Shown: positions 1 to 33,766 of the stretch, piece by piece
How the letters are laid out: every line of letters starts with the position of its first letter
Numbering within the stretch: position 1 is the stretch's first letter
Assembly: GCA_016190245.1 (NCBI GenBank)
Contig: JACPQY010000085.1
Coordinates: forward strand, 99,095 to 132,860
Origin: Nitrospirota bacterium
Lineage (GTDB): Bacteria > JACPQY01
Length of the DNA: 33,766 nucleotides
Reading direction: 5' to 3'
Notes under the pieces: model-generated
What the model saw: the letters and a program-made list of their open reading frames with translations, nothing else
Databases searched by the model: none
What the model was told of the DNA's origin: nothing
Position numbers and translations under genes: made by a program

Positions 1-125
1 CGCCAGAAGTGTATCGAAAGGGTAAGGGATTCTTCGGTGAAACGGCCGCGCGGGCGTCGTCATTGCTCGCAGGCTATCACCCGCGCGACCCACGGGCCAG
101 ACCGCGCCACGCCCGCGGCGAGGGT

Positions 126-917
126 CTACTTCCCCTTGAACTCAGGCTCGCGCTTCTGAATGAATGCGCTCACGCCCTCAACCAAATCTTCGGTCTGAGT
201 CACGAGCGTCTGGCACAGCGCCTCGTACTCAAGGGCCGCACGGAGGTCGGACTCGACCTGCCGGTACACCGCGCGCTTGACAAGCCTCATGGGGACAGCC
301 GGCCCCTTCGCCAGTTTTCCCACGAACGCCTCGGTCACGGCCCGCAGTTCGGCGGGTTCGGCCACCTTGTTGACAAGACCGACCCGGAGGGCCTCGTCCG
401 CCTCGATCATCTCGGAGGTCCAGATGAGCTCCAGTGCCTTCGAAAGGCCGACCAGTCGAGGAATGAGATACGTGCCGCCCATGCCGGGACTGAGCCCGAT
501 CCGGAGAAAGCCCGTGCTCAGCTTCGCCGCGCGGGACATGATCCGGATGTCGCACGCCAGCGCCAGCATCATCCCCGCGCCCACCGCGTGCCCATTGATC
601 ATCGCCACCGTCGGGATCTCGATCTCCGTGACGCAGAGGAACTTGGGGTAGAACTTGAGGAACCCTTCGCGGCGCTCGGGAGGCGGGAGCTGGAAATCCG
701 CCGAGGTGCTCCGGAGGTCACCGCCGGAGGAAAACGACTTCCCTTCCCCCCCGATCACGAATACGCGCACGTCACGATCGTTCTTCACCTCCGTGACCAC
801 GCGGGAGAACTCGTCCCCCATTTCATTGCTCATCGCGTTGCGCATGTCCGGCCGGTTCAGTGTGACCCAGACGACGCCGTCTCTGCGTTCAACCTTCAGC
901 GTGGTGTATTCGGCCAT
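126..917 (-). CDS. enoyl-CoA hydratase/isomerase (crotonase family)
   Basis: A 263-residue protein of normal crotonase length. The oxyanion-hole segments are visible: GKSFSSGGDL near residues 59-68 and NGHAVGAGMMLALACDIR near 108-125, followed by the LGLSPGMGGTYLIPRLVG-type stretch (here IGLSPGMGG). The family hydrates or isomerises enoyl-CoA thioesters in the cytosol. A GGAGGG ribosome binding site lies 6 nt before the ATG, which fixes the start. Its neighbours are ethylmalonyl-CoA pathway genes, so crotonyl-CoA or a branched enoyl-CoA is a reasonable substrate. That is inference, because sequence alone does not fix substrate in this family. It is transcribed away from the mce-mcl pair. Confidence 0.93.
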   Translation of the reverse strand: MAEYTTLKVERRDGVVWVTLNRPDMRNAMSNEMGDEFSRVVTEVKNDRDVRVFVIGGEGKSFSSGGDLRSTSADFQLPPPERREGFLKFYPKFLCVTEIEIPTVAMINGHAVGAGMMLALACDIRIMSRAAKLSTGFLRIGLSPGMGGTYLIPRLVGLSKALELIWTSEMIEADEALRVGLVNKVAEPAELRAVTEAFVGKLAKGPAVPMRLVKRAVYRQVESDLRAALEYEALCQTLVTQTEDLVEGVSAFIQKREPEFKGK

Positions 918-973
918 CAGCCCTCCTTCATTCAGATCGCCCTGAGATTGGTTGCGATTCTAGCCCGTGTTCG

Positions 974-1098
974 TTCAACACCCCCCATCCTCTCCGCCAC
1001 GGGCGGATTCCCCCGCAAGGGGGGAAGGGATCGGAAAAGAGGCGACCCACCTCATTTCCCCCTCCCCCTCGATGGGGGAGGGTCAGGGTGGGGGTGAA
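974..1098. repeat. interspersed palindromic repeat, copy 1 (intergenic)
   Basis: Imperfect inverted repeat upstream of the crotonase gene. It begins TTCAACACCCCCCATCC and ends GGGTGGGGGTGAA, with internal CCCCCGCAAGGGGG and CCCCTCGATGGGGG hairpins. The same element recurs at 13479-13591, where it lies inside a coding sequence. Confidence 0.8.
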
Positions 1099-1318
1099 CC
1101 TGCACTCTAGTCCAAACGGGAGGAGTGGGCACGTCAACTCGCCGGTGTGGGAACGTCTTCCTGAGGGCAGAGGGACTCAAACGGGTGCAGAACCGAGTTC
1201 CCTCCGCCTCCAAGCCGGCCTGACGGCGGCCTCCGGCAGGAGGAGCGAGATTTCGCGGACGCGATAGTGCAGGGGCCGTCCGCCTCCCGCCGGCCCCCGC
1301 GAATACCAGCGTCCTACA

Positions 1319-1717
1319 CTACGCAGCCTCGGGCGTGCCCTGCTCGAAGTCGAGTCGCAGATTCTGCTCCGGTGCTCGGATCTCGCCCATGTACCGCCCA
1401 CCCTCTTGGGCAAGCGCCTGGGCCATCAGCTTTCGGTGACAGAAGGCATCCGGCGGGCAGTAGCAGGTCAACACCACCCGGTACCGGCTGAGGAGCTCCT
1501 CCCACGCGCGGAAGTTCGTCTCCCGCGTTCGCCGGAGGTGCTCGAGGTACCAACTGGCGTATGCCTGCTTGCCGACGCGCCCCCGCTTGAACGCCATCAC
1601 CATTCCCCATGATGGCGGCGCGAAAACGCGCCCGATCCCCCGCGCCGTGCCGATCGACACGTCAACGGCGTCCGGCCATTTGTAATGGCCGACGCACGCG
1701 GTATAGATCTCCCCCAT
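1319..1717 (-). CDS. conserved hypothetical protein, DUF488-like C-terminal motif
   Basis: About 132 residues from the ATG at 1717, which has AAGGGGG seven bases upstream. In-frame ATG 1741 and GTG 1753 are longer alternatives with poorer ribosome binding sites. Near the C-terminus is the segment LTCYCPPDAFCHRKLMAQAL, a Cys/His-rich signature resembling the end of DUF488-type proteins, whose biochemical role is not established. No signal peptide or membrane segment is seen. The gene stands alone between two repeat-containing spacers, with no operon partner to suggest a job. Confidence 0.6.
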   Translation of the reverse strand: MGEIYTACVGHYKWPDAVDVSIGTARGIGRVFAPPSWGMVMAFKRGRVGKQAYASWYLEHLRRTRETNFRAWEELLSRYRVVLTCYCPPDAFCHRKLMAQALAQEGGRYMGEIRAPEQNLRLDFEQGTPEAA

Positions 1718-2229
1718 GTTCGGCCCCCTTGGGACCTCCATCGTCCCGGTCACTGCTTTTCAGGCCCATCCTTTGGCGTTGCGGGGGGTGGGAGGGCTCC
1801 AATCCTTGGCCGCTCCACCCGTCGCACGCAGCCTTGCAGTGCTACCCCCTATCCCTTCCGTGGGGGCTATCCTACTCATTCATTAGTATAGCAAACCATA
1901 CACCAATGTCAAGTCGCACCCATGTGTATTGGATGGAACCCACAACCTTTCTCATGCGCTCCTTCATGCCTTGTGAGCCTCTCCCCATTGCTGGGGATTC
2001 TTGTCCTCAAACGTCGACTTTCCCGACACCGGGCGTGGCCGCGCGCCCAACGCTCGGCCAAAACCAGCCTATCGGGAAGTCCACGTTCCCACCGGTTCGG
2101 ACCCGGACGCATGGGAATGCGTCCCTACGGGGATGGTGTTGGAACCTCTTCCCGGCCGCCACGGACCGCTATCTTCGTAGGGACCGATTCCTATCGGTCC
2201 GAATCGGGATCCTTACGGACGAAGCCGGT
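1718..2229. other. intergenic region with REP-like hairpins
   Basis: I see no convincing gene in these 512 bases. The right half carries two perfect short hairpins: GGACGCAT/ATGCGTCC at 2105-2124 and GGACCGAT/ATCGGTCC at 2181-2200, each next to a CGTAGGGA- or CCCTACGG-type motif. The second belongs to the same family as 3937-3956. Confidence 0.6.
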
Positions 2230-2258
2230 TTGACATCCTCGAGCGCGGAGGTTATGTA
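2230..2258 (+). promoter_or_regulatory. sigma70-type promoter for mce-mcl
   Basis: TTGACA at 2230-2235, a 17-bp spacer, then TATGTA at 2253-2258. The predicted start is near 2265, about 23 nt before the mce ATG. Confidence 0.6.
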
Positions 2259-2287
2259 AGCCCAGCGAAGCCCACAACGCGAAGAGC

Positions 2288-2695
2288 ATGTTCCGCAAAA
2301 TCGACCACATCGGGATTGCCGTGCCGAACCTGGCCGAGGCCCTGCGAGTTTACCGAGACACACTTGGATTCACGGTGGACCATCAACAGCGCGTGGAGGA
2401 CCAGCAGGTCACGACCGCGTTTATCCCTGTCGGCGGTACCCACCTTGAGCTCCTGGAGCCCACCTCCCCCGACAGTCCCATCGGCAAGTTCCTGGCCAAG
2501 CGCGGGGCCGGGCTGCATCACGTGGCCATCGCCGTGGACGACATAGAGGCCGCGATCAGGGACTACACCAGCCGGGGCATCCGGATGATCGATCCCAAGC
2601 CGCGCCTCGGCGCGCATGGGAAGAAGATCGCGTTCGTGCATCCCAAGTCCACCGGTGGGATTCTGCTCGAGCTGTGCGAAACACCGGAGAAATAG
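2288..2695 (+). CDS. mce: methylmalonyl-CoA epimerase
   Basis: A 135-residue vicinal-oxygen-chelate (glyoxalase fold) protein of the usual epimerase length. Candidate metal ligands are in expected places: H7 (KIDHIGIAV), E54 (THLELLEP), H78 (LHHVAIAVDD) and E128 (GGILLELC). The family interconverts (2R)- and (2S)-methylmalonyl-CoA, and in the ethylmalonyl-CoA route the same enzyme also epimerises ethylmalonyl-CoA. It lies 31 bp upstream of the lyase gene and shares its promoter. PccB and the B12-dependent mutase elsewhere in the window make the pathway assignment coherent. Confidence 0.93.
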   Translation: MFRKIDHIGIAVPNLAEALRVYRDTLGFTVDHQQRVEDQQVTTAFIPVGGTHLELLEPTSPDSPIGKFLAKRGAGLHHVAIAVDDIEAAIRDYTSRGIRMIDPKPRLGAHGKKIAFVHPKSTGGILLELCETPEK

Positions 2696-2726
2696 GCGCC
2701 CCGCGTCTTGTTGAAGGAGGAGATCC

Positions 2727-3773
2727 ATGTTTGTGGTTGACGAAGGCAAGCGAACGGTAGTCCCTCGGACAGAACTCACCTACCCGGGCCACGACCTGAA
2801 ATTCCATCGCAACGCCGCGGATCCGGTGAAGGCGCCCGTGGACCACGTCATGGCCGATCTCGAGGACGCCTGCCCATACGAATTCAAGGGCGAGAAGAGC
2901 CGCAAGACGGTGATCGAGGCGTTCAACACCCTCGACTTCGGCCGGAAAGTGATCACGTTCCGTCCCAACAACATCAAGTCGCCGTTTTTCGAGGACGACG
3001 TCCGCGCCGTGGTGGCGGGTGCGCCGAACCGCTTCCACGGGGTAATCCTGCCCAAGATCTTCGGGCCGGAGGACGTTCACCGCCTGGCCAAACTGCTGGA
3101 CGACTGCGAGCGCAAGGCCGGCTGGCGGTTCAAGCTCCAGATCGAGACGCTCATCGAGAACCCGGTGTCGCTGGAAAACGCCTACGAGATCGCCGCCTGC
3201 TCGCCACGGATGGCCGGGTTGATTTTCGGGATCGCGGACTACTCATCGTGGATGAGGATTCGAGACATCGTAAAAGATCAGAACATCAACTTTGCCTATG
3301 CGAAACAGCGGACCGCGGCCGCCGCGAAGTCCCACGGCCTTCACGCCATCGACAACGTGTACCTCCGCCTTCCCCGCAAAGGCGCTGCACCGGAGGAGCT
3401 GGCCGACATCGAGAAAGGACAGCGCGAGAAGAACCTCGGCGCGGCGGCAATGGGGATGGACGGGACTTGGGTCATTCATCCCAGCCAGATCGCCATCGCC
3501 AACGAGTGCTACACACCGACGCCGCAGCAGGTGGAAGACGCCAAGCGCGTGATCGAGATGTACCACGCGCAAGGGGGCGGCGCGATGTTCGACCAGGAGA
3601 AGGGCGAGATGGTGGACGAGGCCACGGCCAAGATGGCGCTCGGGGATCTCTCGAAGGGCGTCCAGGCGGGCGTCGTGGACGCCGCCTATCTGGCGGAAAA
3701 GGCCGCTCGCAGCGCGAAGATCACGGGGTACGACATCCTCCGGGCCGGTCGAGAGGCCCGAGCGGCGGCCTGA
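2727..3773 (+). CDS. mcl: CitE/HpcH-family lyase, probable malyl-CoA/methylmalyl-CoA lyase
   Basis: 348 residues of the HpcH/HpaI aldolase-citrate lyase beta (CitE) superfamily, a TIM-barrel Mg-dependent C-C lyase. Seen are the acidic DLEDACP segment (about residues 46-52, metal/CoA region), KVITFRPNN, IETLIENP (near 140) and GMDGTWVIHPSQIAIANE (near 246-263), all typical of malyl-CoA lyases. AAGGAGG lies just before the ATG. In the ethylmalonyl-CoA pathway this enzyme cleaves methylmalyl-CoA to glyoxylate and propionyl-CoA. The neighbouring mce and the pathway genes downstream support that role, though another CitE-like activity cannot be excluded. Confidence 0.82.
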   Translation: MFVVDEGKRTVVPRTELTYPGHDLKFHRNAADPVKAPVDHVMADLEDACPYEFKGEKSRKTVIEAFNTLDFGRKVITFRPNNIKSPFFEDDVRAVVAGAPNRFHGVILPKIFGPEDVHRLAKLLDDCERKAGWRFKLQIETLIENPVSLENAYEIAACSPRMAGLIFGIADYSSWMRIRDIVKDQNINFAYAKQRTAAAAKSHGLHAIDNVYLRLPRKGAAPEELADIEKGQREKNLGAAAMGMDGTWVIHPSQIAIANECYTPTPQQVEDAKRVIEMYHAQGGGAMFDQEKGEMVDEATAKMALGDLSKGVQAGVVDAAYLAEKAARSAKITGYDILRAGREARAAA

Positions 3774-3817
3774 GGCGGCCGGCAGGCCTCGGAGCCTATC
3801 CGAAAACCCCGGCACTC

Positions 3818-3956
3818 GTAGGGGAGCATCTTTCAGATGCTCCCTCCTCATGGGCGGGTCTGCCTGCCTGTCCGCCGCGGCGGACAGGCGGGAAGACCCG
3901 CCCCTACAGGGGTTCTAGGATAGGCTGTTGGAGTAGGGATCGATTCTCATCGATCC
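3818..3956. repeat. compound REP-like palindromic cluster
   Basis: Outer GTAGGGG (3818) pairs with CCCCTAC (3901-3907). Inside are GGAGCATCT/AGATGCTCC (3823-3843) and GGGCGGGTCT/AGACCCGCCC (3852-3903), the latter enclosing a perfect 22-bp palindrome at 3867-3888. A further hairpin GGATCGAT/ATCGATCC (3937-3956) matches the copy at 2181-2200. The cluster lies between convergent mcl and the dipeptidase and may terminate both; its last bases overlap the dipeptidase 3' end. Confidence 0.75.
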
Positions 3957-4948
3957 GGTCCTCCCGGCCAATTGCGCTTTAGATACCCCATCGCGTTGTC
4001 GAACAGGATCTTGCGGCTGAGAGTCTCGCCGAAGCGCTTGACGAGCGCATCGTGAAGGCGTGGCATCCCGGCAATGTCACCGATCTCCTTGAGCAGAACG
4101 ACGCCGCCCATGTCGCTCCCGATGGCCACGTGATCCTCGCCCCCCAGCGAGAGCCAGTGGTCCAGGTGGCGGAAGACGTCCTCCATCTTCCCCCACACGG
4201 CGCCGATCCGCAGATAGTGCGGGTAGAGGATCACTCCTAGCAACCCATCCCGCCGGATGATCTCGCGGCTCTGGTCGTCCGTGAGGTGCCGGTCGTGGCG
4301 GCAAACGGATTTCGCTCCGCCATGGGAGTAGATCGGCGCGCGCTTCGCGACCTCCATCACATCCCAGAATCCCTTCTCGGACGAGTGCGCCACGTCCACG
4401 ATGAGGCCCGCCTTCTCCATCCCCCCGATCAGCCGCCGGCCGAATGCGCGCAAGCCCTTTGTGCGGGTGAACCGCGAGGCCAGATAGGTATCGCCGACCG
4501 GCGTGTTGATGAAGTGCGTGAGCGTAATGTAGAAGACGCCCCTCTGCTTGAAATACGCGAGGTTGGCGGGATCGTTCCCGACGTGATGTCCGCCCTCCAG
4601 GGCGAGCACGGCCGCGATCTTTCCACCGGCAACCGCGGCTTGGATCTCCGCGGGCGTTTTTGCATGCACGAGCACATCGGGGTGGCGTGCCACTAACCCC
4701 TCGAAAAGGGCGATCTGAGCCTTCGCGGTCTCAAAACAGTCTCGATGGGGCCAACGGAAGAACGCATAGACGGCGAAGGTGAGCAGTTTCACGCCGCTCT
4801 CGCGAATCCGCGGGACGTCGATGTGACTTGAGGTCGGGAGGTACGGAAGGAGCCAGGGTGTCCGGCCGCGCGTGTCGAGGGTCTTGCGCCAGTAGTACAT
4901 GGACATCAGCGCGTGCGAGTGCAAATCGGCCATGGGGAGAAGATCCAT
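3947..4948 (-). CDS. membrane dipeptidase-like protein (peptidase M19)
   Basis: About 333 residues from the ATG at 4948; an ATG at 4933 is also possible and neither has a clear ribosome binding site. The frame stays open further upstream only because it crosses a palindromic repeat. Metal-binding and active-site motifs of the renal dipeptidase family are present: ADLHSHA at the N-terminus, LALEGGHHVG, VDVAHSSEKGFWDV and SHGGAKSVCRHDRHLTDDQ, then GSDMGG near the end. The family hydrolyses dipeptides with a binuclear zinc centre. No signal peptide is seen with this start, so a cytosolic place is likely. The gene is a single unit facing away from the AlkD-like gene. Confidence 0.88.
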   Translation of the reverse strand: MDLLPMADLHSHALMSMYYWRKTLDTRGRTPWLLPYLPTSSHIDVPRIRESGVKLLTFAVYAFFRWPHRDCFETAKAQIALFEGLVARHPDVLVHAKTPAEIQAAVAGGKIAAVLALEGGHHVGNDPANLAYFKQRGVFYITLTHFINTPVGDTYLASRFTRTKGLRAFGRRLIGGMEKAGLIVDVAHSSEKGFWDVMEVAKRAPIYSHGGAKSVCRHDRHLTDDQSREIIRRDGLLGVILYPHYLRIGAVWGKMEDVFRHLDHWLSLGGEDHVAIGSDMGGVVLLKEIGDIAGMPRLHDALVKRFGETLSRKILFDNAMGYLKRNWPGGPDR

Positions 4949-5051
4949 GGGGATGGAGTCTACCGCCGATCCCGGTCCCACGCACTTGCTCGCGATCCGA
5001 CATGGGGAGATAGTGGGATGTAGGGGAAACCATGGCCGGGTATTCGGGGCT

Positions 5052-5141
5052 GAGATTGCTTCGCTCCGCTCGCATTGACAGAGGGTTGGTGTCATTGCGA
5101 AGGAGTCCCCGCCACCCGGCGGGGACGACTCAAGCAATCTC
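5052..5141. repeat. interspersed palindromic repeat
   Basis: Inverted ends GAGATTGCT (5052-5060) and AGCAATCTC (5133-5141) enclose GCTTCGCTCCGCTCGCATTG and a CCCCGCCACCCGGCGGGG hairpin. This is the familiar 'CERSEAI' type of interspersed repeat found in many environmental bacteria. Confidence 0.75.
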
Positions 5142-5177
5142 GGCCAAGACTTGTCCACCGCACCAGTAGTGCGCTTC

Positions 5178-5960
5178 ATGAAGTCGCCGTCGACCAAGCC
5201 GAGACAAACGGCCCCACCGAACAGTTTCCACACCGAGGTCCGCGAGGCCCTCGAGCGGAAAGCACACCGCCGCGTGAAGGAGTCCTACGAGAGGTATTTC
5301 AAGGGGGCGGTGCAATTCGTCGGTGTGCGCACGCCCGCCGTGCGCGCAGTCGAACGAGCGATGAAGCCGCACTTCTTGCGTCTGACCGTTCCTGAAGCCA
5401 GCCGCGAGGCATTGGCCCTGCTCGCGTCTCCATTCATGGAGGAAAGGCAGATCGCTGTGAGCCTCTTGCGCTCCATGGCAAAGAGTCTATCGAACGATTT
5501 TCTGGACCGCTTGGAGCCGCTCTTTGACGGCACAGTGAAGGATTGGGGCTCGTGCGACGGCGTTGCGGGGCGCGTCCTGCGCCATCTGCTCAAGCGCGAT
5601 CCCAAGTTCCTCTATCGTGTGATCTCATGGAGCACGTCGCGCAACCTCTGGCGCCAACGGGCCTCGGCGGTGGCCTTCGTCAACGAGGCCCGCCACGGCC
5701 GCTACAACAAGGAAATCCTGACGGTGTGCGAAAACATCGTGGGGAATCCCGAGAGGTTCGTTCAACTCGGTCTGGGATGGGTGCTTCGGGAGCTCTTCCT
5801 CGCGAACCGCGATCTTGCCCTTGGGTTCCTCGCCGCGCACTACCCTCAGATCAGCCGGGAGGGGCTGCGTTACGCCATCGAGAAGATGCCGGTCTCGCTG
5901 CGCGAGCGAATCTTGACGGAACACGCGAAGGCGCAGCGATCGGGCACCGGAAGGCGCTGA
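5178..5960 (+). CDS. DNA alkylation repair protein (AlkD-like HEAT-repeat family)
   Basis: 260 residues from the ATG at 5178; a TTG at 5151 would add nine residues. The sequence is helical and HEAT-like, with the family hallmark KDWGSCDGVAGRVLRHLL followed by LWRQRASAVAFVNEAR and a C-terminal REGLRYAIEKMP helix. Members of the AlkD/AlkC family are DNA glycosylases that remove bulky or positively charged alkyl bases without base flipping. The Asp in the WGSCD motif lies where the family's catalytic-site Asp is expected. The gene is convergent with pccB and shows no functional link to it. Confidence 0.82.
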   Translation: MKSPSTKPRQTAPPNSFHTEVREALERKAHRRVKESYERYFKGAVQFVGVRTPAVRAVERAMKPHFLRLTVPEASREALALLASPFMEERQIAVSLLRSMAKSLSNDFLDRLEPLFDGTVKDWGSCDGVAGRVLRHLLKRDPKFLYRVISWSTSRNLWRQRASAVAFVNEARHGRYNKEILTVCENIVGNPERFVQLGLGWVLRELFLANRDLALGFLAAHYPQISREGLRYAIEKMPVSLRERILTEHAKAQRSGTGRR

Positions 5961-5978
5961 ACAGGCAGCGCCCCGCGC

Positions 5979-7562
5979 TCAGACCGGGAAGACGCCGTGG
6001 CGCTTGGGCGGGCGCTCGATCTGCTTGTCCCACGCCAGTTCGAGCATCCGGGCGATCGCGAGCCGCGTTTCCCGGGGGTCGATCACATCGTCAATCATCG
6101 CCTGGCGGGCGGGCAGGAAGGGGTGAATGTTCTTCTTGATCTCTTCGATGAGCGCCTGTTTCATGGCCTCCGGGTTGTCGCTGGCCTCCAGACCCTTGCG
6201 CGCGAAGATGCTCACGAAGCCCTCGGGCCCCATGAGGGCGATCTCCGCCGTGGGCCACGCCGCGATGTAGTCCGGCTCGTAGGCGCGACCGTTCATCACA
6301 AAGTAGCCCGCGCCGTAGGCCTTGCGGATCACGATCGTGATCTTGGGCACCGTCGCCGAGGCCACGGCGTGAAGCATCTTGGAGCCGTGACGGATAATGC
6401 CCTCCTTCTCGACTTTCGATCCCACCATGAAGCCCGGCACGTCCACGAGGAAAACGAGCGGGATGCGGAAGGCATCGCAGAGCCCGACGAATCGCGCGGC
6501 TTTGTCGGCGCTGTCGTTGTCCAGCACGCCGCCGAAGTACATCGGGTTGTTGGCCACGATGCCCGCGGGCCGGCCGCCGAACCGGGCCAGACACGTCACG
6601 AGGCTACGCGCCCACTTGGGCTTCATTTCGAAATACTTCCCGTGGTCGGCAATCATGCCGATGAGCCGCTTCATGTCGTAGGCGCGGCGCGGGTTCTCCG
6701 GGACGATCGTGAGGAGCCCTTCCTCGCGGCGGTCCACGGGGTCGTCGCACGGAACCACCGGCGGGACTTCATCGCAGAAGGAGGGGAAGTAGGAGAGATA
6801 GTCACGGATGACCTTCATGCACGCCTCGTCGTTTTCCACTTCGAGGTCGCCCACGCCGCTGAGCTCGCAGTGGACTTTCGAGCCGCCCATTTCCTCTTCG
6901 GTGACGTCCTCGCCGATCGCGGCCTTCACGAGATACCGGCCGCCGAGGGCCATCGAACTGGTCCCTTTCACCATGGGCACGAAGTCGGCCAGGCCCGGCA
7001 GATAGGCCGTGCCCGCGGCGCCCGGTCCGACCATCGCGCAGACCTGCGGGACCACGCCGCTCATCACAACCTGCTCGCGGAAGAGATACCCCATGCCGGC
7101 GAACAGCGAGGCCTGCTCGTGCCCCCCCCCCGACTCGTGGATCCGCGCGCCGGCGGAATCGCACAGCCAGATGATCGGCATCCGCCACTTGAGCGTCATC
7201 TCACGCAGGCGGGTCACTTTGGTCTCACCGGTCACCCCGATAGACCCCCCGAGGACGGTGAAGTCATACGCCGCCACGCCCACCCTTCTTCCCTCGATCT
7301 TGCCGTAGCCGGTCACGACGCCGTCCGCCGCTCCACGCACGTCCCGGCCGGGCAGAACCTTGAGCTCGGGATACGGCTCGGCGAGGATGCCGAATTCCAC
7401 GAAGCTGCCCGGGTCGAGCAGAAGGTCGATCCTCTCCCGGGCGGTGAGCTTCCCTTTCGCGTGCTGTTTGGTGACTTTCTCGGGCCCACCCATCTCTTTG
7501 GCCCGGGCCCGCTTGCTCTCGATCTCAGCGACAAGGTCTTTCATCGTGGCCATGGCTCTCAT
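5979..7562 (-). CDS. pccB: acyl-CoA carboxylase, carboxyltransferase (beta) subunit
   Basis: 527 residues of the biotin-dependent carboxyltransferase family, with two crotonase-fold domains. The N-terminal half has KLTARERIDLLLDPGSF and LCDSAGARI with GGHEQA; the C-terminal half has FLVDVPGFMVGSKVEKEGII and KITIVIRKAYGAGYFVMNGR, the two acyl-CoA/biotin oxyanion regions. It transfers CO2 from biotin to propionyl-CoA (or a related acyl-CoA), giving methylmalonyl-CoA. The propionyl-CoA made by the methylmalyl-CoA lyase and the mce epimerase in this window favour propionyl-CoA. Its ATG overlaps the methyltransferase stop (ATGA), suggesting coupled translation. The biotin carboxylase (alpha) subunit is not in the window. 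Confidence 0.9.
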   Translation of the reverse strand: MRAMATMKDLVAEIESKRARAKEMGGPEKVTKQHAKGKLTARERIDLLLDPGSFVEFGILAEPYPELKVLPGRDVRGAADGVVTGYGKIEGRRVGVAAYDFTVLGGSIGVTGETKVTRLREMTLKWRMPIIWLCDSAGARIHESGGGHEQASLFAGMGYLFREQVVMSGVVPQVCAMVGPGAAGTAYLPGLADFVPMVKGTSSMALGGRYLVKAAIGEDVTEEEMGGSKVHCELSGVGDLEVENDEACMKVIRDYLSYFPSFCDEVPPVVPCDDPVDRREEGLLTIVPENPRRAYDMKRLIGMIADHGKYFEMKPKWARSLVTCLARFGGRPAGIVANNPMYFGGVLDNDSADKAARFVGLCDAFRIPLVFLVDVPGFMVGSKVEKEGIIRHGSKMLHAVASATVPKITIVIRKAYGAGYFVMNGRAYEPDYIAAWPTAEIALMGPEGFVSIFARKGLEASDNPEAMKQALIEEIKKNIHPFLPARQAMIDDVIDPRETRLAIARMLELAWDKQIERPPKRHGVFPV

Positions 7563-8293
7563 TCGCTCCCGTCTGCCGGAATTCGGCCACGCTTCGGTCG
7601 GTCGCCGCCCCGCGCGCCGGCCTTGCGGCCGAGCATGACCAGCGCGGGCGTTCCGTCGAGTCGCCGCGCCTCGGCTTCGGCCAAGGGGAGACCCGCCAGA
7701 AGGGCGCGCGCATCATCGAGATCGGGACCGTAGCCCGCCACTCCCATGCGGAAGGCGATCACCGCCAGACCTTTTATCACAGCCGGTACACGGTAACGCC
7801 CGACGAACCGCCGGGCATCATCCAGCTTGCAACCGCGGTCGGCCTCGAGGACCATGAGCCGTCCCCCGCGGCGCAGCACCCTCACGCACTCCGCCATGCC
7901 GCGCTCTTGGTCGGGCCAGTGCTTTATGGAGGCGATGCTGTAGACCCCGTCAAAAGTCTCGTCGGGAAACGGCAGATCGAGGGCGGAGGCGCGGACCACA
8001 CGGACCCGACCGTCGCAACCCCGCGTCCGACGCGTGACCCGCTTCACCTGCCCCCACGAGAGGTCCAGGCCGGTGATCTGCAAACCTGGATTTCGAGAGG
8101 CGATGTCCGCAGTAATCTGGCCCCCGCCGCAGCCCACCTCGAGGAGGTGTCCACGCGGAGGAATCATCTGTGCGAAATCGGCATCCCTTTCCTTCTTCAG
8201 GTCGAGCACCGCGGGAGCGATGAACCGATCATAGAACCACGCCTCCCAAGCCGAGTACGGCGCAGTGATGTCGAACGATCCGCTACCGATCAT
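7559..8293 (-). CDS. SAM-dependent methyltransferase, class I
   Basis: 244 residues from the ATG at 8293, chosen because GGAGGG lies 5 nt upstream; the frame is open further but those starts lack a ribosome binding site. Class I methyltransferase motifs are clear: LLEVGCGGGQITADIA (SAM-binding motif I), ITGLDLS (motif II), VRASALDLPFPDETFDGVYS (motifs III-IV) and ECVRVLRRGGRLMVLE (motif V). This is the Methyltransf_11 (UbiE-like) pattern. The substrate is unknown. It is the first gene of an apparent two-gene operon with pccB. Confidence 0.85.
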   Translation of the reverse strand: MIGSGSFDITAPYSAWEAWFYDRFIAPAVLDLKKERDADFAQMIPPRGHLLEVGCGGGQITADIASRNPGLQITGLDLSWGQVKRVTRRTRGCDGRVRVVRASALDLPFPDETFDGVYSIASIKHWPDQERGMAECVRVLRRGGRLMVLEADRGCKLDDARRFVGRYRVPAVIKGLAVIAFRMGVAGYGPDLDDARALLAGLPLAEAEARRLDGTPALVMLGRKAGARGGDRPKRGRIPADGSE

Positions 8294-8326
8294 GATGGCC
8301 CTCCAGTCCCGACCCACGGCGCCCAT

Positions 8327-8356
8327 TGTATACGCCAAGCGCTCGACAAGGTCCAA
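8327..8356 (-). promoter_or_regulatory. putative promoter for methyltransferase-pccB
   Basis: On the minus strand TTGGAC (8356-8351), an 18-bp spacer and TATACA (8332-8327). The overlapping TACAAT (8330-8325) is an alternative -10. A start near 8320 would leave a 27-nt leader carrying the GGAGGG. Confidence 0.45.
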
Positions 8357-8419
8357 CCCCAAGCCGAGCCCACCACCCACCACCAAAGAGTCCACCCGCC
8401 CATTGAGGGACTACCGGGG

Positions 8420-8448
8420 TTGACATGACCCGACCGATTCGCTAATCC
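8420..8448 (+). promoter_or_regulatory. sigma70-type promoter for the mcd-mch-ccr genes
   Basis: TTGACA (8420-8425), a 17-bp spacer and TAATCC (8443-8448). The predicted start near 8455 leaves only about seven bases before the mcd ATG, and no ribosome binding site is seen there. Confidence 0.5.
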
Positions 8449-8461
8449 AAGAAACAGTCTA

Positions 8462-10132
8462 ATGGGGATCACGGGAGGTCTCGACGAAGCGCTCCGCGCG
8501 GCCGAAAGCGCCTGCCGGGAGGCCCTCGCCCACCTGGCGCGGCTGACGGCCAAGAACGGCGAGGTATCCAACCAGGAACTCGATCGGCACCAGATTGCGG
8601 CGTACGACCTTGCCTTCCTCATGGCCGAACTCCACGCCACGGGTCACCTCCGACGCCACGCGGGTCGCCTGCGCGAACTTCGGGCCGACGGAAATTTCGA
8701 GACCGCGATGGCAGACACCATGGCCGCCGAGACTGTGCACGACATCCGATCGAAGTTGAGCGGCCGTCCCCAGAGCTTCGGTCCCGCGGCTGCCAAAGCG
8801 ATCGATGAACTTTCCAAGGCCCCACTCTCAAGCGCCGTGGCCGAGGCCCAGGACCCCTCCCGCTACACGGCCCTCGCCATCGAGATCCGCCGACGGGGCG
8901 ACGGCGGAACGTACGGCCTGTCGGAGGAACAGCAGCTCATGCGCGACTCCTTCCGGCGTTTCGCCGAAACGAAGGTCCGGCCCGTGGCCGAGAAAACCCA
9001 CCGCGAGGACCACCTGATTCCGGAATCCATCATTGCAGAGCTTTCCGAGATGGGCTGCTTCGGCCTCTCCATTCCCCAGCGCTTCGGGGGGTTCCAGAGC
9101 GATGAGAAACCGGACAACATGGGCATGGTGATCGTGACCGAGGAGTTGTCGAGGGGATCTCTCGGCGTGGCCGGCAGTCTGATCACGCGCCCCGAGATCC
9201 TGGCCAAGGCCCTCCTCAAGGGCGGCACCGCGGAGCAGAAGGAAAAGTGGCTGCCGCAGATGGCCGCCGGAAAGAAGATGGTCGCGGTAGGCGTGACGGA
9301 GCCGGATTTCGGATCGGACGTGGCGGGGATGAAATGCTCCGCGACTCGCGCGAAGGGTGGGTGGCTCCTCGACGGCGCCAAGACGTGGTGCACCTTCGCG
9401 GGACGGGCCGAGCTCATCATGGTGCTTGCGCGGACGGATCCCGACCTCTCGAAAAAACACCGCGGGCTCTCCGTTTTCGTGGTCGAAAAGCCGCCGTTCG
9501 AAGGCCACAACTTCGAGCACCGGCAGGAGGGCGGCGGACGCCTCGCGGGCCGCGCGATCGGGACGATCGGGTACCGCGGGATGCATTCGTACGAACTCCA
9601 CTTCGAGAACTTCCTCGTTCCCGAGGACGCGCTCGTCGGCGGCGAGCAGGGGCTCGGCAAGGGCTTCTATCTCCAGATGGAAGGTTTTGCCGGCGGACGC
9701 CTCCAGACCGCGGCCCGCGCCAACGGCGTGATGCAGGCCGCCTTCGAGAAGGCGCTCGCCTATGCCCAGGAGCGCAAGGTCTTCGGCCGACCGATCCTGG
9801 ACTTCCCGCTCACGCAGCACAAGCTTGCGCGGATGGCCATGCTGATTCAAGCCTCCCGTCAATTCACGTACGCCGTCGCGCGGATGTTCGACGAGGGGAA
9901 GGGGCAGATGGAGGGCTCAACGGTGAAGTTCTTCGCATCCAAGATCGCCGAGTGGGTCTGCCGCGAGGCCATGCAGATCCACGGAGGCATGGGCTACGCA
10001 GAGGAGTACGACGTGTCGAGGTATTTCGTGGACGCGCGCGTGTTCTCCATCTTCGAGGGCGCAGAGGAGGTGCTGGCCCTCCGCGTGGTCGCGCGGTCGC
10101 TCATCGAACAAGCCGCCAAGGAGGCCGCATGA
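8462..10132 (+). CDS. mcd: acyl-CoA dehydrogenase, probable methylsuccinyl-CoA dehydrogenase
   Basis: 556 residues: an all-alpha N-terminal extension of about 150 residues, then a full acyl-CoA dehydrogenase from GLSEEQQLMRDSFRRFAE (near 155) to the C-terminal IHGGMGYAEEYDVSRYF and IFEGAEEVLALRV. Ordinary acyl-CoA dehydrogenases have about 380 residues; the extension matches characterised (2S)-methylsuccinyl-CoA dehydrogenases of about 550. The flavin-site stretch VGVTEPDFGSDVAGM is present. The enzyme oxidises methylsuccinyl-CoA to mesaconyl-CoA and passes electrons to ETF. It overlaps mch by four bases (ATGA), mch being the next enzyme of the pathway, which strengthens the call. Confidence 0.9.
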   Translation: MGITGGLDEALRAAESACREALAHLARLTAKNGEVSNQELDRHQIAAYDLAFLMAELHATGHLRRHAGRLRELRADGNFETAMADTMAAETVHDIRSKLSGRPQSFGPAAAKAIDELSKAPLSSAVAEAQDPSRYTALAIEIRRRGDGGTYGLSEEQQLMRDSFRRFAETKVRPVAEKTHREDHLIPESIIAELSEMGCFGLSIPQRFGGFQSDEKPDNMGMVIVTEELSRGSLGVAGSLITRPEILAKALLKGGTAEQKEKWLPQMAAGKKMVAVGVTEPDFGSDVAGMKCSATRAKGGWLLDGAKTWCTFAGRAELIMVLARTDPDLSKKHRGLSVFVVEKPPFEGHNFEHRQEGGGRLAGRAIGTIGYRGMHSYELHFENFLVPEDALVGGEQGLGKGFYLQMEGFAGGRLQTAARANGVMQAAFEKALAYAQERKVFGRPILDFPLTQHKLARMAMLIQASRQFTYAVARMFDEGKGQMEGSTVKFFASKIAEWVCREAMQIHGGMGYAEEYDVSRYFVDARVFSIFEGAEEVLALRVVARSLIEQAAKEAA

Positions 10133-11409
10133 AACCGGAAATCGTCGTCCCGTGCATCCCCCAAGAGGAACGAGGCCCCGCCCTGCCCGCCCAGATCGGC
10201 CCCAACGTAAGGGAGCCACAGTATGGCCGCTACCTCGCGGATTTCCTGGAAGGCGAGGTCTTCGAGCACCCTCGCGGGATCACCCTCACGCCGGCGTTTT
10301 GCCAGGACTTCGCCGCAACCTTCATGGAGACGAACCCCATCTACCTGAATGACGAATTCGCGCGCACGCACGGCTTCGAGCGGCGGCCGGCTTCTCCCCT
10401 CCTCACGCTCAATCTGGCGCTGAGCCTCGGCGTGCAGAACGATTCCGAAAAAGCCATCGCGCATCTGGGCTATTACAACGTTCTCTTCCTGCGCCCGGCC
10501 TATCCCGGCGACACGATCCGCTCGCTCACGAAAGTGCTCAAGCGCCAGGAGCGGGGCGAGGGGAAACCGGGGATCGTCAGCGTGCGGACGATCGGCCTCA
10601 ACCAGCGCGAGGAAGTGGTGGTCCAGTACGATCGGAAGATCATGATTCCTGCAGGCGGGAGTCGGGATACTCGCCCTTCTGGCGCGGCCTTCCTGGCCGC
10701 TCGGGAGGGGGCGAGTACCGCCTGCCTGCCGCGGCTCGGCGCAGGCACGGCGCCGTCCCTGGCTGGGTCGGCAGTCGGCAGTGGGCGGAAGGCGGTCCGC
10801 TTTCCGGAAGAAGGCAAAGCAAGCATTCACCTGCCCAAACCGAACGGGGCGTATCCAGCGAACCTCACCGGCCCAAATACGTACTTCGAGGATTTCGCGG
10901 TGGGCGAGATCATCGTTCACGCCAATGGCCGCACCATCACGGACGAACACTATGGCTGGACGTACAAGCTGGGCAACACTCATCCGCTGCACTACGACAA
11001 ACTTTACAGTGCGGGACGCGGCGGGCCGCTCAGCGGCGAGCCGGTGGTGTACGGCGGACTCGTCTTCGCCTGGCTGGCAGGACTCGCGAGCCGGGACACC
11101 GAGGAGAACGCGCTCTGGGATTTCGGCTACACCGAGGGCTACCACACGCAGCCGTCGGTCTCGGGCGACACGGTCTCCGCCCTCTCGCGCGTGCTGCACA
11201 AGGAGGACGGACCACCGGGGCTTCACGCGGGCGTCGTGACGTTCCAACTCATCGGCGTGAAGGGGCTGAAAGCGAAGGATGCGCTCGCGAAATACGGCCC
11301 CGATCTGTTCCTCAAAGAAAACGACAAGAAGGACAAAGGCAAAGAGAAGATCTCGGAAAAGATTTTCGAGATCGAACGCCGGCTTCTCATTAAGAAGCGG
11401 CCGACCTGA
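10129..11409 (+). CDS. mch: mesaconyl-CoA hydratase (MaoC-type double hot-dog)
   Basis: 426 residues, longer than the roughly 340-350 usual for the family. The N-terminal hot-dog half (residues 30-170) contains [15 protein letters not shown]; the C-terminal half begins [20 protein letters not shown] (about 251-270) and has the catalytic-type segment [10 protein letters not shown]. It hydrates mesaconyl-CoA to methylmalyl-CoA. Residues about 175-223 are a low-complexity insertion encoded by repeat DNA (separate entry), which explains the extra length. It is translationally coupled to mcd and lies 14 bp before ccr. The C-terminus ends in a Lys-rich tail. Confidence 0.88.
10651..10797. repeat. 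repeat-derived in-frame insertion in mch
   Basis: Palindromic DNA: GCAGGCGG at the left is mirrored by CCGCCTGC near 10710, with TACTCGCCC mirrored by GGGGGCGAGTA. It is followed by GGGTCGGCAGTCGGCAGTG, the same motif type as in the spacer at 12690-12800. It is a multiple of three in effect and leaves the mch frame open. Confidence 0.65.
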
Positions 11410-11423
11410 GGAGACGCGCCACC

Positions 11424-12689
11424 ATGTCCACCCCTGCCCTTCAAGTCGTAAAGGAGATCTACGAGGTCGGCGAATCGCCGCCCCTTGGCTGCGTGCCCCG
11501 GGAGATGTACGCCCACGTCATTCGGTCCTCCCGATTCGGCGAGCCGAAGACGGCCTTCCAAGTCGAACGGATCGCCGTGCCCGAGCCGAAGCCCAACGAA
11601 GTGCTCGTGTACGTCATGGCGGCCGGCATCAACTACAACAACGTCTGGGCCGCACGGGGGGTCCCCGTGGACGTGATCAAGGCCCGGCAGAAGCAGGGCG
11701 ATCCCAACGATTTCCACATCGGCGGGAGCGACGCGTCCGGAATCGTCTGGGCCGTGGGTTCGGAGGTGAGGAACGTCAAGGTCGGTGATCCCGTCGTGAT
11801 CCACTGCGGCTCATGGGACCCGCAGGACCCGTTCATCGTCGAGGGCGGCGATCCGATGCTGAGTTCGAGTCAGCTCATCTGGGGCTACGAAACCAACTGG
11901 GGCAGCTTTGCCCAGTTCACGCTCGTTCAGGCCCACCAATGCCTCCCCAAACCACCGGCCCTCACGTGGGAGGCCGCGGCGGCGTACATGCTGGTGGGGG
12001 CCACGGCGTATCGGATGCTCCGCGGCTGGCCTCCGCACACCGTGCAGAGAAACGACGCCGTTCTCGTCTGGGGCGCCGCAGGAGGGCTCGGCTCGATGGC
12101 CGTTCAAATCGTGAAGGCCTTCGGGGGCATCCCGGTCGGAGTCGTTTCCGGAGAGGACAAGTTCGACTACTGCATCAAGCTCGGCGCGAAGGGGTGCATC
12201 AACCGGAAGCGCTTTTCTCACTGGGGCATGCCTCCGCATTGGAAAGACACCGAGGGACAGGCCAGGTGGTGCGAGGGCGCGCGCGCATTCGGCAAGGCGA
12301 TCTGGAACGTGGTGGGCGAGCGCCGCAACCCCCGCATCGTCTTCGAGCACCCTGGGGAGGACACCGTCCCCACCTCCATGTTCGTCTGCGACACCGGCGG
12401 GATGGTCGTGATCTGTGCCGGCACCACGGGGTACAGCGCCGTCTCGGATCTGCGCTACCTCTGGATGCGCCAGAAGCGGTTCCAAGGCTCCCACTTCGCG
12501 AACGACGACCAGTGCGCCGCGCTCAACCACCTCGTCGCCCAGGGCGTGGTGGACCCGTGCCTCTCGCGGACCTTCACCTTCGACGAGATCCCGCTTGCGC
12601 ACCAACTCATGCACGAGAACAAACACCCCAGCGGCAACATGGCCGCCCTCGTGGGCGCGCCGCGGCCGGGCATGAGGGACGTGGGGTGA
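11424..12689 (+). CDS. ccr: crotonyl-CoA carboxylase/reductase
   Basis: 421 residues of the medium-chain dehydrogenase/reductase superfamily, the size of known Ccr. The NADPH-binding loop is [20 protein letters not shown]. Segments diagnostic of Ccr rather than of ordinary MDR reductases are present: [31 protein letters not shown] and [12 protein letters not shown]. They carry the Asn, Glu and His known to bind CO2 in characterised Ccr. The enzyme reductively carboxylates crotonyl-CoA to ethylmalonyl-CoA, the defining step of the ethylmalonyl-CoA pathway. A GAGGAG ribosome binding site precedes the ATG. It is followed by repeat DNA and the mutase gene. Confidence 0.95.
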
Positions 12690-12800
12690 GATCGGCAGTC
12701 GAGAGTCGGCAGTAGGCAGTCGGGAGTCAGCCGTCCACAGTCCATCTCCGATCGTGCGTCGTCGATAGTCCATCGTCCATGGTCGATCGTCCATAGTCCG
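12690..12800. repeat. short degenerate repeats (GTCGGCAGT / GTCCATRGTCC type)
   Basis: The ccr-ecm spacer is built of iterated AGTCGGCAGT-like and then GTCCATCGTCCATGGTCGAT-like words, a type of interspersed noise common in environmental genomes. Words of the same kind occur in the mch insertion and, as GAGTCGTGAGTC, in the asparaginase insertion. Confidence 0.7.
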
Positions 12801-12823
12801 TTGTCGTTACGCCCGGCCTGACC

Positions 12824-12853
12824 TTGTCCCTTCCAACGCCCGCGGGGTACAAT
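12824..12853 (+). promoter_or_regulatory. putative promoter giving a leaderless ecm transcript
   Basis: TTGTCC (12824-12829), an 18-bp spacer and TACAAT (12848-12853). The expected start falls at about 12860, the first base of the GTG start codon of ecm. Confidence 0.45.
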
Positions 12854-12859
12854 GACCTC

Positions 12860-15010
12860 GTGAGTCACAAAGACAAGCCGTGGATCATGCGGACGTATGC
12901 GGGGCACTCGTCCGCGGCCGCCTCGAACGAACTGTACCGCGCGAACCTCGCCAAAGGCCAGACGGGACTCTCCATCGCCTTCGACCTGCCCACGCAGATC
13001 GGCTACGACTCGGATCACTCACTCGCCCACGGCGAAGTCGGCAAGGTGGGGGTCCCCATCTGCTCGATCGAGGATCTCGACCGGCTCCTCGAGGGCATCC
13101 CCCTCGACCGGATGAACACTTCGATGACGATCAACGCCACCGCCGCGTGGCTTCTCTCTCTCTACATCGCGCTTGCCGAAAACCGCGGGATCGCTCCGCA
13201 GACACTCCAAGGCACCACGCAAAACGACATCATCAAGGAATACCTCTCGCGCGGGACCTACATCTTCCCGCCCGACCCCTCGATGCGACTCATCACCGAC
13301 GTGGTGCTGTACACCGTGGGGAACGTGCCGAAATGGAACCCGATCAATGTGTGCAGCTATCACCTCCAGGAGGCGGGCGCCACGCCGGTCCAGGAGATCG
13401 CCTTCGCCCTCTGCACGGCAATCGCGGTGCTGGACGGGACACGGGCGGCCCTTGCGCAAAGAAACCGCCAAGCATCCATTCACTACCCCCCATCCTCACC
13501 TTCCCCCGCAAGGGGGGAAGGGACACATGAGGAGGCGCCGCCCCCTTCTTTCCCCTCCCCCTGGACGGGGGAGGGTATGGGTGGGGGTGAACTCCCGCCC
13601 GCTGGAAATCGTCAAGTGCCAAGCCTGACCCCGGATGGGGTGGATGCGATCGTCGGGAGGATGTCGTTCTTCCTGAACTCGGGGATTCGCTTCGTGGAGG
13701 AGATGTGCAAGGTGCGCGCCTTTACCGAGTTGTGGGATGAGCTTGCGCGGAGCCGCTACGGCGTCGAGGATCCGCAATACCGCCGCTTCCGGTACGGCGT
13801 GCAGGTGAACTCGCTCGGCCTCACGGAGAGACAGCCCGAGAACAACATCATGCGGATCGCCTTCGAGGCGCTGGGTGTCGTCCTATCGAAGAGCGCGCGC
13901 GCACGCTCGCTCCAGCTCCCCGCTTGGAACGAGGCCCTCGGACTGCCACGGCCGTGGGACCAGCAGCTCTCGCTCCGGCTCCAGCAGATCCTCGCTCACG
14001 AGACTGATGTTCTCGAATACGAAGACCTCTTCGACGGCTCGCCCGTCATCCGCGCAAAGGTGGACGAGCTCACGGCCGCCGCCAAGGAGGAGATGAATCG
14101 GATCCTGGAGATGGGCGGGATCGTCCGCGCCGTCGAGACGGGATACGTGAAGCAGCGGCTGGTCGAATCGAACGCGGCGAGGCTGCGGGCCATCGAAGCC
14201 GGGGAACAGACCGTGGTCGGTGTGAACAAGCTGACCGAGACCGCCCCCTCGCCTCTCACGGCATCCGACGAGAATCCTCTCATCCTGAAAGTGGACCCCA
14301 GAGCCGGGGAGGAACAACTCGCCCGGCTGCGCGCATTTCGATCGCGGCGAAACGCGAGGGACGTGGAGGCGGCGCTCAAGGGTCTGGGGGATACCGCGCG
14401 ACAGGGGGCGAACCTCATGCCGGCCTCCATCCGCGCCGCCCACGCGGGCGTCACAACAGGTGAGTGGGCCGACGTCCTGCGCGAGGTCTTCGGTGAATAC
14501 CGGGCCCCAACAGGCGTAGCCCCGTCCATCGGAACAGTCCCTTCGAATGGATCGGGGACCGCACGCAATGCCCCCGATGAAGCCCAACGCGCGATGGGGC
14601 GCAGAGTGCGCATCCTCATCGGCAAGCCGGGCCTGGACGGGCACTCGAACGGCGCGGAACAGATCGCCGTGCGCGCCCGGGACGCAGGGATGGAGGTGAT
14701 CTACGCCGGCATCCGCCTCACACCCGAACAGATCGCCGTCTCCGCGCTCCAGGAAGACGTGGATCTCATCGGCCTCAGCATCCTCTCGGGTTCGCACGTT
14801 GAGCTCGTGACCGAGGTCATGTCACACCTCAACAAACAAGGCCTGGTCGACGTGCCCGTCGTCGTCGGCGGCATCATCCCCCCCCCCGATCACGACGCCC
14901 TCCGGAAGCTTGGCGTCAAACGGATCTACACGCCGAAGGATTTCGAGCTGAACGCCATCCTCTCCGACCTCCTCACCCTCGCCGCCGAGGCCCGGCGTCA
15001 TTCATCCTGA
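12860..15010 (+). CDS. ecm: ethylmalonyl-CoA mutase (B12-dependent)
   Basis: 716 residues from GTG 12860. That start is chosen because the family begins with the KDKPW...RTYAGHS segment seen right after it; a TTG at 12824 would add 12 unrelated residues. The N-terminal TIM barrel has FDLPTQIGYDSDH, GEVGKVGVP, MNTSMTINATAAWLL and KWNPINVCSYHLQEAGATP. The C-terminal cobalamin domain has GKPGLDGHSNGAEQIA, the DxHxxG B12-His motif near residue 595. The PTQxGYDSDH and GEVGKVGVP signatures favour ethylmalonyl-CoA over classical methylmalonyl-CoA mutase, as does ccr next door. Residues about 207-244 are a repeat-derived insertion in the barrel half. A second imperfect palindrome (14520-14556) lies in the linker before the B12 domain. 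Confidence 0.92.
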   Translation: MSHKDKPWIMRTYAGHSSAAASNELYRANLAKGQTGLSIAFDLPTQIGYDSDHSLAHGEVGKVGVPICSIEDLDRLLEGIPLDRMNTSMTINATAAWLLSLYIALAENRGIAPQTLQGTTQNDIIKEYLSRGTYIFPPDPSMRLITDVVLYTVGNVPKWNPINVCSYHLQEAGATPVQEIAFALCTAIAVLDGTRAALAQRNRQASIHYPPSSPSPARGEGTHEEAPPPSFPSPWTGEGMGGGELPPAGNRQVPSLTPDGVDAIVGRMSFFLNSGIRFVEEMCKVRAFTELWDELARSRYGVEDPQYRRFRYGVQVNSLGLTERQPENNIMRIAFEALGVVLSKSARARSLQLPAWNEALGLPRPWDQQLSLRLQQILAHETDVLEYEDLFDGSPVIRAKVDELTAAAKEEMNRILEMGGIVRAVETGYVKQRLVESNAARLRAIEAGEQTVVGVNKLTETAPSPLTASDENPLILKVDPRAGEEQLARLRAFRSRRNARDVEAALKGLGDTARQGANLMPASIRAAHAGVTTGEWADVLREVFGEYRAPTGVAPSIGTVPSNGSGTARNAPDEAQRAMGRRVRILIGKPGLDGHSNGAEQIAVRARDAGMEVIYAGIRLTPEQIAVSALQEDVDLIGLSILSGSHVELVTEVMSHLNKQGLVDVPVVVGGIIPPPDHDALRKLGVKRIYTPKDFELNAILSDLLTLAAEARRHSS
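13479..13591. repeat. interspersed palindromic repeat, copy 2 (inside ecm)
   Basis: TTCACTACCCCCCATCC at the left and GGGTGGGGGTGAA at the right, with CCCCCGCAAGGGGGGAAGGG inside. It is the same element as 974-1098. It is read in frame as a Pro/Gly/Ser-rich stretch of about 38 residues between conserved barrel segments of the mutase. Confidence 0.85.
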
Positions 15011-15055
15011 CCCGGACGCTTTTTCCCCCACCCAGCAACCCGGCCCCACCCCCCG

Positions 15056-15313
15056 TCAGTAGATGTCGCCACGCGGGCCGATCGTCTCTACCAAGACGCA
15101 ATTCCTCTCCCCGTCGATCGAGTAGACGACTCGCATGGAACCAACCCCGTAGCGATAGCTCCCCGTCAACTCACCTCGCAGCTTTCGGACATGGGCACCC
15201 GCAAAGGGATCCACCTGAGGTGAAGCGAAGCAACGATCCAACTTCCGGGGTGTCTTGGACGACACCTTTCGGCAGAACTTGAGGGCTTCGTCGGAGAGGC
15301 GGACCTCAAACAC
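15056..15313 (-). CDS. RelE/ParE-type toxin
   Basis: 85 residues with the RelE/ParE fold pattern: LSDEALKFCRKV near the N-terminus, a central DPFAGAHVRKLRGELTGSYRYGVGSMRVVYSID and the C-terminal VLVETIGPRGDIY. The central GSYRYRVGDYRVVY-like motif is the family's best marker. Such toxins either cleave mRNA on the ribosome or poison gyrase; which applies here is not evident. The start overlaps the antitoxin gene by 8 bp, the usual arrangement. Confidence 0.85.
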   Translation of the reverse strand: MFEVRLSDEALKFCRKVSSKTPRKLDRCFASPQVDPFAGAHVRKLRGELTGSYRYGVGSMRVVYSIDGERNCVLVETIGPRGDIY

Positions 15314-15545
15314 GCCGGCGGACGCTTCGCCAGGGCGTGGTCTTTCCTCGACGAACCTGATCGCGACCGCGGCGCCAAGACTTCATGAGCGCGGCGTCGC
15401 CGGTCAGCTCCGATGTGGCTTCCCATTCCTCCTTCTCACGGAGGAACCGTAGAAACACCACGGCCTCCTGGAGTCGATCCGACGGCAACGCCTTGAGAAG
15501 GTTGAACGCCTGGTTTCTCATCCCCACTGGATTATCCTGGTTCAT
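15306..15545 (-). CDS. antitoxin partner of the RelE/ParE-type toxin
   Basis: About 79 residues from the ATG at 15545 (CAGGGG upstream); an ATG at 15521 is possible. It has a helical N-terminus (LLKALPSDRLQEAVVFLRFL) and a basic C-terminal tail (SWRRGRDQVRRGKTTPWRSV). I do not recognise a specific antitoxin family; size, position and overlap with the toxin give the role. It probably autoregulates the pair. Confidence 0.75.
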   Translation of the reverse strand: MNQDNPVGMRNQAFNLLKALPSDRLQEAVVFLRFLREKEEWEATSELTGDAALMKSWRRGRDQVRRGKTTPWRSVRRRV

Positions 15546-15617
15546 CAACCCCTGCGTTGGCAATTCCAAAGGCCTTGACAGATTTCGACTCCGCGCCTCC
15601 AACCGCATCCGCGCGGT

Positions 15618-15701
15618 TCAGACATCCGGCACGGCACGGGATCGGAAGTAGGCCAGGAGTTCCCGCTTGCCGAGGCTTGGGAAACCTGCTCGGCAACAAC
15701 C
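15618..15701 (-). pseudogene. remnant of a second cas9 3' end
   Basis: Read on the minus strand this piece gives SLGKRELLAYFRSR followed by AVPDV and a stop. The end of the intact Cas9 is TLGKRELLAYFRSRPDPAT. DNA identity to the intact 3' end is high over about 40 bases, and the differences inside the conserved peptide (CGT/CGA, TTT/TTC, TAT/TAC, AAA/AAG) are synonymous. The matching frame is closed a few codons upstream. It is the decayed tail of a homologous but diverged cas9, not a fresh duplicate. Confidence 0.75.
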
Positions 15702-15702
15702 C

Positions 15703-16119
15703 TCAGTCTTTCAGCGCACAGGCAGGAAGGTGTTCTTGGATTTTGTCACGGACACGACGGGCGACTTCAACGGCCCCCTGCGCCTCGTGAAACGGAATCG
15801 GTTCCCACCCGCCCGGGTAGCGTGCCGAGGTCGCATACTGCGTCAGTCGCCGTCGCTCTTCGGCGCTCAGCGGGACCACCACATCGCCGGGGACGAGCCT
15901 CGTGATCTGATCCAAATCGTGCGTCTTTGGGAAGTCGATGGCTCTGTGGACAAGCAAGGCCTTCAGATATTTCTCAACGGATTGTTGGGCATGGAAGCAC
16001 ACGGCGCCTGTTGGACAATCCACATGCTTTTCCAACAGAAAAGCAGCCGCCCGAAGGTCATCCTCCGCAACCTGTACCCATTCGCGAGCCAGCCCCTCGG
16101 GTGTATCAGCAGCGCTCAT
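15703..16119 (-). CDS. HEPN-domain protein (toxin of a HEPN-MNT pair)
   Basis: About 138 residues from the ATG at 16119; an upstream start at 16176 is possible. It shows the HEPN four-helix pattern: AREWVQVAEDDLRAAAFLLE, CFHAQQSVEKYLKALLVHR, then FPKTHDLDQITRLV and a C-terminal helix VEVARRVRDKIQEHL. HEPN proteins paired with minimal nucleotidyltransferases act as RNase toxins that the partner neutralises by modification. The gene overlaps the MNT gene by 14 bp. It sits between two cas9 3' ends, which raises the question of how it arrived. Confidence 0.85.
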   Translation of the reverse strand: MSAADTPEGLAREWVQVAEDDLRAAAFLLEKHVDCPTGAVCFHAQQSVEKYLKALLVHRAIDFPKTHDLDQITRLVPGDVVVPLSAEERRRLTQYATSARYPGGWEPIPFHEAQGAVEVARRVRDKIQEHLPACALKD

Positions 16120-16453
16120 AGAGGACGATGCCCTCACGGAGGGCAGGCCGCAGGATAGTGCCGACGAGATTTCCAAATCGGTGCACGTCGTCGGGTGTAA
16201 ACACGATGATATCCTTGGAGACTGGGATGTCGCATAGATCCACCCCGATGCGAACGCTCGCCTCCCTCCTGGACGCTTCCACCGGCATGATGATGAGGAG
16301 GTCCACGTCGCTGTCCGGCCTCGGGTTCCCCCGGGCGTGCGAACCGAAAAGGACGATTTTCTCCGGGTTGTATTTCTCGACGATAATGGACACCATTTGG
16401 CCGATTTCGCCCCGGAGCCTCGGCGTCGGGCCGGCGGAACGCATGGTGCTCAC
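16106..16453 (-). CDS. minimal nucleotidyltransferase (MNT) antitoxin
   Basis: 115 residues of the DNA polymerase beta-like minimal nucleotidyltransferase family. The signature is intact: IVLFGSHARGNPRPDSDVDLLI, the GSxARG loop and DxD catalytic pair. Known partners in HEPN-MNT modules transfer AMP to the HEPN toxin. It is the first gene of the pair and lies about 100 bp downstream of the cas9 stop on the same strand. Confidence 0.88.
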   Translation of the reverse strand: MSTMRSAGPTPRLRGEIGQMVSIIVEKYNPEKIVLFGSHARGNPRPDSDVDLLIIMPVEASRREASVRIGVDLCDIPVSKDIIVFTPDDVHRFGNLVGTILRPALREGIVLYERC

Positions 16454-16556
16454 ACGAGTAGCCTACTCGGCCCGGGAAAATCGCACAAGGACGTTAGCCG
16501 CCCGGCGTCTTCACGTACGGCCTTTAAGGGGCGTGGAGGTCCGGTGCTGGACGATC

Positions 16557-19397
16557 TCAGGTCGCCGGATCCGGCCGGGAACGAAAATAGGCCAGGAGTT
16601 CCCGTTTGCCGAGGGTGCGCTCCGGCGAAGCCGCTCTCTGCTCCCGGGGAATGCCCTGCCGATCCGCCAAGGCGTCCGGGAGCGCATTCTCAGGGATCAC
16701 GATCACGTTGTCGCGGGACAGCTCCTTGACGCGATAGAAAACTCCATCCAACCGAATCACTTCCCCTCGCTCAATTCGGCCGATCTTCTTTGCTCTCTTC
16801 GGCAAAGGCGGATCGATCATGTCTTGAACGAGTTCCCTGATCGCACGAGGACGCACGCGGGAAAGGCACAGACTCTCCCGCGATCCCCTCACCACGCTCC
16901 ACAAGATAGCTGCTTCCGATTGAATGGGCTTGACTTGGACCTTTCTGACCCCGCTTGTTCCATCGTGATGGGGTACTCGCACCACGAGTCCGCCCTTCTG
17001 ACTCTTTGCGGTGTAGCGCCGTTGTCCCGTCGTTGTCGGCTGCGGCAGGGGTTTGTGGACCCAAAGCTTGGGCGTGTCCACGTTGGCGGGCTGCTGAAAC
17101 AGGCTGAGATCCATCAGTTGCCTTCGCCATGTCGCCTTCAGCTTTCCGAGTTCCCGCACAATGGGAACGGCTCGCCGTCTCAGGAATCCGGCCCAGTCCG
17201 GCGCAAGTGCCAACAGCGCGACTCCCGGCCGTGGTCGCAACTCATGTTCAAACGAACCATTCTCCAGAACCACCAAGGCTCCTTTTTCATCCTTCTTGAC
17301 GCAGGGGCGAACGGCGGTCTCGCACAGTATGCGAGGTCGCCAGGTGTGCGGCGGCGTGGCGGCGAGCAGGGCGGCGTCCTGCGCATGATTGAACAAATCC
17401 GTACGATCCTTCCTTGGGAAGTTCTCCTGTCGAGCCTCGCGGTCGTGGAAGAGCCAAGACATGCGGAGGTCGCGGGTCCATCGACCGGAAACCACCTGGA
17501 GGTGCGGTTTCCCGAGGATATACGCCGGGGACGGCGGTTCGACTCCATACGTCTTGAAAAGTTCGGCGATTTCCGCAGCAAACGCTCCGCTTCGGGCGGC
17601 GACCCGCGCCAAGGGAGTCGGGTCGTCCGGGTAGTTCGCGCCCGCCGGGAGCAGAAGAAGCATGCGCTTGAAGTCGGGCATGTTGATTCGCCTGACTCTT
17701 TCTTCAAAACGTAGCCATTCCTCCTCCTTCTTCCACTCGCTCGGCAGTCTGTTGCCTTTCCCCGTGTCGGGATGATTGCATGTGTGGCAGGCAGCCACGC
17801 GATTGAGTTGGAGGTCGGGACCACCGCGTGCCCTCGGCACGATGTGGTCCATCTCCGTTGCCTCCACCGGGATCTCCTTCCCGCAATACATGCAAGTCCC
17901 GCCTGATTCGCCGTGCAGTCTCTCCCGGATGGACAGGGTCTTCCGCTCAGTTTGCTTCCCCTTCCCCACCCGCTCCGTCTGAGGGTCGGGAATCTCCAAG
18001 GTAAGAAGGGCCACCGGACCATGTCGCCACGCTACCTGACCCTTCTTCCCTCGAATGAACAAGATCTCCTCCAGTCTCCTCAACACGCGCTGATCATGCT
18101 GCTCCCGACGCGGATTCGGGGCGTGGCGGCCCCGCATCTGTTGCCAGGCCAGCCCTGCATCCATCATGCTTCCGCCACCAGCGGCCAGATCGAGATGTTG
18201 CATGCACAACTTGGCACGGCCTCGGCGAGGAGTACGATTCAGAAGATCGTTCAACTGCGGAAGCATCGGGTGGTCGAGGTTCCATTGCCCCTTGGAGTTC
18301 TTCATCCATCTCCTCGGCGATTCGATGGAATCCAGGTACTTGCTGATGTTGTCCTCCGACGGGGCGCGTTCGGTCACGGGGACCTTCGGACCTTTCGGGA
18401 AATCAGATCCGCTCGCCCGTTTTTCCCACCAATCAAGCAATGGCTTCCGCTCCTCATTCGACAGGGAGCGAAACTCCCTCGCACCTGTCCATTTTGGGAC
18501 ACGCAGATTACCGACGGCCGCGCGGAATGCCTTGAATCGGACCTCGGGTTTCTTGAGTCTTGGCGTCTTCTTCCCGCACCACGAGCAACCCGACCTCAAT
18601 CGATTGTCGAATCGGGCGGGGCGTAAAACTCTGTTCAGAAGACCGACCAATTCCTTGCACCACCGCTCGATAACCATTGGCTCCATCCGGTGTTTTTCGC
18701 CGAACCGTTGCACGATCACTCGAACAGCGTTTTCCTTGATCTGCCGGGGAACCGCTTTACGCGGTTCGGGTGGCCTGTTCAGCGAGTTCTCATAGGCAGC
18801 CGTCAGCTTCGGTCTGGCGCGACGCTCGACCTCGGCCCTGAGTTGCTCCGCCATCGTGCCGGCCTCTCTCAGGATGCAGCAGGATTCGAGAAAGTCGTGG
18901 AGCCGCGCATCGGGCAGATCCTCGAAATCCTTGTCGTCATACCTGTAGCCGCGTTTCTTGAAGATCAGCGTTATCGCTCGAACAAAACCACGGGCATCGA
19001 GACCATCCTTCTGCGCCACTTCAATCCAACCCGGACCGCCGCAGGGGTCGGCCCCTTTCGTTTCGTAAGTGCCCGGTTTCGGCCAGAATCTCTTGTCGGC
19101 CAGTACGTCATAGGGGTCCGGAAGCCGCTCTCCGTTCGGAAGCTTCTGTCTCAGAACCCATGACCGAAGGCGCGCGAGTCGCATTTTCTTGGCGTGGCGG
19201 GTCCTCCTCCCCCTTCGCAGGATCCGGCGCTGTTCAAGTGTGGCATCGTGAAAATCCACATACGTTTCGGCATGAAGGATTTCGCGATTCCTGACAACGG
19301 CGATGCCGCCCGCGGCCTCACCGAGATCAACACCCACCCGCACAGAATTCAGAAAACTGTCAACACGCGATGCCAAGTCGGGAGGAACGCCATTCAT
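16557..19397 (-). CDS. cas9: Cas9, subtype II-C2-like
   Basis: 946 residues, compact for Cas9. Seen in order: RuvC-I VGVDLGEAAGGIAVV (D24); an Arg-rich bridge helix near 56-80; a REC region with C271-SW-C274 and C398-MQ-H401, a possible zinc site; RuvC-II LLTLEIPDP (E468); an HNH domain with EMDHIVPRARGG (D517, H518), N532 and two Cys pairs (C502/C505, C537/C540); RuvC-III LFNHAQDAALLAA (H671, D674); and a C-terminal PAM-interacting region with KSQKGGLVVRVPHHDG. All nuclease residues expected for RuvC and HNH are present, so it should cut both strands. From memory, segments such as RLARLRSWVLRQK and FVRAITLIFKKRG closely resemble ARMAN-1 Cas9, the II-C2 reference. No Shine-Dalgarno precedes the ATG; the tracrRNA terminator ends about ten bases upstream. 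Confidence 0.95.
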   Translation of the reverse strand: MNGVPPDLASRVDSFLNSVRVGVDLGEAAGGIAVVRNREILHAETYVDFHDATLEQRRILRRGRRTRHAKKMRLARLRSWVLRQKLPNGERLPDPYDVLADKRFWPKPGTYETKGADPCGGPGWIEVAQKDGLDARGFVRAITLIFKKRGYRYDDKDFEDLPDARLHDFLESCCILREAGTMAEQLRAEVERRARPKLTAAYENSLNRPPEPRKAVPRQIKENAVRVIVQRFGEKHRMEPMVIERWCKELVGLLNRVLRPARFDNRLRSGCSWCGKKTPRLKKPEVRFKAFRAAVGNLRVPKWTGAREFRSLSNEERKPLLDWWEKRASGSDFPKGPKVPVTERAPSEDNISKYLDSIESPRRWMKNSKGQWNLDHPMLPQLNDLLNRTPRRGRAKLCMQHLDLAAGGGSMMDAGLAWQQMRGRHAPNPRREQHDQRVLRRLEEILFIRGKKGQVAWRHGPVALLTLEIPDPQTERVGKGKQTERKTLSIRERLHGESGGTCMYCGKEIPVEATEMDHIVPRARGGPDLQLNRVAACHTCNHPDTGKGNRLPSEWKKEEEWLRFEERVRRINMPDFKRMLLLLPAGANYPDDPTPLARVAARSGAFAAEIAELFKTYGVEPPSPAYILGKPHLQVVSGRWTRDLRMSWLFHDREARQENFPRKDRTDLFNHAQDAALLAATPPHTWRPRILCETAVRPCVKKDEKGALVVLENGSFEHELRPRPGVALLALAPDWAGFLRRRAVPIVRELGKLKATWRRQLMDLSLFQQPANVDTPKLWVHKPLPQPTTTGQRRYTAKSQKGGLVVRVPHHDGTSGVRKVQVKPIQSEAAILWSVVRGSRESLCLSRVRPRAIRELVQDMIDPPLPKRAKKIGRIERGEVIRLDGVFYRVKELSRDNVIVIPENALPDALADRQGIPREQRAASPERTLGKRELLAYFRSRPDPAT

Positions 19398-19407
19398 GGT
19401 TCATCAT

Positions 19408-19445
19408 GAGGAGAGAGAAAGAGGCGGCTGGGCTCGGCAGCCGCC
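19408..19445 (-). terminator. intrinsic terminator of the tracrRNA
   Basis: On the minus strand GGCGGCTG and CAGCCGCC form a perfect 8-bp GC stem with a 7-nt loop (19445-19423), followed by the T-rich tail TCTTTCTCTCTCC. It ends about ten bases before the cas9 ATG. Confidence 0.7.
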
Positions 19446-19577
19446 CGGGAGTCCTTGCCCTTCCGCAGAGCCGGCCTTGCGGTGGCGGGGCCAGGCATTG
19501 GGGAGAGCGGGTAGCTGGACTCTGTCATCCGGTCCCGTGTCCTGGCGCCTGGGCTTCTTTCATTCTGGAAGCACCTC
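19412..19577 (-). ncRNA. candidate tracrRNA
   Basis: The anti-repeat lies at 19576-19557. Read on the minus strand it is AGGTGCTTCCAGAATGAAAG. It pairs with the start of the minus-strand CRISPR repeat (CTTTCATTCTCGGAAGCATCT) through 10 bp, a one-base bulge, 7 bp, one mismatch and 2 bp. Directly after the anti-repeat comes AAGCCCAGGCGCC, in the place of the nexus of known tracrRNAs (compare AAGGCUAGUCCG of S. pyogenes, from memory). The RNA would be about 165 nt and end at the intrinsic terminator at 19445-19408. Its position between divergent cas9 and cas1 and the strand both fit type II logic: the anti-repeat 3' end pairs with the repeat 5' end. The exact 5' end is unknown. Confidence 0.82.
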
Positions 19578-19578
19578 T

Positions 19579-19607
19579 ACTTCAGCACCGGAATACTGGC
19601 TTGTCAA
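19579..19607 (-). promoter_or_regulatory. putative tracrRNA (and cas9) promoter
   Basis: A consensus -35 TTGACA at 19607-19602, then 17 bp and a weak -10 TGAAGT at 19584-19579. The start would fall near 19572, at the front of the anti-repeat. The -35 is strong and the -10 is poor, so the exact element is uncertain. Confidence 0.4.
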
Positions 19608-19629
19608 GTACTACATACCTGTGTATGCT
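19601..19629 (+). promoter_or_regulatory. promoter of cas1-cas2-cas4
   Basis: TTGTCA (19601-19606), a 17-bp spacer and TATGCT (19624-19629). The start would be near 19636, with an 80-nt leader carrying AGGAGGG (19708-19713) ahead of the cas1 ATG. Its -35 overlaps the -35 of the divergent tracrRNA promoter. Confidence 0.6.
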
Positions 19630-19718
19630 ATACGAACGGGGGAGGGAGGCGACATGGAGGCGGGCTCATCGCGTGCGACTGGGCAGCCCCTTTTGGGATA
19701 GGGAATAGGAGGGAACGT

Positions 19719-20825
19719 ATGGAACAGGTGATCGTGGATCAATTCGGGGCCTATCTGTCCAAGAAGAGCGAAAGGCTCGTGGTGAAGGCGCCGAGAGCGC
19801 CGGAACTGCGGCCCGCGGATGGGATTCAGCTTCTGCTCCCGTTCCCCGACCCGCCGGATGCCGGCGAGGCCAGACCGGCGCCCCTTCGGAAGGGAACGAT
19901 TCTGGCCGAGATTCCATTTTTCCGAATCTGCGAGATCCTCGTGACCTCCAGGGGGGTGTCGCTCTCGACCGACCTGATCGAGGAGTGTTGCCGGAGGGGG
20001 ATTCGGATCACACTACTGGCGGGGAGCCGACCCTTCGCCATGCTCTCCTCGCCGATGCTGACCGCCACGGTGCAAACGCGCCGCGAACAGATGCAGGCGT
20101 ATCTGGACGAACGCGGGTTCGAACTGGCGCGCGCGTTCTGCGCGGGCAAGGTCCGCAACCAGATCCGCCTTCTCCGTTACTACGGCAAGTATCTCAAGGA
20201 GGCTCACCCCGATCGGTACGAGCAGGTAGCGTCCGGCACGGGGGCGATTGAGGCCATCGAAGGGAAACTCCGCGAAGTGCAGGCGGCGGACATTGATTCG
20301 GCGCGCGAGGTCCTCATGGGTCTGGAGGGCACGGCGGCGCGTGTCTACTGGTCGGGCATTCGATGCCTCTTGGAAGGCCACATCGAGTTCTCCGGGCGCG
20401 AGCATCGGGGGGCCGCCGACCCCGTGAACGCTTCGCTCAATTACGGCTACGGGATTCTCTACTCCGTCGTGTGGGGCGCCATCCTGAACGCCGGGCTCGA
20501 GCCGTTCGCCGGCTTCCTGCACGTGGACCGGCCGGGGAAGCCGTCGCTCGTCCTCGACATGACCGAGGAGTTCCGTGCCCCGGTGGTGGATCGGGCCGTG
20601 GTCGGCCTGTTCACGAGAGACCAGAAGGTGGGGATGGCAGAGGGCCTCCTTGATGCGGAAAGCCGGAAGCTCATTGCCGATCGCGTGAAGGACCGGCTCT
20701 CGGCCCCGGAACCATATCGGGGGGCGAAGTACCAAGTGCGCTCGATCATCCAGGCGCAGGCGCGCCGCGTGGCCGTGGCCGTCCGGCGAGAGGGGCGATA
20801 CGAGCCCTTCGGATTCACCTGGTAG
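19719..20825 (+). CDS. cas1: CRISPR-associated integrase Cas1
   Basis: 368 residues. The catalytic metal-binding residues are visible: E203 in GLEGTAARVYW, H268 in FAGFLHVDRPGKPSLVLD and D280 in LVLDMTEEF. The length and the GFLHVDRPGKPSL motif are those of type I-like Cas1 rather than the roughly 300-residue Cas1 of ordinary II-A/II-C loci. That fits an adaptation module that includes Cas4. It integrates new spacers as a complex with Cas2. Residues about 31-57 are a Pro-rich stretch (LLLPFPDPPDAGEARPAP) that looks like an insertion in the N-terminal beta domain. The start is fixed by AGGAGGG five bases upstream. Confidence 0.95.
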   Translation: MEQVIVDQFGAYLSKKSERLVVKAPRAPELRPADGIQLLLPFPDPPDAGEARPAPLRKGTILAEIPFFRICEILVTSRGVSLSTDLIEECCRRGIRITLLAGSRPFAMLSSPMLTATVQTRREQMQAYLDERGFELARAFCAGKVRNQIRLLRYYGKYLKEAHPDRYEQVASGTGAIEAIEGKLREVQAADIDSAREVLMGLEGTAARVYWSGIRCLLEGHIEFSGREHRGAADPVNASLNYGYGILYSVVWGAILNAGLEPFAGFLHVDRPGKPSLVLDMTEEFRAPVVDRAVVGLFTRDQKVGMAEGLLDAESRKLIADRVKDRLSAPEPYRGAKYQVRSIIQAQARRVAVAVRREGRYEPFGFTW

Positions 20826-20830
20826 GGGCG

Positions 20831-21127
20831 ATGGACGAGATCCTCACGCTGGCCGTGTACGACATCGAGCAGGACCGCATCCGCGCGAAGATCGCCGATA
20901 TCTGCAAGGACTACGGCCTCGAGCGGATCCAGTTCAGCGCGTTCATGGGCCGTCTCTCCCGAAACCGCCGGGAGGAGCTGTTTCTCAAACTCACCGGGAG
21001 ACTTGGGGACACGCCCGGTCAAATCCTCGTCGTGCCCATCTGCGAGAAAGACGCCCGGGCCGTCCAGGAGAAGACGGTCCCACCCGCGCGCGAGGCACAC
21101 GGCGCCGAGGAGACCTCGGCACCATGA
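20831..21127 (+). CDS. cas2: CRISPR-associated protein Cas2
   Basis: 98 residues with a ferredoxin-like fold pattern: LAVYDIEQDRIRAKIADICK at the N-terminus (D11 of the YDI motif), YGLERIQFSAFMGRLS, then GQILVVPICEKDAR. It forms the central dimer of the Cas1-Cas2 integrase. It starts 5 bp after cas1 and overlaps cas4 by 4 bp (ATGA), so the three genes form one translationally coupled operon. The last 20 residues are an unstructured-looking tail. Confidence 0.95.
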   Translation: MDEILTLAVYDIEQDRIRAKIADICKDYGLERIQFSAFMGRLSRNRREELFLKLTGRLGDTPGQILVVPICEKDARAVQEKTVPPAREAHGAEETSAP

Positions 21128-21696
21128 TCCTCCGCGTGGCGGACCTCAGGCAGTACGCGTACTGTCCACGCGTCGTCTACTTCACGTACGTCCAACCCCT
21201 CGATCGGCAGCCCACGTACAAAATGAAGGAGGGGAACTCCGCCGAGTCCAAGACCATACCCACGGAAAGACGGCGAACGCTCGCCCGCTACGAATTGCCC
21301 CAAGGCGTTCGAACATTCGGCGTATCGCTCTCCTCCCCAAGAATCGGACTGAGCGGAAAACTCGATCTCCTGATCGAAGCCGAGGGAAGGTACTATCCCG
21401 TGGAGTTCAAGACCACCCGTCCCAGTGTTTTTCCCAACATGCGATGCCAGCTCGCGGGCTACGCCCTGTTGGTCGAGGAACGATCCGGTACACCGGTGGA
21501 GAGCGGATTCATCCAGTTTCTTCCTTCCGGCCGAACCTTCCCGGTGGATCTCCCGAGCACGCTCAAGGCCGAGACGCGCGGACTCGTTGAGACCATGCGC
21601 CGGATGATCGAACGGGAGGAGATGCCGGAGCCCACGCCACGGCAGCAGCGGTGCGCGGACTGCGAATATCGAAACTTCTGCGGGGATGTTTCGTGA
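21124..21696 (+). CDS. cas4: Cas4 nuclease (PD-(D/E)XK, iron-sulfur)
   Basis: 190 residues. Four Cys for an iron-sulfur cluster are placed as in the family: C14 (QYAYCPR) and C177, C180 and C186 (RCADCEYRNFC). Nuclease motifs are D81 (GKLDLLIE), E94-x-K96 (VEFKTTRP) and the QLAGYALL motif (Q109, Y113). Cas4 trims prespacers and selects PAM-proximal ends before Cas1-Cas2 integration. Cas4 beside a small Cas9 is a mark of subtype II-C2; II-B also has Cas4 but with a much larger Cas9. Confidence 0.95.
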   Translation: MILRVADLRQYAYCPRVVYFTYVQPLDRQPTYKMKEGNSAESKTIPTERRRTLARYELPQGVRTFGVSLSSPRIGLSGKLDLLIEAEGRYYPVEFKTTRPSVFPNMRCQLAGYALLVEERSGTPVESGFIQFLPSGRTFPVDLPSTLKAETRGLVETMRRMIEREEMPEPTPRQQRCADCEYRNFCGDVS

Positions 21697-21779
21697 CGCC
21701 GGGCGTTTCGAAAATCCCCCGCCTTTTCCGGCGGGCTAGGCGTTTTCGAGGTCGTCTGGCTGTAGAAGCCGAAAATCGG

Positions 21780-21812
21780 CTGAAAGGGCGGGCACATGGC
21801 CCGCCCTTTCAG
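21780..21812. terminator. bidirectional hairpin between cas4 and the array
   Basis: A perfect 14-bp stem (CTGAAAGGGCGGGC and its complement, loop ACATG) whose right arm is the first seven bases of repeat 1. Both directions read GC stem then TTTC, so it can end the cas operon on the plus strand and a pre-crRNA from the minus strand. Smaller hairpins lie at 21718-21735 and 21767-21781 (AGCCGAAAATCGGCT). Confidence 0.55.
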
Positions 21813-22311
21813 AGGCTACCAAGATGCTTCCGAGAATGAAAGACTCGGTCACGCGGGCCTCTAGGGCGGCGCGGTCGGCTTTCAGAGGCTACCAAGATGC
21901 TTCCGAGAATGAAAGTCCTAAATGGAGGGCGTCCCGTTTCCGGGCGGTTTCTTTCAGAGGCTACCAAGATGCTTCCGAGAATGAAAGCCTCCTCAATGTC
22001 CTGCGTAAACGCGTCGCTCAGTCCTTTCAGAGGCTACCAAGATGCTTCCGAGAATGAAAGGTTGCTATCCGGGGCTCGGCGGCGATTGCGGATCGGGACT
22101 TTCAGAGGCTACCAAGATGCTTCCGAGAATGAAAGATGCCCGTGCTGTCGGCGGGTACTAGAGAGCCACGACTTTCAGAGGCTACCAAGATGCTTCCGAG
22201 AATGAAAGGGCTGCTGCCGTGCCTCCGGGAGCGGCTGTTACTGTACAGTGGACGGCCGTCCACTGTACAGTATGAGCTTGTGGGCGCCCGAACCGCTTCC
22301 CGGAATGAAAC
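21806..22311 (-). CRISPR. CRISPR array: six identical 37-nt repeats plus one decayed repeat
   Basis: Repeats (plus strand CTTTCAGAGGCTACC...GAGAATGAAAG) start at 21806, 21879, 21951, 22024, 22099 and 22172 and are identical. Five spacers of 36, 35, 36, 38 and 36 nt lie between them. The repeat ends are inverted (CTTTCA/TGAAAG). A decayed repeat at 22275-22311 keeps only its inner half (GCTTCCCGGAATGAAAC), 66 bp after repeat 6. The decayed copy is far from cas4, so new spacers are probably added at the cas4 side. The tracrRNA anti-repeat implies that the functional crRNA is the minus strand, transcribed from the decayed end towards cas4. No clear -10 is seen within the repeat. Confidence 0.97.
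22239..22272. promoter_or_regulatory. nested 34-bp perfect palindrome beside the array
   Basis: T, ACTGTACAGT, GGACGGCCGTCC, ACTGTACAGT, A: a 34-bp perfect palindrome made of two identical 10-bp palindromes whose centres are 22 bp apart, with a 12-bp palindrome between. It lies between repeat 6 and the decayed repeat, on the side from which minus-strand crRNA transcription should enter. It may be a double operator, or a hairpin. Confidence 0.55.
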
Positions 22312-22329
22312 GCCGTAGTGGGGACTGCG

Positions 22330-22725
22330 CTACAGCTCCACCCGCGAGCCCCGGCGGAGGGTGCGATGGTCGATCGTGGGGGGGGGGGTGCTCTCGTCGA
22401 TGACCATTCCCCATTCCTGGAGAAGGAGCGCGCCGAAAAGGATTTCGATCTTGGTGCCGTTTTCGTGCCCGAGGTCGTCCACGGGCAGAACGATGGTGGC
22501 GTACCGGTAGGAGCGGCCCCGACTGTCTCGCACCTCACCTTCCACCACTCTACCCTCGCTCAAACGGTACTTCTTGCCTCCCAAACGGATCGTCAGCTCA
22601 GGCAAGCGCACCTTGGGCTTGCGGGCCACCAGCTCGCGCAGCGCAAAGGACCTCCACGCACCGGTATCCAGAATCGCGTTCACGGGTCGGCCACCCAGCT
22701 TCGCCTTTACGATCGGCCGAGCCAT
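22330..22725 (-). CDS. retropepsin-like aspartic protease-fold protein
   Basis: 131 residues from the ATG at 22725. The N-terminal part has VNAILDTGAWRSFALRELV, the Asp-Thr-Gly active-site triplet of retropepsin-type proteases, followed by beta-rich sequence (LTIRLGGKKYRL and IEILFGALLLQEWGMVID). Single-domain bacterial members are widespread and mostly uncharacterised; they would act as dimers. It lies between the CRISPR array and tRNA-Pro. The ribosome binding site is weak. I infer no link to CRISPR function from position alone. Confidence 0.72.
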   Translation of the reverse strand: MARPIVKAKLGGRPVNAILDTGAWRSFALRELVARKPKVRLPELTIRLGGKKYRLSEGRVVEGEVRDSRGRSYRYATIVLPVDDLGHENGTKIEILFGALLLQEWGMVIDESTPPPTIDHRTLRRGSRVEL

Positions 22726-22808
22726 CTTCCAAGTATCCCCGGCACTGGGACACCCTCCATGTCCGAGGTGGAGGGGAGTAGTGTTTCGACACACCAGAGC
22801 GCGATCAC

Positions 22809-22882
22809 TCCGGGAGCCCGGATTCGAACCGGGGACCCCCTGCTCCCAAAGCAGGTGCGCTACCAGGCTGCGCCACTCCCGG
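22809..22882 (-). tRNA. tRNA-Pro (anticodon TGG)
   Basis: On the minus strand CCGGGAG pairs with CTCCCGG in a 7-bp acceptor. The D-arm is GCGCAGCCTGGTAGCGC, the anticodon stem-loop is CCTGC-TTTGGGA-GCAGG (anticodon TGG), and the T-arm contains GGTTCGAATCC. The discriminator is A and CCA is not encoded. It is 74 nt long. The asparaginase gene on the same strand ends inside its 5' part. Confidence 0.95.
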
Positions 22883-23807
22883 CGGTTGCACAGGCCACAT
22901 CCATGGCCTTGGTGTTGTAATGGTACGCGAGGCGGCCGCGCGCGTCCACACCGATGAGGCCGCATTCCACCCCCTCCCGGCGGGCGAGACGGATAGCCTG
23001 TCGGACGGCGCGCACCACTCCGAACCGCGGCGTCATCTCCGCGGCGCGATAGGTCAGCATCAAGCGGAGGATGCCTTCGCCCCACCCTGTTGCGGAGAAT
23101 GCCGCGAGCGGTGAGGCATACGTGCCGGCCCCGATGATGGCGCTGTCCCCAACGCGACCGGGCAGTTTGAGCCACGTCCCTCCCGTAGAGGTGGCCGCGG
23201 CGAGACTGCCGTGGCGGTCGAGGGCGACGGCGCCAACGGTGCCCTTGCTCGTGAGTCGTGAGTCATGAGTCGTGAGTCGAGGGAGGAGAAGCGGAAGGCG
23301 GGAGGAATGAGGCGAGAGGCGGCCAGACGCCGTGTGACCGCCTGCCCTGCGCTTCTGCAGTAGCTCGTAGTGCTGGCGCCGATCGGCCGTGATCAGATGA
23401 GTAGCCGGTGCGGTCAGGCCGCGCGTGAGAGCCTGGGGAAGACGACCCACGATCAGGACGTGCCGCGTCCGCTTCATCACGCGCTCGGCGAGGAGGATTG
23501 GGTGGCGGATGTTTCGCACCGCGCCGACGGCCCCGCACCGGCCGTCCGAGCTCATGAGGGACGCGTCGCACTCCACGGTGCCTTCCGAGGTCAGCACCGA
23601 TCCTCTGCCGGCGTTGAAGAGGGGGTGGTCCTCCAGAACGCGGACGGCGCGGATCACCGCCTCGAGGGCGGCTCCGCCTTTCTTCAGGATCCGGGCGCCG
23701 GCCTGCGCCGCCTGGTGCAAGGCCGTCCGGCGCACCGCCACATCGGTCTGCTCGATCCGGCCCGCCCCACCGTGGACAATGATGGCGAGGCGGCGGCGGA
23801 GGCGCAC
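22860..23807 (-). CDS. isoaspartyl peptidase/L-asparaginase (Ntn hydrolase)
   Basis: 315 residues. IIVHGGAGRI at the N-terminus, DHPLFNAGRGSVLTSEGTVECDAS (near 60-83) and the autocleavage site GTVGAVALD (nucleophile T190) identify a type 2 plant-type asparaginase/isoaspartyl dipeptidase. It self-cleaves before T190 to form alpha and beta chains. Residues about 157-187, just ahead of the cleavage site, are a repeat-derived insertion (separate entry). The C-terminus (NTKAMDVACATAGSGAAW) reads into tRNA-Pro: the stop lies within the tRNA gene, a 23-bp overlap on the same strand. Confidence 0.88.
   Translation of the reverse strand: MRLRRRLAIIVHGGAGRIEQTDVAVRRTALHQAAQAGARILKKGGAALEAVIRAVRVLEDHPLFNAGRGSVLTSEGTVECDASLMSSDGRCGAVGAVRNIRHPILLAERVMKRTRHVLIVGRLPQALTRGLTAPATHLITADRRQHYELLQKRRAGGHTASGRLSPHSSRLPLLLPRLTTHDSRLTSKGTVGAVALDRHGSLAAATSTGGTWLKLPGRVGDSAIIGAGTYASPLAAFSATGWGEGILRLMLTYRAAEMTPRFGVVRAVRQAIRLARREGVECGLIGVDARGRLAYHYNTKAMDVACATAGSGAAW
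23247..23339. repeat. repeat-derived in-frame insertion in the asparaginase
   Basis: Plus strand GTGAGTCGTGAGTCATGAGT and GAGTCGAGGGAGGAGAAGCG words, iterated GAGTC repeats, read in frame on the minus strand as a Ser/Leu/Arg-rich stretch (SRLPLLLPRLTTHDSRLTS). It ends just before the GTVGAVALD cleavage site. Confidence 0.7.
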
Positions 23808-23855
23808 GGGACTACCTCAGTCCCCCGACCCGCGAGAAAGAAACGACGCCGACGG

Positions 23856-24272
23856 CTACTTCTTCTTGCCCGGGTCCGGCTTCGCCTCGCCTACGCCCTT
23901 GCAACCCTGCTTGTTCAGAGAGCGGATGAACGCGACGATGTTCATCACCTTGTCGTCCGGCTTGATCTGAGCGCCCCAGGCCGGCATGATGGGCGACTTC
24001 CCGACGGCCGCGCCCCCTTCCTTGATCGTCTTCATGAGTTGCTCGTCCGTCATGGCGCACATCTTGGCGGGATCCGAGTGATCCGCGGGCTTCACGGGCA
24101 GCGTCTTTGCCGCGGGACCGTCCCCCTTTCCTTCGGGGCCATGACAGCCCACGCAAAGTTTCTGGTAGGCGGCCTTGCCATCGGCCGCGTCGGCCTTCGA
24201 AACATCCGCGCGCGCGACCACCGGCACCACGACCAGCGCGCTCAACAAGAAGAAAAAACTCCCACGTTTCAT
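23856..24272 (-). CDS. c-type cytochrome, own internal start
   Basis: 138 residues from the ATG at 24272, which has a near-perfect ribosome binding site AAAGGAGGT six bases upstream. A signal peptide (MKRGSFFFLLSALVVVPVVARA) is followed by the haem motif LCVGCHGPEGKGDGPA (CxxCH) and a distal Met region (SPIMPAWG), then VMNIVAFIRSLN. It is a small mono-haem periplasmic electron carrier. The same frame is open upstream through the whole phosphoglycosyl transferase gene, so a fused product is also possible. Confidence 0.88.
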   Translation of the reverse strand: MKRGSFFFLLSALVVVPVVARADVSKADAADGKAAYQKLCVGCHGPEGKGDGPAAKTLPVKPADHSDPAKMCAMTDEQLMKTIKEGGAAVGKSPIMPAWGAQIKPDDKVMNIVAFIRSLNKQGCKGVGEAKPDPGKKK

Positions 24273-25496
24273 CGAACGACCTCCTTTGGCGCCCGGGATT
24301 CCGGGATTCTGAAGGAGCGACGCGTCCGCGGCTTCGTCGGTGTTCACACCCGGCGGCGCCTGCTCCCGCTTCTTCCTAAACACGAGGATCCAGGATAAAA
24401 CGGCGAAGACCATAGCATACTTGCCGATCATGAGCAACGCGTCCGACAGAGGGGAGTCAATCAGGACGTAGCAGTCCACGCCAAAGAGAGCGGTCAAGAG
24501 CCAGATCGCGACCACCCCACGCTTGGACGACCCCAGGAGTTCCGCCACGCGATGATGGAAGTGGTCCCGACCGGTGTACTCGATCCAGTCGCGGAAGTTG
24601 TGCACCTTGCCTTCATAGATCCGTCCGAACGTGATCAGGAACATGTCGTAGATGGGCACGAAAAGGATAATGAGAGGGATGCTGAGCGACACCCATTGAT
24701 CGCTCGCCCACGCACCCATCACCGCCAGCGACGCGATGGTGAAACCCAGCAGCGTGCTGCCCCCATCGCCGAGAAAGATCTCCGCCCGCCCCCGTACTCG
24801 GAAATTGAAAAGCAGGAACCCGAGACATCCGCCCGCCAGCGCGAAAGCGATCTGTCCGTAGGGCAACGCATCGATCTTCAAGCCGATGGCGCCGAAGGAG
24901 AAAGCCGCGACGAGCGCTACCCCCGATGCGAGGCCGTCATAGCCGTCCAGGAAGTTGAACGCGTTTGTGATCCCGATAATCCACAGGGCCGTGAGGAGGA
25001 CCTCCACGGCACGCCCCCACCACGTCCCGGGCATGAAGGTGAGGACGACATCGCCCTGCATGACCAACGCCGTCGCGACGATCTGCACGATCAGGCGGAA
25101 CAGGGCGGAGAGCCCCCTGAAGTCGTCCACCATCCCCGTGATCGTAAGGAGCGTGAGCGCGAGCATGAGCCATCGGATCTTCGGGTAGTAGATGCCCACG
25201 AGGTAGACGCTCGCCAGCACGGAGATGCAGATCGCCGCCCCCCCCCACAAGGCCGTCTCCACGGTGTGGACCTTGCGCGGATCCGGCTCGTCCACCACCC
25301 GCAGGCGCTCGGCGATCACTTTCACCACCGGCACGAGGAGCACCGTCGAGGCAAAGGCGAAGGAAAAAACGATCAGGCCGCGCTGCCAGCCGGACTCGTC
25401 CGCCATCTCGGTCATCCAGAACGGGAGGAACATCCCGAGGATGACGATGAGGGCGGGTTGGAGAAGGAGGTACCAGCGGCTGACCAGGCTGCTCAT
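23856..25496 (-). CDS. WecA/MraY-type polyprenyl-phosphate phosphoglycosyl transferase, frame continuous with cytochrome c
   Basis: The open frame encodes 546 residues. The first 408 are a multi-spanning WecA/TagO-like enzyme with MVDDFRGL, ITNAFNFLDGYDGLASG, EIFLGDGGSTLLG and GRDHFHHR, the Asp-rich and His motifs of the family. It links a sugar-1-phosphate to undecaprenyl phosphate at the inner membrane. After the last membrane helix (IGKYAMVFAVLSWILVFRKK) comes a linker and then, with no stop codon, the complete cytochrome c with its signal peptide. A strong internal ribosome binding site suggests separate cytochrome translation, so whether the fused protein is stable is open. It starts 8 bp after the PIG-L gene and forms an operon with it. 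Confidence 0.8.
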   Translation of the reverse strand: MSSLVSRWYLLLQPALIVILGMFLPFWMTEMADESGWQRGLIVFSFAFASTVLLVPVVKVIAERLRVVDEPDPRKVHTVETALWGGAAICISVLASVYLVGIYYPKIRWLMLALTLLTITGMVDDFRGLSALFRLIVQIVATALVMQGDVVLTFMPGTWWGRAVEVLLTALWIIGITNAFNFLDGYDGLASGVALVAAFSFGAIGLKIDALPYGQIAFALAGGCLGFLLFNFRVRGRAEIFLGDGGSTLLGFTIASLAVMGAWASDQWVSLSIPLIILFVPIYDMFLITFGRIYEGKVHNFRDWIEYTGRDHFHHRVAELLGSSKRGVVAIWLLTALFGVDCYVLIDSPLSDALLMIGKYAMVFAVLSWILVFRKKREQAPPGVNTDEAADASLLQNPGIPGAKGGRSMKRGSFFFLLSALVVVPVVARADVSKADAADGKAAYQKLCVGCHGPEGKGDGPAAKTLPVKPADHSDPAKMCAMTDEQLMKTIKEGGAAVGKSPIMPAWGAQIKPDDKVMNIVAFIRSLNKQGCKGVGEAKPDPGKKK

Positions 25497-25503
25497 CCGC
25501 CGC

Positions 25504-26118
25504 CTACAAAACGTACCTCAGCGGCACGTAGCCTTCGGCGTAGCGCGCGCGCGCCTGGATCCCGCGGGAATGGGCGTGCGAGCGGGCAATCTCGACCGCA
25601 TTCATGCCCGCGATGTGGGTGCGCTCGACCTGGGACCGGTGGGCGGCCAAGGATTTCAGTTTCTCCTCCATGGCCGCGTCGTCCAAGGAGATGAACATCG
25701 AGGGGAGAAAATCCACGCTGGTCATGCTCTCGAAAAAGAGCACCTGGGAGATGTACCGCGTGGCCGTGATGACGTTGAGCGCAAGGTTGCGGTGATCCTG
25801 GTGGGTGTCGTTCGGCAGGTTGGTGATCACCAGATCCGGCTTGACCTCCGCGAGAACCCGTTCGATGGAACCGATCGCTTCGCGGCTGTTGGTGAGCTCC
25901 GTGTCATGGAAATCCGCCCAGAAAACCTCCTGGGCCCCGATGATCCGCGCGGCCTCCATCTGTTCCTTCCGGCGGAGGTCGGGGGTGCCGCCCTTCTCAC
26001 CGCAGGTCATGACCATGAGAAAAGCCTTGGCTCCGCGATCCCTCCGCATGCGGATGAGGGCGCCGGCGCATCCGAATTCGATGTCGTCCGGGTGCGCCCC
26101 GATGGCGAGGATGTTCAT
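25504..26118 (-). CDS. PIG-L family N-acetylglucosamine deacetylase
   Basis: 204 residues of the LmbE/PIG-L fold. The zinc site is AIGAHPDDIEFGCAG (AHPDD at 8-12) and NDTHQDHRNLA near 103-113. Such enzymes remove acetyl groups from GlcNAc-containing conjugates. Together with the WecA-like gene just downstream this suggests a surface glycan or glycoconjugate pathway. The likely substrate is a lipid- or small-molecule-linked GlcNAc, but bacillithiol-type pathways use the same family. Confidence 0.9.
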   Translation of the reverse strand: MNILAIGAHPDDIEFGCAGALIRMRRDRGAKAFLMVMTCGEKGGTPDLRRKEQMEAARIIGAQEVFWADFHDTELTNSREAIGSIERVLAEVKPDLVITNLPNDTHQDHRNLALNVITATRYISQVLFFESMTSVDFLPSMFISLDDAAMEEKLKSLAAHRSQVERTHIAGMNAVEIARSHAHSRGIQARARYAEGYVPLRYVL

Positions 26119-26465
26119 GGGCGTCTCAGAGAGACGACTCCGACAGACGGGGGTGTGGGCACAGTTTCCGTGCGGGCTCTCCGCATCCGCCCCACAGTGT
26201 ACGTTTCAACCTACTGGAATTCAAGCCGAAACCCGAGGCGCGCCGAACAGGTAGGCCCTCACCAAGCGTGCTGACGGCGACGTGGCTCAAACGGCAGCTC
26301 AAACGGCGAAGCTTGACACTCCCGGCGGATACCGGTATAGAGCACCCGACATGAACCCCGCACCGATCCGGCGGAGGAGGGGTCGGCGACCGCAGGTTGC
26401 TGGGCGGATGGAGCCGACGCGGGCGTTCGAACGAAACACGCATTTCATGAAAGGTTAGGTTCGAG
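26119..26465. other. intergenic region upstream of etfB
   Basis: No gene is seen in 347 bases. The only clear element is the promoter at 26313-26341. The leader between its start and etfB (about 118 nt) shows no riboswitch fold that I recognise. Confidence 0.6.
26313..26341 (+). promoter_or_regulatory. sigma70-type promoter for etfBA
   Basis: TTGACA (26313-26318), a 17-bp spacer and TATAGA (26336-26341), one of the best consensus matches in the window. The start would be near 26348. Confidence 0.65.
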
Positions 26466-27221
26466 GTGAAGATTCTAGCCACAGTCAAGCGAGTGCCCGA
26501 CCCTGAAGTGAAGATCAAGGTCCGCCCGGACGGCCTCGGGATCGTGACCGACAACGTGAAATACGTGGTCAACCCCTTCGACGAGATCGCCGTGGAGGAG
26601 TCGCTCCGGATCAAGGAGAAGGCGGCCGGCACGGAGATCGTGCTCGTGAGCATTGGCGCCAAGGCCGCCTCCGAACAAATTCGCACGGGGCTGGCCATGG
26701 GCGCGGACCGCGGCATCTTGGTGCTGGAGGAGTCCCAACTCGATCCGGACACCGTGGCCCAGATCCTGGTGAAGATCGTCGAGGAGGAGAAACCGGATCT
26801 TCTCATCATGGGCAAGCAGGCCATTGATGATGATGCCAACCAGTGCGGCCAGGCGCTGGCCGAATACCTGGGCTACCCCCAGGCGTGTTTCGCCTCGAAG
26901 GTGGAGATCTCCGGCGACCAGAAGAAGGCGGTGGTCACCCGCGAGGTGGACGGCGGTCTCGAGGTCAAGGAGGTCGATCTTCCCGCGCTGATCACGGCCG
27001 ATCTGCGCCTGAACCAGCCGCGCTATGCCTCCTTGCCGGGCATCATGAAGGCCCGCAGCAAACCCATCAAGGAAGTCACCGCGCAGCAGTTGGGCGTGCA
27101 GGTGGCCCCGCGCGTGCGCGTGCTCAAGATGGAGCCGCCTCCCAAGCGCAGCGGCGGAAGGAAAGTGGAGTCGGTGGACGAACTCCTCGGGAAACTCAAG
27201 AACGAAGCGAAGGTGCTGTAA
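26466..27221 (+). CDS. etfB: electron transfer flavoprotein, beta subunit
   Basis: 251 residues from a GTG start (MKILATVKRVPDPEVKIKV). The AMP-binding region has NPFDEIAVEESLRIKE and GLAMGADRGILV, and the recognition-loop segment ADLRLNQPRYASLPGIMKA is typical of EtfB. It forms a heterodimer with EtfA that takes electrons from acyl-CoA dehydrogenases to ETF:quinone oxidoreductase. In this genome the methylsuccinyl-CoA dehydrogenase is an obvious donor. Two bases separate it from etfA. Confidence 0.95.
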   Translation: MKILATVKRVPDPEVKIKVRPDGLGIVTDNVKYVVNPFDEIAVEESLRIKEKAAGTEIVLVSIGAKAASEQIRTGLAMGADRGILVLEESQLDPDTVAQILVKIVEEEKPDLLIMGKQAIDDDANQCGQALAEYLGYPQACFASKVEISGDQKKAVVTREVDGGLEVKEVDLPALITADLRLNQPRYASLPGIMKARSKPIKEVTAQQLGVQVAPRVRVLKMEPPPKRSGGRKVESVDELLGKLKNEAKVL

Positions 27222-27223
27222 CC

Positions 27224-28213
27224 ATGGCTTGCATACTGGCTCTTGTCAGTCATCAGGACGGAAAGCTCAAGAAGGCGTCGCTCTCCTCGGTCAGCGCGGC
27301 CCGGGCCCTTTCCACCAAGACTGGCGCTCCGGTCGTGGCCGCCGCGATCGGATCAGGTCTGGACGGCGTGGCCCAGGATGCCGCCGCGTACGGACCCTCC
27401 AAAGTGGTCGTGGTGGACCACGCCCAGTACAAGACCTACATGGGCGAAACGTTCGCGGCCTGCGTGGCCGAACTGGCGAAGAAGTTGGGCGCGAAGGCCG
27501 TGGTGGCGAATGCGGACACGTTCGGGAAGGATTGCCTCCCCCGCGTGGCCGCCAAGCTGCACGCGCCGATGGTGAGCGAGGTGATGGAGGTCATCGCGGA
27601 CAGCGCCAAGCCCCAGTTCAAGCGGCCGATGTATGCCGGCAACGTGATTGCCACCGTGGAGGTGAGCGGGGAGCCGGTCGTTCTCACGGTCCGGGGTACG
27701 TCCTTTGCCGCGCCGGAGAAGGCAACGCAAAAAGCGCCGGTCGAGAAGCTGGACAACCCCGTCTCGACCCCGTTCGCGAAGGCCGCCTTCAAGGAATTCC
27801 AGCAGATCAAGTCCGAGCGTCCCGAGTTGGTGGACGCCAGCGTCATCGTGGCCGGCGGTCGCGGGCTGAAGACTCCGGAGGATTTCCGGAGGCTGTTGGA
27901 GCCCCTGGCCGACACGCTGGGAGCGGCCATTGGAGCAACACGCGCCGTGGTGGATGCCGGCTGGGTGCCGAACGACTCTCAGGTGGGCCAGACCGGGAAG
28001 GTGGTGGCTCCCACCCTCTACATGGCGTTCGGCATCTCCGGAGCCATCCAGCACGTGGCCGGGATGAAGGATTCCAAGGTCATCGTCGCCGTGAATCGGG
28101 ATGGGGACGCCCCCATCTTCGAGGTCGCGGACTACGGGATTGTGGGAGACGCGTTCAAGGTCATCCCCGAGCTGACCGAGAAGATCAAGGCGCTGAAGGC
28201 CGAGCAGCAGTAG
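27224..28213 (+). CDS. etfA: electron transfer flavoprotein, alpha subunit
   Basis: 329 residues from the ATG at 27224, immediately after the etfB stop; the frame is open further upstream only as a shadow of etfB. The FAD-binding C-terminal domain is clear: [34 protein letters not shown], then [18 protein letters not shown] and [19 protein letters not shown]. It partners EtfB in electron transfer from acyl-CoA dehydrogenases. Confidence 0.95.
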
Positions 28214-28314
28214 GTTTGTTCGCCTGGCGGCCTGCCGCCGGGTGGTTACCCTCGATGCATCGCCCCGGGGGTGCGCACATTCAGTCTTGGCCCTCGGTCT
28301 GATACCATGTAGGC

Positions 28315-29526
28315 ATGCCAGAGATGGGACTCCCAATCCTGCTCTCCCTCTCCTCCGGCGTCCTCGCCTTCCTCTCTCCCTGCTTCCTCCCCATCCTGCC
28401 CGGCTTTCTCTCCTACGTCGCGGGGTCTTCCGTTCAGGAGATGTCGCCTGAGGCGCGCGGCTGGTACGGCCCGCTCATGCGGAAGGTGCTCGCCTTCGTA
28501 GCGGGCTTCTCGCTGGTCTTCGTTACGCTGGGAGCAACGGCCACAGCCGTCGGGGCCTTCTTCCGCGCCCACCTCGAACCGCTGAGAATTGTCGCCGGCA
28601 TCGCCCTGGTGATCCTCGGCCTCCATCTGACGGGTCTCGTGAAGATCCCGTTTCTACTCCAGGAACGGAAACTGGGCGTCGCGGAACATCGGGTCGGCCT
28701 CGGCAAGGCCTTTCTCGTCGGCGTCTTCTTCGCACTCGGCTGGTCGCCCTGCATCGGCCCTCTGCTCGCCTTCGTCCTCGCCCTTGCGGCACGCGAGGAA
28801 ACTGCCCGCCAGGGCATGGCGCTGCTGCTCGTCTTCAGCGCCGGGCTGGGCATTCCCCTGATCCTCTCCGCCGTCTTCTTCGAGGGATTCCTGCGATTCT
28901 CGGCAAGGGCGCGCAAGCATCTTCGCGCCATTGAAATCGCCTCCGGGGCGATCCTCACCCTTTTCGGCGTGCTGGTGATGACGGATCGGATCACCACGAT
29001 CTCTTCCTACCTTGGCGGTGTCAGCGGGCTGGAGGAAAAGCTCTCCGGATGGATGGGAGGGCCCGACGCCCTCTCGCTGCCGTCCGATGAGCCCCCCGCG
29101 GAGCCGGAGGGGGATACCTTCGATCTCCGAGCCCCGCTGGAGACTCTGGAGGGGACCCCCACGGACCTGCGCGCCCACGTCGGCCGGCTGACGCTGGTCA
29201 ATTTCTTCGCCACGTGGTGTGGCCCCTGCCGACTGGAGACGCCCGGCTTTGTGACCCTGCACCAACGATACGGAGGCCACGGCTTTCAGGTCATCGCCAT
29301 CGCGGAGGACAGCCCGGCCGACCAGATTCGGAAATTCATCCAGGAGTTCGGAATCGCCTATCCCGTCGTGCAGGACCCCGACGGAAAGGTCGGCGAGGAT
29401 GTCGGTCTCATCGGATTGCCGGTGAGCTATCTCATCACTCCCGATGGAGTGATCGTGCGGATCTGGTCCGGCTACGTCAAGAAGGCCGAACTCGCGGCCG
29501 AGATCGAGGCGCGGCTGGGGGAATAG
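28315..29526 (+). CDS. CcdA-like membrane thiol transporter fused to a TlpA-type thioredoxin
   Basis: 403 residues. Residues 1-230 are a six-helix CcdA/DsbD-type membrane domain with the paired cysteines C23 (FLSPCFLPILPG) and C146 (LGWSPCIGPLLAF). After a Pro/Glu-rich linker (about 250-270) comes a thioredoxin domain with NFFATWCGPCRLETP (C302, C305) and the cis-Pro region LIGLPVSYLITPDG. The membrane part carries electrons from cytoplasmic thioredoxin and the fused domain passes them to periplasmic partners, for example in cytochrome c maturation. The c-type cytochrome in the window needs that process. The two functions are usually separate proteins. Confidence 0.9.
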   Translation: MPEMGLPILLSLSSGVLAFLSPCFLPILPGFLSYVAGSSVQEMSPEARGWYGPLMRKVLAFVAGFSLVFVTLGATATAVGAFFRAHLEPLRIVAGIALVILGLHLTGLVKIPFLLQERKLGVAEHRVGLGKAFLVGVFFALGWSPCIGPLLAFVLALAAREETARQGMALLLVFSAGLGIPLILSAVFFEGFLRFSARARKHLRAIEIASGAILTLFGVLVMTDRITTISSYLGGVSGLEEKLSGWMGGPDALSLPSDEPPAEPEGDTFDLRAPLETLEGTPTDLRAHVGRLTLVNFFATWCGPCRLETPGFVTLHQRYGGHGFQVIAIAEDSPADQIRKFIQEFGIAYPVVQDPDGKVGEDVGLIGLPVSYLITPDGVIVRIWSGYVKKAELAAEIEARLGE

Positions 29527-29576
29527 GGGTCAGGGCTTGACTCTAGACACCGTGTCCAGAGTCAAGCTCTGACCCC
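29526..29576. repeat. long REP-like palindrome between convergent genes
   Basis: 25-base arms (29526-29550 and 29552-29576) with 23 matches: GGGGTCAGGGCTTGACTC on the left against GAGTCAAGCTCTGACCCC on the right, around a single base. It begins at the last base of the CcdA-TlpA stop codon and contains the galU stop codon and the last codons of galU. It could serve as a bidirectional terminator. Confidence 0.8.
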
Positions 29577-30434
29577 CAACAGGGCCTTCAGGCCCTTTCG
29601 CACCTCGGGGGCGAGATCTTTCCGTTTGAGCGCGAAGTAGGCGGAGGCGACAACCAAGCCGGCGCGGCTGCCCATGTCGAGCCGACGCCCGCGGTGAACC
29701 AATCCGTAGACGGGTCCGCGTCGAAGGAGGGCGCGCAGGCCGTCGGTGAGCTGAATTTCTCCGCCCCAGCCGGGCCTCGTAGCTCGGATTGCGGGAAAAA
29801 CCTCCGGAGGCAGCACATAGCGTCCCACGATGCCGAGGCACGACGGGGCGTGCTCGGGTCTGGGCTTCTCCACCATGTCCTCGATCCGAACCACGCGAGA
29901 CGAGACTCGCCTGGCGCGAACGATCCCGTAGGACGACACCTCCTCACGCTTCACCTCGGCCAGCGAGATCACGGGTGCGTGGAAGCGGTCCCAGAGCCGA
30001 ACCATTTCCGCCAGGCACGGCACAGGGGCGTCGAAGATGTCGTCCGGAAGCATGACGGCGAACGGGTGGCGACCGACGAACTTTTCCGCGCAAAGGACCG
30101 CGTGGCCCAGCCCGAGCGGGCGGCGCTGGAGGACGGAGGACACGCGCGCGAGGCGCGCGAGGGCTTCGAGTTGCCCTGCGAGTTCCGTTTTCCCCTTCCC
30201 CCGCAGCCATCCTTCGAGCTTGGGTGCCGGCCGGAAGTAGTCGACCAGCGCTTTCTTCCCTGGCGACACGACGAGGGCCACGTCCCGTATGCCGGAGGCG
30301 GCCGCCTCCTCGATCACGTACTGGAGCGAGGGCCGGTCCACCAGCGGGAGAATCTCCTTGGGGACGACCTTGGTGACGGGCAACAGCCGCGTGCCCACGC
30401 CCGCCGCCGGGATGACCGCTTTCAGCACTCGCAA
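29562..30434 (-). CDS. galU: UTP-glucose-1-phosphate uridylyltransferase
   Basis: 290 residues, normal for bacterial GalU. The nucleotide-binding start is AVIPAAGVGTRLLPVTKVVP followed by KEILPLVDRPSLQYVIEEA; also seen are PLGLGHAVLCAE, VMLPDDIFD, SSYGIVRA, VEKPRPEHAPS, GEIQLTDGL and RLDMGSRAG. It makes UDP-glucose for surface polysaccharides. The last codons lie in a palindromic repeat. It follows glpK by 7 bp on the same strand, so the two are probably co-transcribed. Confidence 0.94.
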   Translation of the reverse strand: MRVLKAVIPAAGVGTRLLPVTKVVPKEILPLVDRPSLQYVIEEAAASGIRDVALVVSPGKKALVDYFRPAPKLEGWLRGKGKTELAGQLEALARLARVSSVLQRRPLGLGHAVLCAEKFVGRHPFAVMLPDDIFDAPVPCLAEMVRLWDRFHAPVISLAEVKREEVSSYGIVRARRVSSRVVRIEDMVEKPRPEHAPSCLGIVGRYVLPPEVFPAIRATRPGWGGEIQLTDGLRALLRRGPVYGLVHRGRRLDMGSRAGLVVASAYFALKRKDLAPEVRKGLKALLGVRA

Positions 30435-30441
30435 GGAACCC

Positions 30442-31920
30442 TCAGACCCTCGCGATGGCTTCCTTCCACCTCTGGATGTGGGCGAGCCTCTCGTCCGCCT
30501 TCATCTTCGGCCTGAAGCGACGCTCTTCCTTCCACGCGTCTCTCACCGCGCCCATGGTGCGCCAGAAGTTCGTGTTGAGCCCCGCCATGAGCGCCACGCC
30601 GAGCGCGGTGGTGTCGATGATCCTCGGCCGGATCACTTCGAGCTCGAGGAGATCCGACTGGAACTGCATGAGGAAATCGTTCCTGGCCGCGCCGCCATCC
30701 ACCTTGAGCGAGGTGACGCGGATTCCGGAGTCCTCTTCGGTCGCGCGCATGATGTCCCACACCTGGAAGGCCATCGCCTCCAGCACGGCCCTGGCGATGT
30801 GGCCTCGTGTGGTGCCGCGCGTCAGCCCCAGCAGCATGCCGCGCGCGTGGCTCTTCCAGTACGGCGCACCGAGGCCGACAAAGGCGGGAATGAAGACCAC
30901 GCCGCCGGAGTCCTTGACGCTCAGGGCAAGCTCCGTGACCTCATCGGACTTCTTGATGATCCCCAAGCCGTCGCGCAGCCACTGCACGGCCGCGCCGGAG
31001 ATGAAGATGCTGCCCTCGAGCGCATAGCGGATGTCCCCCTCCCGCTGCCAGGCCACGGACGAGAGGAGGCGCTGGCGCGAGATGACGGGCTGATCGCCGG
31101 TGTTGATGAGCAGAAACGCCCCCGTGCCGTAGGTGCACTTCGCATCGCCCTGGTTGATGCAGAGCTGGCCAAAGAGCGCCGCCTGCTGGTCTCCGGCGAT
31201 GCCCGCGATCGGGATGCCGTCCGGCAGAAACGACAGGCCCTTGGTCACGCCGAACACCTCGGAGTTGGACTTAATCTCTGGGAGCACGTGGGAGGGGATG
31301 TTGAAGAGGCCGAGGAGTTCGGGTTCCCAGCGCAGCGTGCGCAGGTTCATCAGGCTCGTGCGGGAGGCGTTGGTGGGATCGGTCGCGTGGACCTTGCCGC
31401 CCGTGAGCTTCCAGAGCAGGTAGCTGTCCACCGTCCCCGCAATCCAATGGCCTTCGGCGATCCGGTTGCGGATGGCTTTCACGTTCTCGATGAGCCACTG
31501 GAGTTTGGTAGCGGAGAAGTAGGGATCCACCACCAAGCCCGTGCGCTGCTGGATGAGGGGTTCCTTGCCGAGCACCTTGAGCCGCTCGCAGCGATCGGCG
31601 GTCCGACGGCACTGCCAGACGATGGCGTTGTGGGCCGTGTGGCCGTCCTTGCGGTCCCAGAACAAGCAGGTTTCCCTCTGGTTGGTGACGCCGATGGCCG
31701 CCACGTCTTTCCCCTTCGCGTGAGCCGAGGCGAAGGCTTTCTTGACGGCCACACCCACGGAACCCCATATCCCGGCCGGCGTATGCTCGACCCAGCCCGG
31801 CTGGGGATAGATTTGGCGGATCTCGGTATAGCCTCTTCCCACGACGCGTAGGTCCTTGGCGAGGAGGAGGACGGTGGTTCCGGTGGTGCCTTGATCGATG
31901 GCGAGGACGTATTTGGACAT
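30442..31920 (-). CDS. glpK: glycerol kinase
   Basis: 492 residues of the FGGY kinase family, the usual GlpK length. N-terminal AIDQGTTGTTVLLL is the phosphate-binding motif. GWVEHTPAGIW, GVTNQRETCLFWDR, GIAGDQQAALFGQ, YGTGAFLLINTG and VDGGAARNDFLMQFQ are the glycerol- and ATP-site segments that separate GlpK from sugar kinases. It phosphorylates glycerol to sn-glycerol-3-phosphate, which the adjacent pgsA product uses in phosphatidylglycerol synthesis. It starts 15 bp after pgsA ends. A GGAGG lies upstream of the ATG. Confidence 0.94.
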   Translation of the reverse strand: MSKYVLAIDQGTTGTTVLLLAKDLRVVGRGYTEIRQIYPQPGWVEHTPAGIWGSVGVAVKKAFASAHAKGKDVAAIGVTNQRETCLFWDRKDGHTAHNAIVWQCRRTADRCERLKVLGKEPLIQQRTGLVVDPYFSATKLQWLIENVKAIRNRIAEGHWIAGTVDSYLLWKLTGGKVHATDPTNASRTSLMNLRTLRWEPELLGLFNIPSHVLPEIKSNSEVFGVTKGLSFLPDGIPIAGIAGDQQAALFGQLCINQGDAKCTYGTGAFLLINTGDQPVISRQRLLSSVAWQREGDIRYALEGSIFISGAAVQWLRDGLGIIKKSDEVTELALSVKDSGGVVFIPAFVGLGAPYWKSHARGMLLGLTRGTTRGHIARAVLEAMAFQVWDIMRATEEDSGIRVTSLKVDGGAARNDFLMQFQSDLLELEVIRPRIIDTTALGVALMAGLNTNFWRTMGAVRDAWKEERRFRPKMKADERLAHIQRWKEAIARV

Positions 31921-31935
31921 GGCGGTTCGGCCTCC

Positions 31936-32523
31936 TTACGAAGGGCGGTCTCCCAGCGCTGCCTTGAGGTAGAGCCTGAAGTAGTCTGCGCCAGACCACA
32001 CTGTGTAGACCAGCGCAATCCAGATAAAAATGGTTCCAATATCGTGCGCATTGATTTCAACGTAATCGTAATGGAGAAGCAACAGGCCCGTCCCGATATT
32101 CTGCAGAAGGGTCTTCTGCTTGCCGCTCTCGGACGCGGCGATGACGAGCCCCTGCGTTGTGGCCACGCCCCGCAGCGTCGTCACGGCCAGTTCCCGCCCC
32201 ACGATGACCATGGCAATCCACGCCGCGAGTCGGTCCATGTCAACCAGAAGGATCAGACAGGCCATGATGAGCAGCTTGTCCGCAAGTGGGTCCACCAGCT
32301 TTCCGAGCGCGCTCACCTGTCCCAGGCGACGTGCGAGATAGCCATCAACCAAGTCGGAGAAGGTAGCCACGGTGAAAAGCGCCGCGCCCACGAAGCAGCT
32401 CGTGGGGGTGTCCGCGTGGACGAGGGCGAGGATGGCCGGGATCGTGGCGATCCGGAACAGGGTGATCAGGTTGGGCCAACTGGCAAGGCCGCTCGTGCCG
32501 GGGGTCATGGTTTCAAGCCACAT
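31936..32523 (-). CDS. pgsA: CDP-diacylglycerol-glycerol-3-phosphate 3-phosphatidyltransferase
   Basis: 195 residues with four membrane segments. The CDP-alcohol phosphotransferase motif is SDLVDGYLARRLGQVSALGKLVDPLADK, cited in two parts: DLVDGYLARRLG and LGKLVDPLADK, together giving the DGx2ARx8Gx3Dx3D pattern. N-terminal NLITLFRIATIPAI is also typical. It makes phosphatidylglycerophosphate at the inner membrane. The start could be the ATG at 32523 or 32508. Its glycerol-3-phosphate substrate is the product of neighbouring glpK. Confidence 0.92.
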   Translation of the reverse strand: MWLETMTPGTSGLASWPNLITLFRIATIPAILALVHADTPTSCFVGAALFTVATFSDLVDGYLARRLGQVSALGKLVDPLADKLLIMACLILLVDMDRLAAWIAMVIVGRELAVTTLRGVATTQGLVIAASESGKQKTLLQNIGTGLLLLHYDYVEINAHDIGTIFIWIALVYTVWSGADYFRLYLKAALGDRPS

Positions 32524-32586
32524 CCCGCGAGACAGGCTCAGAGACCGGCCAGCGGGGCGCCATCGCTCGGTCGGGCACCGGGCACG

Positions 32587-32772
32587 TCAAGGAGAGCCGG
32601 CCCTCTTGGTCAGCGCTTCCGCGGCGATCGAGAACAGGAAGCAAAGCCCCGCGAGCGCGGCAAACGACTTCGGCCCGACGCCGAGAACGTGCCCACCCCC
32701 TACCTTCAAGACAGCCCCCACCGCGGTGGAAAGAAGACCGAGGTAGAGGGCGAAAGGGGTGAGCCGCTGCAC
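32587..32772 (-). CDS. small hypothetical membrane protein
   Basis: 61 residues with two probable membrane helices (LTPFALYLGLLSTAVGAVLK and FAALAGLCFLFSIAAEALT) and a short polar tail. I do not recognise a family. It lies on the same strand between the polysaccharide export gene and pgsA, in keeping with an envelope role, but it may be spurious because it is short. Confidence 0.45.
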   Translation of the reverse strand: MQRLTPFALYLGLLSTAVGAVLKVGGGHVLGVGPKSFAALAGLCFLFSIAAEALTKRAGSP

Positions 32773-32840
32773 GGGACGCCTATCGACTCCGGCCCCGCCG
32801 CCACATCGACCGCTGGCGAGTCAACACCGCCGTCTGCTCC

Positions 32841-33766
32841 TCACTTCTTGGCCAGGTCATTGACCTGACGATACAATTGGAGAGGCACGAGCCCGGCCCG
32901 CACCAGATCGGTGTATGCCGTCACCCACTGGTTGATGGAGTACACCTTGTGGCGCGGCACATAGACGATATCGCGATTCTGAAGGATCACGTTCTGACTG
33001 AGGTCTCCCTTCTTGATCAAGCGGTTGAGGTCAACAGTCAGTACTTCCGGCCGCTCGAGGTTCGTCCGGAGAATCCCCACATTGCCGAGCACCGCCTCAC
33101 GAGAGTAGCCACCCGCCTCAGACACCAGATCAAGGACACTCATCCCCTGCCGGAGCGGGAATGCCCCCACCCGCGACAGCTCACCGAATGCATACACCTT
33201 CTGGCTCGATCTCGCCAGAGAGGGGACAAACACCACGTCCCCGGGCTGAACGTAGACGTTCTGGGCCTGGTCCCCTTCGAAAAGGACCCGGTAGAGGTTC
33301 ACGTACTGCGCCTTGCCATGGGGGTTGGAGATCGAGACGTTTTCCAGGTCGGCCTCCGCGTGGGGGCCGCCTGCGAGGGCGACGACTTCAGCGAGGCGCG
33401 TCGCCTTCGAGAGCGTCACGATCTGGCTGCTCCCCGCGGTCGCTCCGATCGCGCCCATGACCAGCACGCGCTGGCTCTGGTGCGATTCGACGCGAACGTC
33501 CACGAGCGGCTCGCGGAAGTAGCGTTTCAGCTCCTCCTCGATCACCTTGATGCATTCACGAACCGTGTACCCGCCCACGTTCACGTCCCGCAAGAACAAG
33601 AACGAGATAGTTCCGTCGGACCGGACGGTTACGGTATAGACCTCGGGCTTCCCACGTTGCCAAAGGGTGATCACCAGCACATCATCCGGGCCGATCGCAT
33701 ACGTCGGCGGGGTCTCGCCGGCAGGCGGAACGGTCGGCGGAAGGGGCGCGGGCGAGACTTGGGGGG
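32841..33766 (-). CDS. outer-membrane polysaccharide export protein (Wza-like, SLBB domains), 5' end cut by the window
   Basis: The frame is open to the window edge; upstream of the internal GTG at 33680 it continues with a Pro-rich stretch and PTYAIGPDDVLVITLWQRG, the start of a Poly_export domain. Downstream are VRSDGTISFLFLRDVNVGGY, then SLBB repeats VYVQPGDVVFVPSLARSS and VYAFGELSRVGAFPLRQG, and LQNRDIVYVPRHK. Such proteins form the outer-membrane channel for capsule or exopolysaccharide. The galU and WecA-like genes in the window could supply the same pathway. The signal peptide, if any, lies outside the window. Confidence 0.9.
   Translation of the reverse strand, partial: PQVSPAPLPPTVPPAGETPPTYAIGPDDVLVITLWQRGKPEVYTVTVRSDGTISFLFLRDVNVGGYTVRECIKVIEEELKRYFREPLVDVRVESHQSQRVLVMGAIGATAGSSQIVTLSKATRLAEVVALAGGPHAEADLENVSISNPHGKAQYVNLYRVLFEGDQAQNVYVQPGDVVFVPSLARSSQKVYAFGELSRVGAFPLRQGMSVLDLVSEAGGYSREAVLGNVGILRTNLERPEVLTVDLNRLIKKGDLSQNVILQNRDIVYVPRHKVYSINQWVTAYTDLVRAGLVPLQLYRQVNDLAKK

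Follow-up and report, generated by a model that had tools for sequence, protein, structure and literature searches.

The window analysed here, a stretch of 33,766 nucleotides, belongs to a draft genome of 86 contigs that is 85% complete (G000), with a GC content of about 63% in sampled genes. A second genome of the phylum, from a sister genus (G001), was used for comparison. The window contains an ecm-like mutase gene and its upstream neighbour ccr, two copies of a repeated element, one of them inside ecm, and a CRISPR locus:

959-966: left 8-bp target duplication of the intergenic copy, TCTAGCCC, matching 1106-1113 at 7 of 8 bases
967-1105, forward strand: intergenic MITE copy, 139 bp, covariance-model match
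1106-1113: right 8-bp target duplication of the intergenic copy, TCTAGTCC, matching 959-966 at 7 of 8 bases
11424-12689, forward strand: ccr, crotonyl-CoA carboxylase/reductase (NCBIfam TIGR01751, 570.6 bits, cut-off 378.55)
12860-15010, forward strand: ecm-like gene, adenosylcobalamin-dependent acyl-CoA mutase, GTG start, 716 aa
13472-13598, forward strand: MITE copy inside ecm, 127 bp, forward frame 0, ASIHYPPSSPSPARGEG...PSPWTGEGMGGGELPP
13499-13521, forward strand: hairpin A of the ecm copy, arms 13499-13507 and 13513-13521 (consensus structure of 11 copies)
13553-13575, forward strand: hairpin B of the ecm copy, arms 13553-13561 and 13567-13575 (consensus structure of 11 copies)
16557-19397, reverse strand: Cas9d (NF049971, 702 bits, cut-off 375)
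19719-20825, forward strand: Cas1 of the type II-D-like locus
21806-22212: CRISPR array, six copies of a 37-bp repeat at a spacing of 72-75 bp

The ecm product contains MM_CoA_mutase and B12-binding domains, shares 52-81% identity by segment with Ecm-type proteins, and keeps the residues that do not vary among 31 aligned mutases. The putative name ecm was given because of this identity and the adjoining ccr, ecm lying directly 3' of it, with no activity-specific model behind the name. It is the sole copy in its genome; a second mutase-like match on contig C71 has 57% identity over part of its length only. The frame of 716 codons runs without a stop across the insert. The two parts of ecm have dN values of 0.13 and 0.22 with near-saturated dS; the resulting dN/dS is mostly ancestral and is no proof of activity after insertion. 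A type II-D-like CRISPR locus, comprising Cas9d, a Cas1 and repeats, adjoins ecm.

The initial annotation of this DNA had described an intergenic palindromic element at 974-1098 that recurs at 13479-13591, in frame within ecm, as about 38 extra residues. The recurrence was confirmed by covariance-model matches at both sites, with the frame open in ecm, and the repeat proved longer than described at both places (967-1105 and 13472-13598). The residue count had to be corrected, as approximately 80 distinct Ecm homologs have about 57 residues fewer in the loop that joins IAVLD to the SFF strand, and the element segment is absent from the G001 ortholog as well. Conserved sequence is found again on either side of the insert, as had been claimed, and no homolog without the repeat was found to have the same insert. 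The element contributes 42 codons to ecm, or 45 if the 8-bp duplication is counted, and about 12-15 of the 57 or so extra residues are left over.

The ecm copy matches covariance-model positions 1-127 at 130.6 bits. Of its 127 bases, 24 depart from the consensus, and these changes are not concentrated at third codon positions; thus, no protein-level constraint is seen on the insert. An 8-bp target duplication was not found at this copy, where the flanking 8-mers match at only two of eight bases. A 12-bp imperfect repeat nearby was considered as a target duplication and rejected, given that 190 of 3000 shuffles reach it. In the AlphaFold2 model of Ecm (mean pLDDT 78.3), residues 216-256 have a pLDDT below 50 and fall between two helices, one reaching to 207 and the next beginning at 260, and the model superposes on human and bacterial methylmalonyl-CoA mutases with a TM score of about 0.82. 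The predicted fold of Ecm is intact, with the insert modelled as a disordered loop. Together, the predicted fold and the low-pLDDT segment support a tolerated surface loop, which does not in itself demonstrate activity.

An alignment of eleven canonical copies, drawn from both genera, spans 127 columns and contains one single-base gap. The covariance model derived from it was searched in both genomes and recovered 63 distinct places, many of them partial or variant. The element is 127 bp long, multicopy, contains two internal GC-rich hairpins and has no transposase inside. Along 111-125 bp, the best-matching other copies in G000 share 79-85% identity with the window repeat, the lowest E-value being 4e-31, and such genome-wide matches are far beyond chance. 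The 12 extra bases of the intergenic copy are a nested small palindrome; several copies contain nested palindromes of this small kind, for example CCGCCACGGGCGG and GTCCGCCACGGCGGAC (967-1105; L127; L147). Variant copies with an altered right half and near-identical context occur at L162 (G001:C34) and L164 (start of G001:C1). A search of 145 genomes, with at most six scored candidates per genome, recovered no full 127-bp unit outside the two genomes, and in the others the matches were limited to hairpin halves of about 40 bp. Rfam at the gathering threshold matched only a tRNA in the window.

The flanks of these copies indicate how the element moves. The abutting 8-mers match at seven or eight of eight bases in 11 of 62 copies, a number reached in none of 20,000 permutations, and shifting the right 8-mer by 1-4 bases leaves no copy at 7-8/8. 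Since the matches are significant and lie exactly at the ends, the unit moves by transposition, duplicating 8 bp. The terminal inverted repeats are GTAACCGTTCA on the left and, for the right end reversed, GTAAGCGTTCA, with one base different, so that the ends start GTAACCG and GTAAGCG. IS66 ends begin GTAAGCG and are accompanied by 8-bp direct repeats (PMC11946415), and GTAACCG stands at the other end of IS66-family elements (PMC12888890). In addition, the GTAAGCGTTCA ends are common to a second MITE family with exact 8-bp duplications (G000:C50 and G000:C54). The element is a MITE with IS66-type inverted-repeat ends; the initial description of it as palindromic was correct, and these ends and the 8-bp duplications were missing from it. 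The second family has GTAAGCGTTCAGC ends and a CAGTCAGC-rich interior, and two copies of it, both with stops in every phase, are located as follows:

L190:2132-2252 (G000:C50): second-MITE copy with an exact 8-bp duplication
L191:2061-2174 (G000:C54): second-MITE copy with an exact 8-bp duplication

Element and target duplication together amount to 127 + 8 = 135 bp, and because this length divides into 45 codons an insertion keeps the frame wherever it lands. Among the 11 canonical copies, nine have no stop in forward frame 0 and ten have none in reverse frame 0; the remaining phases usually contain stops. The consensus forward reading of the element is VSVQHPPSSPSPSRGEGTRRSAPHPLFPSPSTGEGEGGGERL. 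By inspection, in a partial survey of copies, the PSPxxGEG phase is the one read in nearly all coding copies.

Further coding copies were indeed found on searching the two genomes, which yielded about ten more in-frame cases of the element or half of it with protein-family support on both flanks. Homology was used for this classification because a codon score is too weak on short flanks. In one class, a single family or solved chain is matched on both sides of the element:

G000:C79:30859: TraC, in frame
G000:C62:9361: B12-binding protein, in frame
G001:C6:76554: CarA, in frame
G001:C16:113878: MFS transporter, in frame
G001:C21:50707: thiolase-like protein, in frame

In the other class, different domains are found on the two sides of one frame:

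G001:C15:94530: kinase-AAA-TPR protein, copy with an exact duplication
G001:C13:48546: radical SAM/SPASM-PCP_red protein
G001:C23:37489, C20:58435, C23:35650 and C60:2294 (weak match): surface proteins whose domains are MopE, carboxypeptidase-like or Ig-like, among which some cases hold the hairpin half only

Two more copies stand near a start codon:

G000:C25:4179: canonical copy in frame after an MDSLR start, upstream of a DUF1302 match
G000:C63:90305: canonical copy in frame just after the start codon of another gene

The insert is missing from the orthologs of two of these genes, CarA in G000 and the B12-binding protein in G001. Thus, with orthologs of Ecm, CarA and the B12-binding protein that lack it, three insertions are each specific to one genus. 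Where both flanks of apparently out-of-frame copies matched a family on scanning the flanking open reading frames, the families differed, so such copies are intergenic; a gene split out of frame was not recognised in the sampled copies. G001:C16:71890 and G001:C17:69583 were considered as insertions within an open reading frame and not counted, as they sit at a two-gene junction. Copies at two-gene junctions leave an open frame that would fuse the neighbours (L160:1288-2874; L120; G001), and the would-be fusions join an AhpC/TSA-like protein to a pyridine nucleotide-disulphide oxidoreductase and a beta-helix protein to a PKD protein. Judged from these sequence comparisons, the element appears to behave as a coding palindromic element, in frame in conserved genes and absent from their homologs.

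Several other explanations of the insert have to be weighed. It is unlikely that ecm is a dying gene, in which the element disrupts the mutase and the frame stays open by chance in GC-rich, stop-poor sequence. Stops are few in such sequence and the 24 differences show no third-position excess, as decay would have it, but the 716-residue frame is intact, dN is low against near-saturated dS in both halves, the invariant mutase residues are kept, the gene is the only ecm copy and directly follows an intact ccr, and in-frame inserts are present in several other conserved genes. The divergence without third-position bias also counts against the insert being a selected functional addition to Ecm, for example a flexible regulatory or partner-binding loop. 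The near-uniform use of the PSPxxGEG phase speaks for selection, but the insert is predicted to be disordered and similar inserts occur in unrelated proteins, which makes a selected loop decidedly unlikely.

An assembly or binning artefact, with a repeat collapsed or misjoined inside ecm, is very improbable. The genome is a fragmented, incomplete draft and repeats are typical places of misassembly; however, the ecm copy is distinct in sequence from the consensus, its flanks are two halves of one gene joined without a frame shift, and a second, separately assembled genome has comparable in-frame cases. The element may also be compared with a REP or BIME moved by REP-associated tyrosine (Y1) transposases in place of an IS66-type MITE. 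The two inverted GC-rich hairpins look like a REP doublet, half elements are also found alone, and G000 has eight Y1 transposase genes. However, the end repeats and the exact target duplications of 8 bp are typical of DDE-type transposition, and the element was not recognised by a string scan around the Y1 genes, where two loci read in detail held none; one stretch about 200 bp from a Y1 gene does give a weak, partial hit to the element model (L151; G000:C22:37211-37300). A REP origin is improbable.

The insert in ecm is very probably a 127-bp non-autonomous MITE with IS66-type ends that kept the frame and is tolerated, with Ecm most likely still active. A transposase recognising the GTAACCG and GTAAGCG ends would act in trans; none was found in the present genomes, where IS66 transposase (PF03050) and TnpB (PF05717) gave no match in either draft assembly. 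A copy would have inserted into ecm after the lineage split from the sister genus. Element and duplication, at 135 bp, would retain the frame at any landing site, and the stops in the end repeats would close most phases, usually leaving one readable phase per strand. Landing in a readable phase and in a surface loop may then add a flexible segment rich in Pro, Ser and Gly, and the insertion would survive because the protein tolerates it. Activity of Ecm is most likely retained, and the insert would have no role of its own. It is a tentative possibility that a length which with its duplication is a multiple of three, together with an end-anchored readable phase on each strand, allows low-cost spread through the coding DNA of an uncultured phylum, seeding flexible linkers in enzymes.

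The value of the system lies in its ortholog pairs with and without the insert across two genera (Ecm, CarA and the B12-binding protein) and in the simple arithmetic reason for frame retention. Together these make the tolerance or recruitment of transposon segments by proteins directly testable in enzymes for which standard assays exist. The findings also widen the range of coding palindromic transposons to a phylum distant from Rickettsia.

Coding palindromic repeats have already been described in Rickettsia, among enterobacterial and other MITEs, and in the form of intragenic REPs of several bacteria (PMC10969869, PMC2229807, PMC3733652). The likeness to Rickettsia in an unrelated, GC-rich genome that the initial annotation proposed is right in kind, and its novelty is reduced by coding MITEs and REPs, also of GC-rich genomes, that had been described before (PMC3733652, PMC2229807). 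Rickettsia palindromic elements (RPE) are likewise short palindromes that stand in frame in unrelated conserved genes and between genes, and an RPE-bearing guanylate kinase is translated and active (PMC2229807; RPE also PMC10969869). The likeness is one of behaviour, whereas the present element differs in its host, with about 63% GC in sampled genes, its IS66-type ends, its 8-bp duplications and its two GC-rich hairpins. Intragenic GTAG and CGTC REPs are repeats or dimers in the coding regions of several genomes that add 20-30 residues or more (Di Nocera 2013, PMC3733652); in contrast, the present unit is 127 bp long, with inverted-repeat ends, 8-bp duplications and no recognised Y1 association. 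ERIC and other coding MITEs are short transposons whose open phases are fused in frame to genes (Delihas 2007, PMC2229807). ERIC is also 127 bp long, but the ends differ, being here of IS66 type with 8-bp duplications, and the host is different. IS66-family insertion sequences share the GTAAGCG and GTAACCG ends and the 8-bp direct repeats (PMC11946415, PMC12888890), whereas the present element has no transposase inside and none was found in the two genomes. Thus, what is new is an element family of the known coding-palindrome kind that carries IS66-type ends.

What the first reader, a model, noticed from the sequence alone, without database searches (positions are those of the whole stretch)
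16557..22311. Complete subtype II-C2-like CRISPR-Cas9 locus in a bacterial chromosome
A 946-aa Cas9 with all RuvC and HNH catalytic residues, a type I-like Cas1, Cas2, Cas4 and a 37-nt repeat array are present together. Cas4 with a small Cas9 is the hallmark of II-C2, first described from ARMAN archaea. The Cas9 shares long segments with what I recall of ARMAN-1 Cas9 (bridge helix, FVRAITLIF, LFNHAxDAA, SQKGG). Surrounding genes are clearly bacterial.
Basis: partly seen in the sequence, partly recalled or inferred. Interest (0 to 1): 0.85.

Follow-up and report, generated by a model that had tools for sequence, protein, structure and literature searches.

The report
Bacterial Cas9d (type II-D) CRISPR locus
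A rarely sampled bacterial lineage carries a complete small-Cas9 CRISPR immune system of the kind first seen in tiny archaea, and comparing it with its relatives reveals the guide-RNA partner (tracrRNA) that they all share.

Summary
Cas9 (946 aa, 16557-19397, minus strand), Cas1, Cas2, Cas4 (plus strand) and six exact 37-nt repeats form one locus. In a careful tree this Cas9 groups with an archaeal Cas9 (Micrarchaeota phylum) and with Nitrospirota and Lindowbacteria Cas9s (100/99 support). Grouping with II-C1 is rejected (AU p=4e-5), and II-B is excluded by profile. NCBI's Cas9d model scores 702 bits (cut-off 375). The 2025 classification folded the archaeal "II-C2" into subtype II-D, with cas1-cas2-cas4, in DPANN archaea and "some bacteria". 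So this is a new member of a known kind: II-D, large-Cas9 (former II-C2) branch.

Its anti-repeat pairs with the first half of the repeat read on the minus strand. Five distinct loci, one archaeal, keep this pairing through compensatory changes and share the motif GAAAGAAGCYC. This fixes the crRNA direction as opposite to cas1-2-4. RNase III is encoded in the genome. No spacer target was found. Relatives show Cas9 swapping beside a nearly constant adaptation module. Interest is moderate.

The parts
16557..19397 (-). cas9 (Cas9d, large form, 946 aa)
   Evidence: NF049971 CRISPR_Cas9d 702.1 bits, cut-off 375; tree; catalytic residues invariant
19415..19572 (-). predicted tracrRNA (about 158 nt), upstream of cas9 on the cas9 strand; both ends are estimates
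   Evidence: anti-repeat, core GAAAGAAGCCCAGGCGC and GGAAGGGCAAGG shared with L113; core shared with L034, L035, L050, L101, L112
19557..19573 (-). anti-repeat, pairs with the 5' half of the repeat read on the minus strand (one bulge)
   Evidence: -30.5 kcal/mol against a best of -21.5 in 100 other 321-bp blocks and -22.5 in 100 shuffles; covariation 0.52 against 0.12 shuffled, 0/500
19579..19607 (-). possible tracrRNA promoter: TTGACA, 17 nt, TGAAGT (second hexamer weak)
   Evidence: sequence reading only; similar spacing read in L113, L034 and L050; not found by the consensus scan
19453..19464 (-). second conserved tracrRNA block GGAAGGGCAAGG; GGGC can pair with the GCCC of the core
   Evidence: archaeal L112 has GCUC with GAGC, a compensatory change
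19422..19446 (-). terminator-like hairpin at the tracrRNA 3' end
   Evidence: 9 pairs, then CTTTCTCTCT
19719..20825 (+). cas1
   Evidence: TIGR00287 238 bits; tree
20831..21127 (+). cas2
   Evidence: TIGR01573 50 bits
21124..21696 (+). cas4
   Evidence: TIGR00372 120 bits; best PADLOC profile Cas4_II
21806..22208 (-). CRISPR array, six identical 37-nt repeats; predicted crRNA strand is minus (repeat 5'-CTTTCATTCTCGGAAGCATCTTGGTAGCCTCTGAAAG-3')
   Evidence: direction from the anti-repeat
22277..22311 (-). degenerate terminal repeat
   Evidence: sequence reading
22240..22271 (.). 32-nt palindrome in the last spacer region, dispersed in the genome
   Evidence: 9 places in the own genome at up to 3 mismatches, control 0

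Best explanation
A complete subtype II-D CRISPR-Cas9 system of the large-Cas9 branch (the former archaeal II-C2), on a chromosomal contig of a bacterium from a rarely sampled phylum. Cas1-Cas2, with Cas4 choosing and trimming prespacers, adds spacers (inferred from family). The array is transcribed on the minus strand, towards cas4, opposite to cas1-2-4. A separate minus-strand tracrRNA of about 160 nt, encoded just upstream of cas9, pairs through its 5' anti-repeat with the first ~17 nt of each repeat; the cell's RNase III probably trims the duplex. Cas9d carries the dual RNA and cuts matching DNA on both strands with RuvC and HNH. Shown here: gene content, catalytic residues, lineage, the repeat/anti-repeat pairing and its covariation, conservation of the tracrRNA core, an RNase III gene. 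Inferred: transcription, RNA processing, spacer uptake, DNA cleavage and PAM.
For: NF049971 Cas9d 702 bits over residues 20-936; general Cas9 TIGR01865 75 (cut-off 100); II-B TIGR03031 11 (cut-off 399). The same model recognises archaeal L112 (493), Nitrospirota L113 (598) and the 736-aa protein of PDB 9k32 (514). Cas9 clade with archaeal L112 100/99; grouping with II-C1 rejected, p=3.9e-5. II-D Cas1 set separated from II-C Cas1 100/100; one clade not rejected, p=0.48. Anti-repeat energy far outside background; exact repeat/anti-repeat runs of 10-15 nt in six loci, 4 of 10 pairs with double-sided changes, covariation score reached by 0/500 shuffles. Core GAAAGAAGCYC upstream of cas9 on its strand in the window, L034, L035, L050, L112, L113 and L101. 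RNase III in the own genome. Published: II-D loci share cas1-cas2-cas4 and encode tracrRNA (PMC12669027); Cas9c2/Cas9d enzymes cut dsDNA and have Zn ribbons (PMC9755519).
Against: Small Cas9d and large Cas9 join with only 74/56 support here, so unity of II-D rests mainly on Cas1 and on the published tree. No protospacer found for five spacers by exact 20-22-mers in viral contigs. The array is short and its last spacer is interrupted by a palindrome. No expression or activity data.
Confidence: 0.9

Rival explanations
1. An ordinary II-C1 (or II-B) system that has picked up a type I-like cas1-cas2-cas4 module.
For: Size is within the II-C range; array polarity opposite to cas1-2-4 is also known from II-C (own knowledge).
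Against: II-C1 grouping rejected, p=3.9e-5, and II-C refs form their own 97/93 branch; Cas9d 702 bits against 75 for general Cas9 and 11 for II-B; the tracrRNA core is shared with the archaeal and Nitrospirota Cas9d loci.
Confidence: 0.03
2. A relic: the locus is complete in sequence but no longer active (short array, no known targets, a second CRISPR system elsewhere).
For: Only six intact repeats; dispersed palindrome in the last spacer; no protospacer hits; a type I-E system with its own Cas1 in the same genome; relic of a second cas9 3' end downstream.
Against: All four genes open with catalytic residues kept; six repeats identical; repeat/anti-repeat pairing intact; terminator-like hairpin present.
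Confidence: 0.12
3. The array is transcribed on the plus strand from a leader next to cas4, and the repeat match at 19557-19573 is only a stray repeat fragment.
For: The degenerate repeat lies at the cas4-distal end, the usual place of the oldest repeat when the leader is beside cas4; palindromic structure next to the first repeat.
Against: The anti-repeat covers the 5' half only in the minus-strand reading, as type II requires; the same geometry with covarying sequence is seen in L034, L050, L112 and L113. Acquisition beside cas4 and transcription from the other end are compatible, as in II-C.
Confidence: 0.05

Closest known systems
CRISPR-Cas subtype II-D, large-Cas9 branch (former II-C2; Cas9c2/MG33 family, archaeal Cas9)
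   Same: Cas9 of 900-1050 aa, cas1-cas2-cas4, tracrRNA, Zn-ribbon cysteines in REC and HNH, clade with an archaeal Cas9
   Different: host is a bacterium of a phylum with two held genomes; cas9 faces away from cas1-2-4; a type I-E system shares the genome, whereas PMC9755519 reports these systems are generally the only one present
Nitrospirota locus L113 (G934)
   Same: nearest Cas9 (46% over 902 residues); tracrRNA identical in both conserved blocks; same 37-38-nt repeat class
   Different: cas9-cas1-cas2-cas4 on one strand; cas4 only 36% identical; different repeat sequence
Small Cas9d locus L114 (G806; protein of PDB 9k32, 736 aa)
   Same: nearest Cas1 and Cas4 (51% and 45%); same adaptation module; same NCBI Cas9d model
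   Different: Cas9 only 27% identical and about 210 aa shorter; array lies between cas9 and cas1; the tracrRNA core was not found in the same form
Subtype II-C1
   Same: RuvC/HNH architecture, array polarity opposite to the cas genes
   Different: Cas1 of another lineage, no cas4, Cas9 in another clade (rejected by AU test)

Membership tests
CRISPR-Cas subtype II-D (2025 definition) | Cas9d effector in the deep Cas9 branch | tested here: met
   NF049971 702 bits; clade with archaeal and bacterial Cas9d, 100/99
CRISPR-Cas subtype II-D (2025 definition) | adaptation module cas1-cas2-cas4 | tested here: met
CRISPR-Cas subtype II-D (2025 definition) | Cas1 in one branch with other II-D Cas1 | tested here: met
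   100/100 away from II-C; AU does not reject one clade, p=0.48, though Rubrobacter and Arcobacter Cas1 fall in the same wider fork (95/88)
CRISPR-Cas subtype II-D (2025 definition) | tracrRNA encoded | tested here: met
   sequence prediction with covariation; not shown to be expressed
Large and small Cas9d as one clade | monophyly of Cas9d | tested here: inconclusive
   74/56
Former II-C2 (archaeal Cas9) | Cas9 groups with archaeal Cas9 apart from small Cas9d | tested here: met
   clade with L112 100/99; ARMAN-1 and ARMAN-4 themselves not available
Subtype II-C1 | Cas9 inside the II-C1 clade | tested here: not met
   p-AU 3.9e-5
Subtype II-B | Cas9/Csx12 profile | tested here: not met
   TIGR03031 11.4 bits, cut-off 399
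Active RNA-guided nuclease | RuvC and HNH catalytic residues | tested here: met
   D24, E468, H671, D674, H518, N541 invariant
Active RNA-guided nuclease | guided dsDNA cleavage and PAM | not testable with these tools
   -

The most novel reading that the evidence does not exclude
One tracrRNA architecture (anti-repeat, GAAAGAAGCYC core, GGGC partner) is shared by bacterial and archaeal II-D systems even though archaea lack RNase III. The guide would then be built for maturation that does not depend on RNase III, and the large-Cas9d lineage moved between the domains together with its RNA.
Probability: 0.3. Interest if true: 0.65.

Novelty: new member of a known kind. Interest (0 to 1): 0.42.

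Why it matters
It extends the large-Cas9d branch to another bacterial lineage and shows that "archaeal-type" Cas9 is found in several bacterial groups. The conserved tracrRNA core and the covarying anti-repeats give a ready guide design and make the open question of crRNA maturation without RNase III testable: compare this RNase III-bearing host with the archaeal relatives that use the same RNA layout. The shared adaptation module across large and small Cas9d loci supports the 2025 merger of II-C2 into II-D.

Tried and rejected
AlphaFold model of Cas9 from four sequences: mean pLDDT 49.6, pTM 0.35, too poor for a fold search, none run. L054 (Micrarchaeota LL2.bin4) at first looked like an archaeal Cas9d but is ordinary II-C by both Cas9 and Cas1 trees. 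L033, L036 and L053 match the Cas9d model below its cut-off; L033 and L053 fall with II-C in the trees; L036 is a contig-end fragment and was not placed. Close-relative scans with the single protein found nothing in genome contigs or viral contigs; plasmids and phages gave only HNH/IscB or Cas9 pieces. Spacer 20-22-mers: no viral match. Folding the window tracrRNA alone is no better than shuffles (z=0.55), so its claim rests on the anti-repeat and on conservation, not on folding energy. Rfam found only a tRNA. No paper links Lindowbacteria and Cas9 in the held library.

Full report
The window is C79:99095-132860 of a 3.29-Mb, 85%-complete draft genome whose phylum has only two genomes in the held set of 97,973 species. 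The genome is bacterial: a Lindowbacteria genome (G030 = L051) is listed as kin in the same domain, and the flanking genes (methylmalonyl-CoA mutase, acyl-CoA dehydrogenase, asparaginase, glycosyl transferase family 4, ETF alpha, polysaccharide export) are ordinary bacterial ones. The phylum itself could not be named with the tools.

The locus. Minus strand: cas9, 16557-19397. Plus strand: cas1 19719-20825, cas2 20831-21127, cas4 21124-21696, then an array of six identical 37-nt repeats at 21806-22208 with 35-38-nt spacers and a degenerate repeat ending at 22311. A search of the own genome with the repeat found no other array of this type.

What Cas9 is. NCBIfam's Cas9d model matches 20-936 at 702 bits (cut-off 375); general Cas9 reaches 75 (cut-off 100) and II-B Cas9 11 (cut-off 399). 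The same model takes in the large Cas9s of Nitrospirota L113 (598) and Nitrospirae J017 L050 (470), Lindowbacteria L034/L051 (452), an archaeal protein L112 from the Micrarchaeota phylum (493), and the 736-aa Nitrospirota protein that is the one in PDB 9k32 (514). Across 386 genomes spread over families only two passed the cut-off, the window's own among them; 1 of 301 in the Micrarchaeota phylum and 3 of 395 in Nitrospirota did. In a careful maximum-likelihood tree the window, L113, L050, L034 and archaeal L112 form a clade at 100/99, L035/L101 join next (91/89), and II-C references form another branch (97/93). Forcing the window and L113 into II-C1 is rejected (p=3.9e-5). The small Cas9d joins the large ones at only 74/56.

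Catalysis. D24, E468, H671, D674 (RuvC) and H518, N541 (HNH) are invariant in seven sequences. The 9k32 construct carries alanine at the positions equivalent to D24 and H518, as seen by comparing its chain with the native gene, which marks them as the catalytic ones. Cysteines C271, C274 and C398 in the recognition lobe are invariant too, in line with the Zn ribbons described for Cas9c2 and Cas9d (PMC9755519).

Cas1. A careful Cas1 tree separates the II-D set from ten type II-C Cas1s (100/100) and does not reject one II-D clade (p=0.48); Rubrobacter and Arcobacter (III-B) plasmid Cas1s fall in the same wider fork (95/88). The window's Cas1 and Cas4 are closest to those of the small-Cas9d locus L114, while its Cas9 is closest to L113. 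This mixture supports the 2025 view that large and small Cas9d loci share one adaptation module (PMC12669027).

The tracrRNA. A scan for RNA duplexes with the repeat picked out the cas9-cas1 gap. The 5' half of the repeat, read on the minus strand, pairs with 19557-19573 at -30.5 kcal/mol; the best of 100 other blocks of equal size is -21.5 and of 100 shuffles -22.5. The nearest relative L113 has the same arrangement and two identical blocks, GAAAGAAGCCCAGGCGC and GGAAGGGCAAGG. The first block, GAAAGAAGCCC, stands upstream of cas9 on its strand in L034, L035, L050 and L101, and as GAAAGAAGCUC in archaeal L112. In each locus with a known repeat, the bases before the core are an exact complement of the first 10-15 bases of that locus's own, different repeat. 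On five distinct loci all 10 counted pairs form in every sequence, four with changes on both sides; covariation 0.52 against 0.12 in shuffles (0/500), and sliding by one base drops pairing to about half. The GCCC of the core can pair with the later GGGC; in L112 both sides change together (GCUC with GAGC), a single compensatory case read by eye. A terminator-like hairpin follows at 19446-19422. A TTGACA with 17-nt spacing places a possible start near 19572, giving about 158 nt; this is inference.

How it works. In type II systems the anti-repeat pairs with the repeat half next to the spacer's 3' end. That holds here only if crRNAs come from the minus strand, so the array is read towards cas4, opposite to cas1-2-4. 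RNase III is present in the genome (213 bits, cut-off 166) and would trim the duplex. Uptake of spacers by Cas1-Cas2-Cas4 and cutting by Cas9d follow from the families and were not tested.

Name. The current classification assigns this lineage to II-D and already records some bacterial carriers, so I file it as II-D, large-Cas9 branch, a new member of a known kind.

Limits. No spacer target was found. The structure model was too poor to use. The genome is a draft, so the second CRISPR system (I-E) could in principle be a binning error.

Noticed in passing
L034 (G030, Lindowbacteria) and L035 (G177), same family: cas1, cas2 and cas4 are 93%, 93% and 89% identical and repeats and anti-repeats are the same, yet the two Cas9s are only 30% identical and the tracrRNA bodies differ: Cas9 with its tracrRNA body swapped beside a constant adaptation module.
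   Followed up: partly
window 15626-15675, minus strand: A relic of a second cas9 3' end (LGKRELLAYFRSR, 39 of 44 bases identical) lies beyond the HEPN/nucleotidyltransferase pair; possibly left by an earlier cas9 at this place.
   Followed up: partly
window 15056-16453, minus strand: Two toxin-antitoxin-like pairs sit directly downstream of cas9: a HEPN plus nucleotidyltransferase pair (Pfam) and a RelE/ParE-looking protein with a small partner (by eye, no Pfam match).
   Followed up: partly
window 22240-22271: A 32-nt perfect palindrome ACTGTACAGTGGACGGCCGTCCACTGTACAGT lies in the last spacer; the own genome holds nine copies at up to 3 mismatches (control 0). Removing it leaves a spacer of about normal length, so it looks like an inserted dispersed element.
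   Followed up: partly
L115 (G000:C11:34000-42575): The same draft genome carries a type I-E locus (Cas7e, Cas5e, its own Cas1, GTCCCCACGCACGTGGGGGTGAACCG-like repeats).
   Followed up: partly
L034:12846-13292, L035:12957-13409: A TIR-like (CAP12/Pycsar effector) gene and a DUF2442 gene lie between cas9 and cas1 in these two II-D loci (tested in L034).
   Followed up: no
L050:4284-5627, minus strand: An IscB-like gene (RRXRR plus HNH) lies about 650 bp from the Cas9d gene in Nitrospirae J017, next to a TnpB-like ORF (by eye).
   Followed up: no
L054 (Micrarchaeota LL2.bin4): A short contig in an archaeal bin carries an ordinary II-C cas9-cas1-cas2 locus; could be mis-binned bacterial DNA.
   Followed up: no
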